From positions 1 to 64,000 of the forward strand of contig JAOULC010000006.1 in assembly GCA_029882215.1 (NCBI GenBank): a stretch of DNA of 64,000 nucleotides. The letters run 5' to 3'. Position 1 is the first letter of the stretch, and each line of letters begins with the position of its first letter. The DNA comes from Gammaproteobacteria bacterium (GTDB lineage: Bacteria > Pseudomonadota > Gammaproteobacteria > SZUA-229). Both the position numbers and the translations under genes were made by a program. This document shows positions 1 to 64,000 of this stretch, piece after piece. The notes beneath the pieces are model-generated. The model saw only the letters and a list, made by a program, of their open reading frames with translations. It ran no database searches and was not told the DNA's origin.

Positions 1-117
1 CGGGTTACCGAAATGGCCGGTCGGGGTTAAATACTGGATCATTTTTTCAGCCACCCGCGGGTCGACCGGTGTGGTTGCTGCATAGTCAAAATAGATAGGT
101 AAATTTAAATCAGACAC
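1..117 (-). CDS. iscS: Cysteine desulfurase IscS, N-terminal part (runs off the left edge)
   Basis: The minus strand from a GTG at 117 encodes about 39 residues beginning [19 protein letters not shown] and continuing [12 protein letters not shown], then GHFGNP. This closely matches the N-terminus of housekeeping IscS, the PLP enzyme that takes sulfur from cysteine for Fe-S cluster and tRNA thiolation pathways. An AAGG Shine-Dalgarno lies 8 bases upstream of the GTG. The gene follows another cysteine desulfurase by 34 bases and iscR further upstream, as expected in an isc operon. The rest lies outside the window, so PLP lysine and catalytic cysteine cannot be checked. Confidence 0.9.
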
Positions 118-151
118 TCGATACACCTTATAATAATTTCGTATTAATTCT

Positions 152-1306
152 TCAAATATTATTTACCGCCAGACTTAAGTTTGGCCGTAAAGTTTCTAAA
201 ATTTCACTGATAGCCCGTATAAATCCTTCTACATCCGCTAGTGTATTATCAATTCCTAAACTCACCCGAATGGCAGCTGATCCAATCCGGTCATCAACGC
301 CCATTGCCTGTAATACATGGCTTGCCTCAACTTTACTGCTGTGACAAGCTGAACCACTGGAAACCGCAAAACCTTTTTTATCCAGCTGCATCAGAAGCGT
401 TTCGCCTTCGATGCCTTCTATGGCGAACAAGGTTGTATTCGGCAAACGCTTTACTTTGTCAGCAAAGATGCGAACCGAAGGAATTTTATGTAAGCCGTCT
501 TCCAGTTTTGCCTGCATTCCGGCAAGTAACTCAGCTCTCGATTGCAATTCTTTTTTCGCCAGTTCAGCCGCCTTGCCAAAACCTACGATGGCAGCGATGT
601 TTTCTGTACCGCTGCGTAAATTCTTTTCCTGTCCGCCACCGACAATAATCGGATCGATCTCAATGCTTTTATCAATAATTAAAGCACCTATCCCACGCGG
701 GCCGTATATTTTATGTGATGATAAAGTCATTAGCTGCACAGGTAATTGCTTTATATCAACTTCAATTTTAGCGACTGCCTGTGAAACATCGGCATGAAAC
801 CAGATACCACGGCTTTTTGCCAGTTCAATGAAAGGTATCAGGTCCTGTATAACACCGGTTTCATTGTTGGCCAGCATGACTGAAATCAGCCGGGTATCAT
901 CATGCAACACCTGTTTGAATGCCGCATCGGTGATCAGACCCTGATCAGTCACCGCTATTATATCTAAAAAGCCGCTCTCTTGTGCGTGCATCTGGGCCGG
1001 CTCGATGACCGATGGGTGTTCTGTCGCGGCAATCGCCAGCCTGGCATTCTGCCATTTTTTACAACTGCCCAGAATGGCAAGATTATTAGCTTCGGTTCCA
1101 CCGGAGGTGAAGATAACCTGTGAAGGCTCAGCATTGACCAGCGCGGCAACCTGTACTCTTGCGTCATCTATCGCCTGCCGGCTTAGACGACCATAACGGT
1201 GCACACTGGAGGGATTACCTATAGTTTGTGTCAGATAGGGCATCATGACAGCGACGACCTGCTCAGGCATAGTAGTGGTCGCATTATTATCCAGATAAAC
1301 CGGCAT
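152..1306 (-). CDS. Cysteine desulfurase, NifS/IscS-like (second copy)
   Basis: This 384-residue class V PLP enzyme should convert cysteine to alanine and leave a persulfide on its active-site cysteine. Visible motifs are the N-terminal [29 protein letters not shown], the PLP lysine in SSHKIYGP (Lys199) and the sulfur-accepting cysteine in SGSACHS (Cys321). It is 20 residues shorter than E. coli IscS and has its own sequence character, so it is not a simple copy of the partial iscS downstream. It sits 20 bases after iscR and 34 bases before iscS, so all three should be cotranscribed from the iscR promoter. Extra NifS-like genes inside isc operons are known in several gammaproteobacteria. Whether this one feeds Fe-S assembly or another acceptor is not visible. 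Confidence 0.93.
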
Positions 1307-1326
1307 TGATTTATAAACCCTGTCTT

Positions 1327-1800
1327 TTACGCAACCTGCTCAGATAATTTTCTAATATCAAGCGTTTCATCCTGGTTACAGGCTGTTTCGAGTGTGTCTT
1401 TATGCGCCATTAAATCGGCCAGTGATATCCCATCGAGGAAACCATGTATCTGACTGCTTAGCTCATCCCATAAGTCATGTGTCAGACAGCGCGGGCCACC
1501 CTGACAATACTCACCATCAGACTCACAACCATTAGCTCGATAGGATTCATCAACCGCAATGATGATTTTTACAATCGAGATATTTTCAGGCACCGTTGAA
1601 AGCTTATAGCCGCCACCGGGTCCGCGGGTACTGCTAACAATGTTACTTTTACGCAATTTGGAAAATAACTGTTCCAGATAAGAAAGAGAAATAGCCTGTC
1701 GCTCAGAAATATCCGCTAAAGAGACCGGGCCTGATTGTTGATGAAAAGCAAGATCCAATACTGCTGTGACAGCATATCGTCCTTTTGTTGTTAGTCGCAT
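1327..1800 (-). CDS. iscR: Rrf2-family Fe-S cluster regulator IscR
   Basis: The protein starts [18 protein letters not shown], the standard IscR N-terminus, with a winged-helix Rrf2 DNA-binding domain. The three cluster-ligand cysteines are visible in the stretch [18 protein letters not shown]. The open frame extends eight codons further upstream, but the ATG at 1800 gives the conserved start and a GAGG ribosome site (CGACGAGGTTTATT). IscR senses Fe-S status and represses its own isc operon when it carries a [2Fe-2S] cluster. It is the first gene of the iscR-desulfurase-iscS unit, and its own promoter carries a good IscR-type site, supporting autoregulation. Confidence 0.95.
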
Positions 1801-1826
1801 AATAAACCTCGTCGATATCGGCACGA

Positions 1827-1860
1827 AGTATCCTATAACCCAGTAAAATGGTCAACTACT
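1827..1860 (-). promoter_or_regulatory. iscR promoter overlapping a type-1 IscR-like site
   Basis: On the minus strand TTGACC (1855-1850) and GATACT (1832-1827) are separated by 17 bases. The segment AGTTGACCATTTTACTGGGT followed by TAT resembles the E. coli type-1 IscR site: by my comparison about 20 of 25 positions fit the published consensus. The site spans the -35 and spacer, where a repressor would block RNA polymerase. A nearly identical promoter lies upstream of tusE at 19266-19300. Confidence 0.8.
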
Positions 1861-1904
1861 AGTGATCAAAAACCTTACTTTTTAGTGAATATTAGTAGAA
1901 TATG

Positions 1905-2714
1905 CTATTCGAGCGGTTTATCTTCATTTTCAGTGTTCTTAGACTGATGATCAATTTCACAAGGCCCAAGATGCGGCAAGGTATCTATATCCACCTCAGA
2001 ACCCAGTTGTTTTAGCGATTTACACATATTCTCCATTTGCTTGTCCATTGCATGAATATGATCGAGCATATTATTGATGGCCGTGGCAACCGGGTCCGGC
2101 ATATCCTGTGTCGCGCCATAGGCATCAAAGCCAAGCTTTTCAGCAAATTGTTCGCGCTGCTTCTGGATTTCAGATACTTTTTCTTTTTCAGCCTGTGAAC
2201 GAATGATGCGACCCGGAACACCGACAACCGTCGCTTCCTCCGGCACATCCTTCACCACCACCGCATTGGAGCCCACTCTGGCTGCCATGCCAATATTTAT
2301 CGGCCCCAGCACCTTTGCACCGGCACCGATGACCACAAAATCACTCAGTGTCGGGTGACGCTTGCCTTTGTTCCAGGAGGTACCACCCAGCGTTACACCG
2401 TGATAAATCGTGCAGTCATTGCCGATCTCGGCTGTTTCTCCGATCACAACACCCATGCCGTGATCAATAAAGAAACGCCGGCCTATGGTAGCACCGGGAT
2501 GAATTTCAATGCCGGTCAATAGTCTCGCAATATTTGAGACCACTCTTGCCAGCCATTTTAATTTCCAGTGCCACAAGCCATGCGCAATCCGGTGAAAAAT
2601 AATGGCATGAATACCAGGGTATGTTGTAATAACATCAAACACATTGCGCGCCGCCGGATCCCGTTCAAAAACACAGGCGATGTCTTCTTTGATGGTTTTT
2701 ATAAATTTAATCAC
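1905..2714 (-). CDS. cysE: Serine O-acetyltransferase (CysE/EpsC type)
   Basis: The enzyme acetylates L-serine with acetyl-CoA to O-acetylserine, the first step of cysteine synthesis. The 269-residue protein has the left-handed beta-helix of hexapeptide transferases, with motifs [37 protein letters not shown] and the C-terminal GVPGRII. An extra C-terminal tail of about 70 residues is polar and low in complexity. It lies 105 bases upstream of iscR on the same strand and next to desulfurases that consume cysteine, an arrangement seen in other isc operons. iscR has its own promoter in the gap. Upstream, DUF2797 and an aminotransferase may share its transcript. Confidence 0.93.
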
Positions 2715-2743
2715 GCAGTTATCCAGTCTTCAATTAAATAGCG

Positions 2744-3580
2744 TCATTCATGCTCTAGGGCAATATTGTAACCTGTAAATTTACGAATATTCAAAACACC
2801 CGAGTCCAGAATCAAGTATTGCCCTTTAATGCCTTTTAAAACACCTTCAATTTCAGGTGTTTTATCAAAATTAAATGACTTCACTTTTTCAGGGTATTCG
2901 TGCACCGGATAGCTGATATCAACCAGTAACTCTTCATTCAGCGCGGTCAATGCATCTTCACCGTGTACCTTAATCAGCGCATCAATTTCATCTTTACAAC
3001 TGGCTACGATTTCATCACGGTATTTGATCAGATCCACTTCTTCAATCACACCTTTAAGCATCTTGCGCCAGTCAGTCTTGTCAGAGACGTGTTTTTTTAT
3101 CAGCACTTCAAGCAAGCCGGACATCAGGCGATTTTTTACTTTAAAAATGGGCAGCGCCTGAACCGCGCCCTGATCCATCCAGCGCGTTGGTATTTGTGTG
3201 CCTCTGGTGATCCCTACTTTAATGCCTGAGGAATTGGCCAGATAAACAAAATGCGGTTGCATACAAAACTCATCACCCCAGCCCGTGTCGCGACAGGTGC
3301 CTGCAGCATAATGACAGGTTTCTGGTTTCATAATGCACATGTCACATTCAGGCAATGACTTCATACACATATAGCAGTAGCCCTGACTGTAACTTTTTTT
3401 GGTTTTGTCACCGCAGGCAACGCAGGTGATTTCATGCTGGTAAGTCAGTTTTATTTTTTTACCGATGAGTTTATTCATATCAATATAAATAGCGGTACGG
3501 TTATCATGCTGTACCAGAGGTAAACGGTATTGCACGGTATCAGTCAGATCCGTTATCATTTTTCTTAACTTGCCTTGCAT
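2744..3580 (-). CDS. DUF2797 family protein with Cys-rich zinc-ribbon-like region
   Basis: This 278-residue protein matches my memory of DUF2797. The N-terminal third holds many cysteines: CVACGD, CYMCMKSLPECDMC, then C-x4-H and C residues around positions 55-105, which suggests metal binding. It is followed by VYLANSSGIKVGITRGTQIPTRWMDQGA, interrupted here only for reporting; the segment resembles the start of a GIY-YIG-like fold (VYLA...KVGIT). No catalytic role is established. An AGGG ribosome site lies 6 bases before the ATG at 3580. The gene begins 8 bases after the aminotransferase stop and ends 29 bases before cysE, so the three are probably one operon. Confidence 0.8.
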   Translation of the reverse strand: MQGKLRKMITDLTDTVQYRLPLVQHDNRTAIYIDMNKLIGKKIKLTYQHEITCVACGDKTKKSYSQGYCYMCMKSLPECDMCIMKPETCHYAAGTCRDTGWGDEFCMQPHFVYLANSSGIKVGITRGTQIPTRWMDQGAVQALPIFKVKNRLMSGLLEVLIKKHVSDKTDWRKMLKGVIEEVDLIKYRDEIVASCKDEIDALIKVHGEDALTALNEELLVDISYPVHEYPEKVKSFNFDKTPEIEGVLKGIKGQYLILDSGVLNIRKFTGYNIALEHE

Positions 3581-3588
3581 GCTTAACC

Positions 3589-4752
3589 CTATAAATTTTC
3601 TTTTATGTATTGTGTTAACCGCTCAACACCCAGTGCCAGCACATGTACAGGCTGAGTGTAAGCGAAGCGTAAGTACTGACTGGCCTTGTTACTGCCAAAG
3701 TCTTTTCCGGGCGTCACCGCCACTCCTGCCTGCTCTAATAAATCATTTGATAACTGAAAGCTGTCACCGGATAGATGAGAACAGTCCGCGTAGATATAAA
3801 ATGCCCCCTGTGGCTCTGATAAAACTTTAAAGCCCAGCTTTCTTAACTCGGGTAACAGATAATCTCTGCGCTGTTTGAATTCATCGCGCCGGGCATGCAT
3901 GATCTTCAGCGAGGATTCGGAGAAGGCATCTAAAGCGGCATACTGTGCCGGCGTGGAAGCTGCCAGAAAAATATTCTGTGCAATTCTGTCGATGGCATCG
4001 ACCATTTCTTCAGGCACAACCATCCAGCCCAAACGCCAGCCCGTCATGCCAAAGTATTTTGAGAAGCTATTAATCACAACAATCTCATCTGAAACAGATA
4101 AGGCCGTGTAATTTTCAACATCATAAACCAGTCCCTGATAGATCTCGTCGACAATGAGTAAAACATCATGTTTGCGACTGCTTTCAATCAGCGCCCGCAT
4201 CTGTTCTTTTGTCACCAGTGTGCCGGTTGGGTTTGATGGCGATGCAATCATTGCGGCGACTGTGTGCTCAGAGCAGTATGTTTCAATATGCCCTGGTGTT
4301 AATTGATATTCGCTCTCAGGACTTACCGGCACACTGACAGCTTTACCACCAAACAGTCTTACCATGTGTCGATTACAGGGATAGCCCGGATCAGCCATAA
4401 TGACTTCATCACCGGCATTAACCAGTACAGCCAGCGCGAGCTGTAAGGCACCGGATGCACCTGGTGTTATAATAATTCGCTGTGCACTGACGGTAACATT
4501 AAATTCACTCTGGTAATAATCAGCAAGTTTTTCACGCAGCTCTGGTAATCCAAGAGCCGGCGTATAATGTGTTTTTTCATCCGCTAATGACTGTCGACCG
4601 GCCTCAATAACTGGCAGTGGTGACGGGAAATCAGGCTCGCCGATCTCCATGTGAATAATTGAACGCCCCTGAGCTTCAAGTTCGCGAGCCCGCGCTAATA
4701 AGTCCATCACAAAAAATGGCTGAATATTCTGCAGACGATCAGCCAGTTTCAT
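3589..4752 (-). CDS. Class I/II PLP-dependent aminotransferase
   Basis: The 387-residue fold-type I aminotransferase has EIGEPDFPSP near the N-terminus, YTPALGLPELREKLADYY, SPSNPTG, VDEIYQGL and the PLP lysine in NSFSKYFGMTGWRLG. The C-terminal RFAYT supplies the substrate carboxylate-binding arginine. The specific amino acid cannot be told from sequence alone; relatives are annotated as aspartate, alanine or valine-pyruvate aminotransferases. It is the likely first gene of a minus-strand operon with DUF2797 and cysE, so a link to amino acid or sulfur metabolism is plausible but unproven. The divergent M23 peptidase gene starts 109 bases away. Confidence 0.88.
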   Translation of the reverse strand: MKLADRLQNIQPFFVMDLLARARELEAQGRSIIHMEIGEPDFPSPLPVIEAGRQSLADEKTHYTPALGLPELREKLADYYQSEFNVTVSAQRIIITPGASGALQLALAVLVNAGDEVIMADPGYPCNRHMVRLFGGKAVSVPVSPESEYQLTPGHIETYCSEHTVAAMIASPSNPTGTLVTKEQMRALIESSRKHDVLLIVDEIYQGLVYDVENYTALSVSDEIVVINSFSKYFGMTGWRLGWMVVPEEMVDAIDRIAQNIFLAASTPAQYAALDAFSESSLKIMHARRDEFKQRRDYLLPELRKLGFKVLSEPQGAFYIYADCSHLSGDSFQLSNDLLEQAGVAVTPGKDFGSNKASQYLRFAYTQPVHVLALGVERLTQYIKENL

Positions 4753-4861
4753 AAAAATACCCGTTTAAATGTAAACATTAACTTTAACATAATCAGGACT
4801 CTGCTGATATTCATTAGTTTTAGCTGGAACAGACTGTGTAAACAATTTATTATTCTTTGCT

Positions 4862-5704
4862 ATGAAAATTAAATTTAATATCAAACATATTCTGCTGGCT
4901 CTTATACTGTTCACCGGCATGAACAATATTTATGCATTCCCCGCTCACCAGCCCGTTCCCGGTGGCACAGCGGTGGTTGAGTTATCCAGTGCCGACACGC
5001 CTCAGCCAGTGGCGTTTTTTAAAAATCAGCGGGTTGCCGTGCATAAGCATGATGATGCCTGGTATGCGCTGATTGGCTTATCTCTTAACACCAAACCCGG
5101 AGAACAAACGGTTCGCTATCAGTTTGATGATAAGCAATTTTATCAGCACACCTTTACAGTGAAGAAAAAAACCTACGAATCCCAGTACCTCACCGTAAAA
5201 AACAAACGCAAAGTAAACCCGTCTGAGAAGGATATGAAACGTATCCTCAAAGAGAAAGAAATAAAAGCCGCAGCCAAAAACACCTGGACTGAGCAAGCCA
5301 TCAGTACTGAATTTATCCGTCCCGTTGAAGGCCGTATTAGCAGCGTTTTTGGTTTAAGACGCTTCTTCAACAATCAAGCCAGACGGCCCCACTCCGGTCT
5401 GGATATTGCGGCCCCCGAGGGCACCCCTATCAAAGCCATTAGCGATGGCAAAGTGATTCAAACAGGCGATTTTTTCTTCAGCGGCAATATGGTCTACCTG
5501 GATCACGGGCAGGGTGTCATTTCACTTTATGCACATATGCATAAGATTCATGTCAAACCCGGCCAGCTGATCAGGCAGGGCGAGATTATTGGTGAGGTCG
5601 GTGAAACAGGCCGGGTAACTGGCCCGCATTTACACCTGAGCCTGTTACTAAACCGAAGTGCGGTTGATCCCGAGCACTGGCTGCCAGAGACAAAAACACA
5701 GTAA
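4862..5704 (+). CDS. Exported M23-family (LytM) metallopeptidase
   Basis: The 280-residue protein has a signal peptide (KHILLALILFTGMNNIYAF, cleavage probably after YA) and should act in the periplasm. The N-terminal half looks like a beta-rich domain (residues about 30-105). A lysine-rich linker leads to the LytM domain, with zinc ligands in HSGLDIAAPEGTP and HLHLSLLLN and the AHMHK strand. These support an active D,D-endopeptidase that cuts peptidoglycan cross-links rather than a degenerate EnvC/NlpD-type activator. It stands alone, divergent from the aminotransferase and followed by infA after 117 bases. Confidence 0.88.
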   Translation: MKIKFNIKHILLALILFTGMNNIYAFPAHQPVPGGTAVVELSSADTPQPVAFFKNQRVAVHKHDDAWYALIGLSLNTKPGEQTVRYQFDDKQFYQHTFTVKKKTYESQYLTVKNKRKVNPSEKDMKRILKEKEIKAAAKNTWTEQAISTEFIRPVEGRISSVFGLRRFFNNQARRPHSGLDIAAPEGTPIKAISDGKVIQTGDFFFSGNMVYLDHGQGVISLYAHMHKIHVKPGQLIRQGEIIGEVGETGRVTGPHLHLSLLLNRSAVDPEHWLPETKTQ

Positions 5705-5821
5705 AAACTTCCTTAAAGTGTTTTTTTTGCTCAAATAATCCTCTTTTGGCTCTTTTAGCTTGCGTATTACCGTGATTTATTGATAATGGAGCCGCTTATT
5801 TTAATATGATTCAGGAACACA

Positions 5822-6040
5822 ATGGCAAAAGAAGAAGCATTACAAATGGAAGGCGTTGTTATTGATACGCTACCTAACACTACATTTAAAGTTGAACTAG
5901 AAAACGGTCACGTCGTAAACGCACATATATCTGGTCGTATGCGTAAAAACTACATCCGTATCATGACCGGTGACAAAGTCACTATTGAACTGACTCCTTA
6001 CGACTTATCCAAAGGTCGCATCGTATACCGCAGTAAATAA
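5822..6040 (+). CDS. infA: Translation initiation factor IF-1
   Basis: This is a full-length 72-residue IF-1, a single OB-fold protein that binds the 30S A site during initiation. It starts [20 protein letters not shown] and ends with [10 protein letters not shown], matching the family from end to end. The upstream sequence has an AGGA ribosome site (ATTCAGGAACACAATG). A strong terminator follows within 31 bases, so it is monocistronic. Its position beside clpA is shared with many gammaproteobacteria. Confidence 0.98.
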
Positions 6041-6070
6041 GCTCACCGAAACAGCTGTACAAATTCCATA

Positions 6071-6100
6071 AAAAAAGCCAGTGATTAGCTGGCTTTTTTT
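6071..6100 (+). terminator. Intrinsic terminator of infA, probably bidirectional with clpA
   Basis: A stem of AAAAAAGCCAG and CTGGCTTTTTT with a 7-base loop is followed by T residues on the plus strand and by A/T symmetry on the minus strand. It sits between the convergent infA and clpA. The same stem core recurs at 18826 and 32762. Confidence 0.9.
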
Positions 6101-6121
6101 ATACTGCTATTTATTGTCACA

Positions 6122-8386
6122 TTATCCTGCGACAGCTTCTTTTTCGGGTAACTCCAGCTTCAGGCCATCATCATTAGCCGTAATAATCACTTTACCCCCC
6201 TTACTCAGTGAACCGAATAAAAGCTCATCGGCCAGTGGTGTTCGGATCTGCTCCTGAATCAGCCTAGCCATTGGGCGCGCGCCCATCTTCGGATCATAGC
6301 CATTCTCAGCCAGCCAGTCTCTGGCCAGTTCATCGATAATGATCTCGACCTTCTTCTGTTCCAGCTGATGCTCAAGCTCAATAATAAACTTATCAACCAC
6401 ACTCGCAATATTACGCTTATCCAGTGAATTAAACTGTACAATCGCATCCAGACGATTTCTGAACTCCGGAGTAAAACTGCGTTTTATTTCTTCCATGCCA
6501 TCGGTTTCATGTGTTTGCTCCATGAAGCCCAGGCTACGGCGGCTCATCACCTGCGCACCGGCATTGGTGGTCATGATAATGATGACATTTCTAAAGTCGG
6601 TTTTACGTCCGTTACTATCGGTTAGCGTGCCATGATCCATGACCTGCAAGAGCAGATTGAATACTTCCGGATGGGCTTTTTCAATTTCATCCATCAGCAG
6701 TACACAGTGCGGATTTTTGTTGACCGCTTCTGTCAATAACCCCCCCTGATCAAAACCCACATAACCCGGCGGTGCACCAATTAGCCTTGAAACTGTATGA
6801 CGCTCCATGTATTCAGACATATCAAAGCGAATAAGCTCAACACCCATCGATTTAGCCAGCTGCTTACTGACTTCTGTTTTACCAACACCTGTGGGGCCAG
6901 CAAACAGGAAGGATCCAATGGGTTTATCGGGATGACCTAAACCTGAGCGAGACATCTTAATCGCCGAGGTTATACGGTCTATCGCTTCATCCTGACCAAA
7001 TACAACCAGTTTTAAGTTGCGATCAAGCTTTAACAGCACATCGGTATCTGATGCTGAAATGGTCTTGGACGGAATACGGGCAATTTGTGCAACAATATGT
7101 TCAATATCCGTTACCGAAATTGACTTGGTTTTTCCGCTATCGCTCTCTTTGGCTTTTACCCGGCGGCTGGCACCGGCCTCATCAATAATATCAATCGCTT
7201 TATCCGGCAGGAAGCGGTCGGTAATAAACCGCGCCGATAACTCTGCTGCCGCTTTTAATGCATTAAGGCTGTATTTAACCTCGTGATGTTCTTCAAAGCG
7301 GGACTTCAAGCCTTTAAGAATATCTATGGTTTCTTCAACACTGGGCTCGTTAACATCAATCTTCTGGAACCGTCTCGCCAATGCATGATCCTTTTCAAAA
7401 ATACCGCGGTACTCCTGATAGGTTGTTGAACCCATACAGCGTAATTCACCATTGGCCAACATTGGTTTGATCAGGTTAGATGCATCCATCACCCCGCCAG
7501 ACGCAGAGCCGGCACCAATAATGGTATGGATCTCATCAATGAACAATATGGCATGCTCATCCTGTTTTAATTGTTTCAGAATTCCCTTTAGTCGCTTTTC
7601 AAAGTCGCCCCGGTATTTTGTACCTGCAACCAGCGCACCCAAATCTAATGAATAGATTGTGCTTTTAGCCAGTATAGAAGGCACATCTTTATCAACAATT
7701 TTCTTTGCCAGACCTTCGGCTATGGCTGTTTTACCAACGCCTGACTCACCTACAAATAGTGGATTGTTTTTTCGCCGCCGGCATAAAATTTGCACTGTGC
7801 GCTCTATTTCATATTCACGACCGATGAGCGGATCAATCTTGCCCTGTGCAGCCCTGATGTTAAGATTAGTTGCAAACTGCTCCAGTGGCTGTGTGTTGCC
7901 ACCTTCAGTGACATCATCACTCGCTTCGGATACTCCATCATCGGTATCTTCATTAATACGAGAAATACCATGCGAGATATAGTTCACTACATCCAGCCTG
8001 TTAATATTATTCTGGTTGAGTAAATATACGGCCTGCGACTCCTGCTCACCAAAAATGGCTACCAGTACATTAGCACCGGTCACTTCTTTTTTACCCGATG
8101 ACTGAACATGGAACACCGCTCTTTGCAAAACACGCTGAAAACCCAGTGTTGGCTGAACTTCTCTTTCCATATTGATATCAAGCTGAGGCGTACTTTCTAA
8201 CAAATAAGATCTCAGATCCCTGCGCAGATTATCAAAATCGACACCGCAAGCCCTGAGTACACTATTGGCTGAATTATTATCAAGCAAAGCCAGAAGTAAA
8301 TGCTCGACAGTGATGAATTCATGGCGTTTTTCACGCGCCTCTTTAAAAGCCTGGTTGAGCGACTCTTCTAACTCTTTACTCAACAT
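6122..8386 (-). CDS. clpA: ATP-dependent Clp protease ATP-binding subunit ClpA
   Basis: The 754-residue AAA+ unfoldase has an N-terminal Clp_N double repeat (about 1-145), a first ATPase domain with GESGVGKT and LFIDEIHT, and a second with GPTGVGKT and [15 protein letters not shown]. The LGF tripeptide before [11 protein letters not shown] corresponds to the ClpP-binding loop, so it should dock to ClpP. Its length equals that of family members. The adaptor clpS lies 65 bases upstream on the same strand, the usual pairing, so both are likely cotranscribed. It degrades N-end-rule and ssrA-tagged proteins in relatives. Confidence 0.97.
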
Positions 8387-8451
8387 ATTACTGCCTCATT
8401 TATTAATATCGAAGTTTTCAAAAATACATCCTGTAAAAACCCCTATTTAAA

Positions 8452-8775
8452 TCAGTCTTCTTCCATTGAACACATTAAAGGGTGCTGGTTTTGCCGGGAA
8501 TACTCATTAACCTGTGCCACTTTAGTTTCAGCAATATCTTTGCTATACACACCACAGATACCTTTTCCCTTTGTATGAACCATCATCATGACCTGCACAG
8601 CATTTTCCCGGTTCATATTGAAAAAACCCTGTAAAATCTGGATCACAAATTCCATTGGCGTAAAGTCATCATTCATTAAAAACACCTTGTATCGTTTTGG
8701 TGGTTTTAATTTCGGTTTGTCTTCCTCTACCGCCAGACCATCATCATGGTCATTTTTAAATTCTTTATCACTCAT
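8452..8775 (-). CDS. clpS: ClpS adaptor for ClpA (N-end rule)
   Basis: The 107-residue protein has an acidic N-terminal extension and the conserved core KVFLMNDDFTPMEFV (substrate pocket), then MMMVHTKGKGICGVYSKDIAETK. ClpS binds the Clp_N domain of ClpA and delivers substrates with N-terminal Leu, Phe, Trp or Tyr. It lies directly upstream of clpA. A 338-base gap with no gene lies on its other side; the cspD found there in some relatives is absent. Confidence 0.97.
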   Translation of the reverse strand: MSDKEFKNDHDDGLAVEEDKPKLKPPKRYKVFLMNDDFTPMEFVIQILQGFFNMNRENAVQVMMMVHTKGKGICGVYSKDIAETKVAQVNEYSRQNQHPLMCSMEED

Positions 8776-9113
8776 GCTCAGTACTTTAAGTGTAGTTTAT
8801 TGTTTCGCTTTTCAAGTGAAAAATTGTTTCTTTCATCGGTAATGTTTACATAATTGTAATGATTACAACACCAAAATAGAAACAATTAACCTGACTAGCG
8901 CCATCCGCGTATCATGCAAGGTCACTGATCTCCGTTTCATGACCGAATAACTCATGTTTTAGATTCATGATCAGTCAGTTTAATCAAGTCAGTCACAGCA
9001 ATACGACCTGTGTTTTATCTAAAATGTGGCCAGTTAAATATCTTTAACAGATTTTACCATAGGGATGAATCAAGGTAGCCCTGAATTTAACGTTGAATTA
9101 AATAAGTGATAGC
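8776..9113. other. Intergenic region upstream of clpS, no gene seen
   Basis: This 338-base AT-rich stretch lies between clpS and the TSUP gene. It should contain the clpS-clpA promoter near 8800-8900. I found no convincing reading frame, RNA gene or repeat in it. Confidence 0.5.
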
Positions 9114-9851
9114 CTACTTGAGGAATAACATCAAACCCGATAATAACAATATTACACTTATAATTTGGTTAAACCGTTGCTTAGTGATTTTCAAATGAAT
9201 GCGATGACCAATAAATAAACCTAATATAAGCACAGGTAATGCCATCGCCGCCATAATCAGTGCGTCTGCCGGATAAAAGCCACCCGCACTATAAGCACTG
9301 ATTCTTATCGCACCGTCAAATAAAAAAATAAAAACGATGGTGGCTCGAAACGCGGACTTGTTTAATTGCCGAAGTTTGAGATAGGTAACATAGAACGGCC
9401 CGCCAGTGCCGAATAACGCACCCACTAAACCAGCCAAGAATCCTGCAGGCATCGCCCAATAGCGGTTTTTCACTGCGGTGTTTTCAGGTCGCAGAGAATA
9501 CAGTGCATAGCTCATAACAAAAACAGCTAATGCTTTATTTAGCCAGTACAAATCGACTTGTTTAAACAGCCACAGAGCGACTAACACACCCATTATTGAA
9601 AATGGCAAAACCAGCCAGCAATCGCGCCAGACAACGTGTTCACGTAACTGGTAGGCCTGAATAAGCGTACCGCTATAACTGATAAGACCCAGCACAGGAA
9701 CGATAACCGTTAATGGCGCAACCAGCGCCAGTAGTGGAACGGCCAGCAAGCCTGAACCAAACCCTGCCATGCCTTTGATGATATAAGCGCCGAGTAAAAC
9801 CAGCGCCATAAATATCAGACCAGAAAGGCCAACAGAATCGATCAGGCTCAT
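9114..9851 (-). CDS. TSUP (TauE/SafE) family membrane transporter
   Basis: The 245-residue protein has about eight hydrophobic segments and the two TSUP repeats: GMAGFGSGLLAVPLLAL in the first half and GALFGTGGPFYVTYLK in the second. Family members move sulfite, sulfoacetate or other small organic anions across the inner membrane. The substrate cannot be inferred here. It stands apart from mtnA (152-base gap with a hairpin) and has no obvious sulfonate gene beside it. Confidence 0.85.
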   Translation of the reverse strand: MSLIDSVGLSGLIFMALVLLGAYIIKGMAGFGSGLLAVPLLALVAPLTVIVPVLGLISYSGTLIQAYQLREHVVWRDCWLVLPFSIMGVLVALWLFKQVDLYWLNKALAVFVMSYALYSLRPENTAVKNRYWAMPAGFLAGLVGALFGTGGPFYVTYLKLRQLNKSAFRATIVFIFLFDGAIRISAYSAGGFYPADALIMAAMALPVLILGLFIGHRIHLKITKQRFNQIISVILLLSGLMLFLK

Positions 9852-9925
9852 AGTTTTATAAAGAAACCAGATTGAAGTAAAAGATTAAGAAACAGGGTGC
9901 TATAGCAATTTCTTAGCATAAAGAG

Positions 9926-9953
9926 CACAGGGGCACCCATGTATGCCCCTGTG
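9926..9953 (-). terminator. Ten-base-pair hairpin after mtnA
   Basis: CACAGGGGCA and TGCCCCTGTG form a perfect 10-bp stem with an 8-base loop, located 51 bases past the mtnA stop. On the minus strand only a weak T-rich stretch follows, so termination may be inefficient or factor-dependent. Confidence 0.55.
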
Positions 9954-10003
9954 ATCCTGGATGGTTGTTAGAGAGCAATTAATTGCAGATCAAATCTGTT
10001 TTG

Positions 10004-11065
10004 TTAGACCTTTTGGGACATATGTAACTGCATTTTTTCCAGAGTAGGATGCTCGATAACACCTTTCTCCGTCACTATTGCATCAACTAATGCAGCAGGG
10101 GTTACATCAAATGCGGGGTTCCAGGCTTGCGCACCTTCAGTCGCCACTCGGTGTTCGCCACAGCCAAAGACTTCTGATGCCGCTCTTTGCTCGATAGGGA
10201 TTTCTGCTCCCGTTGCGGTCTTCATGTCGATGGTAGAAGTGGGTGCCGCAACCATAAATTTAACTCCATGGTGCTTCGCCAGAATCGCTAATGAATATGT
10301 ACCTATTTTGTTCGCCACATCACCATTGGCCGCAATCCGATCGGAACCAACAATTACCCAGCTGACTTTGCCCTGCTGCATTAAACTCGCTGCAGCCCCT
10401 TCACACAGTAAAGTCACCGGAATACCATCTTTAACAAACTCCCAGGCAGTCAACCGGGCACCCTGCATCCATGGTCGGGTTTCATCAGCAAACACCTGAT
10501 TAATTTTACCCGCACTATAGGCACTACGAATCACCCCCAGTGCCGTTCCATAACCACCGGTTGCCAGTGCACCGGCATTACAGTGAGTGAGTACAGCCCC
10601 TGCATCTTGCTGTAGCAATGAAGCACCGTATTCGCCCATCTGATAATTCGCCTGAACGTCTTGATCCCGAATTAAAGTCGCCTGATCTAACATAACCTGA
10701 ACTAAATTTTCATCGTTAACCTGTGTGGATTGCAGACATTGCTTCATTTTATCCAGTGCCCAGAACAAATTAACGGCTGTCGGGCGTGACTCAGATAAGG
10801 TAACTATATCCTCAAGTATTTTTTCTATTCGTGCATCATAGTCTAAAGACTGATGCTCGATAGCAGAGCTAACCACAGCAAAAGCGGCCGCAATGCCGAT
10901 AGCAGGAGCACCCCGCACAACCATGTCACGAATGGCATCTGCTACTGCAGGTGCCGTCGTTAAATGTAATTCTGTGTATTGCTGAGGAAGCTTGCGCTGA
11001 TCTAATAAATAAAGGCCATCAGCCTTCCAGCTGATAGCCCTGATTGAATCGTATAACTTTGTCAT
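10004..11065 (-). CDS. mtnA: S-methyl-5-thioribose-1-phosphate isomerase
   Basis: The 353-residue enzyme isomerises methylthioribose-1-phosphate to the ribulose form in the methionine salvage pathway. Motifs are VVRGAPAIGIAAAFAV, THCNAGALATGGYGTALG (catalytic Cys), ADETRPWMQGARLTAWE and VGSDRIAANGDVANKIGT (catalytic Asp). It is full length. The deaminase mtaD lies 3.3 kb away on the plus strand with three lipoprotein genes between. No other mtn genes (mtnBCDK) are in the window. Confidence 0.96.
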   Translation of the reverse strand: MTKLYDSIRAISWKADGLYLLDQRKLPQQYTELHLTTAPAVADAIRDMVVRGAPAIGIAAAFAVVSSAIEHQSLDYDARIEKILEDIVTLSESRPTAVNLFWALDKMKQCLQSTQVNDENLVQVMLDQATLIRDQDVQANYQMGEYGASLLQQDAGAVLTHCNAGALATGGYGTALGVIRSAYSAGKINQVFADETRPWMQGARLTAWEFVKDGIPVTLLCEGAAASLMQQGKVSWVIVGSDRIAANGDVANKIGTYSLAILAKHHGVKFMVAAPTSTIDMKTATGAEIPIEQRAASEVFGCGEHRVATEGAQAWNPAFDVTPAALVDAIVTEKGVIEHPTLEKMQLHMSQKV

Positions 11066-11077
11066 AATAAAACCGTG

Positions 11078-12115
11078 TTAACTTCCCACTGAAGTAGCAA
11101 AGTCTAGTATAACTTTTTTCATATCGTCTTTCATTGCTTCATCGGCTTTTGTTATCATTCTGGAAAGCGCCACAGCCTTTGAATCGGCTGACGTTTTGAA
11201 AGACCAGGTATGAGTCCCGCGAACACCGCCACTGCCGACTTCAATTAACTTAACCGTCACTTTCCCTCGAAGCCAGTACCAGCCGGATCTCATGCCCACA
11301 TCAGTTACTTCAGATGAGGCAACCATCTGAAAGTCAGCACTACCGGTTGTAGCTGGGAAGCCCGCTTTTGACATCGCACCCTTAAGCAGGCGATTAAGCG
11401 GGGTTAAATCAGAAGACGCAATATCGGTCGAGATTTTTAGCCCTAACAACTGATTTTCCAGCTGGCCACGTAACTCCGCAAGATTCCACTTCGCAGGTTT
11501 ACCGACACCGTTAAGATCAATAATTTTCAGGGTTTTTTGCAGCAACTGCCTTTGCAACTGAAGCTGTAGTGCCTGATTCATAGCCGCCATGGACAGTAAT
11601 TTATCAGCATTGGATTTTGCACGATTCAGTTCCACTGTGGTTGACTGATCCAGCTCATCTATTTGCTGACGAATATTCTCACCGGCCTGACTTCTTTTCA
11701 AGACCGCCAGAGCATAGTGTTCCTGTACCGATGTATCCAGCCAGTTTTCAGCTATGCGCACACCTTCAAGGACTTTATCGGTTTCGACAGTAACATCCTG
11801 CAGCAGCCGTATGTCTTTGCTGAAATTTTCCTTACCATTAACATTGTGTGATTTTATGTCCGTTAATGTTCTGGTTTCTTCCTGTATTTTCGCTTCAAAT
11901 GTTTTGCTTAAATTTGCCAGTGCCCTGCTATTTGCCGTTTTACGATCCGATGCAGAGCCTTTACCAACAATATAAGCACTGTGCGGGTAATCAAAACTTT
12001 CACTGTTAACCCAGTCTGGTTTTTTACCATCATTTTTGCCCGCAACCGCCTGTGTTTTACAGGCAACTAATGAAGTCGTCACAAGCACCAATATTAAGAA
12101 CTTACGCATTATCAT
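11078..12115 (-). CDS. LPP20-domain lipoprotein
   Basis: The 345-residue protein has a lipoprotein signal with lipobox LVAC (KFLILVLVTTSLVACK), so it should be anchored to a membrane by a lipidated cysteine. The region PDWVNSESFDYPHSAYIVGKG followed by Ala-rich helix matches the LPP20 fold found in several outer membrane lipoproteins; I give it here only as landmarks. The middle is Gln/Leu-rich and probably coiled coil. A GGGGA site precedes the first ATG. It follows the COG3014-type lipoprotein by 23 bases and lies downstream of an LpoB-like gene, forming a conserved three-gene set. The role of this protein is unknown. Confidence 0.8.
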   Translation of the reverse strand: MIMRKFLILVLVTTSLVACKTQAVAGKNDGKKPDWVNSESFDYPHSAYIVGKGSASDRKTANSRALANLSKTFEAKIQEETRTLTDIKSHNVNGKENFSKDIRLLQDVTVETDKVLEGVRIAENWLDTSVQEHYALAVLKRSQAGENIRQQIDELDQSTTVELNRAKSNADKLLSMAAMNQALQLQLQRQLLQKTLKIIDLNGVGKPAKWNLAELRGQLENQLLGLKISTDIASSDLTPLNRLLKGAMSKAGFPATTGSADFQMVASSEVTDVGMRSGWYWLRGKVTVKLIEVGSGGVRGTHTWSFKTSADSKAVALSRMITKADEAMKDDMKKVILDFATSVGS

Positions 12116-12138
12116 TTTGCTTCCCCGGTGTTCATGAT

Positions 12139-13470
12139 TTACTTGCTTGCCTGAGCCTGCTTAAGATCTTTTGGTCTTGGTGCAGCCCAATAATCACTAA
12201 TAAAACTTAAGCGTCCTTTTGTAACCGATACCGGGTGTGTCATCGAATCAACAACACCAGAATGCCCCAGCATCTCTATGCGAGCATTATACTCACCGGG
12301 ATCCAGAGGAACTCGAATCAGCTGAATTTCTTGCGGCAGGCTTGACCAGTTGCGTGTGTCGGCGATTTCTGAAACCAGTCCGCCTATTTTAAAGGCCAAC
12401 CCCATTAAGCCGCCACCGCGCTTTTCCGCTTCCTGAGATGCTTTATGCTTAACGACCATGCGCGCAAGTGCCCGTACCGTAATCGCCGGCATATCAGCTT
12501 CCAGTGCTTTTCTAGCCATACTGTCAATGTTTTCAACCGTATCAAATTTATAAGACTGCTCATTGACGACCAGCCGTGCACGACGCGCCGGACGAGTTCT
12601 CTCTTTATAAGCCGGCAAGGCAAGCTTTAAACGCTGATTAATTGCTGGCGCCCAGGTCATGATGGTATTTTGTGATTTAACCGGGCCTAAACCATTATCC
12701 AGAACAGCAATCAGATAACCTTTAGAACGTTCCGCATTTTTGTCGAATTTAATGCCAAATTCTTTTTCATACTGCTTAAGTTCATTATTCATACCTTCAT
12801 AAGCCAGCATTCTCAACAGGTCATGCTTTAACTGGTTTGGAACGGCAAGGCCGTGCTTACTGATGGTGCTTTTATAAACATCCACGGCCTTTCGATAAGA
12901 CACAAGCGCCTGATCATACTCACCTAGCCCCTCAAAGATAATACCCGACAGATAGCGAACAAAGGGGTCTTCAAGCGGCGTTTCACCCCATTCACGCATT
13001 TTGACATCGGCCTGTAACACTTCAACGCGGGCACTATCCATTTGATTCAGTGCAATATAGTTCAGTGCCATGTAGGAGTGCAATAAGACTTGCTCATAGC
13101 GATCTCCGGTATAATCTCGCACAGTGTCATTAACCACCGCACTACCCACTGCCTGAGTAACACTGGTTGAATACAGATCAGCCATTTCTTTTTTGGCAAC
13201 CTCAAAGTCTTTATTACTTGAGGCGTATTCACCGGTCATGCGTTTCAACATGCCTTTATGAAGATGGGTTAAGACTTTATCACTGGCATCATGTGACTGC
13301 GTTTCAAATTCACGAAGTGCTAAATCAGGCCGACCAGATTGTAATTTAGCTCTTACACTTTGGCCTTTTTGAGCATAATGGGAACAACCCTGCAAAACAA
13401 ATACAGCGGAAAAGACCACTAAAAATACAGCATGAATCATTCTAAAATTCATAGAATTTATAACTTTCAT
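12139..13470 (-). CDS. COG3014-type lipoprotein with TPR-like repeats
   Basis: The 443-residue protein has a signal peptide ending in the lipobox LQGC. Residues about 50-230 are helical with TPR character (LALREFETQ, YMALNYIALNQMDSARVEV, YLSGIIFEGLGEYDQALVSY). A basic and beta-rich C-terminal half follows. Relatives are uncharacterised and typically occur with LpoB-like and LPP20 proteins, as here. An AGAGG ribosome site lies before the ATG at 13470. A periplasmic or outer-membrane scaffold role is a guess from the architecture. Confidence 0.78.
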   Translation of the reverse strand: MKVINSMNFRMIHAVFLVVFSAVFVLQGCSHYAQKGQSVRAKLQSGRPDLALREFETQSHDASDKVLTHLHKGMLKRMTGEYASSNKDFEVAKKEMADLYSTSVTQAVGSAVVNDTVRDYTGDRYEQVLLHSYMALNYIALNQMDSARVEVLQADVKMREWGETPLEDPFVRYLSGIIFEGLGEYDQALVSYRKAVDVYKSTISKHGLAVPNQLKHDLLRMLAYEGMNNELKQYEKEFGIKFDKNAERSKGYLIAVLDNGLGPVKSQNTIMTWAPAINQRLKLALPAYKERTRPARRARLVVNEQSYKFDTVENIDSMARKALEADMPAITVRALARMVVKHKASQEAEKRGGGLMGLAFKIGGLVSEIADTRNWSSLPQEIQLIRVPLDPGEYNARIEMLGHSGVVDSMTHPVSVTKGRLSFISDYWAAPRPKDLKQAQASK

Positions 13471-13538
13471 AACGACCTCTATTAATTATTATCAGGTACT
13501 GAATGACGGCAACTTCCCTGTCGCCCAGAACTTTTCAC

Positions 13539-14156
13539 TTATAAACGGAATGAGTCCCTTGCAACAGCTTTTTTGATTTTCTTCTGACCAACCCAGACTT
13601 TGCGGTTGTTTTTCAGGTCAATCAGTGTCAGGTCCACCTGATAGAAGCGCACATGCTTGCCGGCAACGGCATCAATGATTGTATTGATATCACCTTTTAA
13701 CATAAAGTCCGCTGCCTGTTCCTGACCCGCTTCTTTACGTGATGAGTCAGACGCATGAATATCCATATCTTTTCTTTCTTCTCGGATTTCACGTCTCTCT
13801 GAGCTTGATGCCACAAAATCGACTTCCCCTGAGTTGATTAGGGCTTTTTCCATATCATTCACAAATGTTCGGGTATTGATATGCTCGTGACTCAAGTTAC
13901 GAACTCTGCCAATAATAACGGCTGGAACAGCGCCTTTCATTTTTTTATTAAATCGCTTTAACCATGGACGCGATAACACATCCTGAATCATTTCTGTCGC
14001 AACAATGCGTGAATCTGTATCATTCCAGGCACCACTTAAATCAGTGGTAGAAGCTGTATCAACACGCTCAACCGTTGCGCCTTTTTTACAACCGGACACA
14101 GCCAGTAGTGCGCTACATATAAAGATAACAGTTAGCATTCGACTAATATAATTCAT
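13539..14156 (-). CDS. LpoB-like lipoprotein (penicillin-binding protein activator family)
   Basis: The 205-residue protein has lipobox VSGC and the LpoB-type core: VIGRVRNLSHEHINTRTFV, GEVDFVASSS, DFMLKGDINTII and the C-terminal LIDLKNNRKVWVGQKKIKK. In E. coli LpoB is an outer membrane lipoprotein that stimulates the synthase PBP1B. Here the gene opens a minus-strand set with a COG3014 and an LPP20 lipoprotein, a linkage not found around enteric lpoB, so it may be a paralogue with a different partner. An AAGGA site lies 9 bases before the ATG. Promoters for it and for mtaD must lie in the 250-base divergent gap. Confidence 0.82.
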   Translation of the reverse strand: MNYISRMLTVIFICSALLAVSGCKKGATVERVDTASTTDLSGAWNDTDSRIVATEMIQDVLSRPWLKRFNKKMKGAVPAVIIGRVRNLSHEHINTRTFVNDMEKALINSGEVDFVASSSERREIREERKDMDIHASDSSRKEAGQEQAADFMLKGDINTIIDAVAGKHVRFYQVDLTLIDLKNNRKVWVGQKKIKKAVARDSFRL

Positions 14157-14406
14157 CGTTTTATTTCCTTGTTTATTAGATTTTTTCAGATAGTTTTATA
14201 ACGAGTAGCCCTAAAATAAAGCCTTTGCACACTGTTCCATCTCTACTTTTTATTTTGACTGGAATTTCACCTACTGTGCAATCGCTTTCAAGTATATAGC
14301 AGATATCGTTAAAATACATGACACAGATCACATTCATAACCATAAGATATTGTAATTAATTCTTATTCATATTGCGAAATCGCAATGATAAAGGTATCGT
14401 CCCCGC

Positions 14407-15723
14407 ATGCATAATATTGACCTATTAATAGACGCCCGCTGGGTTGTCACTGTAAACCTCAACAACGATGTTCTGGACAACCATAGCGTTGCTATCGATA
14501 AAGGTCGTATTATCGATATATTACCCAGCTCTGTTGCCTGTGACCGTTATATCGCTAAAACCCATCATCAATTAGGTAACACGGTCCTGATGCCGGGGCT
14601 TATCAACTGCCATACACACGCTGCAATGAGCCTGTTAAAAGGCATCGCTGATGACCTACCGTTGATGGACTGGCTACAAAACCATATCTGGCCAGCTGAA
14701 GGCCGCTGGGTTAATGAAGAGTTTGTACACGATGGTACTGAGCTGGCAATAGCCGAAATGCTGCGATCCGGCACAACCTGTTTCAGTGACATGTATTTCT
14801 TCCCGGACGTTATTGCCAAGGTGGTTAACCAGAGCGGAATGCGCGCGGCTATTGGTATGATCGTACTGGATTTTCCCACTGTCTGGGCACAGAATGCTGA
14901 TGAGTACATTGAGAAAGGCCTGCGCCTGAGAGATGAGTACCGGGAACACTCGCGCATAAAGACACTGTTTGCACCCCATGCACCCTATACCGTATCAGAA
15001 GCCACCTTGTCACAAATTCGTATGTTATCTGATGAAATGGAGCTGCCTGTAACAATGCACATCCATGAAACACAATCAGAAGTGGATCAGGCCGTAGCAA
15101 ATAACGATAAAAGACCGCTTAGCAGCCTGCATGATATCGGCTTAATTTCACCCAACCTGATTGCCGTTCATATGACAGCTCTGACGGACGAAGAAATAAA
15201 CTTATTAGCGGATAACGGTACGCATATTGTGCACTGCCCGGAGTCCAACCTGAAGCTAGCCTCAGGATTCTGCCCGCTTGGAAAACTATTAGCCGCAGAG
15301 ATTAATGTTTGTCTGGGCACCGATGGCTCAGCCAGTAATAACGACCTTGATATGCTTGGTGAAATGAAAACAGCCGCACTGCTGGCCAAGGCTGTTTCTG
15401 GCGATGCCAGTTGTGCTGATGCCAACCAGATCATCAGAATGGCAACCATCAACGGTGCAAAAGCACTGGGCATGAATGATGACATTGGCTCGATTGAAAT
15501 CGGCAAAGCCGCCGACCTGATTGCTGTCGACTTCTCCGGCCTTGAATCACAACCTGTTTACAACCCGGTTTCACACCTTATCTTCAATACCAGTCGTGAT
15601 CAGGTATCTGATGTCTGGGTTAAAGGCCGTCACTTATTAAAAGATCGCTCACTCACCCGTCTTGATGAAAATGAAATTATCCGCAAAACCCGCGTCTGGA
15701 ATGATAAAATAGCCAATAAATAG
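14407..15723 (+). CDS. mtaD: 5-methylthioadenosine/S-adenosylhomocysteine deaminase (TRZ/ATZ family)
   Basis: The 438-residue amidohydrolase carries the zinc motif NCHTHAAMSLLKG, the MHIHET and HCPESNLKLASG stretches, and CLGTDGSASNNDLDM. It should deaminate methylthioadenosine to methylthioinosine and possibly S-adenosylhomocysteine. Pseudomonas uses this deaminase plus a phosphorylase before MtnA, and the same gene neighbourhood (mtnA, mtaD, ubiG, phosphatase) is present here. It precedes ubiG by 41 bases on the same strand. Confidence 0.9.
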   Translation: MHNIDLLIDARWVVTVNLNNDVLDNHSVAIDKGRIIDILPSSVACDRYIAKTHHQLGNTVLMPGLINCHTHAAMSLLKGIADDLPLMDWLQNHIWPAEGRWVNEEFVHDGTELAIAEMLRSGTTCFSDMYFFPDVIAKVVNQSGMRAAIGMIVLDFPTVWAQNADEYIEKGLRLRDEYREHSRIKTLFAPHAPYTVSEATLSQIRMLSDEMELPVTMHIHETQSEVDQAVANNDKRPLSSLHDIGLISPNLIAVHMTALTDEEINLLADNGTHIVHCPESNLKLASGFCPLGKLLAAEINVCLGTDGSASNNDLDMLGEMKTAALLAKAVSGDASCADANQIIRMATINGAKALGMNDDIGSIEIGKAADLIAVDFSGLESQPVYNPVSHLIFNTSRDQVSDVWVKGRHLLKDRSLTRLDENEIIRKTRVWNDKIANK

Positions 15724-15764
15724 CCGTTAACCGCGTTAATTAACTCACATACTCAATAAAAAGA

Positions 15765-16478
15765 ATGCCGATGACCACATTAAATGTCGACCCCGCAGAG
15801 ATTGCAAAATTTGAAGAACTAGCCAGCCGCTGGTGGGACAGTCAGGGAGAGTTCAAGCCATTACATGAAATCAACCCCCTGCGTTTACAGTATATTGATC
15901 AGCGCGTCGGCTTATCTGGAAAAAAAATACTCGATGTCGGTTGTGGCGGCGGTATTTTAGCCGAGAGCATGGCTCAAAATGGCGCTCATGTACTGGGTAT
16001 TGATATGGGCAAGGCACCGCTGACTGTTGCGAAATTACATGCAATGGAGGCCGAGGTCGAGCTTGAATACCGGCAAATCACTGTTGAAGAGCTGGCCGAA
16101 GAAATGCCCGCCCAGTTTGACGCGGTAACTTGCATGGAAATGCTGGAACACGTACCCGACCCGGCCTCGATTATCCGCGCCTGTTACAAACTGGTAAAAC
16201 CCGGCGGGGATGTGTTTATGTCCACTTTAAACCGCAATCCGAAATCGTTTATGTTCGCCGTAATCGGTGCAGAATACCTGCTACAGATGCTGCCTAAAGG
16301 CACCCACGACTATAAGAAGTTCATCAAGCCATCTGAACTCAGTAGCTGGGCCAGAGAAGCGGGACTAGAACTCAAGGACATCAGCGGGCTCAGTTACAAC
16401 CCTCTAACTAAAGTCTACAAATTAAGCCGCGACGTCAGTGTTAATTACATGACACACAACATCCGCCCTGCTGAATAA
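15765..16478 (+). CDS. ubiG: Ubiquinone biosynthesis O-methyltransferase
   Basis: The 237-residue SAM-dependent methyltransferase has motif [14 protein letters not shown] and the UbiG signatures [26 protein letters not shown] and [19 protein letters not shown], cited in part. It does both O-methylations of the ubiquinone ring, so the organism makes ubiquinone. Two ATGs (residues 1 and 3) are possible starts. The phosphatase gene begins 15 bases after its stop, so they are cotranscribed. Confidence 0.95.
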
Positions 16479-16493
16479 GCCAGAACACCTCCT

Positions 16494-17159
16494 ATGATAA
16501 GCACTGTTTTATTTGATCTCGACGGTACTCTGGTTGATACCGCACCTGACATGGCACACTCCCTGAACCTGCTACTTACGGAACAGGGTGAAGAAGCATT
16601 ACCCCACGCCATTATTCGCCCGCATGTTTCCAATGGCAGCGAAGCGCTGGTGACACTGGGGTTTGGTGATGCACTTGAAAATACTCGTCTGCAGCAATTA
16701 AAAAAGCGCTACCTGGAAATCTATCAGACAAATATTCATATTCAATCCTGCCTGTTTCCCGGCATGGACAAGCTGCTTGAAAAAATTGAAGAAGCCGGTA
16801 AGCAGTGGGGCGTCGTCACCAACAAGCCGTCCTGGTTAACCGAGCCATTACTCATATCAATGGGGTTAGCCACAAGAAGCGCCTGCATGGTGAGCGGTGA
16901 CACCACCTCGCAAAGGAAGCCTCATCCGGAACCGATGTACCACGCCTGTCAACTGATTGGTGTTGATAGTACAGAATGTATTTATATCGGTGATGCTAGA
17001 CGCGATATAGAAGCCGGCAATAACGCCAATATGAAAACCATTATCGCTACTTATGGCTATATTGCTGAATGGGAGGACATGTCGACATGGGGTGCAGATG
17101 CGCTGATTGATGAACCTTGTGAGATTTTACAACACTGCGGTTTAAGTAGCGCTAACTAA
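16494..17159 (+). CDS. mupP: HAD-superfamily phosphatase, probably MupP (N-acetylmuramic acid 6-phosphate phosphatase)
   Basis: The 221-residue haloacid dehalogenase-type phosphatase has motif I FDLDGTLVDTAPD, motif II VVTNKP and motif IV YIGDARRDIEAGNNA. By sequence alone it could be a phosphoglycolate phosphatase (Gph). In Pseudomonas, however, the gene immediately after ubiG, near mtaD and mtnA, is mupP. That enzyme dephosphorylates MurNAc-6-phosphate in the AmgK-MurU cell-wall recycling route and underlies fosfomycin tolerance. The matching gene order favours MupP. amgK and murU are not in this window. Its last 8 bases overlap the convergent glycosyltransferase gene. Confidence 0.72.
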   Translation: MISTVLFDLDGTLVDTAPDMAHSLNLLLTEQGEEALPHAIIRPHVSNGSEALVTLGFGDALENTRLQQLKKRYLEIYQTNIHIQSCLFPGMDKLLEKIEEAGKQWGVVTNKPSWLTEPLLISMGLATRSACMVSGDTTSQRKPHPEPMYHACQLIGVDSTECIYIGDARRDIEAGNNANMKTIIATYGYIAEWEDMSTWGADALIDEPCEILQHCGLSSAN

Positions 17160-17778
17160 AACCTGAATACCTCTGATTTCTTAACTTTTTAAATCGCTCA
17201 ACATCCTCTGCCCGGTCAACATCCCAAAGCGTATCCAGTAATATCGGTATTTCTGGTTCCATCTGATCAATGGTTTGCTGTAAAACCTTTGAACTTCCCC
17301 AGGCAATATCGACAAACATATTCGGCTGCGGCTTATTTAATCCCACCAAGACATAACCACCGTCTTCTGCCGGTCCCAGCACAACCGGATGTCGATCAAG
17401 CATTGCAAAGGCATGCTTTATATAATCCTTATCAATTGCCGGAATATCCGAACCGATCAGCACCACTTTTTTGTATTCAAGTAATTTATTAAATAAGGCT
17501 GACGACATCTTTTGTCCAAGATCACCGCCCGGCTGCACGGCAAGAGCAATCTTATATTGCGCTTTCAGGTACTGAAAAAAGCTATGTTTTTTATCCGGCG
17601 TGCATTGTAATTCCACATCTACATCAGGCAAACGAGCCAGAGCCGATACTGTGAACTCTAATAGCTGCTGATAAACTCTGCACGCTTGTTCTCCAGTATA
17701 ATCAGGGATCAGGCGTGTTTTAACCTTACCGGCTTGCGGTGCTTTGGCAAAAATTATCAGCGCTTGATCTTTATCCAA
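17152..17778 (-). CDS. TIGR04282/DUF2064 glycosyltransferase-like protein
   Basis: The 208-residue protein has a nucleotide-diphospho-sugar transferase-like fold with DQALIIFAKAPQAGKVKTRL at the N-terminus, LIGSDIPAIDKDYI and LGPAEDGGYVLVGL. The family is usually linked to a TIGR04283 glycosyltransferase, which here lies 1.6 kb away (19349-20023), separated by tetR, tusA and tusE. Translation seems to start from TTG at 17778, 5 bases after the tetR stop, with only a weak ribosome site, so translational coupling is likely. Its biochemical product is not known. Confidence 0.83.
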   Translation of the reverse strand: MDKDQALIIFAKAPQAGKVKTRLIPDYTGEQACRVYQQLLEFTVSALARLPDVDVELQCTPDKKHSFFQYLKAQYKIALAVQPGGDLGQKMSSALFNKLLEYKKVVLIGSDIPAIDKDYIKHAFAMLDRHPVVLGPAEDGGYVLVGLNKPQPNMFVDIAWGSSKVLQQTIDQMEPEIPILLDTLWDVDRAEDVERFKKLRNQRYSGFS

Positions 17779-17783
17779 AACGA

Positions 17784-18401
17784 TTAATTATTGAGTTCAA
17801 GGCTAGTAATAAACTGGCTGATCATTTTATCGAGTAACTCCTGTAAACTGTAATCCTTAAGGTGTTCAGAATGCTGCAGACACTTTAACAGTAAAACTTC
17901 CCGCAACATCCCTTGGTACATCAAAGCCGATGCCTTACTGTCTATTCTTGACAGTTTCCCTCTGGATTGTAGCTCATTTAAACTGTATTCGATAAAGTCA
18001 GTAAATGTTTTCCAGCGATTAAGAAAAAACTTTCGATGCGCATCATGTCCCTCCAGTATGCTGTAGAGCTCGATTTTAAGCAAGTCAGGCTGCCTGACAA
18101 TACTGTCGATGAAAACAGCTGTTATGCCTCTGAGGATTGTCTCAAAATCAGCATCGGAGCTAACGATTGTATCGACATAACTTTCTCGCTGACATGAAAA
18201 GTCCTGCAAGACCGCATCGTATAGTTCATCTTTGGATTTGAAATGCCGGTACAGAATGGCCGGACTGACTCCCACAGCATTAACAATCTCGTCAATTGAA
18301 ACACCGTGAAAACCTTTATCTGCAAAAAGGGCTTTTGCAGCTTTTATAAGGCTAGATCTGCGCTCGGGGGCTGATAATCGTTTATTGGAGGCTATAGCCA
18401 C
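17784..18401 (-). CDS. TetR-family transcriptional regulator
   Basis: The 205-residue protein has an N-terminal helix-turn-helix (ALFADKGFHGVSIDEIVNAVGVSPAILYRHF) of TetR type, cited as a landmark region around residues 23-55, and a helical ligand-binding C-terminal domain. The start is GTG at 18401. It is followed closely by the DUF2064 gene and preceded by tusA 44 bases upstream, all on the minus strand. Its ligand and targets are unknown. No palindromic operator was obvious in the neighbouring gap. Confidence 0.88.
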   Translation of the reverse strand: MAIASNKRLSAPERRSSLIKAAKALFADKGFHGVSIDEIVNAVGVSPAILYRHFKSKDELYDAVLQDFSCQRESYVDTIVSSDADFETILRGITAVFIDSIVRQPDLLKIELYSILEGHDAHRKFFLNRWKTFTDFIEYSLNELQSRGKLSRIDSKASALMYQGMLREVLLLKCLQHSEHLKDYSLQELLDKMISQFITSLELNN

Positions 18402-18445
18402 AATAACACTAAACCCCTGAACGCAGGGCCATCAAAAAACTTAAA

Positions 18446-18676
18446 TTAAGATTTTTTGATGAAGAAAACGAAGTTACCGCCTTCTTCTGCACTAGAAACC
18501 AGTTCGTTACCAGTCTGCTTGCAGAAAGCTTCAAAATCTTTCACAGAACCTGGGTCAGTTGCTTCAATTTTCAGTGTTTGACCACTTGCTAAAGCAGCGA
18601 TAGCTTTCTTTGCACGTAAAATTGGTAATGGGCAGTTAAGGCCTTTAGCGTCTAACTCTGAATCAAATGAGCTCAT
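18446..18676 (-). CDS. tusA: TusA-family sulfur carrier protein
   Basis: The 76-residue protein has the TusA/SirA signature LDAKGLNCPLPILRAKKAI, with the persulfide-carrying cysteine in NCPLP. TusA accepts sulfur from IscS and passes it to TusBCD/TusE for 2-thiouridine in tRNA, or acts in sulfur oxidation in other bacteria. A TusE homologue lies 190 bases upstream and cysteine desulfurases lie elsewhere in the window. AGGAGA precedes the ATG by 6 bases. It appears to have its own promoter (18732-18760). Confidence 0.93.
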   Translation of the reverse strand: MSSFDSELDAKGLNCPLPILRAKKAIAALASGQTLKIEATDPGSVKDFEAFCKQTGNELVSSAEEGGNFVFFIKKS

Positions 18677-18731
18677 GATGTTCTCCTGTTATATGTTAGT
18701 GATCGTTCACTTAAGAACAAACGTGGCAGTA

Positions 18732-18760
18732 ACAATAATCAATAGGCCGACTATCGTCAA
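18732..18760 (-). promoter_or_regulatory. Predicted tusA promoter
   Basis: On the minus strand TTGACG (18760-18755) and TATTGT (18737-18732) are separated by 17 bases, about 55 bases upstream of the tusA ATG. The AGTCGGCCTAT inside the spacer recalls half of an IscR type-1 site but does not keep the full spacing. Confidence 0.5.
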
Positions 18761-18825
18761 TTGCTAAATATCTAGATATTTTTTATATAGCAATAAACAG
18801 AATTAATTTATGATTTTTTCAGAAA

Positions 18826-18862
18826 AGAAAAAGCCAGCATTAGATTTATGCTGGCTTTTTTA
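18826..18862 (-). terminator. Intrinsic terminator of tusE
   Basis: AAGCCAGCAT and ATGCTGGCTT form a perfect 10-bp stem with a 7-base loop, starting just after the tusE stop. The minus strand continues with TTTTTCTTTTC. The GCCAG/CTGGC core is shared with terminators at 6071 and 32762. Confidence 0.9.
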
Positions 18863-18865
18863 TAC

Positions 18866-19201
18866 TTAACTACAGCCTTTAGGACGTGGTAAACCGGCAA
18901 TTTTGTTTGCTGACTTAATCAAGCCATATGGGAACAAACGGTATATATACTTACTATCAGAACGATCTGCACCGTATTTTTTCTTCATAAGTTTAGAAAA
19001 AGAGCGCGGATCACAAACTTTGCCTTCATCGTAGAAAAAAGTACGCGCTTCATTAATGATATCCCAATGCTCTGGCGTTAATTCGACTTTTTCATTAATT
19101 GCAATTTTTTCTGCGACTTCTTCGCTCCACTCGTCAAGATTCTCTAACCAACCAGCTTCGCTTAACTCAACCACAGTACCGTCTTCTAATACAGCTTGCA
19201 T
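18866..19201 (-). CDS. tusE: TusE/DsrC-family sulfur relay protein (single C-terminal cysteine)
   Basis: The 111-residue protein has the DsrC/TusE fold, with LDEWSEEVAEKIA, ELTPEHWDIINEAR and the C-terminal arm NKIAGLPRPKGCS. The penultimate residue is the conserved cysteine (Cys110). The second cysteine of true DsrC, 11 residues earlier, is replaced by Asn99. It is therefore of the TusE type, accepting sulfur for tRNA thiolation, rather than a dissimilatory DsrC. A GGAG site precedes the ATG. Its promoter carries an IscR-like site nearly identical to that of iscR. Confidence 0.88.
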   Translation of the reverse strand: MQAVLEDGTVVELSEAGWLENLDEWSEEVAEKIAINEKVELTPEHWDIINEARTFFYDEGKVCDPRSFSKLMKKKYGADRSDSKYIYRLFPYGLIKSANKIAGLPRPKGCS

Positions 19202-19265
19202 CTAATCACACTCCAATTTAATAATATCCTGCCTGGATTGGTGGATACAGGCACTAAGTAAGTTA

Positions 19266-19300
19266 ATTTTAAAATTACCCAGTAAAATAGTCAAGTATTA
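19266..19300 (-). promoter_or_regulatory. tusE promoter with IscR-like site
   Basis: On the minus strand TTGACT (19294-19289) and TAAAAT (19271-19266) are separated by exactly 17 bases. The stretch TTGACTATTTTACTGGGT differs from the iscR promoter (1855-1838) at one base, and the next three bases are AAT against TAT. The implied leader before the tusE ATG is about 57 bases. Confidence 0.78.
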
Positions 19301-19348
19301 ATTTCATTGATGGCTAATATTCTCAGCATCACTAACCAGACTTAGTGG

Positions 19349-20023
19349 TTAATATTTATACCAGCGTTTTAATCTTGCCGGTGATACTCCCAAGAAATAG
19401 GCCAGTCGTAAAGACCACATTAAACCGATAGTGTTTAAGACCCCATTATTTTCCCAACGGCGACTTGATGTCATCACCCTCTCGGTCTGGCAACACGCCC
19501 TACTGATACGTTTCAGGCGTATTGATAACTCAATATCCTCCATCAGCGGCTGCAACGGGTATCGACCCACTTCTTCGAATAAGCTTTTCTTAACAAAAAT
19601 GGCCTGATCACCGGTAGCGATAGAGCTTAAGCAGGATCTTAGGTTCATCAACGTGGCGATTATTTTGAAGATAAAGCGAGCAGAAGTAAACTCCACATTA
19701 AAGCGCCCCCATCCGCAGCCATTACTCAGGCTGTTTAATATGATGTGGTCAGCAGTCTCAGCAATTAGAGTATCCGCATGTAAAAATAACAATACCTCGC
19801 CATTCGCATGCTCTGCGCCGATATTCATTTGCTGCGAACGACCTCTGCCTGTACATAACACCTGATCCACCAGTGGATGCGCTAATATAACTGTATCATC
19901 ACCACTACCTGCATCGACCAGAATGACTTCATGACCTCGCTGACGCCATGCCTGCAATGCTATAAGAGTTCTGCTTATTGAAGCGCTTTCATTTAAGGTG
20001 GGAATGATTATAGAAATAATCAT
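19349..20023 (-). CDS. TIGR04283-type family 2 glycosyltransferase
   Basis: The 224-residue GT-A fold protein has IIIPTLNESASISRTL, ILVDAGSGDDT and the metal-binding LFLHADT (DXD equivalent). This group is usually encoded beside TIGR04282 (DUF2064); here the partner lies at 17152-17778 with tetR, tusA and tusE between. A hydrophobic segment near the C-terminus suggests membrane association. It ends 22 bases after the response-regulator gene's stop on the same strand. The acceptor is unknown. Confidence 0.85.
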   Translation of the reverse strand: MIISIIIPTLNESASISRTLIALQAWRQRGHEVILVDAGSGDDTVILAHPLVDQVLCTGRGRSQQMNIGAEHANGEVLLFLHADTLIAETADHIILNSLSNGCGWGRFNVEFTSARFIFKIIATLMNLRSCLSSIATGDQAIFVKKSLFEEVGRYPLQPLMEDIELSIRLKRISRACCQTERVMTSSRRWENNGVLNTIGLMWSLRLAYFLGVSPARLKRWYKY

Positions 20024-20045
20024 ATTATTAATCTTCGTTGAGGAG

Positions 20046-21197
20046 TTATGAAGGGTTCGTTACAGTATATTCAAGCAACGAAACATCGTCTGTTTGTGAA
20101 TTATCACCACAAAACTCACTTATGGCATTCAATATAGTATCGACAACCTGATTCGATTCACTATTAATGATGGCATTTAGAAAACGTTCCTGGCCAAAAT
20201 ATCCGCCATCCCGGCCCTGAGCTTCTGTGGCACCATCTGAATAAATAATAATACTATCACCTGCCCGCACATCTAATTCTACCAGTTCTGCTTCATAGCT
20301 GTCAGTAGCAGCAATGCCCAAGGGGAGATTTGCAGAACTTACCTTTTGAATGATTTGCCTGCTTGCCGGTCGATATACGATGACATCTGGCAGTCCGCCA
20401 TTCCAGATCGAATATTGACTTTTATCGGGTGAAATAACCAGCATTACACCGCACAAAAAGAACTCTACCGGAAGAATATCAACCAGCTTTCTATTCAGCT
20501 CACCAAGAATGGTAAAAACCGAACAGCCTTTATTTACCATTGTAGAGAAAATATCTCTTACAGGAAACGCTCCTATCGCAGCAGGCAAGCCATGTCCAGT
20601 TGCATCCGTTAGGAAAATATAAGTCGTTTTATCGGGCGTTTGAGCCGTTAATAACATATCACCATTAAAAACGGACATGGGTGACATATGGGTATGCAAA
20701 CTTAGATCTTCTATCTCATCTTTATCAGTCATTCGCTTATAGATTTTAGCCGCCTGCTCCTGCTCTTCGTGCAGCAGTTGTCTATTTTTCTCAATCTGAT
20801 CGCGTTGTAAACTAATGGTTTGATATAGCTCCTGAGTACGCGTTAATGCAAACATTTTTGCTGTTAAAATAGCATGACTAAACGGCTTGGTTAAAAAATC
20901 ATCAGCTCCGCTATTTACACATTTAATCAGCTCACTTTCATCGGTCATTGCTGTTAATACAATGATCGGGATAAATTTATCGCCCGCTAATTCTTTAATT
21001 CTTCTGGTTGCATCATAACCATTCATTACTGGCATCATAATATCCATTAGGACCAGATCGGGCTTTTCCTTGATATAGCTGTCGATGGCAAGCTGCCCAT
21101 CAGCCGCCTGAACGACCTCGTGCCCGCCTTTAATCAACATACCTTCCAGTATCATTCGATTAATCGTATCGTCATCAACAACTAAAACTTTACTCAT
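20046..21197 (-). CDS. Response regulator with PP2C/SpoIIE phosphatase output
   Basis: The 383-residue protein has an N-terminal receiver domain (VLVVDDDTINR, phospho-acceptor Asp in LVLMDIMMPVMNG, LTAMTD, Lys in DFLTKPF), a short coiled-coil linker (about 130-165) and a C-terminal SpoIIE/PP2C domain (ATGHGLPAAIGAF, IYSDGATEAQG, DDVSLLEY). Such proteins act as phosphatases in partner-switching or second-messenger pathways controlled by phosphorylation. The divergent gene 241 bases away encodes an Hpt protein, a likely phosphodonor. No anti-sigma factor or antagonist is nearby. Confidence 0.92.
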   Translation of the reverse strand: MSKVLVVDDDTINRMILEGMLIKGGHEVVQAADGQLAIDSYIKEKPDLVLMDIMMPVMNGYDATRRIKELAGDKFIPIIVLTAMTDESELIKCVNSGADDFLTKPFSHAILTAKMFALTRTQELYQTISLQRDQIEKNRQLLHEEQEQAAKIYKRMTDKDEIEDLSLHTHMSPMSVFNGDMLLTAQTPDKTTYIFLTDATGHGLPAAIGAFPVRDIFSTMVNKGCSVFTILGELNRKLVDILPVEFFLCGVMLVISPDKSQYSIWNGGLPDVIVYRPASRQIIQKVSSANLPLGIAATDSYEAELVELDVRAGDSIIIYSDGATEAQGRDGGYFGQERFLNAIINSESNQVVDTILNAISEFCGDNSQTDDVSLLEYTVTNPS

Positions 21198-21438
21198 AGA
21201 TATTCATCGCTACGTGGTTAAGGAAGGATTGCCTCACTTGCAGATATGAACTATATATAGACGAGTATTATGATATCGACAATTAAAGTTAATGTTATTA
21301 TTTATGAGTTTCTTATCATAAATATGTAAAAAAAGGCTAAAATAATCTTAATAGTGACGGAATCGAGACTATGTAACGGCAATATAACGCCCGCTACACT
21401 TAAATTATAATCAACTGGCCATAGACACTGTATATATT

Positions 21439-21780
21439 ATGAATCAAACCAACTCAATTGATATAGCAAGTATCGAAACACTGAAAGGACTCATGAAAGA
21501 CCGGTTTAATTTCCTGATCGAAACTTTTTTTATCAACATGACTAAGAATATAGAAGAATTACAGGCCGCTATCGATAACAAAGATACTGCTAACATTGTC
21601 ACTATATTTCACTCCATCAAAGGCAGCAGCGGCTCAGTAGGAGCCATAAGTATCCATCAGCTTTCTGCACGCTATGAAGAAAGAGCCCGGCACGGTGATA
21701 TGATTGACATTATTGAGTGGATAGATAAACTCAGCGCTGAATTTGAACGCTACAAAGATGATATACAAAGCTACCTGTAA
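21439..21780 (+). CDS. Histidine phosphotransfer (Hpt) protein
   Basis: The 113-residue protein is a stand-alone Hpt domain with the phospho-acceptor histidine in FHSIKGSSGSVGA, within a four-helix bundle. It would carry phosphate between a hybrid kinase and a receiver such as the divergent response regulator-PP2C protein. No ribosome site is obvious before the ATG. The moxR gene starts 30 bases downstream, so they may be cotranscribed, though a functional tie is not evident. Confidence 0.85.
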   Translation: MNQTNSIDIASIETLKGLMKDRFNFLIETFFINMTKNIEELQAAIDNKDTANIVTIFHSIKGSSGSVGAISIHQLSARYEERARHGDMIDIIEWIDKLSAEFERYKDDIQSYL

Positions 21781-21810
21781 ACCCGCTACAAAACCGGAAC
21801 CCTCTCCAAT

Positions 21811-22716
21811 ATGCCAGTATCAGATTGCATCTCAGAAATAAAAAAAATTATTCTGGGTAAAGATGCGGAAATCAAGCAAGCTATTTGCTGCCTGCTTTCA
21901 CAGGGCCATTTATTAATTGAAGATTTGCCTGGTGTCGGTAAAACAACCATGGCTCTGACACTCTCAAAAGTATTCGGTCTGGAGTTTATCCGCCTGCAGT
22001 TTACCAGTGACCTACTGCCTGCAGACATCACGGGGATTTCTATATTCGACAGTAAAAAGCAACAATTCGAGTTTCATCACGGTCCCGTCTTCACACAGGT
22101 ACTGCTGGCAGATGAAATCAACCGTGCTACGCCCAAAACACAAAGCGCCCTGCTAGAAGCCATGGAGGAGCATAAAGTCAGCGTGGACGGTAAAAGCTTT
22201 GCTTTACCGGAGCCCTTCTTTGTTATCGGCACGCAAAACCCAAGTTACCAACTGGGAACCTATTCTTTACCCGAGTCTCAGCTTGACCGCTTCCTAATGA
22301 GAATTGAAATGGGTTACCCAGATAACAGCGCAGAAAGAAAATTACTTTCCGGCCAAGACCCCCGGCAGCTTATTCAGCAACTAGAAACCATAATAACAGC
22401 CAGCTCCTTACTTGAGATGCAGAAAGCAATAACTCACATTCACACTTCTGATGAAATAATCAATTATCTTTTAAAAATTATCCATAACACAAGAAATGAC
22501 AACCGGTTTGTTCACGGCCTGTCACCAAGAGCCGGTATGGGCTTGAAAAAAGCAGCACAGTCCTGGGCGTTTATTCACAACAGAGACTATGTATTGCCGG
22601 AAGATGTTCAGGCGGTATTCAGTGCAGTTTGCAATCACCGTCTACAATGCAATGAACAAACAGAAAAAACCGTCATGCAACTAACTAACGAGATAATTCA
22701 GAGCATAGAAGTTTGA
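21811..22716 (+). CDS. MoxR-type AAA+ ATPase
   Basis: The 301-residue ATPase has Walker A EDLPGVGKTT, Walker B LLADEINRATPKTQSALLEA and the sensor stretch FFVIGTQNP, with the MoxR C-terminal lid. MoxR proteins act as chaperones for partner proteins, commonly with a DUF58 protein and a transglutaminase. Exactly those two genes follow, with spacings of 1 base and an ATGA overlap. Start choice at 21811 is supported by the conserved VSDCISEIKKIILGKD helix just after it. Confidence 0.92.
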   Translation: MPVSDCISEIKKIILGKDAEIKQAICCLLSQGHLLIEDLPGVGKTTMALTLSKVFGLEFIRLQFTSDLLPADITGISIFDSKKQQFEFHHGPVFTQVLLADEINRATPKTQSALLEAMEEHKVSVDGKSFALPEPFFVIGTQNPSYQLGTYSLPESQLDRFLMRIEMGYPDNSAERKLLSGQDPRQLIQQLETIITASSLLEMQKAITHIHTSDEIINYLLKIIHNTRNDNRFVHGLSPRAGMGLKKAAQSWAFIHNRDYVLPEDVQAVFSAVCNHRLQCNEQTEKTVMQLTNEIIQSIEV

Positions 22717-22717
22717 T

Positions 22718-23686
22718 GTGAATAACAGAACTAATCAAAGTCTTCCTTTTCTGCCCGAGTGGTTAGCCAGAAAGATTGATCACTGGATCGAAAAGAAAAC
22801 CCGCAATGAATCCTCCGTATATAAAATAACACGCCGTAACATATACATACTACCAAGCAAGCATGGCTGGTTATTTATACTGACTCTTTTTGCAATACTT
22901 TCCGGCGCTATTAATTACAATAATAGTATGGCATATCTGCTGTGTTTTTTTCTGGCAAGCCTTGGGTTTATTGCCATGTTACAAACACATCAGAATCTGA
23001 ATAATATAATAATAAGCCCGGCACACACAAAGCCAGTACTGAGTGGCCAGCCTATTGAATTTAACTTCAGTGCCTCAGCTAACAACCTTGAGAACCATTT
23101 TGCCATTAGCACAGGCAGCAAGATATTTAACGTCAGTCACGATTCAAACACATCATTTTTTATTACTGAATCAGCAAAAAAAAGAGGACTGCAGAACCCG
23201 CAACGATTCAAACTGTACACTGAATTCCCACTAGGCCTTTTTCACGCATGGACTCAGGTAAAAATATCCAGCCCGGCCATTATCTACCCAAGACCCATTA
23301 AATCCGATTTGATATCTAGCGGTATTTTTGCCAGCCACAATCAGAAAATCAGCTTCAGTGGCGATGATGATTACGCCTCGATACGAGAATTTCAAAAAGG
23401 TGACACCCCAAAAAAAATAGCTTGGAAACTATTTGCAAAAACCAATCAACTCTATACCAAAGAGCTTCATACAGAATCCGGAGAACATATATTTTTTGAT
23501 TTTGACAAGCTTACTCAGGTAACTAACACCGAAGAAAGGCTTTCTGTTTTATGCGGCCTTATACTACATGCCCATAAAGAAGGCATACCGTACGGGCTAA
23601 AAATTAGCCATCAGGAAATAAAGCCAGATCATGGTGATTTACACAAACAAAAATGCCTTACCTTACTAGCGTTATATCAAGCATGA
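22718..23686 (+). CDS. DUF58 family protein
   Basis: The 322-residue protein has two transmembrane segments (about 48-90) and the DUF58 motif DDYASIREFQKGDTPKKIAWK. It starts with GTG one base after the moxR stop, consistent with translational coupling. DUF58 proteins usually carry a von Willebrand factor-like domain and pair with MoxR. The whole triad probably forms a cell-envelope module, but its substrate is unknown. Confidence 0.87.
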   Translation: MNNRTNQSLPFLPEWLARKIDHWIEKKTRNESSVYKITRRNIYILPSKHGWLFILTLFAILSGAINYNNSMAYLLCFFLASLGFIAMLQTHQNLNNIIISPAHTKPVLSGQPIEFNFSASANNLENHFAISTGSKIFNVSHDSNTSFFITESAKKRGLQNPQRFKLYTEFPLGLFHAWTQVKISSPAIIYPRPIKSDLISSGIFASHNQKISFSGDDDYASIREFQKGDTPKKIAWKLFAKTNQLYTKELHTESGEHIFFDFDKLTQVTNTEERLSVLCGLILHAHKEGIPYGLKISHQEIKPDHGDLHKQKCLTLLALYQA

Positions 23687-25671
23687 ATATCAGAGCGTCT
23701 GCCCTGCAGCTGATATCCAGACCTGAAGGCATGGTACTTATTTTACTTCTTTTGGTGACCCTCCCTCATTTTGAATACATACCCCTGTGGTCTTCGATAA
23801 GCATTCTGGCTCTGTCATTTTGGCGCGTCATAATTATCTTTACAAACAACAAATACAACCCGAGCAAAACAATTTCAGTACTGCTGACCATTTTAGCGGT
23901 CATTATCATATACCGCTATTCACAAGGGTTTTCAGGAATTACAGCAGGCAGTCATTTGCTTGTTGTTATGAGCTTTTTTAAATTATTAGAAAGCAAATCA
24001 AATCGCGACTACATGCTACTTGTTATTCTTTCTTTTTTTATCATCACAACTAATTTTTTATTTTCACAGACGCTGACAGTTGCGCTCTATATGTTTTTTT
24101 GTATTTTTATAACACTCATAACACTCATCAGTATTAATCAGCACTCATCAGTCATAAGTCTGACTGACAAATCATCAATATCTCTCAGGCTAATCGGCTA
24201 TTCACTGCCATTAATGCTTGTACTATTTTTATTTTTCCCGCGAATCACCGGCCCTCTCTGGAGCACAAAGAACGACCCTACACAGGCAAGATCAGGTTTG
24301 TCCGACTCAATGCAACCCGGGCAGATTAGTCAGCTTGTTTATTCAAATGACCTGGTATTCCGTGCTTCTTTTAAAATCACAACCCCTCCACAGCAACAAC
24401 TTTACTGGCGAGCTCTGACACTCTGGAACTTCAATGGTTTTAAATGGACTATAAATAGCAACAACGAAGAGACGACAACTCTACAAATTAATTCTGCGGG
24501 ATATGAGTACAGCATAACGCTTGAACCTAATAACAAAAAGTGGCTGTTCTTATTAGACCTGCCTTACCTCTTAAGTAATGACTTCAAACTCAACTCCGAC
24601 TTTACAGCACAATCTCCTCAGCCGGTCAGCTCGTTATTACAATACACTGTTAACTCCAGCCAGGATTACCGTATCAGCAGCCAGCTGGACAATTTTAGTG
24701 AACATACTGCGCTATCAATACCGGGTTTAAATAAACGCTCTATAGAGCTGGCGCTAAGCTGGAAGAAGCAGGCACAAACACCAGAAGATATCATTAACAG
24801 CGCGCTTAATTATTTTTCAAAACAGGGGTTTTATTACACATTATCACCGGCCAGACTAAGCCGGACAGACGCTGTCGATCAGTTTTTATTTGAAACCAGG
24901 GAAGGTTTTTGTGAGCACTATGCCAGTGCATTTGCCGTTTTAATGCGTGCGGCCGGCATTCCCAGCAGAATTGTTCTTGGCTATCTTGGGGGTAATCTTA
25001 ATCCGATTAATAATGTCATATCGGTCGATCAGTCGATGGCTCATGCATGGAACGAAGTCTGGATCGATGGTAAGGGCTGGCGGCGCATAGATCCCACTGC
25101 CGCTATTTCACCTGAACGGGTTAATAGCGGCATTGCCAGTGCTCTGCAGAATCAAAAAGACTTACCTCTACATTTCCAGCTGGATTTTGCGGCTCTGGAA
25201 AAGTTAAGACAACTTTTTGATGCCATTGATAACAAATGGAATCAATGGGTATTGAGTTACGATAAAAACAGACAGAGAAATCTTCTTCGATGGTTAACTG
25301 GAAAAAACTTTTCTTTGCAGGATATAAGCAGTCTGTTTATCAACCTGATATTAGGAATGCTTGTATTAACCAGCCTTTTCTATTTGTTGAATAACAAGAA
25401 CAGGAAAGTCGACCCTGTCTCTGACACTTACCGCTTATTTTTAAAAAAAATGTCTAAAGCCGGTTTTGCTAAAGCTATCAGTGAAGGACCAAGAGATTAT
25501 AAAGACAGACTCATTTCCTGCTTACCTGACCAGCAACAGGAAATAAGCTTTATTATCGAGAACTACGTGAATTTAAAATTCAGAAAGGATGTAAATTCAA
25601 AGATGGCCAGTCACTTCATCAGGGCTGTACGACAATTTAATGTTAAGAAGCCGTATAAACCAAGCTCATGA
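23683..25671 (+). CDS. Transmembrane transglutaminase-like protein (TgpA type)
   Basis: I chose the ATG at 23683, which overlaps the DUF58 stop as ATGA; an ATG ten codons earlier is possible. The 662-residue protein has about six N-terminal membrane segments, a periplasmic transglutaminase-like domain with the triad Cys410 (EGFCEHYASAF), His454 (AHAWNEVW) and Asp470 (IDPTAA), and a further membrane segment near residue 555. A short cytoplasmic DUF4129-like tail follows. The closest described relative is Pseudomonas TgpA, an essential inner-membrane protein. The C-terminal 29 bases overlap the convergent SCP2 gene. Confidence 0.9.
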   Translation: MNIRASALQLISRPEGMVLILLLLVTLPHFEYIPLWSSISILALSFWRVIIIFTNNKYNPSKTISVLLTILAVIIIYRYSQGFSGITAGSHLLVVMSFFKLLESKSNRDYMLLVILSFFIITTNFLFSQTLTVALYMFFCIFITLITLISINQHSSVISLTDKSSISLRLIGYSLPLMLVLFLFFPRITGPLWSTKNDPTQARSGLSDSMQPGQISQLVYSNDLVFRASFKITTPPQQQLYWRALTLWNFNGFKWTINSNNEETTTLQINSAGYEYSITLEPNNKKWLFLLDLPYLLSNDFKLNSDFTAQSPQPVSSLLQYTVNSSQDYRISSQLDNFSEHTALSIPGLNKRSIELALSWKKQAQTPEDIINSALNYFSKQGFYYTLSPARLSRTDAVDQFLFETREGFCEHYASAFAVLMRAAGIPSRIVLGYLGGNLNPINNVISVDQSMAHAWNEVWIDGKGWRRIDPTAAISPERVNSGIASALQNQKDLPLHFQLDFAALEKLRQLFDAIDNKWNQWVLSYDKNRQRNLLRWLTGKNFSLQDISSLFINLILGMLVLTSLFYLLNNKNRKVDPVSDTYRLFLKKMSKAGFAKAISEGPRDYKDRLISCLPDQQQEISFIIENYVNLKFRKDVNSKMASHFIRAVRQFNVKKPYKPSS

Positions 25672-26050
25672 ACTTAAAGCACTTAATGAAAGCATTAGAT
25701 AAGCGCGGCTCTTTTATCATTGCCGCATAATCACCTTTAACAAACTTTAAATCACGGGAAGTATACGCCAGCCCAATTTTCATTATATTTGGTGCTTTTT
25801 TGGTGATCTCCAGCCAAAAAGCAGGTTTACCTCTAACATCCCAGTCTAATGACTGCCCAATATAAGGTTCAAGCTTGGTAATGACCCCGTGCTGGATTTC
25901 AATAACAATACGGGGGTCATCTTCACCAGCCATTCCAAAGCCTACATTTGAGGTAAAGCCTGAGTCTGCTAATTGCTTAACATGATCAGCATCGGTGTTC
26001 CATAACGACTTATACTTAGCCATCCATTCTTTGGAAAAAATTTCAGCCAT
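25643..26050 (-). CDS. SCP2 sterol-transfer-like domain protein
   Basis: The protein starts MAEIFSKEWMAKYKSLWN at the ATG at 26050, after an AGAAGG site; the longer frame to 26101 adds an unlikely Cys-rich leader. The 135 residues resemble single-domain SCP2-like bacterial proteins (VIEIQHGVITKLEP, DWDVRGKPAFWLEI, LKFVKGDYAAMIK). These bind hydrophobic ligands in a beta-alpha sandwich; the ligand here is unknown. It is monocistronic and convergent with the transglutaminase gene. Confidence 0.72.
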   Translation of the reverse strand: MAEIFSKEWMAKYKSLWNTDADHVKQLADSGFTSNVGFGMAGEDDPRIVIEIQHGVITKLEPYIGQSLDWDVRGKPAFWLEITKKAPNIMKIGLAYTSRDLKFVKGDYAAMIKEPRLSNAFIKCFKFMSLVYTAS

Positions 26051-26264
26051 AACCTTCTCGCATCCAATACAAATAACAATGATGCATATCTTACAAACCA
26101 TAGCGAGAAAATAACAGCTTAATTCAGGCTATCTGTCAAAATCAGGCGTCATTCTCAGTCGTTAGGCACAATTGTTTACTTAATTGCCATATTTTCAGTA
26201 TACTCTCAACAATATAATTCTGAAATCACTCCCGCTTATTATCAATGCAAAAGAAGATGACATC

Positions 26265-26951
26265 ATGAGCAATGATTGCTTCCGCTTAAAAGGAAGTGTA
26301 CTAACAACCTTTATTTTAGAATTACATGACGACTCTGATGAGTTTGGACAGCAACTTAAAAACAAGGTTGACGCCACACCTGAATTCTTTCAGCAATCGC
26401 CGGTCATTATTGACTGCTCTAAACTAGACCCGACAACAACCGATATTAATTACTCAGATATCGTATCAGTTTGTCGTGACAATGGTTTACAACCTATTGC
26501 GTTTAAGTATCACCCTGATTTAGATTTAAGCGCTGTAAAACCCACAAAACTTGCGGTGATTGAACATAACAGCAAGCAAACCGATAAAGCACCTGCGGAA
26601 AACCCGCTGCTCCCTGCGAACGACCACTCACCCAAAATCATTAACAAGCCCGTCCGCTCAGGTCAGCAAATCTATGCAAAAGACCGTGACTTAATCGTTA
26701 TTGGCTCAGTCAGTGGCGGAGCCGAAGTACTGGCTGATGGCAACATACATGTCTATGGTTCACTTCGTGGACGAGCTCTCGCTGGCGTCACTGGCAACCA
26801 CAAGGCCCGAATTTTTTGTTCCAGCAATGAAGCTGAGCTGGTGTCTATTACCGGTCATTTTTTAGTCAGCCACTCACACGATACCGCTACATGGAAAAAA
26901 CCCGCGCAGTTTTACCTGGAAGATGATACCTTGCATGTCGTCTCACTTTAA
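26265..26951 (+). CDS. minC: Septum site-determining protein MinC
   Basis: The ATG at 26265 gives MSNDCFRLKGSVLTTFILEL, the standard MinC start, with an AAGAAG site 8 bases upstream; the upstream extension of 27 codons is not conserved. The 228-residue protein has the N-terminal FtsZ-inhibiting domain and the C-terminal beta-helix that binds MinD (GQQIYAKDRDLIVIGSV, ADGNIHVYGSLRGRALAG). With MinD it blocks FtsZ assembly near the poles. minD follows after 48 bases. Confidence 0.93.
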   Translation: MSNDCFRLKGSVLTTFILELHDDSDEFGQQLKNKVDATPEFFQQSPVIIDCSKLDPTTTDINYSDIVSVCRDNGLQPIAFKYHPDLDLSAVKPTKLAVIEHNSKQTDKAPAENPLLPANDHSPKIINKPVRSGQQIYAKDRDLIVIGSVSGGAEVLADGNIHVYGSLRGRALAGVTGNHKARIFCSSNEAELVSITGHFLVSHSHDTATWKKPAQFYLEDDTLHVVSL

Positions 26952-26999
26952 TGAATAATTTACTTCCAATAACTCCATTAAACACACAGGTATACAAAC

Positions 27000-27806
27000 T
27001 TGGCTAAGATTATTGTTGTCACCTCAGGTAAAGGCGGTGTTGGTAAAACAACGACCAGCGCAGCTATCGGCACAGGACTCGCTCTGACAGGTAAAAAAAC
27101 GGTAATTATAGATTTTGATGTTGGCTTACGTAATCTTGACCTGATCATGGGTTGTGAACGCCGGGTCGTCTATGACTTTGTCAATGTGCTTAATAACGAA
27201 GCCAACCTGAGCCAGACACTTATTAAAGATAAGCGGGTTAATAACCTCTTTGTTCTGCCCGCCTCGCAAACCAGAGACAAAGACTCATTAACACTGGAAG
27301 GTGTAGAAAGAGTCTTAAATGAATTAGCCGAAACTTTTGACTATATTATCTGTGATTCACCAGCAGGTATTGAAAAAGGCGCCCAAATGGCCCTCTATTT
27401 TGCGGATGAGGCTATTATTGTTACCAATCCTGAAGTTTCTTCAGTCAGGGATTCAGACCGCATTTTGGGTATTTTACAAAGCAAGTCCAGGCACGCCGAA
27501 AATGGTGCAATGGTAAAAGAGCACTTATTAATTACACGCTACAACCCGGCCCGTGTTGCCGACGGAGAAATGTTAAGTGTGTCGGATGTAGAAGAAATTC
27601 TTGCGATACCGCTGATTGGTGTTATTCCCGAATCAGAATCTGTATTAAAAGCCTCGAATCAGGGCGTACCAGTTATCCATGATGAAGAGTCTGATGCCGG
27701 TAATGCCTATATTGATGCAGTTAAGCGGCTATTAGGAGAAGAAGTGGACTTTAGATTTTTAACTGCACCTAAAAAAGGTATTTTAAAGCGGTTGATAGGA
27801 GCATAA
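27000..27806 (+). CDS. minD: Septum site-determining ATPase MinD
   Basis: The 268-residue ParA/MinD ATPase has the deviant Walker [13 protein letters not shown], switch regions [17 protein letters not shown] and [10 protein letters not shown], and the amphipathic membrane-targeting helix at the end ([11 protein letters not shown]). It starts from TTG at 27000 with an AGG nine bases upstream. It recruits MinC and is driven by MinE in pole-to-pole oscillation. minE starts one base after its stop. Confidence 0.97.
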
Positions 27807-27807
27807 C

Positions 27808-28056
27808 GTGAGTTTTATTGATTATTTTCGTGAAGGTAAGAATAACTCGGCATCAGTTGCAAAAGAGAGACTGAGAATTATTGTTGCTCATGAAAGAGGT
27901 CAGCGTAATCAGCCAGATTACCTGCCAGCCATGCAGCAGGAAATCATTGAAGTGATAAAGAAATACGTCAGCATCAATGATGAAGAAATTCATGTCACAC
28001 TGGATAAAACAGATGACCACTCTGTATTTGAGCTTAATGTAATACTTCCCGGCTAA
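27808..28056 (+). CDS. minE: Cell division topological specificity factor MinE
   Basis: The 82-residue protein starts from GTG as [20 protein letters not shown] and has the anti-MinCD helix ([20 protein letters not shown]) and the dimerisation domain ending [10 protein letters not shown]. It displaces MinC and stimulates the MinD ATPase. The spacing of one base to minD fits translational coupling. It completes the minCDE operon. The following MATE gene begins within about 60-140 bases. Confidence 0.97.
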
Positions 28057-28116
28057 TACTTTTAATGCAACAGGGATCTCCTGCCCTCAGGGCGGGCTTC
28101 GCTCGAAGAGTCAACA

Positions 28117-29478
28117 ATTAAATCATATTTATCATTTAGTGAGTTTCCAAGGTTATTTTCTATAGCCGGCCCACTGATACTTTCATCCATTATCACGATG
28201 GGCATGTCATTCACAGATGTCATCATGATCGGCTGGCTAGGCACAACACAACTGGCTGCCAGTGCCATCACCAGTGATTTTCATTCATTTTTCTTTTACA
28301 TCGCAGCCGGTATCATTACCAGCATCTCTGTTTTCATTGCACATGCCAGAGGCAAAAAGCAGCAGAGCTCAGTCCGCTCGATTGTCCAGCAGGGTTTTTT
28401 AATCGCATTTATTTGCTCAATTCCGGCCACCTTTATTATTTACCATGCGACCTACTTTCTAGCGCTAATCGGTGTTGATGAACAAATAACACAGGCTGCC
28501 GTACCTTATGCGCATACGCTTTGTCTGGCTTTTTTCCCAATGATGCTGATGACGGTGCTACAGCAGTTTATTGCCGCACATGATAAAACGCGTGTCATCC
28601 TGCTGGTTACTCTTACCGGCTTACCACTTAATGCGCTCGGTAATTACCTGTTGTTATTTGGCAACTTTGGTTTTCCGGAATTAAAACTTGCAGGTGCCGG
28701 TATTGCCACAGCATTAACAGCCAGCTTCATGTTTTTATGTTTGTTAATTTACTGCTTGTGCAGTCGAACACTAAGAAATTACCGCTTATTTTCCTGCGTC
28801 GATTTAAAAAATAAAGAGCAGCTAAATAATATGGTTCGTACAGGTGTTCCGATTGGCATCTCTAATATTGGCGAAATGGGAGTTTTTTTGGCATCAACCA
28901 TCACCATAGGGATATTTGGTGCTGAAACACTGGCTGCCCATACGATTGCTTTACGACTGGCCGGTTTGTTTTATGCATTCCCTCTCGGGCTTTCACAAGC
29001 AGCTGCCATTCGCTGTGGTTTTTTAATCGCAAGCAAGCAATTGCAGAAATTAAAAATCGCTATCGTAACAAGCATCATCCTTTCAATCATCACTGGCTGT
29101 ATTTTTATGTTATCCATCTGGTTTTACAGTATAGAAATTGCCTCTCTGTTTTTGTCATCAACTGACAATACACAAAGCGTTTTATTAACTGCCGCCGGAT
29201 TCTTACTGGTACTGGGTATAATTCTGCCTTTTGATTCACTAGCAACTGTCGCAGCAGGCATACTGAGAGGTTTGAAAGACACCCGTATACCGATGATCTT
29301 ATCGATTTTATCCTACTGGATAGTCGGGTTTAGTAGCGGTCTGATACTGGCATTTCACTACGACCTGGCAGGCACAGGTATCTGGACAGGACTTGCATTA
29401 GGTGCTGTAGTCTTTAGTATAAGCTGCATGCTTCGTTTATATTTTCAGTGGTGGCGAAATTTCAGAATACCCGGCTAA
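28117..29478 (+). CDS. MATE-family multidrug/Na+ efflux transporter, non-canonical start
   Basis: The frame encodes a 12-helix MATE exporter (DVIMIGWLG in helix 1, then repeats with AGAGIATALTA and GIFGAETLAAHTIALRL). The first ATG, at 28198, falls inside helix 1: the preceding codons read LFSIAGPLILSSIITMG, typical MATE N-terminal sequence, and stay open back to a stop at 28063. No ATG, GTG or TTG exists in that stretch. Candidates are ATT at 28117 (GAAGAG site 6 bases upstream, used here) and CTG at 28081 (AGGG 5 bases upstream). A rare start codon, a sequencing slip or a lost start are all possible. It lies after minCDE, with no known functional tie. Confidence 0.85.
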   Translation: MKSYLSFSEFPRLFSIAGPLILSSIITMGMSFTDVIMIGWLGTTQLAASAITSDFHSFFFYIAAGIITSISVFIAHARGKKQQSSVRSIVQQGFLIAFICSIPATFIIYHATYFLALIGVDEQITQAAVPYAHTLCLAFFPMMLMTVLQQFIAAHDKTRVILLVTLTGLPLNALGNYLLLFGNFGFPELKLAGAGIATALTASFMFLCLLIYCLCSRTLRNYRLFSCVDLKNKEQLNNMVRTGVPIGISNIGEMGVFLASTITIGIFGAETLAAHTIALRLAGLFYAFPLGLSQAAAIRCGFLIASKQLQKLKIAIVTSIILSIITGCIFMLSIWFYSIEIASLFLSSTDNTQSVLLTAAGFLLVLGIILPFDSLATVAAGILRGLKDTRIPMILSILSYWIVGFSSGLILAFHYDLAGTGIWTGLALGAVVFSISCMLRLYFQWWRNFRIPG

Positions 29479-29504
29479 TATGGATTATTTTCTAGAAAAA
29501 ACCT

Positions 29505-30035
29505 CTAAAATTCATTTATATTTTGTCGCAAAGTTAAGGTGTCGCCGCGTTGCGTAAACTCAATATGTTTTAAGAATGACATGCCCAGCAAAACCACTGG
29601 TGACAGCTCTTTAGGGTTTATCATGGCTTTAACATTCATCAAACTGATTTCACCGATCGCCACTTTGCCAAGCGTCACAGCATAAGCGTTTATCCTTCCG
29701 TTGGCGGTATGCACTGTAACACGTTCTCCTTTTTCAATTCCCAGCTTTGCGGCCATATAAGCCGGAACAATCACACCCGTTGCACCGGTATCCAGCATAA
29801 ACTCAACGCGCTCACCATTAATCTCACCATCCGCCACATAATGACCCGAGCGGTTTCGCTGTAAGCTGACCTCAACCTGCATATCAGAAATACGGTGGCT
29901 TGTTACAGACTGATTAGGGTTGTTTTGCTGATCCAGAATTTTTGAAAAAAACCAGGCCAGCATAATAAAAATAAGCAGCCACATGGCCAGTAGCATACTC
30001 CAACCCATGCCTTTGTTTTGATCATCTGTTTTCAA
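29505..30035 (-). CDS. Membrane-anchored retropepsin-like aspartic protease (TIGR02281 type)
   Basis: The 176-residue protein has one N-terminal membrane anchor (SMLLAMWLLIFIMLAWFF) and a single retropepsin-like domain with the catalytic FMLDTGATGVIVP and the VVLLGMSFLKHIEF strand. Such one-domain proteins must dimerise to form the active site. The frame begins with TTG at 30035 (AGGA nine bases upstream); an ATG at 30008 would remove nine residues only. Relatives are uncharacterised. It is convergent with the MATE gene and divergent from the DsrC-like gene. Confidence 0.85.
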   Translation of the reverse strand: MKTDDQNKGMGWSMLLAMWLLIFIMLAWFFSKILDQQNNPNQSVTSHRISDMQVEVSLQRNRSGHYVADGEINGERVEFMLDTGATGVIVPAYMAAKLGIEKGERVTVHTANGRINAYAVTLGKVAIGEISLMNVKAMINPKELSPVVLLGMSFLKHIEFTQRGDTLTLRQNINEF

Positions 30036-30155
30036 TTTGATTAATCCTGTCAGCTATTTGATAAGCTGATTTTATAGACGTCCGGTTTTTATTCTTAATA
30101 AAAAACTTTGATAACAATTTAAACAAAATTGGTAAATAAGTAAAACACGCTCAAC

Positions 30156-30161
30156 TATAAT
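30156..30161 (+). promoter_or_regulatory. Probable -10 box of the DsrC-like gene
   Basis: A perfect TATAAT lies 36 bases before the chosen start codon. The region 17 bases upstream (TAAATA) is a poor -35, so the promoter may need an activator. Confidence 0.4.
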
Positions 30162-30197
30162 AGTTTTATCTTTCAAACTCTTGTTCTGGAGATGACG

Positions 30198-30557
30198 ATG
30201 GAAACCTCAAAACAAACACATACAGAAGCCAGTGCAGCGCCAGCAAATGGTTATCTTATTGAACTCGATGACTGGACTGAAGACTTGGCACACTCACTGG
30301 CCGCAGCCGAACAAATCACTCTTACCGATGAACACATGGATGTTTTGCGATACCTGCGTAAATACTATGATAAAAATGGCCAGGGCTATCATGCCAGAAC
30401 CCTGCTGAATGTAATGGAGTTTGAGTTTGGTAAATGGCAAGGTAAAAAACATTTATATGAGTTATTCCCTAAAGGACCGGTATCGCAAGGCTGCAAATTA
30501 GCCGGTATCCCCTTACCTCCCAACTGTATTGACCCTTCTTTTGGTTCAGCCCATTAG
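30198..30557 (+). CDS. DsrC/TusE-family protein with both conserved cysteines and a C-terminal tail
   Basis: I chose the ATG at 30198 because GGAG lies 6 bases upstream; an ATG at 30192 would abut that site. The 119-residue protein has the DsrC fold (DDWTEDLAHSLAAAE, TLTDEHMDVLRYLRKYY, HLYELFPKGP) and the redox arm GCKLAGIPLPPNC. Both cysteines (Cys99 and Cys110, 11 apart) are present, as in DsrC that forms an intramolecular trisulfide. Unusually, nine residues (IDPSFGSAH) follow Cys110, which is normally the penultimate residue. No dsrAB, dsrEFH or hdr genes are in the window. It is a distinct paralogue of the tusE at 18866. Confidence 0.87.
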   Translation: METSKQTHTEASAAPANGYLIELDDWTEDLAHSLAAAEQITLTDEHMDVLRYLRKYYDKNGQGYHARTLLNVMEFEFGKWQGKKHLYELFPKGPVSQGCKLAGIPLPPNCIDPSFGSAH

Positions 30558-30565
30558 AAAAATCA

Positions 30566-30586
30566 CCCTCCCTGTATAAGGGAGGG
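30566..30586 (+). terminator. Hairpin after the DsrC-like gene
   Basis: CCCTCCCT and AGGGAGGG form an 8-bp stem with a 5-base loop, 9 bases after the stop. The T-run (TTTTT) comes only about 13 bases later, so it is a weak intrinsic terminator or a 3-prime stabiliser. Confidence 0.55.
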
Positions 30587-30807
30587 ATGATTGCGGAACT
30601 TTTTGTCTGCAAAAGCAAAATGACGAACAATATCACTGCAGACACCCTATTGCTTTAAATTTAGTCTATAAATAAAACATGCAATTTTTCTAATAAACCG
30701 TTAAACTACGCGCCCCTTCAAGCTTTGACTCGAGATTTCATTGCCAAGGGCTCAAATTGGGAGCAGGCGGCTTCCTTTCGCTTTCTCCATCAATTTAGGT
30801 AAACACC

Positions 30808-32694
30808 ATGACGACTGAAACGGTCACCGCGTTTGATCAGTTAAATCTGAACGAATTTCTATTAAAAGCATTAAACGATGTTGGCTATGAAACGCCATCA
30901 CCTATTCAGGCTGAAACAATCCCATTATTACTGCAAGGCAGAGATGTATTAGGCCAGGCACAAACGGGTACCGGTAAAACGGCAGCATTTGCATTGCCGA
31001 TTATTTCCAATCTGGATTTAAAACAAAAAGACCCACAGGTACTGGTTCTGGCACCGACCCGCGAACTCGCAATTCAGGTAGCAGAAGCGTTCCAGACCTA
31101 TTCAAAACACATGAAAGGCTTCCATGTATTGCCTGTTTACGGTGGTGCCGATTCCCGCGCGCAGGTTCGCGCTTTAGAGCGCGGCGTCCATGTCGTTGTT
31201 GGTACACCAGGCCGTGTTATGGACCATATACGCCGCGGCAAACTAAATTTAGATAATATTAAATCGCTGGTACTTGATGAAGCAGATGAAATGCTGCGCA
31301 TGGGTTTTATTGACGATGTGGAGTGGGTACTTGATCAACTGCCAGAAAAGCGCCAGATAGCCCTGTTCTCAGCAACAATGCCATCACAAATCCGTCGCAT
31401 TGCTACCAAGTACTTAAAAGACCCGGCTCAAGTTACTATCAAGATGAAAGAGCAAACGGCTTCTACCATTCGCCAGCGTTTCTGGCCTGTTAGCGGCCTG
31501 CATAAGCTAGATGCTCTGACCCGCATACTGGAAGCAGAAGAATTTGATGCCATGATTATTTTTGTGCGCACCAAAACAGCAACCACCGAATTATCTGACA
31601 AGCTCGAAGCACGCGGTTATGCAACAGCACCATTAAGCGGTGATATTCAGCAAAACCAGCGTGAGAAAACTATCCAGAGCCTGAAAAATGGCAAACTCGA
31701 TATCATTGTTGCAACCGACGTTGCAGCACGTGGCCTTGATGTGCCACGCATCAGTCACGTTGTTAACTATGACGTACCACATGACACCGAATCTTACGTT
31801 CACCGAATTGGCCGTACCGGCCGTGCCGGTCGTGAAGGCGATGCCATTTTATTTGTAGCACCGCGTGAAAAACGCATGCTCAGTGCGATTGAACGCGCAA
31901 CAAATAAGAAAATTGAGCGCATGGAATTACCATCTACCGAGATGATTAATGACAACCGGATCGCTAAATTCAAGCAAAAGATTACCGATACACTGGCATC
32001 GGAAGGCCTGGCCATGTTCCAGCAAATGGTCGAACAATATCAGGAAGAGCATAATGTACCCGGCATAGAGATTGCCGGTGCACTGGCACTGTTATTACAA
32101 GGTGAAACCCCTTTCCTGCTATCAAACAAGCCCGCACGTAAAGTTAAAGATGACTGGGACAGTGCCGACAGTTCTCGTAGCAATAAGCGCGAGCGATCTT
32201 CCAGAGACCGTGACCGCTCACCAAGAGATAGAGACCGTAGCCCCCGGGCAGAAACACCGCCAGATGCCGGCATGCAACGTTACCGCCTTGAAGTGGGTCA
32301 CAACCATGATGTCAAGCCGGGTAATATTGTTGGCGCCATCGCCAATGAAGGCAATATCGACAGCAAATATATCGGCCGGATTAATATCGGTGATGACTTC
32401 AGCACAGTAGATTTACCGGATGATTTATCAAGAGATGTTATCGTTACCTTACGCAAAGCCCGTGTTGCCGGCAGACCGCTGAATATTTCACCTGAAGGTC
32501 AGGTGAAAAGAGATGATAAAGAAGGCAGCCCGGCAAAGGGTGACAGCCGGAAAAAACGCACCATTGAGCGCAGCAATGAAAAAGGCAAGCTGAAATTGAA
32601 AGCCAAAGGTGATGCGGATAAGTCTAAAAAGAAAGTGAAGAAAAAGGTACGCACTAACAGACCAGCACCACGTCCAGGCAACAAAAAAGATTAA
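30808..32694 (+). CDS. deaD: DEAD-box ATP-dependent RNA helicase (DeaD/CsdA type)
   Basis: The 628-residue helicase has motifs AQTGTGKTAAF, APTRELAIQV, GTPGRVMDH, LDEADEMLRMGF, FSATMP and HRIGRTGRAGR in order. A C-terminal DbpA-like RNA-binding domain follows (about 480-550: RYRLEVGHNHDVKPGNIVGA) and a long basic Arg/Ser- and Lys-rich tail, typical of DeaD/CsdA. It remodels rRNA and mRNA, especially at low temperature. The roughly 200-base upstream region has no gene and could be a long leader as in E. coli deaD. A strong terminator follows. Confidence 0.95.
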   Translation: MTTETVTAFDQLNLNEFLLKALNDVGYETPSPIQAETIPLLLQGRDVLGQAQTGTGKTAAFALPIISNLDLKQKDPQVLVLAPTRELAIQVAEAFQTYSKHMKGFHVLPVYGGADSRAQVRALERGVHVVVGTPGRVMDHIRRGKLNLDNIKSLVLDEADEMLRMGFIDDVEWVLDQLPEKRQIALFSATMPSQIRRIATKYLKDPAQVTIKMKEQTASTIRQRFWPVSGLHKLDALTRILEAEEFDAMIIFVRTKTATTELSDKLEARGYATAPLSGDIQQNQREKTIQSLKNGKLDIIVATDVAARGLDVPRISHVVNYDVPHDTESYVHRIGRTGRAGREGDAILFVAPREKRMLSAIERATNKKIERMELPSTEMINDNRIAKFKQKITDTLASEGLAMFQQMVEQYQEEHNVPGIEIAGALALLLQGETPFLLSNKPARKVKDDWDSADSSRSNKRERSSRDRDRSPRDRDRSPRAETPPDAGMQRYRLEVGHNHDVKPGNIVGAIANEGNIDSKYIGRINIGDDFSTVDLPDDLSRDVIVTLRKARVAGRPLNISPEGQVKRDDKEGSPAKGDSRKKRTIERSNEKGKLKLKAKGDADKSKKKVKKKVRTNRPAPRPGNKKD

Positions 32695-32761
32695 TACATC
32701 AGCGCTTCTCGGTCATGTGAAAGTATTCTCATGACTGGTTTTCCTCTGCAAAATCTGACAC

Positions 32762-32800
32762 AAAAAAAGCCAGCTAATTAATAATTAGCTGGCTTTTTTA
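32762..32800 (+). terminator. Intrinsic terminator between deaD and glcB
   Basis: A near-perfect 17-bp stem (AAAAAAGCCAGCTAATT with its complement) and a 3-base loop ends in TTTTTT. It lies between the convergent deaD and glcB and should work in both directions. The GCCAG core matches terminators at 6071 and 18826. Confidence 0.92.
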
Positions 32801-32841
32801 ATTACTTGGCGGCAAACCTTCAGGTTCACGCCAGACTGATA

Positions 32842-35022
32842 TTAATAATCCCCTTTCAATGCCGCTTTTAACTGCTTTCTGCGGCGATGCAAAGTCGGCT
32901 CGGTATAACCGTTCGGTACACGTCTACCATGGAAGATCATATCCTGAGCAGTTTGAAACGCCAGACTGATATAATGTGGCCCCATAGAAATATAGTTAGG
33001 CACACCAATATTCTGCCGGTCAACAAACTCTGCCATACGCTTTAGCGATACCATTACCTGCTTTTCACTAACCACTCCATGATATAGCCAGTTAGCAATA
33101 TGCTGACTGGAAATACGCAATGTAGCCCGGTCTTCCATCAGACCAATATCATTTATATCAGGCACTTTAGAAGCACCCATTCCCTGATCTATCCAGCGCA
33201 CAACATAACCCAGTAAACCCTGCATATTATTATCCAGTTCCTGCTGAATTTCCTCTGCACTCCAGTTAACGGATGTGGCCAGCGGAATTGTAAGCAAGTC
33301 ATCAATGCTTGCTCGCTCACGCTGCATAATTTCTTTTTGTTTATCCGCCACACAAACCTGATGATAATGAATAGCATGCAATGTCGCAGCCGTCGGTGAA
33401 GGCACCCATGCTGTGTTGGCACCGGCTTCGGGGTGAATGCGTTTTTTCTCCATCATTTCACTCATCAGATCCGGCATAGTCCACATACCTTTACCAATTT
33501 GTGCCTTGCCTGCCAGACCACATGCCAGACCAATATCGACATTCCAGTTTTCATAGGCTTTTAACCAGGGTTCAGCCTTCATGTCATCTTTACGCACCAT
33601 AGCACCCGCTTCCATCGAGGTGTGTATTTCATCACCGGTGCGATCGAGGAAACCGGTATTAATAAAAATGACACGTTCACTGGCCGCGCGTATACACTCT
33701 TTTAAGTTGAGTGTGGTACGGCGTTCTTCATCCATAATGCCGACTTTAATTGTGTTTCTCTCCAGACCAAATGCATTTTCAATTTTTTCAAAAAGGCTGA
33801 CGGTGAATGCCACTTCTTCCGGCCCGTGCATTTTTGGTTTAACAATATAAATATTTCCTTTACGACTGTTTTGATAAGGACTGTTTTGTTTCAGGTCATG
33901 TAATGCACAGTAACTGGTTATAAAACTATCCAGCAAGCCCTCATGGATTTCAACACCTTTAGCATCCAGTACAGCACCGGTCGTCATCAGGTGACCCACG
34001 TTTCTTATTAACATCAGACTACGCGCAGGCACTTCAAAGAAACTACCGTCAGCCGATAAATAACGGCGGTTAGGTTGCAACGAACGCTTGACCTGTGTGC
34101 CCTTTTTATTAAAAGAAACCGACAGGTCTCCTTTCATTAATCCAAGCCAGTTACGATAGACTTTTACTTTATCAGAGGCATCAACAGCGGCAACAGAATC
34201 TTCACAGTCCATGATGGTTGAAATTGCTGACTCTAAATAAATATCACGAATTCCGGTAGGGTGAAGTTCATGGATCGGATGATCGGTATTGAAATGAATT
34301 TCAATGTAAAGATTATTATTACTTAATAGTAGCGATGAAATTTTACCGTCAGTTTCCTGATAGCCTTTAAATTGTTCAGGATTTTTCAGCCCGGTACGCT
34401 GTCCACTGGACAAGGTAACAGACAACTGGCCATCTTTCATTTTATAAGCGATGGCATCAATATAACTGCCATCCTGTAACGGTGCCGCTTCATCCAGGAA
34501 GGCTTTCGCATAGGCAATGACTTTTGCACCACGAACCGGATTAAAGTTTGCACCTTTATGGGCACCGTTATCTTCTGCTATAACATCGGTGCCATATAAA
34601 GCATCAAATAAACTTCCCCAGCGGGCATTAGCCGCATTTAGTGCATAACGTGCATTACTAACCGGTACGACTAACTGCGGGCCAGCTATATTGGCAATTT
34701 CTTCGTCTATATTATCTGTGGTGATAGAAAAATCATCACCCTCTTCCAGCAAATAACCGATTTCTTTCAGATAGGCCTTGTAAGCAGCGTAATCAATATT
34801 TTCATTCTTATGCTCAAGATGCCATGCATCTATTCTGGCCTGCAGCTCATCCCGACGAGCCAGCAACGCGCGGTTTTTTGTGCTCATTTCAGTCAGTATT
34901 TGTGCGAAGCTATGCCACGCATCATCACATTGAATACCTGTTCCCGGTGAAATCTCGTTTTTTACAAGATCATAAAGTGGTTTAGCAATTTGCAATCCTG
35001 CAATATTGACGAGTTCAGTCAT
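32842..35022 (-). CDS. glcB: Malate synthase G
   Basis: The 726-residue TIM-barrel enzyme condenses glyoxylate with acetyl-CoA to malate. Landmarks are [56 protein letters not shown] and [10 protein letters not shown]. Full length for the G isoform. No isocitrate lyase is in the window, so glyoxylate more likely comes from glycolate or from cleavage of a sugar acid. It is the last gene before the hydratase/lutABC/TRAP island and is transcribed toward deaD. A role with the island is inferred from proximity. Confidence 0.96.
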
Positions 35023-35162
35023 TATCGTTATCTCTATAAAATACTTGATCGGTTAAAGATCACTTATGAAATGAAGCTTTTACTATTAATTAAATAGCAA
35101 GAGCTTCAACTTAAATATAAGTATAACAAATTAGTGGATAAATAAAACTTATTCGCTATATT

Positions 35163-35879
35163 TTATTTGATATTAACCCGGAGCATTCCAAGCGGTGCCA
35201 GTGAAACCTCAACCCGATCGCCGGGAAATACCTGCACCGGTATGGTAATGGAACCACAAATAACCCACTCACCTGCCACTATGCACTGATTTTGTTTAGC
35301 CAGTGTGTCGGCAACCACGGATACCAGCTCGCTAAAGTCTAGCGGGTAACGAGATGCATCACCGCTCTGCACAAGCTGTTGATTAACATGCACAGTGGCA
35401 TCAATGTGTTGCACAAGTAAATCAGGGTGGTCACAATTCAGATCGCCAATCAGCACCGCTTCATGAAAAACATTACCCTCAAGAATAGAAGTAATATCGT
35501 GCGGCGTTCTGGCGGCATCAACAATTTCAATGGCCGCGGCAAAACCTTTAATAGCACTTTTTAATTGTTCTTTATTTTCACCAGATGAAATATCACGACC
35601 AATTAAAATGGCCACTTCTGCTTCCAGCATCACTTTAGCGCCATCATTTGCTTTGTATGCACCGCCGGAATTGATAACTGTCTCACTGGTTAAAAAGCCA
35701 ACAACAGGAGATGATAATTTCATACGCTGCTGATCAGCCAGAGGTGTAAAACCCAGTTTCCAGCCAACGCGTTTAGCCCCGCCAGCAAGTACATCTGTCC
35801 ATTTTTGTAGCTGAACACTCATCGCCTGATGCAGTATTTCTTCGTTAATAAGGTCATTCTTTTGTGCTAAGTCAGTCAT
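35163..35879 (-). CDS. MhpD/FAH-fold 2-keto acid hydratase or decarboxylase
   Basis: The 238-residue protein resembles 2-oxopent-4-enoate hydratases and 4-oxalocrotonate decarboxylases: VGWKLGFTPLADQQRMKLSSP, the metal-binding EAEVAILIGRD, FAAAIEIVDAART and a C-terminal GDRVEVSLAPLGMLRV. Family members act on 2-keto-enoates made by meta-cleavage or from deoxy sugar acids. No aromatic ring-cleavage genes are nearby, so the substrate may be a 2-keto-3-deoxy acid linked to the sugar-acid island; this is inference. It lies 140 bases upstream of glcB on the same strand and is divergent from lutA. Confidence 0.75.
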   Translation of the reverse strand: MTDLAQKNDLINEEILHQAMSVQLQKWTDVLAGGAKRVGWKLGFTPLADQQRMKLSSPVVGFLTSETVINSGGAYKANDGAKVMLEAEVAILIGRDISSGENKEQLKSAIKGFAAAIEIVDAARTPHDITSILEGNVFHEAVLIGDLNCDHPDLLVQHIDATVHVNQQLVQSGDASRYPLDFSELVSVVADTLAKQNQCIVAGEWVICGSITIPVQVFPGDRVEVSLAPLGMLRVNIK

Positions 35880-35995
35880 ATCTGTTTACCTGTTAAATAT
35901 GTTTTATTCACTTTCATTAACTATATAGTTTCATCATTAATAGTTTTATGAAAAGATAGCGTCTCTTTATTTTTAGAATTATCAACGAGACTTAT

Positions 35996-36772
35996 ATGCG
36001 TGTTGCTTTATTCGCCAGTTGCCTGGTTGACTTATTTCGTCCTAATGCAGGATTTGCTACTGTATCGTTACTGGAGAATGCAGGCTGCATCGTTGACGTT
36101 CCGCCGGAACAAACCTGTTGTGGCCAGCCAGCCTATAATAACGGCGACAAAGATAATGCCCGTGATATTGCTAAACAAGTCATAAATGAATTTAGCGATT
36201 ACGAATACATCATTGTGCCATCAAGCTCCTGCGCCGGAATGATGATAAAGCACTATCCGCAACTTTTCGAGGATAATGCAGAGTGGTACAAAAAAGCAAC
36301 GGATTTTTCTGCGCACTGCTACGACCTTGTGACGTTTTTACATGACATTCTTAAAATCACGTCAGTGCCCGTCACTTATCAGGGTAATATCACTTACCAT
36401 GATTCGTGCTCATCATTGCGTGAAACTCGCGTTAAAGATAAAACCCGTCATTTACTTGCCTGTAATGAAAAAATTAATTTATTAGAGCTCGGTAATCCTG
36501 AAGCATGCTGCGGCTTCGGCGGTACATTCTGTGTTAAGTATCCTGAAATATCGGAGTCAATGGTAAACGATAAGATCGCTGATATCGAAGCGACCGGTGC
36601 TGACACAGTAGTTTCCGGTGACATGGGTTGCTTATTAAATATTGCGGGCCGTCTAAAAAGGCTCAATAAACCGATAAAAGTTTTTCACATTGCGGAAGTG
36701 CTGGCCGGTATGACCGGCATTGCAGCGATTGGTGATGCCGACGATACAAAAAAAAGTGAGCCATCATCATGA
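35996..36772 (+). CDS. lutA: L-lactate utilisation protein LutA (LldE), Cys-rich
   Basis: The 258-residue protein has two CCG domains: PPEQTCCGQPAYNNGD with the upstream cysteine, and YHDSCSSLRE with EACCGFGGTFC. These bind Fe-S clusters in heterodisulfide-reductase-like subunits. LutABC oxidises L-lactate to pyruvate in Bacillus and many proteobacteria. The stop overlaps the lutB start as ATGA. Here the operon sits among sugar-acid genes and could instead oxidise another 2-hydroxy acid. Confidence 0.92.
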   Translation: MRVALFASCLVDLFRPNAGFATVSLLENAGCIVDVPPEQTCCGQPAYNNGDKDNARDIAKQVINEFSDYEYIIVPSSSCAGMMIKHYPQLFEDNAEWYKKATDFSAHCYDLVTFLHDILKITSVPVTYQGNITYHDSCSSLRETRVKDKTRHLLACNEKINLLELGNPEACCGFGGTFCVKYPEISESMVNDKIADIEATGADTVVSGDMGCLLNIAGRLKRLNKPIKVFHIAEVLAGMTGIAAIGDADDTKKSEPSS

Positions 36773-38208
36773 AATCAAAATCTCATGCTTTTAAGCAGCA
36801 AGCAGCTGATGCATTAGTCAACGTCTCGTTGCAAAAAGCTCTGCTAAATGCAAAAGACGGTTTTATTGTCAAACGCAAAAAAGCCATGGATGAACTACCC
36901 GAGTTTGAGCGTCTGCGTACAAAAGCCATCGAAATAAAAGAGCACACACTGTCACACCTTGATCAGTACCTGGAATATTTTGAACAGCAGGTAATAAAAA
37001 GTGGCGGCACGGTTCACTGGGCCAGCACCACGACACAGGCTCAGCAAATCATCGTTGAGCTTTGCAAACAGGCAAACGCCCGTACCGTTACTAAAGGCAA
37101 ATCAATGGTTGGTGAAGAGGCCGCCATTAATGACGCGCTGGAAGCGGCCGGCTTTGAAGCCATTGAAACGGATTTGGGTGAATACATTATTCAGCTGGCT
37201 AACGAGCCACCAAGCCACATCATTGCGCCGGCAATACATAAGAGCAAACAGGAAATTGCCGATCTGTTTAAAGATCACCATAAAAAATATAATTTTAACA
37301 GCAAGCTGGAAACCATCCCGGAAATTGTCAATGAAGCACGCGAGGTACTGCGTGAAAAGTTTATTAATGCCGATGTCGGTATCACAGGGGCTAACTTTTT
37401 AGTGGCCGAAACCGGCTCAACACTTATCGTCACAAACGAAGGCAACGGCGATCTGACAGCAACACTGCCAAAAACACATATTGTCATATCCAGCATTGAA
37501 AAAGTGGTGCCCACACTGGAAGACACCTCTGTGTTGCTGCGTTTATTAGCACGCAGTGCAACCGGTCAGGAAATCACCTCCTACACTACTTTTTTTAACG
37601 GCCCGAAAAGAAACAGCGATATTGACGGCCCTGAAAATTTCCACGTAGTATTACTGGATAATGGTCGCAGCAACATGCTGCAAAATGAAAACCACGAAAT
37701 GTTAAAATGTATTCACTGTGGCGCCTGTCTGAACCACTGCCCTGTTTATAGTGCCATTGGCGGTCATGCTTATGGCTGGGTTTATCCGGGCCCGATGGGT
37801 TCCGTACTGACGCCTATTATGCAGGGCCTTGATGAAGCAAAAGATTTACCTTTTGCCTCCACTTTCTGTGGCCGCTGCGAAGAAGTCTGCCCATTATCAA
37901 TACCTCTGCCCAAATTATTGCGACAACATCGCAACCACATTCATCACGATAAACTCAATACATCACGCTCGCGACTTGGTCTGGCACTATGGGCATTTGT
38001 CGCCAGTCGCCCCGCTCTATACCGCCCATTGAGCAACAGCTTTATCAGAGCACTTGGCTGGCTGGGTAAAAAATCAGGCCGCTTCTCATGGCTACCCTTT
38101 GCTTCAGCCTGGACACAGTCAAAAGATTTACCGGCACCGGCAGCACAAAGTTTTATGTCGGCCTGGACTCAACAACAAGCAAAAAAGAAGAGCTCTGAAA
38201 ATGAATAA
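36769..38208 (+). CDS. lutB: L-lactate utilisation iron-sulfur protein LutB (LldF)
   Basis: The 479-residue protein has an LUD domain (about 70-300, with TGANFLVAETGSTLIVTNEGN split by position) and two ferredoxin-type clusters, CIHCGACLNHCPVY and CGRCEEVCPLSIPLPK, near residues 310-380. It is the electron-transfer subunit of LutABC. The C-terminal LutB domain is present (ASAWTQSKDLPAPA). It overlaps lutA by 4 bases and lutC by 8, a tight operon. Confidence 0.94.
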   Translation: MKSKSHAFKQQAADALVNVSLQKALLNAKDGFIVKRKKAMDELPEFERLRTKAIEIKEHTLSHLDQYLEYFEQQVIKSGGTVHWASTTTQAQQIIVELCKQANARTVTKGKSMVGEEAAINDALEAAGFEAIETDLGEYIIQLANEPPSHIIAPAIHKSKQEIADLFKDHHKKYNFNSKLETIPEIVNEAREVLREKFINADVGITGANFLVAETGSTLIVTNEGNGDLTATLPKTHIVISSIEKVVPTLEDTSVLLRLLARSATGQEITSYTTFFNGPKRNSDIDGPENFHVVLLDNGRSNMLQNENHEMLKCIHCGACLNHCPVYSAIGGHAYGWVYPGPMGSVLTPIMQGLDEAKDLPFASTFCGRCEEVCPLSIPLPKLLRQHRNHIHHDKLNTSRSRLGLALWAFVASRPALYRPLSNSFIRALGWLGKKSGRFSWLPFASAWTQSKDLPAPAAQSFMSAWTQQQAKKKSSENE

Positions 38209-38857
38209 TGCACGCGAAGAAATCTTCAACAGAATCAAAAGTAAAACCAGACAAAACGGTCAGGATGCAGCCAGCATTATTGAACGCAGGCTGTCAGCTC
38301 ACCAGCGCGGACCGGTGCCGGTATTTCCTGAAGAGTTGCTGGAACGTTTTATATTAAAACTTAAGAATGTTGTCGGTACGGTTAAAGAAATCAGCGATAT
38401 GTCAGAACTACCGGCGGCTGTTTCTGAATATTTATCATCGCTTAATGTGGAACAGAAAATAGTGACGGCTGTGCCTGAGATTCACAGCCTTAACTGGCCT
38501 GCAGATTTTGAAGTAAATAACCGCGCAGCCATTTCCAGTGATCTTTCCTCGGTTACCATGGCCTATGCTGCGGTGGCTGAAACCGGCACGCTTGTTCTGC
38601 AAGCGGCCAAAGAGACGCCAACCAGTTTAAACTTTTTACCCGATAATTTTATTTGTGTACTCAAGCAGCAAGATATTCATACCTCGATGGAAGATATCTG
38701 GGATGCTATTCGCAAAGACGACAAAGGCATGCCTCGTGTCGTCAATTTTATTACCGGGCCGTCACGTACCGCAGATGTCGAACAAACCATACAGCTTGGT
38801 GCGCATGGTCCGCGATACCTGCATGTGATTATTATCAGGCAAGCTGGCTCTGATTAG
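38201..38857 (+). CDS. lutC: L-lactate utilisation protein LutC (LldG)
   Basis: The ATG at 38201 gives MNNAREEIFNRIKSKTRQ, the family start, 8 bases inside the lutB end with GAAGAG upstream. The 218-residue LUD-domain protein has AYAAVAETGTLVL, PDNFICVLKQQDI and FITGPSRTADVEQTIQLGAHGP. It completes lutABC. Its last 23 bases overlap the convergent iclR gene. No lactate permease is adjacent, but a TRAP transporter lies downstream in the island. Confidence 0.93.
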   Translation: MNNAREEIFNRIKSKTRQNGQDAASIIERRLSAHQRGPVPVFPEELLERFILKLKNVVGTVKEISDMSELPAAVSEYLSSLNVEQKIVTAVPEIHSLNWPADFEVNNRAAISSDLSSVTMAYAAVAETGTLVLQAAKETPTSLNFLPDNFICVLKQQDIHTSMEDIWDAIRKDDKGMPRVVNFITGPSRTADVEQTIQLGAHGPRYLHVIIIRQAGSD

Positions 38858-39620
38858 CGGCCGGCTTCTTGCCGTAATACCCCAGGCTCTCTGACAACTG
38901 CCTGCCAGCCTCAATTACGATAGGCACCCATTCTTCTTTACGACGATCAATAGGTGCCGATATTGATAAACCTCCGGCAATATCACCGGTATTATTGTGT
39001 ATCAGCACACCAATACAACCCACCCCTAACTCCGCCTCTTCGTCATCGTAGGCAAAGCCATTAAGCTGTGCCTGCTGAGAGCGGATAATTAAATCATCGA
39101 TGTCTGTGATGGTGTTTTTTGTATATTCCGGCAAACCGGTTCTGGTGGCGTATTTACGGCACTCTTCCTCACCAGCCTCTGCCAGCATCAGTTTACCAAC
39201 AGCCGTTACGTGTAACGGCGCACGGCTACCAATAATCTGCTGCACGCGTATCATTTGTACACTGATTGAGCGTTCTACGTATATAACTTCATCATTTTCA
39301 CGGATTGTCAGGTTAACCGTTTCACCCAAAGCATCACGCAATTTTCTCATGATCGGTTTTGCCTGATGTCGCAAGCCCACACGTTGCCTTACATGCGATC
39401 CAAGGTGCAATAATTTAATACCCAGACGGTAATGACCGGCCTCGTCTCTTTCAACATACTGATTGTCCACCAATGAACCAAGAATACGAAATGCGGTAGA
39501 CGGGTGCAGCTCACTTTCTGCTGAGAGTATTTTCAAACTAACTGTGTCGTCATATCGGGCAATGATATTTAATAATAGTGCTGCCCGGTCAATAACTTGA
39601 ATCGCCGATTTCTTTATCAT
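38835..39620 (-). CDS. IclR-family transcriptional regulator
   Basis: The 261-residue protein has an N-terminal winged helix (VIDRAALLLNIIARYD, LHPSTAFRILGSLVDNQYV) and the IclR effector domain (LRDALGETVNLTIRENDEVIYVE, GKLMLAEA, GVGCIGVLIHN). IclR regulators typically control adjacent catabolic genes in response to a small carboxylate. It is divergent from the phosphoketolase-like gene, and three copies of a shared element lie between them, so it probably controls both itself and the TPP enzyme, kinase, aldolase and transporter genes. Confidence 0.93.
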   Translation of the reverse strand: MIKKSAIQVIDRAALLLNIIARYDDTVSLKILSAESELHPSTAFRILGSLVDNQYVERDEAGHYRLGIKLLHLGSHVRQRVGLRHQAKPIMRKLRDALGETVNLTIRENDEVIYVERSISVQMIRVQQIIGSRAPLHVTAVGKLMLAEAGEEECRKYATRTGLPEYTKNTITDIDDLIIRSQQAQLNGFAYDDEEAELGVGCIGVLIHNNTGDIAGGLSISAPIDRRKEEWVPIVIEAGRQLSESLGYYGKKPAANQSQLA

Positions 39621-39633
39621 ACCTTCCCCATTT

Positions 39634-39881
39634 CATAATACGATAACGATTGCGTATCGTGATATTACATATCATACATTATCTTTCTGGCTGTTCCAGT
39701 CATTTACGCCTATATAAATGTACAGGAACTCTTTCTTCGTTCTCGCATTATGAAAACGATTACGTATTGTGAAATACTGTATCTTATTTTATTCTACATG
39801 TGTTCCCAAAACCAAGTTAAAAATCGACAAGGAACTTTTACGCACTTTTCATATTGTGAAAACGATTATGGATTGTGAAAT
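39634..39881. promoter_or_regulatory. Three operator-like repeats between iclR and the phosphoketolase-like gene
   Basis: Three 24-base elements run in the same orientation at 39642-39665, 39752-39775 and 39858-39881. They share AACGATT followed by a GT-rich middle and GTGA[TA]AT. Copies 2 and 3 are each preceded by TGAA. Copy 1 has inverted arms ACGATA and TATCGT. Spacings are 110 and 106 bases, close to whole helical turns apart. I saw no further copy upstream of lutA, glcB or dctP. The 343-base gap has no gene; short frames in it overlap the repeats. Confidence 0.72.
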
Positions 39882-39963
39882 TCAACTACATGTTTTAAGG
39901 TTATACCTGCGAAAAATCAGGTCCAACCCGTACGGCAAACCTCGTACAGTTAGGAGATAATTG

Positions 39964-42183
39964 ATGAGTACAGACAACGTATCACAAGCAACAACCGCAC
40001 CTTCATTTTGTGAAGGTATCCAGCACTATGGCGATGCATGGCCTCAATATAGTGAAAAGGCTACAACGGCTGTTATTGCAGATGGTCAGAGTGCTGTCAG
40101 CGACTGTACTACTCCGGAAGCTGTATTTCAGACTCAGTTAATGGCTGATGCCCTGCGCTACCTGACCCTACAGGTTTGTGGTTCTAAAGGCTCCGGTCAT
40201 CCGGGTGGTTTTGCATCAAGCGCTGACGCTTATGCATCGCTGGTTATGTTAGGCCACACCAATATCGTTACCGAGGTAGGTCATCACGCACCTGGCTTTT
40301 ACAGCGCAATGTTCCTTGATACTTCTTTACAAGAAATGGGCATTAACACCGTTTCTGATATGCACACACGCTTTCGTGAACGCGAAGGTCTGCTAGGTCA
40401 CTTATCTGGCGCAGTTCCTGGCCTGCTGGCTCCTGCAGGTCCATTAGGACAAGGTCAGCACTTTGCGATGGCCGGTGCTCTGTTACACCCTGATAAATTA
40501 TTCCCGTTCACAATGGGTGATGGTGGTATGGGCGAACCGTACATCCTGTCAGCCATGATGCACTTCAACACCGCATACCCTGAGTCAACTAACTTCCTGC
40601 CAACATTAGTATGGAATGGTTACAGTCAGGAACATCATTCAATGGTTTCACGTATGACCAATGAAGAGATGACAAACTACTGGACAGGCCACGGCTTTAA
40701 AGAAGTGGTTATTGTTGATGCTAAAGAATTTGATGATGCAAATCAGGAAGGTGCTTATGTGGATAGCACTCAGTTCTCATTTGAAAATCGTCTGAAATTC
40801 AGCCAGGCAATGCTTGAAGGTACAAACAAAGCAGCAACTTCTGCAATGAACGGTACATTAACTGTACTGATCATCAAGCAATTAAAAGGTGCCGGCGTTC
40901 ATGCACTAGGTGCTAAGTCACATAACTTATACCCTGCTGACACTTTAGATCAGCCACATATTATTGCCGGTTTACAGCGTCGTGCGCTTAACCCGGATGC
41001 ATGGCAAATTGTACGTGATAATTTCTCACGCGCAGGTGGTGGTCCGGCTGTTAAAACCTCTGTTACCGAACATGTTCTTGAACTCACGCCGTTACCAAAA
41101 TTACCGGCACAAGAATTTAGCAAAGAAGAAAAAGCCGTTCCGGCTACTGCAATGGGCGCATTAGTTGCCGCTGTTGGCCAAATCGACAAACGTTACGTGG
41201 TTTGTAATGCCGACGGTAATGAAGCATCTGCAATGAAGAACATTAATGATGCATTAAAAATTCGTCACCCGACTGTTGATCCGCTTTATAACCAGGAGCC
41301 AAACGGTCAGGTTTACGAGCCATTAAATGAAGATGCCTGTGCCGGTCTTGCGGCTGGTCTGTCATTATTCGGATCACGTGCGATCTGGTTATCGTATGAA
41401 AGCTTTGCCATCAACGGCTGGCCAATTGTTCAGACTGTTACTCAGGCAATGGCTGAACTGCGTCGTAAAACACCGTCTGTTGTCAGCATGTTTACAGCAG
41501 GTGCACTGGAGCAGGGCCGTAACGGCTGGACTCATCAGCGCCCTGAAATTGAAAACTTTTTTGCCGGTATGATGCGTAATGGTAATGTTTACCCGTTATT
41601 CCCTTGCGATGCGAACTCTATTCAGGTGGCTTATGAATGGGCAACGAACACCTACAACAAAGGCATGGTGATTATTGCTTCTAAGAGCCCGTTACCCGTT
41701 TACATGACACTTGAAGAATCTTTGCATGCAATCGAAGTGGGTGCGGCAACAATTTACGAAAGTCAGTCAGGTGATAAAGGTACGATAGTCTTTGCAGTCA
41801 CAGGTGACATGGTATTCCTGCCAGTGTTTGAAGCAAAAGACCAGCTTGAAGCCGATGGTTATCGTGTACGTATTGTTGCGGTTGTAAACCCTCGCCGTTT
41901 ATATCGCCCGACGGATGTTGCATGGGATACGGTATCAGAGCCGGATAACACATTTATGGACGATGATCACTTTAACGCCCTGTTTGACGCCGATATTTTA
42001 TTCGCCGTCAGTGGTGGCCCAAGTGCTCCATTAGAGCCTGTTGTATTACGTACTCGTGCTGCAAAACGTGACACTTTCTGCTGGAAGCGCGGTGAAACCA
42101 CTGCCTCTCCAACAGAGATCATGAACTTCAACGGCATTACTGCTGAAGCCATGTGTAACCGCGTTAAAACGTTCACTAAATAA
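39964..42183 (+). CDS. Divergent phosphoketolase-like thiamine diphosphate enzyme
   Basis: The ATG at 39964 lies 7 bases after a GGAG site; a TTG one codon earlier is less likely. The 739-residue protein has a transketolase-like SGHPGG at 77-82 and the ThDP/metal motif GDGG at 185 with Asn218 in NGYS. The C-terminal half matches phosphoketolases: GQVYEPLNEDACAGLAAGLS, LSYESFAINGWPIVQ, and NGWTHQRPEIENF, which parallels the NGFSHQDPG of known enzymes. It is 50 to 90 residues shorter than xylulose-5-phosphate phosphoketolases and carries GDGGMGE instead of GDGEAETG, so its substrate is probably different. A product such as acetyl phosphate from a ketose phosphate or glycolaldehyde is inferred. 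It heads the kinase-aldolase-TRAP cluster. Confidence 0.8.
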   Translation: MSTDNVSQATTAPSFCEGIQHYGDAWPQYSEKATTAVIADGQSAVSDCTTPEAVFQTQLMADALRYLTLQVCGSKGSGHPGGFASSADAYASLVMLGHTNIVTEVGHHAPGFYSAMFLDTSLQEMGINTVSDMHTRFREREGLLGHLSGAVPGLLAPAGPLGQGQHFAMAGALLHPDKLFPFTMGDGGMGEPYILSAMMHFNTAYPESTNFLPTLVWNGYSQEHHSMVSRMTNEEMTNYWTGHGFKEVVIVDAKEFDDANQEGAYVDSTQFSFENRLKFSQAMLEGTNKAATSAMNGTLTVLIIKQLKGAGVHALGAKSHNLYPADTLDQPHIIAGLQRRALNPDAWQIVRDNFSRAGGGPAVKTSVTEHVLELTPLPKLPAQEFSKEEKAVPATAMGALVAAVGQIDKRYVVCNADGNEASAMKNINDALKIRHPTVDPLYNQEPNGQVYEPLNEDACAGLAAGLSLFGSRAIWLSYESFAINGWPIVQTVTQAMAELRRKTPSVVSMFTAGALEQGRNGWTHQRPEIENFFAGMMRNGNVYPLFPCDANSIQVAYEWATNTYNKGMVIIASKSPLPVYMTLEESLHAIEVGAATIYESQSGDKGTIVFAVTGDMVFLPVFEAKDQLEADGYRVRIVAVVNPRRLYRPTDVAWDTVSEPDNTFMDDDHFNALFDADILFAVSGGPSAPLEPVVLRTRAAKRDTFCWKRGETTASPTEIMNFNGITAEAMCNRVKTFTK

Positions 42184-42196
42184 ATAGTGAATTTTT

Positions 42197-42266
42197 CCGT
42201 GCAAAGGCAACACCTCCTCTTGCGTCGCCATAGCGTTGACCTTTTTTAGCCTTTGCACGGTTTTTT
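42197..42266 (+). terminator. Long-loop terminator after the phosphoketolase-like gene
   Basis: CCGTGCAAAGGC and GCCTTTGCACGG form a perfect 12-bp stem around a 40-base loop and are followed by TTTTTT. The loop contains ACACCTCCTCTTGCG, whose CCTCCT complements Shine-Dalgarno sequences. The element may partly terminate transcription between the TPP enzyme and the DUF1537 kinase, or give a 3-prime-derived small RNA. Confidence 0.75.
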
Positions 42267-42299
42267 AATTTTAATGACGAATTATTTGATTAAAAAATT

Positions 42300-43622
42300 A
42301 TGAATAATACAAAAATAATTGTTTTAGATGACGATCCAACCGGCTCACAAACTGTTCATAGCTGTTTGTTAGTCACCCGCTGGGATGTTGATACATTGCG
42401 TGAAGCAATGCTTGACTCAGCCCCGCTGTTTTTCGTGCTGACAAACACTCGCGGTATGGATGCAGAAAATGCAGCCAGTATTACCCGCGATGTGTGCCAG
42501 AATGTTCAGATCGTCCTCAACGAATTAAAAGACAAGGGTCAGATTATTAACCCGATTCTTGTTAGTCGCTCCGATTCAACTCTGCGTGGCCACTACCCCG
42601 TCGAGACAGATGTAATTGCCGATGAGTTAGGTCCGTTCGACGCGCACTTTCTGGTGCCTGCTTTCTTTGAAGGAGGTCGCATCACGCGTGACAGCATTCA
42701 TTACCTGATCGTTGACGGTAAAGAAATACCGGTACATGAAACCGAATTTGCCAATGATTCTGTTTTCGGTTATTCACACAGTTATTTACCGGACTATGTA
42801 GAAGAAAAAACAACCGGCAAAATCAAAGCCGGTCAGGTAGAACGCTTTTTGCTAGATGATGTACGCGGTGACTGCATGGACCGCTTATTAAATTTACAGG
42901 GCAATGTCTGCTGCGCAGTTGACAGTGAAACACAGGCTGATCTGAATCATTTTGCCAGCCAGCTGACAGCCGCCGCTGCACAGGGCAAACGCTTTTTATT
43001 CCGTAGTGCAGCCAGTTTATTAACATCACTTGCTAATTTACCGGCGCAACCGGTTGCGGCTGAATCTATGTCTGATTATGTTAGAGGCGGCAAAGCCGGC
43101 GCTATCATTGTCGGCTCTCATGTTAAAAAGACAACACAACAACTGGGGCATCTTCTGAAACAAGAAGGCATCTATGCACTGGAAGTCGATGTGCAGAGAA
43201 TTGCTACTGAACGTGCATCATTACTTGAAGAAGTCATCAATCAGGCAAACGACGCACACAGCAAAAACTTAACAATGGTTGTGTATACCAGCCGCGTTGA
43301 AAAAGTATTTGCCGATCAGCAAACCCGTCTGGCATTTGGTGAAGAAGTCTCAGCTTTCTTAATGGATGTTGTACGTAACTTACCGACGACTCTGGGCTTT
43401 CTTATCAGCAAGGGCGGCATTACATCGAACGATGTACTGAGCAGTGGTTTAGCCCTGCGAACATCCCGCGTTGTTGGCCAGATTTTAGCCGGCTGCTCTG
43501 TTGTCTGCTGCCCTGCCGACCATCCGCGTTATGCTGATATGCCGGTAGTTATTTTCCCCGGCAATGTCGGTGATGATGAGGCACTTGCCACCGCCTATAA
43601 ACGCCTTGCTAAGAAGGATTGA
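42300..43622 (+). CDS. DUF1537 four-carbon acid sugar kinase family protein
   Basis: The 440-residue protein has the N-terminal DDDPTGSQTVHS, SRSDSTLRGHYPVE substrate motif and the C-terminal nucleotide-binding GFLISKGGITSNDVLSSGL. Characterised relatives (OtnK, DtnK) phosphorylate D-erythronate, L-threonate or related acids at C4 with ATP. The usual partner PdxA2 or OtnC is absent; instead a class II ketose-bisphosphate-type aldolase gene follows after 3 bases. This points to a different acid or ketose substrate that is phosphorylated and then cleaved. Confidence 0.88.
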   Translation: MNNTKIIVLDDDPTGSQTVHSCLLVTRWDVDTLREAMLDSAPLFFVLTNTRGMDAENAASITRDVCQNVQIVLNELKDKGQIINPILVSRSDSTLRGHYPVETDVIADELGPFDAHFLVPAFFEGGRITRDSIHYLIVDGKEIPVHETEFANDSVFGYSHSYLPDYVEEKTTGKIKAGQVERFLLDDVRGDCMDRLLNLQGNVCCAVDSETQADLNHFASQLTAAAAQGKRFLFRSAASLLTSLANLPAQPVAAESMSDYVRGGKAGAIIVGSHVKKTTQQLGHLLKQEGIYALEVDVQRIATERASLLEEVINQANDAHSKNLTMVVYTSRVEKVFADQQTRLAFGEEVSAFLMDVVRNLPTTLGFLISKGGITSNDVLSSGLALRTSRVVGQILAGCSVVCCPADHPRYADMPVVIFPGNVGDDEALATAYKRLAKKD

Positions 43623-43625
43623 GCC

Positions 43626-44474
43626 ATGATTAATAATCTCGCTCAGGTATTAAAACTCCAGTCGCAGTCAGCGGCTGGTTCTTTCAATATACTTGATCTT
43701 GATATGGCATTTAGTATTTTAGACAGTGCCGAAGAGTTACAATTACCCGTCATCATTGGTATTGCCAGTCGTCACTTTGATGACATACGCGCACCGCTAT
43801 TAGTACCCTCAATTTTAAAAGCAATGGAAACTGCAACAATCCCTGTTGCATTACATCTTGATCATGCTGCTCCCGATCAGCTAGAGATGATTCAAAAAGC
43901 ACTTGATTTAGGTTTCACCAGTATCATGATTGACGGCTCTCTTTTGCCACTATGTGAAAACATCGCGGTCACTCAGAAAGTGGTTGAGCTTAGCCACAGC
44001 TACAATGCAAGCGTTGAAGGCGAAATTGGCGGTATTGCCGGTGAAGAAGGTGTCGCTGATACCGATCAGGATGCACCGGAAGAAACACCTTATACTAATG
44101 TTGCTGAAGCACAACAATTTATTAATGAAACATCAGTGGATGCACTCGCCATTGCTGTTGGCACTGCTCATGGTATATACAACTGTGAGCCGCATATTAA
44201 TTTTGATGTGATCAAAGAAATTTCAGCAATAACTAATATTCCTCTGGTAATGCACGGCGCTACCGGAGTTTCAGATAAAGCAATACAAATTGCTGTCGAA
44301 AATGGCATCAGAAAAATAAATTATTTTTCTGGTTTATTACAAACCGCCATGAATGAAGTCAGACTCTGTAATACAACGAGTAATGATTATTTAAGCTTTA
44401 AACGTACAATTTCTAACCAATGGAGCAGTGCTATTACAGAACAAATGAAATTATTTTCTAATCTGAGTAAATAA
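43626..44474 (+). CDS. Class II ketose-bisphosphate aldolase family protein
   Basis: The 282-residue TIM-barrel protein resembles GatY/KbaY and class II fructose-bisphosphate aldolases: VALHLDHAAPDQLEMIQKAL (catalytic Asp and zinc His), SIMIDGSLLP, SVEGEIGGIAGEE, AVGTAHGIY and VMHGATGVSD (zinc His residues). It should cleave a phosphorylated ketose or keto acid to DHAP or a related ketone and an aldehyde. It lies 3 bases after the DUF1537 kinase, so it probably acts on that kinase's product or a derivative. The aldehyde partner could be glycolaldehyde or glyoxylate, linking to the phosphoketolase-like enzyme and GlcB; this is inference. Confidence 0.85.
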   Translation: MINNLAQVLKLQSQSAAGSFNILDLDMAFSILDSAEELQLPVIIGIASRHFDDIRAPLLVPSILKAMETATIPVALHLDHAAPDQLEMIQKALDLGFTSIMIDGSLLPLCENIAVTQKVVELSHSYNASVEGEIGGIAGEEGVADTDQDAPEETPYTNVAEAQQFINETSVDALAIAVGTAHGIYNCEPHINFDVIKEISAITNIPLVMHGATGVSDKAIQIAVENGIRKINYFSGLLQTAMNEVRLCNTTSNDYLSFKRTISNQWSSAITEQMKLFSNLSK

Positions 44475-44588
44475 GTTTTAAAAAAACTTAGCCTAGAGAG
44501 TTGTATCATTATAGTATAGCAAGGCAATAAAAATTCGGGCTGGGTTTTCCCAAACCCGATGTAATAACGACCAACGAGGAGTCGAAAA

Positions 44589-45731
44589 ATGAAAGAGGAT
44601 AAGAAGTCAGTCATTATCACGGACGGTGGTAAAAAAGCCACTAATCGTCGCGATTTCATTAAATCAGCGGCCGCAGTCGGCGGAACAGCAATCTTAGGCG
44701 CACCTATGATTGCAAACGCAAAAGCGAAAAGCCAGACCTGGAAAATTCAGACGACCTGGGATGCCGGTACAACTGGTTACACTCTGTTCGAAGAATGGTG
44801 TAATGGTTTTGCGGAAAAGTCAAACGGCGAACTGAAAGTTAAACCTTTCGCAGCTAAATCAGTTGCAGCTGATAACAATGCATTATTTGAAGCTGTTAAA
44901 ACTGGTGTATTACAAGGTATGAACCCGTTTACTTTGTACTGGGCTGGTAAAATTCCTGCAACAGTATTCCTGTCATCATACCCTGCCGGTCCTGACCAGC
45001 CATCGCAGTGGGACACAATGTTCTACGGTCTTGGCATGTTAGAAATGGCACGTAAGATCTATGCTAAGCAAGGTCTGGTTTATGTTGGTCCGATTCACCA
45101 TGATGCAAATATCATCCACTCTAAAAAGCCATTAAACAGCTTAAAAGATTTCGATGGTCTGAAACTACGTGTTCCAGGCGGCATGGTATCTGAAGTATTC
45201 CAGGCATTCGGTGCGAGCACTGTAAGTATTCCTGGTTCAGACATCTTCCCTGCTCTTGAAAAAGGCACAATCGATGCAGCTGACTACGTTGGCCCTGCGG
45301 TAAACTGGGATCTTGGCTTTGGTCAGGTAACTAACAACATTATGTTTGGACCTCCGGGCATGATGTCTATTTACCAGGCAGTTGACGTAATGGATCTGAC
45401 TGTTAACCAGCGTGCATGGAACCGTCTGTCTCCAGCAATGAAGTCAATGGTTGAAGAGCAGGTTAAATCTTACTCACTGAAGCATTACACTACTATTCAG
45501 AAGCGTAATGTTGATGCACTGGTTAAGTTCAAAGATTCAGGCAGTGTTGTAAACCGCCTGAGTGCAGAAGACGTAGCAGAATGGCGTCGTAAAGCGATTC
45601 CAATCTGGTACAAATGGGCTAACAAAGATGCAGACTCGAAAGCTGTTTTCAAACTGCAACTTGATTATATGACTAACGACATTATGGGTTATTTAACACC
45701 AGAAGATCTTAAAGGTCATTCACTTAAGTAA
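44589..45731 (+). CDS. dctP: TRAP transporter substrate-binding protein DctP, Tat-type signal
   Basis: The 380-residue protein has a twin-arginine signal (TNRRDFIKSAAAVGG, Arg20-Arg21), so it is likely exported folded, and the DctP fold (WKIQTTWDAG, LKDFDGLKLRVPGGMVSEVF, the carboxylate-binding Arg in LRVPG, and AADYVGPAVNWDLGF). Residues such as WDLGF and YVGP resemble binders of small keto or hydroxy carboxylates. A GAGGAGT site precedes the ATG, and an imperfect hairpin (44535-44559) sits just upstream. It is the first gene of dctPQM and follows the aldolase by 114 bases. Confidence 0.93.
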   Translation: MKEDKKSVIITDGGKKATNRRDFIKSAAAVGGTAILGAPMIANAKAKSQTWKIQTTWDAGTTGYTLFEEWCNGFAEKSNGELKVKPFAAKSVAADNNALFEAVKTGVLQGMNPFTLYWAGKIPATVFLSSYPAGPDQPSQWDTMFYGLGMLEMARKIYAKQGLVYVGPIHHDANIIHSKKPLNSLKDFDGLKLRVPGGMVSEVFQAFGASTVSIPGSDIFPALEKGTIDAADYVGPAVNWDLGFGQVTNNIMFGPPGMMSIYQAVDVMDLTVNQRAWNRLSPAMKSMVEEQVKSYSLKHYTTIQKRNVDALVKFKDSGSVVNRLSAEDVAEWRRKAIPIWYKWANKDADSKAVFKLQLDYMTNDIMGYLTPEDLKGHSLK

Positions 45732-45751
45732 TTTAAGTTAGCTTAAAGTGT

Positions 45752-45797
45752 AATGAGGAGAGCATAGTCTTATGCCCTCCTCATTCATATATTTTTT
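45752..45797 (+). promoter_or_regulatory. Intercistronic hairpin between dctP and dctQ
   Basis: AATGAGGAG pairs with CTCCTCATT, and an inner GCATA with TATGC around a 4-base loop; a T-run (TTTTTT) follows at 45792. It could attenuate dctQM relative to dctP or stabilise the dctP mRNA, matching the need for excess binding protein. Confidence 0.7.
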
Positions 45798-45815
45798 AGT
45801 TTTGGAGATTGTTAG

Positions 45816-46514
45816 ATGAGTGAATTACAAGGCTTCGGTTTTGTCGTACCACACTGGGCGTACTGGAGCTGGCTAGCTTTGATGCCACTGGTGTTGATGT
45901 ACCTGATAAAACGTAACGCATCGAATACAGTTGAAGTTCCGCTGACCCCCGATGAGGAACTTGCGCTTGAATTATTAGCTCAGGAAGACCCTACACATAC
46001 AATTGAAGGCAACGCTGTTACCAAAATCATTGACAAAATCAGTGAATTTACCGGTGTTTTTATCGCTTTCTGGACCGTAACTGCCGTTGTTGCATACTTC
46101 TATGAAGTGGTAATGCGTTATTTGTTTAATATGCCAACAATTTGGGTTCACGAATCCTCTTTCTTGTTATTTGGTATGCAATATTTAATGACAGGTGCAT
46201 ACGCCATGCTTCATGGTGCTCATGTACGTGTTGATATAATGTACATTAAATTACCACCGCGTGGCCGCGTTGGTATGGATATCTTTACTTCTGTATTTTT
46301 CTTTATCTTTGTCCTCGCACTGATGGGTACATCATGGACATTCTTTATCAGTTCTTTTGAAATGGGTGAGATTTCTCTTGAGACATGGGGTATCCAGTAC
46401 TGGCCTGTTAAATTACTGATGTTTGTTGGTGCGTGTCTGCTGACACTGGCCGGCATCTCAAAATTAATAAAAGATATTATGTTATATCGTCTAATGGGCG
46501 AGGGTAAACAATAA
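45816..46514 (+). CDS. dctQ: TRAP transporter small membrane subunit DctQ
   Basis: The 232-residue protein has an extra N-terminal membrane segment (WAYWSWLALMPLVLMYLI) and a soluble acidic stretch, followed by the four helices of DctQ (FIAFWTVTAVVAYFYEVVMRY, WVHESSFLLFGMQYLMTGAY in part, HVRVDIMY). It is about 50 residues longer than typical DctQ, as in the large-TRAP group. TTGGAGA lies upstream of the ATG. The stop overlaps dctM by one base. Confidence 0.9.
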   Translation: MSELQGFGFVVPHWAYWSWLALMPLVLMYLIKRNASNTVEVPLTPDEELALELLAQEDPTHTIEGNAVTKIIDKISEFTGVFIAFWTVTAVVAYFYEVVMRYLFNMPTIWVHESSFLLFGMQYLMTGAYAMLHGAHVRVDIMYIKLPPRGRVGMDIFTSVFFFIFVLALMGTSWTFFISSFEMGEISLETWGIQYWPVKLLMFVGACLLTLAGISKLIKDIMLYRLMGEGKQ

Positions 46515-48055
46515 TGAATACTGCTGTTACTAATAGCCAAAATACTGGTAAGTTTGATACCAGTAAATTGTGGACCTGGATATTAATCCTGGCCACAGCA
46601 AGCTTAAGCTTCGCTGTTATCGTTGAATTAATTAATATTGTTTTCTACGATCCTTACGAAGAAGAATATTTTCTTTTCCGTACTGCCGGTATGCTGGCTG
46701 ATATGGACATCAGTGGTCTGACCTGGGTCATGTTTGGCACCCTGTTCGTTGCTCTGATGCTGGGGCTGCCACTGGCGTTTGTTACCGGTGGTCTGGGTGT
46801 TGTTTTCGTCTATCTGGTCGGTGATCAGACAATGCTGAATATCATCCCAAGCCGTATTTTCCCAATGATGACCAACTCGGATCTGGCCGCTATACCGCTG
46901 TTTATCTTTATGGCATCTATGCTGGAACGCGCTGGCCTGATTGAAGAAATGTTTGACGTGGTTTACAAATGGATGGGCGGCCTGAATGGTGGCCTTGCTG
47001 CAGCAACCATTCTTGCATCGACTATCCTTGCTGCGATGGTGGGTGTTATCGGTGCCGCCGTTGTTACCATGGGTATCATCGCATTACCGGCTATGCTGAA
47101 GCGCGGGTACAATCATGAAATCGCACTGGGTTCGATTATGGCCGGTGGTACCTTAGGTATCCTGATTCCGCCATCAATTCTGGCTATTCTTTATGCGGTT
47201 GTAGCACAACAATCTGTTGGTGAGCTGTATCTGGGTTCTATCCTGCCGGGTATCCTGTTATCCAGCATGTATATCTTCTATGTATTATTTCGTTCATGGA
47301 GAAACCCTGACTTAGGGCCTGCAATTCCAAAAGAAGAACGTCTTAGCTTGCTACAGAAACTGATACTGCTACGTCAGTTGATAGCGCCTTTAATTTTAGT
47401 CTTTACCGTTTTAGGTTTACTGTTTGGTGGTATTGCAACACCGGTTGAAGCGGCAGGTATCGGTTCATTTGGTGCCATTGTAGTGGCTATGATGCATGGC
47501 CGTTTCAGCCTGAAAGGTTTGCAAGACGCCTCAGTAAGTACTGCTAAAGCATCAGCAATGGTATTATGGATTATCTTCGGTGCCTCTATCTTCGTAGGTT
47601 TTTATATCTTACAAGGTGGCCAGGCGTTCATCACTGAAACCATTTTAAGTACCGGTCTGTCATCATACGGTATTCTGTTCTTGATGATGGTTTTACTGGT
47701 TATTCTGGGTATGTTCCTGGACTGGGTTGGTATCTTATTACTGGCTGTGCCTATCTTTGTACCGATTATTAAGTCATTAACGTTTGACGGACTGTTTGGT
47801 TTACCACCGGTTCCGGGTGACAAAGTCGCGTTATGGTTTGGTGTACTTTACTTAGTGAACATGCAGATGTCATTCATCAGCCCGCCATTCGGTTATGCAC
47901 TGTTCTACTTACGCGGTGTTTGTCCGCCAGAAATCAGTATGGCAACAATCTTCAGATCTGCACTGATCTTCCTCGGCTTACAAACTGTTGGCTTAATACT
48001 ATGTGTTCTTCTTCCTGGCATCGTAACTTTCTTACCTAGCCTGGTATATGGGTAA
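46514..48055 (+). CDS. dctM: TRAP transporter large membrane subunit DctM
   Basis: The 513-residue polytopic protein has the DctM domain: AAIPLFIFMASMLERAGL, GGLNGGLAAATILASTILAAM, AGGTLGILIPPSILAILYA, GGIATPVEAAGIGSFGAI and the C-terminal ISPPFGYALFYLRGV, each given as a landmark. It forms the ion-coupled channel with DctQ. Typical DctM is about 430 residues; this is of the longer type with an extra N-terminal segment. A strong terminator follows, closing the transporter operon. Confidence 0.93.
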   Translation: MNTAVTNSQNTGKFDTSKLWTWILILATASLSFAVIVELINIVFYDPYEEEYFLFRTAGMLADMDISGLTWVMFGTLFVALMLGLPLAFVTGGLGVVFVYLVGDQTMLNIIPSRIFPMMTNSDLAAIPLFIFMASMLERAGLIEEMFDVVYKWMGGLNGGLAAATILASTILAAMVGVIGAAVVTMGIIALPAMLKRGYNHEIALGSIMAGGTLGILIPPSILAILYAVVAQQSVGELYLGSILPGILLSSMYIFYVLFRSWRNPDLGPAIPKEERLSLLQKLILLRQLIAPLILVFTVLGLLFGGIATPVEAAGIGSFGAIVVAMMHGRFSLKGLQDASVSTAKASAMVLWIIFGASIFVGFYILQGGQAFITETILSTGLSSYGILFLMMVLLVILGMFLDWVGILLLAVPIFVPIIKSLTFDGLFGLPPVPGDKVALWFGVLYLVNMQMSFISPPFGYALFYLRGVCPPEISMATIFRSALIFLGLQTVGLILCVLLPGIVTFLPSLVYG

Positions 48056-48060
48056 CACTT

Positions 48061-48109
48061 AAAGAGCCCTGCTCCTCTCTTACAGACTGAGAGAGGAGCA
48101 CTCTTTTTT
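48061..48109 (+). terminator. Intrinsic terminator of dctPQM
   Basis: TGCTCCTCTCT and AGAGAGGAGCA form an 11-bp stem, extended outside by AAAGAG and CTCTTT, with a 9-base loop and TTTTTTA tail. It lies 5 bases after the dctM stop. Confidence 0.92.
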
Positions 48110-48230
48110 AAGCCGTCGATTTTTCCACTGTTTAAAAAAGAGTTATCTTGATATTCATCCAGCGAAAAAACAACTGCTGTGCTCTTATTAAATCAGAGAT
48201 AAGCAGCCGTACTACAAAGGACTTTTACAA

Positions 48231-49118
48231 ATGAATATTGGTTTTATTGGTTTAGGTATTATGGGTCGCCCCATGTCTTTAAACTTATTAAAGGCAGGCC
48301 ATAAGGTACATGTTCACGCCCGTCGTGCTGAAATGATGAGCGCACTTTCGGATGCTGGCGCAACAGCCTGTGCCAGTATCTCAGAGCTCGCCGCTCAGTC
48401 AGATATTATTTTCATTTGTGTTTCAGATACAAAAGACGTTGAACAGGTCATCTTAGGTGACAACTGTATTCTTAGTGCGATTAAAAAAGACAGTGTTGTG
48501 GTCGACATGAGTACCATCTCTCCATCGGCAACAAGATCACTGGCAAAAACTTTAGCAGCGCACCAGTGCCACATGTTAGACGCACCGGTTTCCGGTGGCG
48601 AACAAGGCGCTATTGATGGCACACTTTCTATCATGGTCGGCGGAGAAGAAGCTATATTTAACCGTGTCTTACCGTTATTTGAAGCCATGGGAAAAAACAT
48701 TGTTCATATTGGTAGTAACGGTGCAGGTCAGGTTACAAAAACCTGTAATCAGGTTGTCATCGGTCAGGCCATAGCCGCTATTGGTGAAGCTTTTGTGCTG
48801 GCATCGGCATCCGGTGTTGATCCTGCAAAAGTCAGGCAGGCACTGCTGGGTGGTTTTGCCGGCAGTCGTGCACTGGAGTCACATGGCCAGCGTATGCTGG
48901 ACAGAAATTTCAAACCGGGATTTAAAGCACACCTGCATCAAAAAGACATGCGCATTGCGATGGAAACTGCGCATGAACTGGGTCTGGCCTTACCTGGAGC
49001 CGCTCAGGTAACACAGTATTTAAATGCTGTGGTCGGGCAAGGTAAAGGGGAGAATGACTCTATCTCCATACTCGAGCTACAGGAGCAACTTTCAGGTATC
49101 ACCGTTAAAAGTGAATAG
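48231..49118 (+). CDS. GarR-type 2-hydroxy-3-oxopropionate reductase / beta-hydroxyacid dehydrogenase
   Basis: The 295-residue protein has the Rossmann motif GFIGLGIMGRPMSLNLLKAG, DAPVSGGEQGAIDGTLSIM substrate loop and the catalytic lysine in GQVTKTCNQVV. It is close to tartronate semialdehyde reductase (GarR) and the related 3-hydroxyisobutyrate and threonate (LtnD) dehydrogenases. In the DUF1537 pathways LtnD-type enzymes oxidise the acid before phosphorylation. Here it follows dctM after a terminator but is on the same strand, so it could be the first oxidation or a final reduction to glycerate. I cannot choose between them from sequence. Confidence 0.85.
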   Translation: MNIGFIGLGIMGRPMSLNLLKAGHKVHVHARRAEMMSALSDAGATACASISELAAQSDIIFICVSDTKDVEQVILGDNCILSAIKKDSVVVDMSTISPSATRSLAKTLAAHQCHMLDAPVSGGEQGAIDGTLSIMVGGEEAIFNRVLPLFEAMGKNIVHIGSNGAGQVTKTCNQVVIGQAIAAIGEAFVLASASGVDPAKVRQALLGGFAGSRALESHGQRMLDRNFKPGFKAHLHQKDMRIAMETAHELGLALPGAAQVTQYLNAVVGQGKGENDSISILELQEQLSGITVKSE

Positions 49119-49156
49119 TTTTTAAAAACATTATTGTTTTAAAAATATAACTAAGG

Positions 49157-49184
49157 GATGACTCACGCAACGCTGAGAGTCATC
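49157..49184 (+). terminator. Hairpin after the GarR-type gene
   Basis: GATGACTC and GAGTCATC form an 8-bp stem with a 12-base loop, 39 bases after the stop. No clear T-run follows. Confidence 0.4.
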
Positions 49185-49213
49185 ATTTACCAGGCCACAA
49201 AGCAGAATCCATT

Positions 49214-49474
49214 TTACTTACCTTTATCAGCACCGCTGACATTAGCAGACTCGTAGATATTTTCTTCCGGCATTCCCAGATACAGTCGTTCTTCACTTTC
49301 AATCGCCACACATTTTCCTTCGGCTGAAAAAGCTGCAAATTCCTCCCGGCTTTTTGCCAGATGAACAGGATGATGACAGTGCTGACAGAATTTTATACTG
49401 GCTGAGTTGGTGCTTTCTAGCTCATCCCATTTTTTCGGACATTCATAAGAAAACAGACAGCTGATCTTATTCAT
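49214..49474 (-). CDS. Small Cys-rich protein, probable metal-binding
   Basis: The 86-residue protein has CLFSYECPKKWDELESTN and FCQHCHHPVHLAKSREEF, with the pattern CPxxW then CxxC near its N-terminus, which suggests a zinc site. Similar short proteins with CPKxWDxL and RFCxxC occur widely in bacteria without a known function. A good GGAG site lies 6 bases before the ATG. It is monocistronic and follows the glycosyltransferase gene by 79 bases on the minus strand. Confidence 0.75.
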   Translation of the reverse strand: MNKISCLFSYECPKKWDELESTNSASIKFCQHCHHPVHLAKSREEFAAFSAEGKCVAIESEERLYLGMPEENIYESANVSGADKGK

Positions 49475-49553
49475 TTACTTCTCCTTAAAAAAACATCCGC
49501 ATGCATACTGCATTGGTGAGTGAAGTCCCCTGCAATCTGCTTAAGCTCATTTG

Positions 49554-50279
49554 TTACTTATCCGGTCTTTTGTACCAGAACCAGCAAAATTTTCGGTAGC
49601 GAATAACAAAAGGAAAGACAATAAGCATCAACAGCAGAATGCCCTGTTTACCCATGCTAAACCATTGCATTTTTCTGCCGGATGAGAGCACCGGATAATC
49701 TGTAATAATAGAAAAATGCTGGCCACGTTTTTTGCCAATACGATGCAGTGCCCTGGAAAACCAGATCTCCTCACTGGCATAAACCTTTTCACTAAACCCA
49801 CCGCTGTGTTCAAAGTCCTCTCGCGAGCAAAAAATAAAACAACCTGCGGCCAGCCCTAACTTTACCGACACCCAGGTCCAGACTTTTAAACCCCACAGGC
49901 CAACTCTGTTTATCGGAATATCAAAATTAACAACCGCTCCACCGCCACTACAATCTCCGGACTGTAATAGTTTCAGAGATTCAGCCAGTAAAGCCTCAGG
50001 CACTATGGTATCCGCATCAAGAAAAATAAGATATTGCCCCTGTGCTGCACGGGCACCGGTGTTTCGTGCCCGTGAAATCTGATTATAAGACTCTGTCACG
50101 ACGACCGCACCCAGTGAGTTCGCACAGGCCGCAGTCGCATCGGAAGAATTATTATCACAGACAATAATTTCACCCTGTAAAGGCATTTTCAGCATGGCCT
50201 GTTTTAATGCAGCAAGCGTTGCTGGTAACCAGTCGGCTTCGTTATAAGCTGGAATCACAACGGAGTAATCAATGTTCAT
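49554..50279 (-). CDS. Family 2 glycosyltransferase, membrane associated
   Basis: The ATG at 50279 gives MNIDYSVVIPAYNEADWLP; a TTG two codons earlier is possible. The 241-residue GT-A protein has CDNNSSDATAA, RARNTGARAAQG and the LFLDADT metal site. A GGGAVVNFD stretch and a C-terminal hydrophobic helix (GILLLMLIVFPFVI) suggest membrane attachment. It is the kind of enzyme that acts on lipid-linked or small-molecule acceptors. The acceptor is unknown; neighbours do not form a polysaccharide cluster. Confidence 0.83.
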   Translation of the reverse strand: MNIDYSVVIPAYNEADWLPATLAALKQAMLKMPLQGEIIVCDNNSSDATAACANSLGAVVVTESYNQISRARNTGARAAQGQYLIFLDADTIVPEALLAESLKLLQSGDCSGGGAVVNFDIPINRVGLWGLKVWTWVSVKLGLAAGCFIFCSREDFEHSGGFSEKVYASEEIWFSRALHRIGKKRGQHFSIITDYPVLSSGRKMQWFSMGKQGILLLMLIVFPFVIRYRKFCWFWYKRPDK

Positions 50280-50336
50280 AAGCAATTTTCCGAAACCCTC
50301 TGCTGTTATAAATACAAATTAACTTGCCAGTGCGTC

Positions 50337-50825
50337 TTACAAACGCTTACGGTAAAACGCTAAATCCTCAGCACTAAACACACAAGCAATAATTGATGCA
50401 AAATCCTTTTCGAAAACCCTCATTACTTTAACGGCAATATCAGCGGCCTGTTCTTTCGGGTAGCCATAAACACCGCTACTGATAGCCGGAAATGCAATCG
50501 TTTTAATATCACCCTGTGCCAGAGCCACTTCAAATGAACGGCGATAACAACTTTCTAATAAACCGGCTTCCTGCCCGGTACCGCCCTGCCAGACCGGACC
50601 AACGGTATGAATCACATAGCGCGCAGGCAGCTTAAAACCGGGGGTGATTTTTGCATCACCAGTGTCACATCCATTGAGAGATTTACATGCCTTAAGTAAC
50701 TGCACTCCAGCCGCCTGATGTATTGCGCCATCAACACCGCCACCGCCGAGTAAAGTGTTATTTGCGGCATTAACAATGGCATCAACATCCAGTTGACTAA
50801 TATCGGCCTGAATAATCTTTATCAT
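50337..50825 (-). CDS. Macro-domain O-acetyl-ADP-ribose deacetylase (YmdB type)
   Basis: The ATG at 50825 gives [20 protein letters not shown], the macro-domain start, after a GAGGGT site; the longer frame upstream is not conserved. The 162-residue protein has [29 protein letters not shown] preceded by VIHT, and [16 protein letters not shown]. It should bind ADP-ribose and hydrolyse O-acetyl-ADP-ribose or ADP-ribosyl groups. E. coli YmdB also inhibits RNase III. It lies 112 bases downstream of selO on the same strand. Confidence 0.92.
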
Positions 50826-50937
50826 ACAACCCTCAACTACCGGCCTTGCCGATTTTAGTATTAGATAGCGCGACTTAAGCCGTCCAACAGGGCTTATAAA
50901 AAGCCACGCCACAGTGCCGACGGTTTATCTGTAGCAC

Positions 50938-52443
50938 TCAGGTTCCACAAAAAGTTTGATGCACAACCTCTCCAGCGGCTGGTGGCAGCATATATTTATC
51001 CATGCCTGACTGATAGCTAAAAGGGTTTTGTAACAGCGCATGTAGTGCATGGAACGCGCTAAAGTCATTATGATCTTCAGCGGCTCTGATTACCGCTTCT
51101 ATCTGATGATTGCGGGGTATGTACACTGGATTGACAGACAGCATGCTAAACTGTCTTTCATGATCACTCTGGGTTTCTGCGCTTAAACGCTGGCGCCAGC
51201 GAAGCAGCCATGCAGACATTGTGTCCGCATCACTAAATAACGCTAACAGCTGCACATCTCTGTCACCCGGTTCGCTATCCAGCTGAGACAAATAATAAAA
51301 TGTCAGATGAAAATCAGCCCGACCTTGTGCCATGATGTCTAATAGCGACTGCAGCAGCGCCGTATCATCTTCTGCCAGCTTTATAGCCGCCTCGGGCATT
51401 GCTCTGGCGCTTAAACCACATTTTGCTCTGAAGCCTGCCAGCCACTCATTGGCATAAAGATCAGCATAGCGTTGCAGTATATCCTCTGCCAGTTTCACTG
51501 CCTGATCCGGCTCATCAGCAAATAATGGTAATAAGGCCTCTGCCAGGCGCGATAAATTCCACACGCCAATATTCGGCTGATTGTTATAGGCATAACGACC
51601 CTGCCGGTCAATCGAGCTGTATACCATGTCATGCTGAAAGAAATCCATAAAGGCACAGGGACCATAATCAATGGTCTCACCGGCAACCGACATATTATCC
51701 GTGTTCATCACCCCATGAATAAACCCCAACTGCATCCATTTTGCAATCAGACCGGCCTGACGTATCACTACCGCTTCAAATAAAGCGAGATAGCGATTAC
51801 CTGCCGCCGTCAGTTCAGGGTAATTACGCTCGATAACATAATCGGCCAGCTTCTTAACCGACAACTGATCGCCCTGCCTGGCAAAATATTCAAAACTGCC
51901 GACACGAATAAAGCTGGAGGCGACACGGGTAATCACACCACCCGGTGACAATTTTTCCCTTGCTACATCTTCACCGGTAGTCACCGCCGCCAGTGCCCGT
52001 GTAGTCGGCACTCCCAGCTTGTGCATTGCCTCACTGAGCAGGTATTCGCGTAACACCGGCCCCAGTGCAGCTCGACCATCGCCATTGCGTGAGTATCGCG
52101 TAGGTCCTGAGCCTTTTAACTGAAGATCCAGCGAGTGGCCATCAGCCACTTCAACTTCACCCAGATAAATAGCGCGTCCGTCACCTAGCTGCGGATTAAA
52201 GCCGCCAAACTGATGCCCGGCATAAGCCATGGCCAGTGGCTCACAGCCCTCATGAATAAGGTTGCCGGAAAAAATACCGGCAAGAACAGTTTCATCAAGC
52301 CCCTCAGCCGGTACTCCGAGCTGCTGAGCCAGAGCATGGTTAAATATGATCAGTTCAGGCTGTGTCACCGGAGTGGGTTTACATTTGTCATAAAACCCCT
52401 CACCCAGTGCCAGATATCTGTTTTTGAAGACAAGGTTTATCAA
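50938..52443 (-). CDS. selO: Protein adenylyltransferase SelO (YdiU)
   Basis: The 501-residue pseudokinase-like enzyme transfers AMP from ATP to Ser, Thr and Tyr of target proteins in stress responses. Landmarks are YAGHQFGGFNPQLGDGRAIY, LKGSGPTRYSRNGDGRAALG, LREYLLSEAMHKLGVPTTRA, GVMNTDNMSVAGETIDYGPC and the C-terminal FCGT with a conserved Cys near the end. The frame opens with TTG at 52443; an in-frame stop lies just upstream and no ATG precedes the conserved region. It is full length. Confidence 0.93.
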   Translation of the reverse strand: MINLVFKNRYLALGEGFYDKCKPTPVTQPELIIFNHALAQQLGVPAEGLDETVLAGIFSGNLIHEGCEPLAMAYAGHQFGGFNPQLGDGRAIYLGEVEVADGHSLDLQLKGSGPTRYSRNGDGRAALGPVLREYLLSEAMHKLGVPTTRALAAVTTGEDVAREKLSPGGVITRVASSFIRVGSFEYFARQGDQLSVKKLADYVIERNYPELTAAGNRYLALFEAVVIRQAGLIAKWMQLGFIHGVMNTDNMSVAGETIDYGPCAFMDFFQHDMVYSSIDRQGRYAYNNQPNIGVWNLSRLAEALLPLFADEPDQAVKLAEDILQRYADLYANEWLAGFRAKCGLSARAMPEAAIKLAEDDTALLQSLLDIMAQGRADFHLTFYYLSQLDSEPGDRDVQLLALFSDADTMSAWLLRWRQRLSAETQSDHERQFSMLSVNPVYIPRNHQIEAVIRAAEDHNDFSAFHALHALLQNPFSYQSGMDKYMLPPAAGEVVHQTFCGT

Positions 52444-52620
52444 TGGTCATCTCGAATAAGGTAAAAATTGAAACTTAAGTTTAGCTTAACTTTGCTGATG
52501 AAATGCCTGCAAAAACATGTGGAAACCCTGTCTTAGAATCATCGATTAAACCTGTAGCATATTTTGCTTCTGAGGCTGATCGTTTAGCTCACTTGATTAA
52601 TCCACGTAAAGTACACTATC

Positions 52621-53864
52621 TTAAAGCGGAGTAAAATACTCATCCCAGTGCCGGTTAAGAGACTTTATCGCCTGACTGATGGCTCTAGCTGTGAAGCCGT
52701 CGTTATCGGTTTGCAGCAGATTTAAGGCCTGAAGTTTAGCCAGGACATCATCTATTTCAATAGTCGATCTCACACTGACAATTAACCGGCATCCATTGTT
52801 CTATTGCGCAATCCAGCTCAGCACATTTTAAGGCTCGTAGCGATGTTAGCAGAATATAATATGCCAGTAAGGCTTCCTTGCACTCTTCCTCTTCCGCATC
52901 ATTGAGCAGCCGGTAGAAAACACCGGCATTATTGTCCAGATTTTTAAAATACAGATTCTGTGTCAACATCTGCATAAAACCTAATTTTCTATGTTTAAAA
53001 TTATTAAACTGCTTCCACAAATAAGCGCCACGCGCTGTCATGCCGGCAAGCAGAACCATGATACTTGTCTGCTTTAGTTCAACTGGGTGACTGCTCAGGC
53101 CCAGCCAGAAACCGATCAGTAAAGCAATTAATACCAGCGAGGCACCAAGTTCAGTAGTGATGACAATTCCGCCACTGATAATGGCCGGAATCCCGATAAG
53201 TAATTTATCAATTGTTCACATGCGTACCTGAGTGTTGGGGAATAACATTTCCAGGTCAGCCTTAGGCACATTTTGAAATAACTTCAACAAGGCCGTACCG
53301 GCTTTGTGATTTTCTTATGATCTAGCACTCTGAATTTCATCTTTATAACGAAGGTAAATAACGACACGTTCATAATTGGTGAACTCAATGTTTTTTTGAT
53401 CAGGTCAGCCAGTGAGTGTTTCCTTGCACACAGCCTCCCCGCGGCAGAACAGAAGGACATCTGAGAAATCATTGAAAGCAATCTGCAGGCGTATTTTAAA
53501 TAATGAGGATTATGTTCATTGCCTGATTCAAATCGGCTTCAGTGATGCACTCATAATTCGCTTTATTAAGCACCTCACCTAACAGTTCTACAAGATTAAG
53601 ACCTGTTAATGGAGCAGCTTGCTTATATTCACCTGTGTCTGCATCCGGGTCGATACAGGCATAACTGTCTTTTAACGACTCAATAATCTCATGAAATTCA
53701 AAATGCAGCACACTACTTAGCATACGATACAATTGACGAAAGTCTTTTTCCTGACCGGAGAGCTTTCCTTGCTGCAGAATTATTTCTAAAATATCGTGTT
53801 TTCGGTACGGAATAAAGCGAAATTTTTTAGTCTCCTGCTTATTTGTCATTATCACCTTGGCCAA
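52621..53864 (-). pseudogene. DUF3754 (TMEM143-like) membrane protein, multiply disrupted
   Basis: The minus strand holds one gene in pieces. The N-terminal part (53864-53496) reads RFIPYRKHDILEIILQQGKL and later CIDPDADTG. After a frameshift near 53505 come SLFKIRLQIAFNDFSDVLLF and CRGEAVCKETLTG, then TGA (53407-53405). A second shift gives IEFTNYERVVIYLRYKDEIQ, then TAA (53317-53315). Then TALLKLFQNVPKADLEMLF leads to TGA (53218-53216) followed in frame by IDKLLIGIPAIISGGIVIT. The stretch YFKNLDNNAGVFYRLL lies in 53059-52757, and after a last shift come IEIDDVLAKLQALN and HWDEYFTPL, ending at 52621. At least three stops and several shifts make a working protein unlikely. Confidence 0.85.
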
Positions 53865-54124
53865 TATATAATTCTCATAGACCTTATATTAGCAGATATT
53901 AAGCATGCAATATCAGCGCGACATGGCAGAAAATTAAACAAGTAATTAAGAGATTGGTGTTTGTAGAGAGCTTGACCGTATCTGAATAACGTCACGAATT
54001 ACAAAGAGAATACAGCTATGAAACTTGCAGTCTCTAGTACAGCCATATCACCTGCTACATGAAAAAATTCACATATCTGGTGATATGGCTTCCTCAGCTA
54101 ATCAGAGTTGATGAGCTGCAAAGC

Positions 54125-55615
54125 CTAGGTCTCTGCAGCTACAGATGTTACTGACGTATCAGCCACAGGCCCAGATGATTGCGCACGGCTGTACCAGTAG
54201 GGAACATTATAATAAATGAGCATTCCGGCAAGAGCAGAAACAATAATATCATTGTTGTCAAAGTTGAATGCTTTACCGGTATTACTGCTAATAATAAATT
54301 TAGCTACAAACATAAACGTGGGCAGTGCGATTGAACCAAGAACCAGATCAAAGTACCGTACTTTACTGGTAATCTTTGACTCAAGCATAAAACAAAGAAA
54401 CAACGCAGTCATAGTAGACGGTATCTGATAAGGCATATACGTTAAAAATGCACCGCTAAAATACTCACTGACATCCTCCGCACCAGACAGACCAGCCAGA
54501 AAGCGTATTACACCATAACTGACAAATGTCAGTACACTGGCCAGCAAATAATAGGAATAGTTGCGACTAGAGCTTACCTGTTTTGCCACTTCCCATTTTT
54601 TTGTTTTTGGATATACAGCCCAGAACACAGCAAGGCAATAAGCGAGTGCGATTTGAGCACTGAGAGTCAGGTTACTTTTACTATCAGATACCCGTGTTTC
54701 AAAAGTATACTTTAGAAAATAAAGAATAAATATTCCCATAAATATCATGGCAACCATATCCCAGCTAAAACGTCTGTCCTCACTGTTTATTTGTATTCCT
54801 ATTTCACTCAATCTGGCTATACGACCTTTATCCGTAGTCACACGAGAAATCACAGCCATACCAATCAGATTGTAAATATCTTCCAGTGTTTTATCGGTAT
54901 CCTTATTAAGCTTTTTAAGGATGGATTTATCCTGTCTGATTGCAGCACTGCTGTTTACATAGGTTTCTACAAGCAAGAGCACATCATCATGTGATTCGCG
55001 CAAACGTTTAAAATTAGCAGAATAATGCATTGAAAAATCTTTATATGATTTCTCTGTAAGACAGCGGGCAAGCTGACGGATGAGAAATTCAGCCTTCATT
55101 ACTTTATCAATAATATTGTCATCCAAGAGCTTGTTAAGGCTGTCTTTATTCATTCCGTTTTCAGTGAATGCCTTGACAATGTTATCCTGTTCATGATTCG
55201 TAATGACGAGTTCCGCCGACTCAATACGCTTGGCCATATATTTGACTTCCGACGGGATATTAACAAGTGAATATATTTTCCCTTTTATAAAACCATCAAA
55301 CTCCTTAATACCTCTGATAGACGGCAGCAGCACAGTCAGTATCAGGGCACTGAATAATTCTATGGGTAATTTTTGCAAGCTTGGATCAATAACTTTTGCT
55401 AATGGTTCTTTACCAACAACAATAAGAATATAATAAAAGAGAATGTAAACAACAATATATAATACCAGCCCGGTATAATACTTTGTGGATGTGGTGGAGT
55501 ATTTTTTCCAGGAAAGCTGGGAATGATCCTGTTTATTAGATGGTGAATCAAACCGGTCAAATGCATAAATAACAACAAGAGATAAAGCAACGATATGTAG
55601 CAGCGTAAAATCCAT
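54125..55615 (-). CDS. Unrecognised multi-pass membrane protein, 496 residues
   Basis: I do not recognise this protein. It has two or three N-terminal membrane segments (LHIVALSLVVIYAF, YYTGLVLYIVVYILFYYILI, LFSALILTVLLP), a soluble middle of about 180 residues that is charged and helical (from SEVKYMAKRIESAELVITNH to about 290), and about six further membrane segments. No enzyme motif is visible. A strong AAGGAG site lies 8 bases before the ATG at 55615, supporting a real gene. It is flanked by the DUF3754 pseudogene and the diguanylate cyclase gene. Confidence 0.7.
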   Translation of the reverse strand: MDFTLLHIVALSLVVIYAFDRFDSPSNKQDHSQLSWKKYSTTSTKYYTGLVLYIVVYILFYYILIVVGKEPLAKVIDPSLQKLPIELFSALILTVLLPSIRGIKEFDGFIKGKIYSLVNIPSEVKYMAKRIESAELVITNHEQDNIVKAFTENGMNKDSLNKLLDDNIIDKVMKAEFLIRQLARCLTEKSYKDFSMHYSANFKRLRESHDDVLLLVETYVNSSAAIRQDKSILKKLNKDTDKTLEDIYNLIGMAVISRVTTDKGRIARLSEIGIQINSEDRRFSWDMVAMIFMGIFILYFLKYTFETRVSDSKSNLTLSAQIALAYCLAVFWAVYPKTKKWEVAKQVSSSRNYSYYLLASVLTFVSYGVIRFLAGLSGAEDVSEYFSGAFLTYMPYQIPSTMTALFLCFMLESKITSKVRYFDLVLGSIALPTFMFVAKFIISSNTGKAFNFDNNDIIVSALAGMLIYYNVPYWYSRAQSSGPVADTSVTSVAAET

Positions 55616-55772
55616 GTTAATTCTCCTTTGGTGTTTTTCAATTGCCTCTTATTAAATAACCTTTAAATTAATATTATATACAGGAACTTTCTGTTTGTGA
55701 AGTGACGTTATATAAACGCTATAAGGCGAGCGCGACAGTCATTATAAATATGATGAAAATAATTAAACAATA

Positions 55773-56693
55773 CTATGCACACATAACACAGTTTCTACTG
55801 TTACTTTTTGCCTGATAAAGCTTTTTGTCAGCCTCATTAAATAATGTCGTAACATCAAGGCTTAATTTAGGCGTTAACGAACTCACGCCTGCGCTGATGG
55901 TAACATAATCTGAGACATCAGATTTGCCATGTTGCATTTTCAATGCAAGCACAGATTCTCGCACTTTTTCGGCAAGTAATAGTGCTTTTTGCTGATTAAC
56001 ACCCGGTAATAGCATTACGAACTCTTCGCCACCATAACGCGCACATAAATCCGTTGATCGTGTGGTGACTGTTTTTAATGTACAGGCAATACGTTGCAGG
56101 CATATATCACCTTCTAAATGGCCATGCTTATCGTTAAATTCCTTGAAGAAGTCTATATCAATCAGAATCATCGATAAGGGCTGCTGATTACGTATTGCTC
56201 TCGCCCACTCTGCCTCAAGTGTTGTATCATACAAACGTCGGTTTGCCAGGCCAGTAAGGCCATCCTGATAAGAATAGGCTTCCAGCCTTTTATTTGCCTC
56301 AAGCAACTGATTTTCAAGCCGTTTACGTTCAGAGATATCAAACATAAAGCCGACCAGCTTTTTTGTTACACCATTTTCTCGCACCACGTGTACCACATCA
56401 CGTATCCAGATATAATCACCATTTTCTGCAATGGCCGGGTAGTCAGCCTCATGATCAACCCCGCTTTCGGACTGAGTAATACAGTAATTTGTGATTTCCT
56501 CTCTGAAATCCGGATGGATTCTGTCGATCCAGTCCTGTGCAGTGGCCCAGCTCTCTGACGACCAGCCCAGTAGTTCTTTGATTTGCGGGCCAATATATTC
56601 AAACTGCTTGCTTTCCCAGTCAATTGACCACGGGATCGCTTTGGTAGATTCAAGCAGTGTTTTATATACATCATTAGTACTTTTATCTGACAT
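55773..56693 (-). CDS. PAS-GGDEF diguanylate cyclase
   Basis: The 306-residue protein has a PAS domain (about 10-125, with a PAC-type end KLVGFMFDISERKRLENQL), a short coiled coil, and a GGDEF domain with the active-site ARYGGEEF. An inhibitory I-site RSTD lies 5 residues before GGEEF, so the enzyme should make c-di-GMP and be feedback inhibited. It has no membrane segment, so sensing is likely cytoplasmic. The PilZ gene at 57960 is a possible receptor. Confidence 0.93.
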   Translation of the reverse strand: MSDKSTNDVYKTLLESTKAIPWSIDWESKQFEYIGPQIKELLGWSSESWATAQDWIDRIHPDFREEITNYCITQSESGVDHEADYPAIAENGDYIWIRDVVHVVRENGVTKKLVGFMFDISERKRLENQLLEANKRLEAYSYQDGLTGLANRRLYDTTLEAEWARAIRNQQPLSMILIDIDFFKEFNDKHGHLEGDICLQRIACTLKTVTTRSTDLCARYGGEEFVMLLPGVNQQKALLLAEKVRESVLALKMQHGKSDVSDYVTISAGVSSLTPKLSLDVTTLFNEADKKLYQAKSNSRNCVMCA

Positions 56694-56740
56694 CGGCCGT
56701 TTTCCTTATTTATGCTTTAAGCAGTGTATATCATTTTAGT

Positions 56741-57574
56741 CTATATCTTCCAGTCGGCTACAACACCTTTGCTCATACTCAGCGTGTCGCGGTTATACAT
56801 TAGTACGGTTTCAGCATGACAGAATGCGCCGTCGGCCACTGTTAACGCGTATTCACCGACCAGTGTACCATCACCATGAATAGTGTTTGATGGTGTATAA
56901 AGCGCATAGCCATAAGGTATCTGAAAAGCGGTAAAGTGATATTCATTAGCAGCGATTTGTTTACCGATAACAATATAACCACCACACTTTTTAGAAAGCG
57001 GAATATGGACATGTGGAAAATTATGAGTCTCGACAAATACACCACCACCGCCATATTTTTGCATCAGAAAGTCTTTTTTGTAATCTTTATTGTAATCGTA
57101 GCGCATCATCGCAATCTGGTATTGTTCAGACGAAATGGCAAACTCACTGTTGTTTTCTATCAAGCTAAGTCCATAATGCTTCACGTTATCTATACTAGCC
57201 AATACAGTCGGGATTTTAAAATCTCCGGGCAATAACAAAGCACCAAGACTACCAAAGCTATTCGCAGAGTTGCCATACACCACGTCCACGCCCTTTTCCA
57301 GAGCCTGCTGAGTGCTCAACCAGTCGGCCGACACGCTAACAAACGGCAGTTTAATCTTCTGAGGCGAGATCACTTTAGTGTTTGATAGCTCAAAGGTCCA
57401 GTTAGTAACACCCTTTTCTACAAAGGCTTCAAGGCCATTAGTCGTCATTACCGGCTTGTCTTTGTTAACCGTTTTGCCTTTTATGGCATAACGAGTCAAC
57501 TGTGCACTAGCTACAACGGCTCTCTCAATTAAACTTGTTTTCTGTACTGCTTTCTTACCAGAAGTCACTGCCAT
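56741..57574 (-). CDS. Unrecognised 277-residue protein with possible cupin-like half
   Basis: I do not recognise this protein. The C-terminal half contains a histidine-rich stretch FVETHNFPHVHIPLSKKCGG and YALYTPSNTIHGDGTL, with two His near each other and a later His, which recalls cupin metal sites; this is only a resemblance. The N-terminal half is Ala/Lys-rich, then has FELSNTKVISPQKIKLPFVS. No signal peptide or membrane segment is seen. It lies 47 bases before the diguanylate cyclase gene on the same strand and could be cotranscribed with it. Confidence 0.7.
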   Translation of the reverse strand: MAVTSGKKAVQKTSLIERAVVASAQLTRYAIKGKTVNKDKPVMTTNGLEAFVEKGVTNWTFELSNTKVISPQKIKLPFVSVSADWLSTQQALEKGVDVVYGNSANSFGSLGALLLPGDFKIPTVLASIDNVKHYGLSLIENNSEFAISSEQYQIAMMRYDYNKDYKKDFLMQKYGGGGVFVETHNFPHVHIPLSKKCGGYIVIGKQIAANEYHFTAFQIPYGYALYTPSNTIHGDGTLVGEYALTVADGAFCHAETVLMYNRDTLSMSKGVVADWKI

Positions 57575-57959
57575 TTGTTTCTATCCCTTATCCTTATTTG
57601 TACATATATCAGACGCAGACTTTTACGATTTATATGTGATTTTTATATTTTTGCCAGCATATAGCTACAAGTAAAGCAGTCGAGAAATCAGTGCAATGCT
57701 ATGAAAAAGTCTGTCATCAATTACAATTATTAACAGACCATTTCAAGCTTACAAACTGAGTAAACTAATGTATAAAAGCTGACGCTTAGATTAATCATTA
57801 TTATTTTTTTAAAACATGCTAAATATTATACTATTTTAGAGAATTGTGTATTAAAAGATCTAGCTCACATTTTAACTAAGGCAGTCGCAAAGCTGTATAC
57901 TTACACATTAATTTGTATTACTACATTCATATTTAATACATTGTTTTACCGGGGAAACG
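57575..57959. other. AT-rich intergenic region, no gene seen
   Basis: This 385-base gap separates the divergent 277-residue gene and the PilZ gene. It must hold their promoters. I found no convincing frame, hairpin or repeat. Confidence 0.5.
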
Positions 57960-58325
57960 ATGAAAGATAGCAGAAATTATAACCGGGTCAGTTTTGACAG
58001 TTTTGTTCAGTTCAACTTTACGGATTACGAATATACCTGTGAACTGCTCGATATCTCGCTCAAAGGTGCACTGATAGCAGCCTGCAGCGGTGCAACTCCT
58101 GCTCCCGGCACACCCTGCACACTGATTATTAACCTCGATCAAGCCGAGGAAGTACAGGTCATTATGCAGGGCAGAGTTGCCCACAAAAGAGAAAACCGTG
58201 TTGGTATTCACTGTGAGTCAATTGATATCGATAGCATGAGTAACTTGCGAAAACTGATCGAATATAATCTGCATGACCCGGCGCTGATTAATCGCGACCT
58301 TGAAGAACTGTGGCATATCTATTAA
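57960..58325 (+). CDS. PilZ-domain c-di-GMP-binding protein
   Basis: The 121-residue single-domain protein has the RxxxR motif at Arg5-Arg9 (SRNYNRVSF) and the DxSxxG motif in LLDISLKGALIAA, both needed for c-di-GMP binding. GRVAHKRENRVGIHCESID matches the end of the PilZ barrel. Such small PilZ proteins alter motility or other targets on binding c-di-GMP. A diguanylate cyclase gene lies 1.3 kb away. The thioredoxin-like gene follows after 91 bases. Confidence 0.88.
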   Translation: MKDSRNYNRVSFDSFVQFNFTDYEYTCELLDISLKGALIAACSGATPAPGTPCTLIINLDQAEEVQVIMQGRVAHKRENRVGIHCESIDIDSMSNLRKLIEYNLHDPALINRDLEELWHIY

Positions 58326-58416
58326 TGAACCACGCTCTATAATAAGTACGCGTTAATTAACTACACTTTATTGAACAAATAACAGCATATTCATTATTTT
58401 ACTTACGGCGAAATCC

Positions 58417-58746
58417 ATGCAGTTAATCACCGACATCAACTTACTCAACGATATAAAATCAAACTCGGCTGTCTTTATTTTATTTGGCGGCTCGCATTGC
58501 AGCATTTGCCAGAGCATTCGCCCGCTACTGGTATCAATGCTCGAACAACAATTCCCGGACATGACAGCTGTTTATGTCGACTGTGAAAAATCACCGGACA
58601 TCTGTGCACAGCACAGTGTATTCAGCCTGCCGGTTGTTCAGGCTTATATAGAAGGTATGAAAATAGCGGAAGAAGTACGTGCTTTCGGTATCAAACAACT
58701 GGCACAAACCATAGAGCGTCCCTACTCGATGTGGAAGAGTCAATAA
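58417..58746 (+). CDS. Thioredoxin-fold protein with CSIC motif
   Basis: The 109-residue protein has a thioredoxin fold with GGSHCSICQSIRPLL, where CSIC takes the place of CGPC, and DCEKSPDICAQHSVFSLPVV containing the cis-proline. It lacks a signal peptide, so it is probably cytoplasmic. The redox pair C-x2-C is present, so reductase activity is possible, but its partner is unknown. It is monocistronic and convergent with the nitrilase-fusion gene. Confidence 0.82.
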   Translation: MQLITDINLLNDIKSNSAVFILFGGSHCSICQSIRPLLVSMLEQQFPDMTAVYVDCEKSPDICAQHSVFSLPVVQAYIEGMKIAEEVRAFGIKQLAQTIERPYSMWKSQ

Positions 58747-58867
58747 TGGCCGATATGAAAGATTCAATAACAGCTTTACCTGAGAACAATTAAAAACGGA
58801 GCATTTATTTGTAACTATTAAAGCCGGGCTGACTGAGCTTACCTCAGTCAGCAAGCAGTCAGTTTAT

Positions 58868-60418
58868 CTATTTTTTACCTAATCCCATGCCTTTCCACTG
58901 CAGGTCAAACAAATCATCGCGGCGGTCTTTTGAATTCGTCACCGAGCCTTCATGTCTTAGCTGCGCCAGTTTATCAAGATCAAGGTCGGCAATCAGTGCC
59001 ATTTCAGTATTCGGTGTACTCTCAGCCATAATCGCATCGTGTGGAAATGCAAAATCAGACGGTGAATAAACCGCTGATTGTGCATATTGAATATCAACGT
59101 TCTCCACCTGTGGCAAGTTACCAACACTGCCGCCTATTGCCACATAACATTCATTTTCAATGGCTCTGGCCTGAGAGCAGCGCTGCACCCGCAGAAAACC
59201 ATTTTTTGTGTCAGTCCAGAATGGTACAAACAAGATTTCCATATTCTCTTTATTCAGCAGGCGTGACAACTCAGGGAATTCTACGTCGTAACAAATTAAT
59301 ATACCAATACGACCCGCATCGGTATCAAAAACCTGAAGACGATTACCGCCCTCAATAACCCAGTCACGTCTTTCATGTGGTGTGATGTGGATTTTTGGCT
59401 GCACCTCTACTGTTCCGTCACGGCGACAAAGATAGGCATTATTGTAAAGGTTGCCATCTGCCATAGCCGGCATACTGCCGGCAATAATATTAATGTTATA
59501 GGTTACGGCAAATTGTGATATTGCCTCAACAATACGATCGGCAAATGTCGCGAGAAAGCGGATCGCATCATACTGATTGTCGTGTTCACCGATCCCCATC
59601 AGTGGCACATTAAAAAATTCCGGAAAGAGGACAAAATCCGCCTGATAGTCAGACATTGAATCGACAAAATACTCCACCTGACTTAGCCAGGTTTCAAACG
59701 ATTCTGTTAATCGCATTTGCCACTGTACGATACCTACGCGTACAACTGTTTTACGAATTGAATCAGCTGCACTGGTTTCCGGTTCATACAGAATATTATT
59801 CCATTCGAGTAAGGTCGCATAACCCAGCGATTTTTTGTCTTCCGGCATATAGCCTTTCATTAAGCGTTTTACTTCAAAATCATTCGCCAGCTGAAAACTT
59901 AAAATAGGATCATGAATTTCCCGCCGGCGAACTGCTTCAAGATAATCTGCCGGTGGCATTTCAGCATGTTCGTGGTAACGAATAATACGGCCACCGGCCA
60001 GCATGGCCCGTAAATTCAGGTTACGACACAGCTCTTTACGTGCATCATAGAGCCTGCGACCCAGACGTAAGTCGCGATAATCTTTACTAACGAACATATC
60101 CATACCGTAAAGCGCATCACCTTGGATATCGTGCTGAATGCGATCTCTACGTCCAATCAGGTCATCATAGGTATGAGTACGGCTAAAACGGTCATAGCTG
60201 CACTTTACTGCCAGTGCAACAGCAATGACTTTGCCATTATCTTCTATACAGATCTGTCCTTCCGGAAAATCCTTGATCAGTGCGGATAAAGAGTGGTATG
60301 ACCAGGCGCCGCCGATATCTGAATAGATCTCTTCCATCAGTTTCGATATTTGCGGGTAATCGTCATTCGTCAGATTACGAAGTTTAAGGTGAAGGTCAGA
60401 TGTTTTTTGAGTACTCAT
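58868..60418 (-). CDS. GNAT acetyltransferase fused to carbon-nitrogen hydrolase
   Basis: The 516-residue protein has an N-terminal GNAT domain (about 8-200, with MFVSKDYRDLRLGRRLYDAR as acetyl-CoA site) and a C-terminal nitrilase domain (about 228-510). The catalytic triad is visible: Glu in LFPEFFNVPL, Lys in QPKIHITPHE and Cys in GILICYDVEFPEL. Fusions of this kind are widespread but uncharacterised. Amidase activity on a small amide with prior or coupled acetylation is possible. It stands alone on the minus strand. Confidence 0.9.
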   Translation of the reverse strand: MSTQKTSDLHLKLRNLTNDDYPQISKLMEEIYSDIGGAWSYHSLSALIKDFPEGQICIEDNGKVIAVALAVKCSYDRFSRTHTYDDLIGRRDRIQHDIQGDALYGMDMFVSKDYRDLRLGRRLYDARKELCRNLNLRAMLAGGRIIRYHEHAEMPPADYLEAVRRREIHDPILSFQLANDFEVKRLMKGYMPEDKKSLGYATLLEWNNILYEPETSAADSIRKTVVRVGIVQWQMRLTESFETWLSQVEYFVDSMSDYQADFVLFPEFFNVPLMGIGEHDNQYDAIRFLATFADRIVEAISQFAVTYNINIIAGSMPAMADGNLYNNAYLCRRDGTVEVQPKIHITPHERRDWVIEGGNRLQVFDTDAGRIGILICYDVEFPELSRLLNKENMEILFVPFWTDTKNGFLRVQRCSQARAIENECYVAIGGSVGNLPQVENVDIQYAQSAVYSPSDFAFPHDAIMAESTPNTEMALIADLDLDKLAQLRHEGSVTNSKDRRDDLFDLQWKGMGLGKK

Positions 60419-60629
60419 AATTATTTTTTATTCCCGGCCTGTGCATAAGCTCCATATTCACAATAACGCCGCTCTTTCTGCAAGCTATGTGTTTTCTAAG
60501 CGGTTCAAGCTATTTATAATAGCATTATAATATACTAGCAATTCTCAAGTCTGCCAGTGATTTGTCAATTAAACAATGTAAAGATAAATCCAAACTACTA
60601 TAAAAAGCCTGCTGTGCTTTTCTCCAGGA

Positions 60630-60812
60630 TTATTTTTTTTCTGTGCCAGCCTCGTCAGATAAATTCTCTGCCGCAACAAGTGTTTCAGATTCAGCCCTTG
60701 CTCTTTCCGCCTTGGAGATATAAGGCTCGCCCTTAGGCCGGCTATCCAGCTTGGCACGCGCACGCTTAAGGCGCTTTTTAAACAAACCCTGAATCTTTTT
60801 CTTTCGATTCAT
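60630..60812 (-). CDS. DUF2986 small basic protein
   Basis: The 60-residue protein MNRKKKIQGLFKKRLKRARA and the following KLDSRPKGEPYISKAERAR match DUF2986, short basic proteins of gammaproteobacteria with no known function. A GGAG-type site (GGTGGAGTGGTGAT) precedes the ATG. It lies 69 bases downstream of ycaO on the same strand. Confidence 0.8.
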   Translation of the reverse strand: MNRKKKIQGLFKKRLKRARAKLDSRPKGEPYISKAERARAESETLVAAENLSDEAGTEKK

Positions 60813-60881
60813 ATCACCACTCCACCAGCTAACTTTTGAGCCAGTTTTTCAAAACGAAATATTTATTAGAAAAGCCGATTT

Positions 60882-62654
60882 TCATTCCCAATTGCTCTGT
60901 TTAAACCGGTGTAGCTTTGCATAACCCTTTAACAGCTCTTTATGCAGATGAAATCCGTCAAGTGATAAACCGGGACTGTGTAAACCATGAAAAACGCTGC
61001 TGCCATCGAGCACTTTGCTACTGATGGAAACATACTCTTTACCATACAGTTTATTTAAACCATCAGTAAAATCATTGATATCACGCGAATCATCGAGCTG
61101 TATATCCATTAATACTTTAAGACAGTTATACAAATGCAAACGGCATACCGTGAGCTGGTCCATATTCAGACACCAGTCCACCCAGTTAAAGGCCTCATCA
61201 ATATCACCAATGGCAAGGTTCAGCATGGCTTTTAGCTCACCAATTCGCAGTCCGGCCCAGACAGACCCCCGGTCGGGTGCGACGCCGATAAATTCGGCTA
61301 CACGTTGCATATCGTGATAACCACCCTCTTCGAGGCGCTCAAAAATATTTTGCCACTGTGGTTTATCTAAATTCTTCAGCGATAAAATTTCTTCACGAAA
61401 TAAAGCACCCTCGTTACTGTTACTCCAGATCAGATCATCCACCGGATATATATCCGACATGCCCGGCACAATAATCCGGCAGGTGTACACATTAAGGTGC
61501 TGGTAATCGGCTATGTAAATATCATGTCCCATTTGATGAATAATGCTGCTCAGATATTCAAACTCATCCCGGGTATTGGCATCATGATCCCAGTCATAAA
61601 ACTCATAATCGGGTTTGTCTTTAAAAAAGTCATAGGCCAGAAGACCACTGGAATCGATAAAATGCGTTTCCAGATTATGATGGTCTGCGACTTCATCCAG
61701 ATCCATACTCGGCATTGAGAAACCATCCAGCTCATGCAGATCACGGCCCTGCAATAATTCCGTGACCGTTCGTTCCAGTGCCACTTCAAAACTCGGGTGC
61801 GCACCAAACGATGCAAACACCGTCGCATCACGTTCATTCATCAGGGTCACGCTCATCACCGGGTATTTACCACCCAGTGAAGCATCGGCAACACGGATAT
61901 GATAGTCATGACTTTCCAGCTTACTGATCGCCTCAATAATCGTCGGAAAACGGTTTAGCACGTCCTGCGGCACCTCAGGTAAACAGATACCTTCGGCAAT
62001 GATTTTATTTTTGACATAGCGTTCAAAAATTTCAGACAAACTCTGCACACGCGCTTCGTTTTTTGTATTACCCGCAGACATGCCATTGCTAACATAAATA
62101 TTGCCAATGATATTCACCGGAAACCACCGTTTCTCAGCATCACGTAAGCGAGTATACGGCAAGGCGCAAATCCCCCGTTCACCGGTACCCGAGTTAATAT
62201 CGAACAAATGTCTGGCACTAAGCTGTTGTTCCGGGTCGTAGTATTCCCATAAACCATCATCCAGTAAACCGGCAGGAATTGTTTCATCCACAACCTCAAA
62301 CCAGCGTTCATCCGGATAATGTACAAACTCGCCCTTAGAAAACGCCTCTCCTAGATAAAAATCTGCAAAAAAGTAATTGCAGCTTAAGCGTTCAAAATAT
62401 TCCCCCAGAGCACTCGCCAGACAGGCTTTCTTCGTTGCACCCTTGCCATTGGTAAACATCAGTTCACAGTCTTTATCTCGGATATGGACGGAATAGACAT
62501 TCGGTACAGGGTTTAACCAGGACACCTCTTCAATCTCGATACCCAGTGCATCAAGTTTGCTATGCATGGTCTCAATGGTGGACTCAAGATCCAGATCTTT
62601 GCCCTTAATAAAGGTTTTATCGGGCGCGGTATTATCGCTCTCGGGGTTACTCAT
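60882..62654 (-). CDS. ycaO: YcaO (ribosomal protein S12 methylthiolation accessory type)
   Basis: I chose the ATG at 62654 (MSNPESDNTAPDKTFIKGKD); the frame is open for 26 more codons but those are not conserved. The 590-residue protein is near the 586 of E. coli YcaO, with a YcaO ATP-binding domain (FTNGKGATKKACLASALGEY, NGMSAGNTKNEARVQSLSE, ADASLGGKYPVMSV) and a helical C-terminal region (about 450-590). E. coli YcaO helps RimO in beta-methylthiolation of S12 Asp89. No precursor peptide or azoline cluster genes are adjacent, so a RiPP role is unlikely. Confidence 0.93.
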   Translation of the reverse strand: MSNPESDNTAPDKTFIKGKDLDLESTIETMHSKLDALGIEIEEVSWLNPVPNVYSVHIRDKDCELMFTNGKGATKKACLASALGEYFERLSCNYFFADFYLGEAFSKGEFVHYPDERWFEVVDETIPAGLLDDGLWEYYDPEQQLSARHLFDINSGTGERGICALPYTRLRDAEKRWFPVNIIGNIYVSNGMSAGNTKNEARVQSLSEIFERYVKNKIIAEGICLPEVPQDVLNRFPTIIEAISKLESHDYHIRVADASLGGKYPVMSVTLMNERDATVFASFGAHPSFEVALERTVTELLQGRDLHELDGFSMPSMDLDEVADHHNLETHFIDSSGLLAYDFFKDKPDYEFYDWDHDANTRDEFEYLSSIIHQMGHDIYIADYQHLNVYTCRIIVPGMSDIYPVDDLIWSNSNEGALFREEILSLKNLDKPQWQNIFERLEEGGYHDMQRVAEFIGVAPDRGSVWAGLRIGELKAMLNLAIGDIDEAFNWVDWCLNMDQLTVCRLHLYNCLKVLMDIQLDDSRDINDFTDGLNKLYGKEYVSISSKVLDGSSVFHGLHSPGLSLDGFHLHKELLKGYAKLHRFKQSNWE

Positions 62655-62885
62655 AAATGTGCTCTGTGGAAGATACCGGCAGGTATTGAATAGACTGAAT
62701 CCGGCTATTATATAACAAACATGCAGGAACAAACACGCAGGGGATTTCAGGGTTTATAATACGCGCTGACTAGTTCCGTATCAGCCTTGTCTGGTTTTAG
62801 AAACGCACTTGCCTTATTTTTTGTACCCGCCCAGAAATAAGCGGGTTATCAGCGCCAGCCAATGACTGCTATTGTCTAAAGCAGC

Positions 62886-63242
62886 TTATTCGCTATTAGA
62901 CCAGTTATAACTGCGCAAGATACCGTTTTGATCAAAGCGCATCTGTAACAGTTTTAAGCGGGTATCTTTCATTCCCGGTAGCTGCCCTGAAGCATAAAAA
63001 TACACCCACTCTTGCATCCGCTCACCCTCCATATTCATTGCCACACCCGTGCTCTTAGGGCTGCCGATTTTAGTCATCACCTGTGACTTGGTGGTCTCAC
63101 CCACTTTAACCATGCTCTCAAATACCTGCATATCAAAATCACGCCCTATCTTGAGCGTACTGCAGCCGCTTAACAGCACGATTAAAGACAGTGATGCAAA
63201 CGAAATAAATTGGTATATTCTATGTTTATGAAATACTTTCAT
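62886..63242 (-). CDS. BamE/SmpA/OmlA-like lipoprotein
   Basis: The 118-residue protein has a signal peptide with lipobox LSGC and a BamE-like domain (VKVGETTKSQVMTKIGSPKST and QEWVYFYASGQ). Genuine BamE belongs to the outer membrane assembly complex; this one could be BamE or a SmpA-like paralogue. It is monocistronic and not next to fur or recN, the usual bamE neighbours, so paralogue is somewhat more likely. Confidence 0.75.
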   Translation of the reverse strand: MKVFHKHRIYQFISFASLSLIVLLSGCSTLKIGRDFDMQVFESMVKVGETTKSQVMTKIGSPKSTGVAMNMEGERMQEWVYFYASGQLPGMKDTRLKLLQMRFDQNGILRSYNWSNSE

Positions 63243-63736
63243 TACAGACCTCTGTTAAAGTCGAGTCAATTTATCTGATACCAGTCTAACCAATCTGGTT
63301 TTATATGATCAGATATTACTCTTTTAAGTAAAATAAAACCCAAGTGCAAATACTAGCATAAGGCTTATATTTATCATTGATAATTGTCCATTGTGAGCGT
63401 ATTAACACATAACGACTTATAAAAAACTCGCTGGTTAATGCCAAGCCTGCTAGGATTATGGTATTAAAAAACATGGCCAGCTGCAGCCTATACAGGAAGT
63501 AAATCATCATCAGCTAACTCACTGTTTTAGTAACTGAGTATTCCTATGAAAATGATCAAAAGGGGCTTACTGGGAGACAGCTTAATAACCTGAGTTCCGA
63601 AAACACTGATGAGGCACAATAAAGAAGAGTGAACAAACGATTTATCAACTTAACAATTAGCCGACAGCTAGATAAGATGGTTCGAACAGAACTGCTTTCC
63701 GCTTGTCACACCGATATATACACCCGGAATTAAACA

Positions 63737-64000
63737 ATGAATAACATCAATAAATATGGAACAAAAGCAATTGTCTTAGCAGAAAATATCGGCCTGATTA
63801 TCATTGCATTTGCTACTGTCATAGCGGTTGGAACGGAAGTTTATTCCATGATAGTTGCAAGAGCTGTCACACTAGCCGACCTGTTGCTGCTTTTCATATA
63901 CCTCGAAGTACTGGCAATGGTGGCCATGTATCTTGATTCCGGAAAGCTACCGGTACGAATGCCGCTATACATTGCCATTGTTGCCCTAGCTCGCTACATG
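63737..64000 (+). CDS. psiE: PsiE family protein, N-terminal part (runs off the right edge)
   Basis: The frame from the ATG at 63737 stays open to the edge for 88 codons. It reads MNNINKYGTKAIVLAENIGL, then membrane segments with DLLLLFIYLEVLAMVAMYLD and SGKLPVRMPLYIAIVALARY, the PsiE signature. PsiE is a phosphate-starvation-inducible inner membrane protein of unknown function. A GGA site lies 8 bases before the ATG. The C-terminal part is missing from the window. Confidence 0.85.
   Translation, partial: MNNINKYGTKAIVLAENIGLIIIAFATVIAVGTEVYSMIVARAVTLADLLLLFIYLEVLAMVAMYLDSGKLPVRMPLYIAIVALARYM

Follow-up and report, generated by a model that had tools for sequence, protein, structure and literature searches.

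Which reaction is carried out by a thiamine-diphosphate enzyme that combines motifs of transketolase (TK) with motifs of phosphoketolase (XFP), and in which pathway would it work? The question is raised by one gene in the window, the whole stretch of 64,000 nucleotides analyzed here:

39964-42183, + strand: XFP-like thiamine-diphosphate enzyme of a separate subfamily (739 aa; assigned from domains, homologue alignment and tree)

A preliminary description had read the protein as intermediate between TK and XFP, as a separate subfamily and as having an altered substrate pocket. The gene neighbors, overlooked there, hold most of the meaning, and we propose that the enzyme probably starts an undescribed recycling of the glyoxylate that arises from the oxygen side-reaction of RuBisCO. 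No published description of the enzyme or of the module was found in the open-licence PubMed Central literature, and a recent report elsewhere is possible.

Family placement and active site

The open reading frame is intact and encodes 739 aa from an ATG, with an in-frame TTG at 39961, one codon upstream. The motifs named in the preliminary description are all located in it, namely the TK-like SGHPGG (residues 77-82), GDGGMGE (185-191) and the phosphoketolase-like GQVYEPLNEDACAG (448-461) and NGWTHQRPEIENF (520-532). The majority of their positions are invariant among 21 homologues, and the resemblance is not due to chance. The protein is also shorter than XFPs, as had been claimed, with 739 aa against 778-863 aa in the sampled canonical XFPs and 785-845 aa in XFP PDB chains. 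When the profile search proposed at that stage was run, the Pfam models XFP (46.2 bits) and XFP_N (42.5 bits) exceeded their cut-offs and were matched in 21 of 21 members, Transket_pyr matched the enzyme at 31 bits, and XFP_C stayed below its cut-off (21.3 versus 23.4 bits, with 10 of 21 members matching at E 0.001). Scores were likewise below the NCBIfam cut-offs for phosphoketolase (at most 115 bits versus 777 for the best-matching model), for the transketolase models (at most 51 versus 488) and for the TIGR00232 transketolase equivalog (36.2 versus 682). The closest solved structure is the XFP of B. breve (3ahc, E 5e-24).

The subfamily is highly conserved, with 64-87% identity across beta-, gamma- and zetaproteobacteria, and its identity distribution is bimodal: full-length relatives lie at 65-86%, and the next group, canonical XFPs, aligns only in part, at about 26-31%. 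In the window's order, 17 of 54 genomes had relatives of 70-80% identity (counting the window genome, with a few hits cut by contig ends), and in its class 33 of 369 genomes had relatives of 65-86%. The searched viral contigs contained no relatives, and the searched plasmids gave matches to canonical XFPs alone, at 22-24% identity. A 4.2-kb contig of a record titled Campylobacterota (L117) bears a copy of 72% identity, which probably reflects faulty binning.

In a maximum-likelihood tree with a DXS outgroup (without the DXS row L210, which was in the wrong frame), 18 canonical XFPs, including B. breve, proteobacterial, cyanobacterial and lactobacillar sequences, form a single clade (100/100) that leaves the new family outside. 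This family is a clade of its own (89/90), in agreement with the earlier suggestion of a separate subfamily, and joins XFP at 100/99, with TK outside both; since the inner branches are long, the reading rests on clade membership and not on branch lengths. Placement within the canonical XFP clade with all substrate residues kept, which the preliminary description had named as the result that would speak against it, was not observed, and canonical XFP membership is ruled out by tree placement and cut-offs. Profile scores reach 70-124 bits for XFP versus at most 37 for TK, hhalign gives 99% for XFP versus 13% for TK (single-sequence targets), and the predicted fold appears closer to XFP (Z 38) than to TK (Z 31). 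By tree, profile, hhalign and fold, the family is thus on the XFP side of TK, and an intermediate position holds for the motifs (TK-like SGHPGG and GPLGQG; XFP-like Q517, N520 and K574) and not for ancestry and fold. Since it failed tests of some defining features of both families, we assign the enzyme to neither XFP nor TK. From its sequence, it is expected to work like a member of the XFP/TK superfamily.

With the B. breve XFP the enzyme shares the fold, the domain order and the catalytic His/Glu set, at about 18% identity over the structural alignment and with a chain 40-120 residues shorter. The kept residues, in B. breve numbering, are H64, H97, H142, H320, H553, E479, Q546, N549, K605 and Y501 (in the window, in the same order, H79, H107, H146, H320, H524, E456, Q517, N520, K574 and Y478), and the first seven of these are invariant in 21 of 21 members. 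With TK it shares, besides the two Gly-containing motifs, the catalytic His/Glu positions and the Ser of the SNLT segment. Because the catalytic His/Glu set is fully kept, ketol chemistry is plausible.

Other positions are altered. XFP H548 and D555 are replaced by invariant Arg residues (R519 and R526) that could bind a carboxylate, XFP GGELG has become GPLGQG and GDGEAETG has become GDGGMGEP. The XFP S440-R442 segment is changed in the family and R442 is without a conserved Arg counterpart, in a region where the alignment register is ambiguous; H548 and R442 are residues that we take to form the XFP phosphate site. The counterparts of yeast TK R359 and H469, which contact the donor phosphate, are small residues in the enzyme, and S422 and K574 remain. 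Changed residues at sites that XFP and TK otherwise conserve, together with the altered phosphate-contact region, thus lend partial support to the altered substrate pocket of the preliminary description. The pattern supports thiamine-diphosphate ketol chemistry with a changed recognition of the other substrate, with residues alone not naming the substrates. Because the active-site loops 139-160 and 513-528 have low confidence in the AlphaFold model, the pocket was not read from it.

Gene neighborhood and operator

The following features surround the enzyme gene in the window (scores are given with cut-offs where these apply):

32842-35022, - strand: malate synthase G, a further enzyme that consumes glyoxylate (TIGR01345, 1085 bits versus 989)
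35996-36772, + strand: LutA (profile matches)
36769-38208, + strand: LutB (TIGR00273, 489 bits versus 445)
38201-38857, + strand: LutC, LUD domain (PF02589, 89 bits; start at an internal ATG of the ORF 38054-38857)
38835-39620, - strand: divergent IclR-family regulator (best curated model BhcR, 172 bits, below the cut-off of 350)
39637-39666, + strand: operator copy 1 (26.0 bits)
39747-39776, + strand: operator copy 2, ATTATGAAAACGATTACGTATTGTGAAATA (47.5 bits)
39853-39882, + strand: operator copy 3 (43.4 bits)
42300-43622, + strand: DUF1537 (SBD_N plus NBD_C) four-carbon acid-sugar kinase (SBD_N 190.5 bits, NBD_C 131.7 bits)
43626-44474, + strand: class II aldolase (F_bP_aldolase), candidate oxo-tetronate-4-phosphate decarboxylase (PF01116, 243 bits)
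44589-45731, + strand: TRAP substrate-binding subunit of DctP type with TAT signal (TRAP_S1, 80.6 bits versus 50)
45816-46514, + strand: TRAP small membrane subunit (position and family membership across loci)
46514-48055, + strand: TRAP large membrane subunit (dctM, 286 bits versus 268)
48231-49118, + strand: accessory beta-hydroxyacid dehydrogenase of tartronate-semialdehyde reductase type (TIGR01505, 353 bits versus 340.75)

We compared 111 loci (30 from genomes, 80 from named records and the window, with some contigs entered by both routes), and all neighbor counts are minima because contig ends hide some neighbors. The enzyme gene is accompanied by a DUF1537 kinase in 106 of these and by a divergent IclR gene in 99, followed by GlcD (60), GlcF (56) and GlcE (55), TRAP substrate-binding genes (14), LutABC (11), a class II aldolase (10, eight at 58-100% identity and two weak ones at 31-34%) and a dehydrogenase of tartronate-semialdehyde reductase type (9). 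Five loci, the window among them, have a linked malate synthase G, and a malate synthase A-like gene is present at L047. The linked GlcE and GlcF score above the NCBI cut-offs and GlcD just below. At the window locus LutABC replaces the linked GlcDEF, and glycolate oxidase is encoded unlinked, on contig C22; the same genome has a RuBisCO large subunit gene (799 bits versus 438) that adjoins a CbbR-like regulator.

The kinase is distant from characterized DUF1537 members. The window protein does not reach the D-threonate kinase equivalog cut-off (NF047819, 69 versus 450 bits), and against the PDB it matched no entry as a single sequence and 4xfr alone as a profile (27 bits). The XFP-like gene of one locus (L126, from Candidatus Nitrotoga sp. 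M5) adjoins two matches to the DUF1537 kinase.

Several further genes were seen close to the operon. Six loci of Gallionella and related iron oxidizers (L072, L073, L077, L084, L087 and L106) have a GlcG-like gene (HbpS domain) on the other strand, and downstream of their operon lie an aldehyde-dehydrogenase-like gene and genes for a branched-chain-type ABC transporter, an arrangement that possibly serves glycolate uptake. At L066, L067, L078 and L085 an aminotransferase nearest to BhcA and pyridoxamine-pyruvate models lies close to the operon and may transaminate glyoxylate. In the window, a 2-oxo-hex-3-enedioate decarboxylase/hydratase-like protein (35163-35879, - strand) adjoins malate synthase G, as it does in three near relatives, and glycolate could come from a predicted HAD-family hydrolase (16494-17159, + strand) that resembles phosphoglycolate phosphatase (Gph) and whose gene neighbors that of a UbiG-like methyltransferase.

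The intergenic region between the IclR and enzyme genes contains a 30-bp element (consensus ATTGTGAAAACGATTnTGTATTGTGAAATa) in 84 of 92 cases, almost unchanged across beta-, gamma- and zetaproteobacteria, a conservation that is unusually strong for a local transcription-factor site. In 1.68 Mb of carrier loci, the operator matrix exceeded 18 bits at 147 sites, whereas column-permuted matrices gave no such match and the 427 kb of control loci gave none either; because the matrix was trained on the same regions, these controls bear on specificity and are not an independent discovery. Among the few sites beyond the intergenic region, one precedes the TRAP genes of L047. The unlinked GlcDEF and RuBisCO loci searched are without the element, and the regulator therefore appears dedicated to the enzyme operon. 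BhcR, IclR and AllR, which are regulators of glyoxylate metabolism, are among the curated families nearest to the window IclR protein, and from this kinship it probably senses glyoxylate. The likeness to BhcR and the glyoxylate theme recall the beta-hydroxyaspartate cycle, from which the locus differs in that the regulator scores below the BhcR cut-off and that no bhcABCD genes were seen in the window operon.

Carriers and their glyoxylate-consuming enzymes

Named carriers include Gallionella, Sideroxydans, Thiobacillus, Sulfuriferula, Acidithiobacillus, Halothiobacillus, Mariprofundus, Nitrotoga, Thiogranum, Sedimenticola and Thiosymbion, groups known as Calvin-cycle lithoautotrophs. In the class sample of 369 genomes (33 carriers and 336 non-carriers), RuBisCO is found in 176 and GlcE in 187, and among the carriers each is found in 32 of 33, with GlcE in 30 of 30 carriers that are at least 90% complete. 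Both genes occur together in 31 of 33 carriers versus 93 of 336 non-carriers (Fisher, P = 3.6e-14), and within RuBisCO genomes GlcE is found in 31 of 32 carriers versus 93 of 144 others (P = 8e-5), in tests that ignore shared ancestry and on genomes that are spread over many families. The two carriers that do not combine both genes (G086 and G260) are 86-87% complete.

At the threshold used, none of the 33 carriers has glyoxylate carboligase (Gcl, TIGR01504), which occurs in 4 of the 369 genomes of the class sample. Malate synthase is present in 9 of 33 carriers, and taken together these counts leave 23 carriers that have GlcE and neither glyoxylate route. An OtnC decarboxylase, searched for in the 33 carriers, was not found above cut-off. 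The 93 genomes with RuBisCO and GlcE that are without the enzyme gene indicate that the module is one solution among several. Nearly all of these 93 are also without glyoxylate carboligase.

A candidate route for glyoxylate salvage

Very probably, the enzyme, kinase and regulator, usually with GlcDEF, form a phosphoglycolate-salvage module of RuBisCO lithoautotrophs. We give about an even chance to the central reaction, in which the XFP-like enzyme would move a C2 ketol unit onto glyoxylate. Equally balanced, in our estimate, is the larger proposal of a previously undescribed natural photorespiratory route, in which glyoxylate would receive a ketol unit from the Calvin cycle and, after phosphorylation by the DUF1537 kinase and decarboxylation, yield dihydroxyacetone phosphate (DHAP). 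The 2-phosphoglycolate made by RuBisCO oxygenation would be dephosphorylated to glycolate by a phosphatase and then oxidized to glyoxylate by GlcDEF, for which the genes are observed and a flux is presumed. On thiamine diphosphate, the XFP-like enzyme would cleave a ketose phosphate (xylulose-5-P, fructose-6-P or sedoheptulose-7-P) and pass the ketol unit to glyoxylate instead of forming acetyl phosphate, presumably giving 3-oxo-tetronate (2,4-dihydroxy-3-oxobutanoate) and a shortened aldose phosphate. The kinase would phosphorylate the 4-hydroxyl of 3-oxo-tetronate, and decarboxylation to DHAP and CO2 would follow, catalyzed by the linked F_bP_aldolase at loci that have it; elsewhere a housekeeping class II aldolase would act, or the step would be spontaneous. 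With a Calvin-cycle ketose phosphate as donor, both products, DHAP and the aldose phosphate, would return to the Calvin cycle. The IclR protein would switch the operon at the shared 30-bp operator, probably on glyoxylate.

We infer donor, acceptor, product, decarboxylation and effector from genes, conservation, co-occurrence, operator and catalytic residues. The ketose-phosphate donor is not assured, with two TK donor-phosphate contacts lost and S422 and K574 remaining, and decarboxylation is the weakest step because OtnC is below cut-off in the carriers and few loci have a linked aldolase. 3-Oxo-tetronate belongs to the compounds on which DUF1537 kinases act, at C4, and its 4-phosphate is decarboxylated to DHAP. 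The pair DUF1537 plus F_bP_aldolase is known to lead from oxo-tetronate to DHAP (Guo 2024, cited in PMC12540250). The F_bP_aldolase enzyme 2-OtnC acts on the 2-oxo isomer, and the 3-oxo version has an Aldolase_II protein instead; the gene directly 3' of the window kinase has an F_bP_aldolase domain, as 2-OtnC does (PMC12540250). The locus thus shares this adjoining pair with the threonate/erythronate cassette (LtnD, DUF1537 OtnK and F_bP_aldolase 2-OtnC), whose substrate class includes a product of the proposed reaction. It differs in that the four-carbon acid would come from glyoxylate via a thiamine enzyme, that aldolase and dehydrogenase are usually absent from the loci, and that the kinase is far from curated kinases. 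In Cupriavidus necator, too, glycolate oxidase feeds glyoxylate in a RuBisCO lithoautotroph; its glyoxylate-consuming enzymes are others, however, namely the glycerate pathway with Gcl and the malate cycle, whereas the carriers are without Gcl and a minority have malate synthase. Loss of gcl-hyi-tsr together with aceB abolishes the growth of C. necator as an autotroph in air (PMC7486775).

Four other readings were weighed against this transfer from a ketose phosphate to glyoxylate. If the enzyme were a true phosphoketolase, ketose phosphate and Pi would give acetyl phosphate and then acetyl-CoA, which malate synthase would join to glyoxylate. The nearest relatives are XFPs by sequence, profile and fold, and the window and four other loci of the 111 carry a linked malate synthase G, with the A-like gene in L047. 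We nevertheless regard this as unlikely: malate synthase is found in 9 of 33 carriers only, which makes the acetyl-phosphate route unlikely as a general function, and it is absent (0%) from RuBisCO-bearing Acidithiobacillales and Halothiobacillales (PMC7486775, Table 1). Moreover, the enzyme has other residues in place of XFP H548 and D555 and a divergent S440-R442 segment, the near-universal kinase would go unexplained, and a canonical XFP is additionally present in some carriers. The lack of Gcl in carriers would fit an alternative glyoxylate carboligase, which would decarboxylate glyoxylate and add the C1 unit to a second glyoxylate, the resulting tartronate semialdehyde then being reduced and phosphorylated. 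The new invariant Arg residues suit carboxylates, and the corresponding reductase is linked in 9 of 111 loci, the window among them; across the 33 carriers, though, it is above cut-off in 5 and was not found at 1e-60 in 18, near-complete genomes included, and its absence from most carriers makes the tartronate-semialdehyde route unlikely. With DUF1537 members acting, as far as known, on four-carbon acids, and glyoxylate decarboxylation not being normal for TK/XFP enzymes, we find the carboligase quite improbable.

A catabolism of imported four-carbon sugar acids (threonate or erythronate), in which the enzyme would split 3-oxo-tetronate into glyoxylate and acetyl phosphate, is suggested by the window operon itself, where the TRAP importer, an LtnD-superfamily dehydrogenase, DUF1537 and F_bP_aldolase make up the threonate-catabolism domain set. 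These extras are rare across the loci, however (TRAP 14, aldolase 10 and dehydrogenase 9 of 111), the constant partners are glycolate oxidase and autotrophy, and the dehydrogenase matches tartronate-semialdehyde reductase with 353 bits, compared with 179 bits for threonate dehydrogenase; we consider this reading very unlikely. The loss of two TK donor-phosphate contacts and the gain of two Arg residues would also agree with ketol transfer to glyoxylate from a non-phosphorylated donor, e.g., hydroxypyruvate, but most loci are without a linked hydroxypyruvate source and the phosphate site is partly kept by S422 and K574, which leaves such a donor rather doubtful.

Any aerobe that fixes CO2 with RuBisCO must handle 2-phosphoglycolate. 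Phosphoglycolate salvage in chemolithoautotrophs was described as uncharacterized in a 2020 study of C. necator (PMC7486775), and a 2021 genome comparison reported that known photorespiration genes are little enriched in non-cyanobacterial Calvin-cycle genomes, with glycolate oxidase being rare and the photorespiratory signature not clear (PMC7895386). If the proposed route of ketol transfer to glyoxylate is true, the module would fill this photorespiration gap in many iron-, sulfur- and nitrite-oxidizing bacteria, being spread over such oxidizers among the beta-, gamma- and zetaproteobacteria. The route would cost one ATP and would work without ammonia cycling and without reductant, and it could then be of use in engineering as a short photorespiratory bypass.
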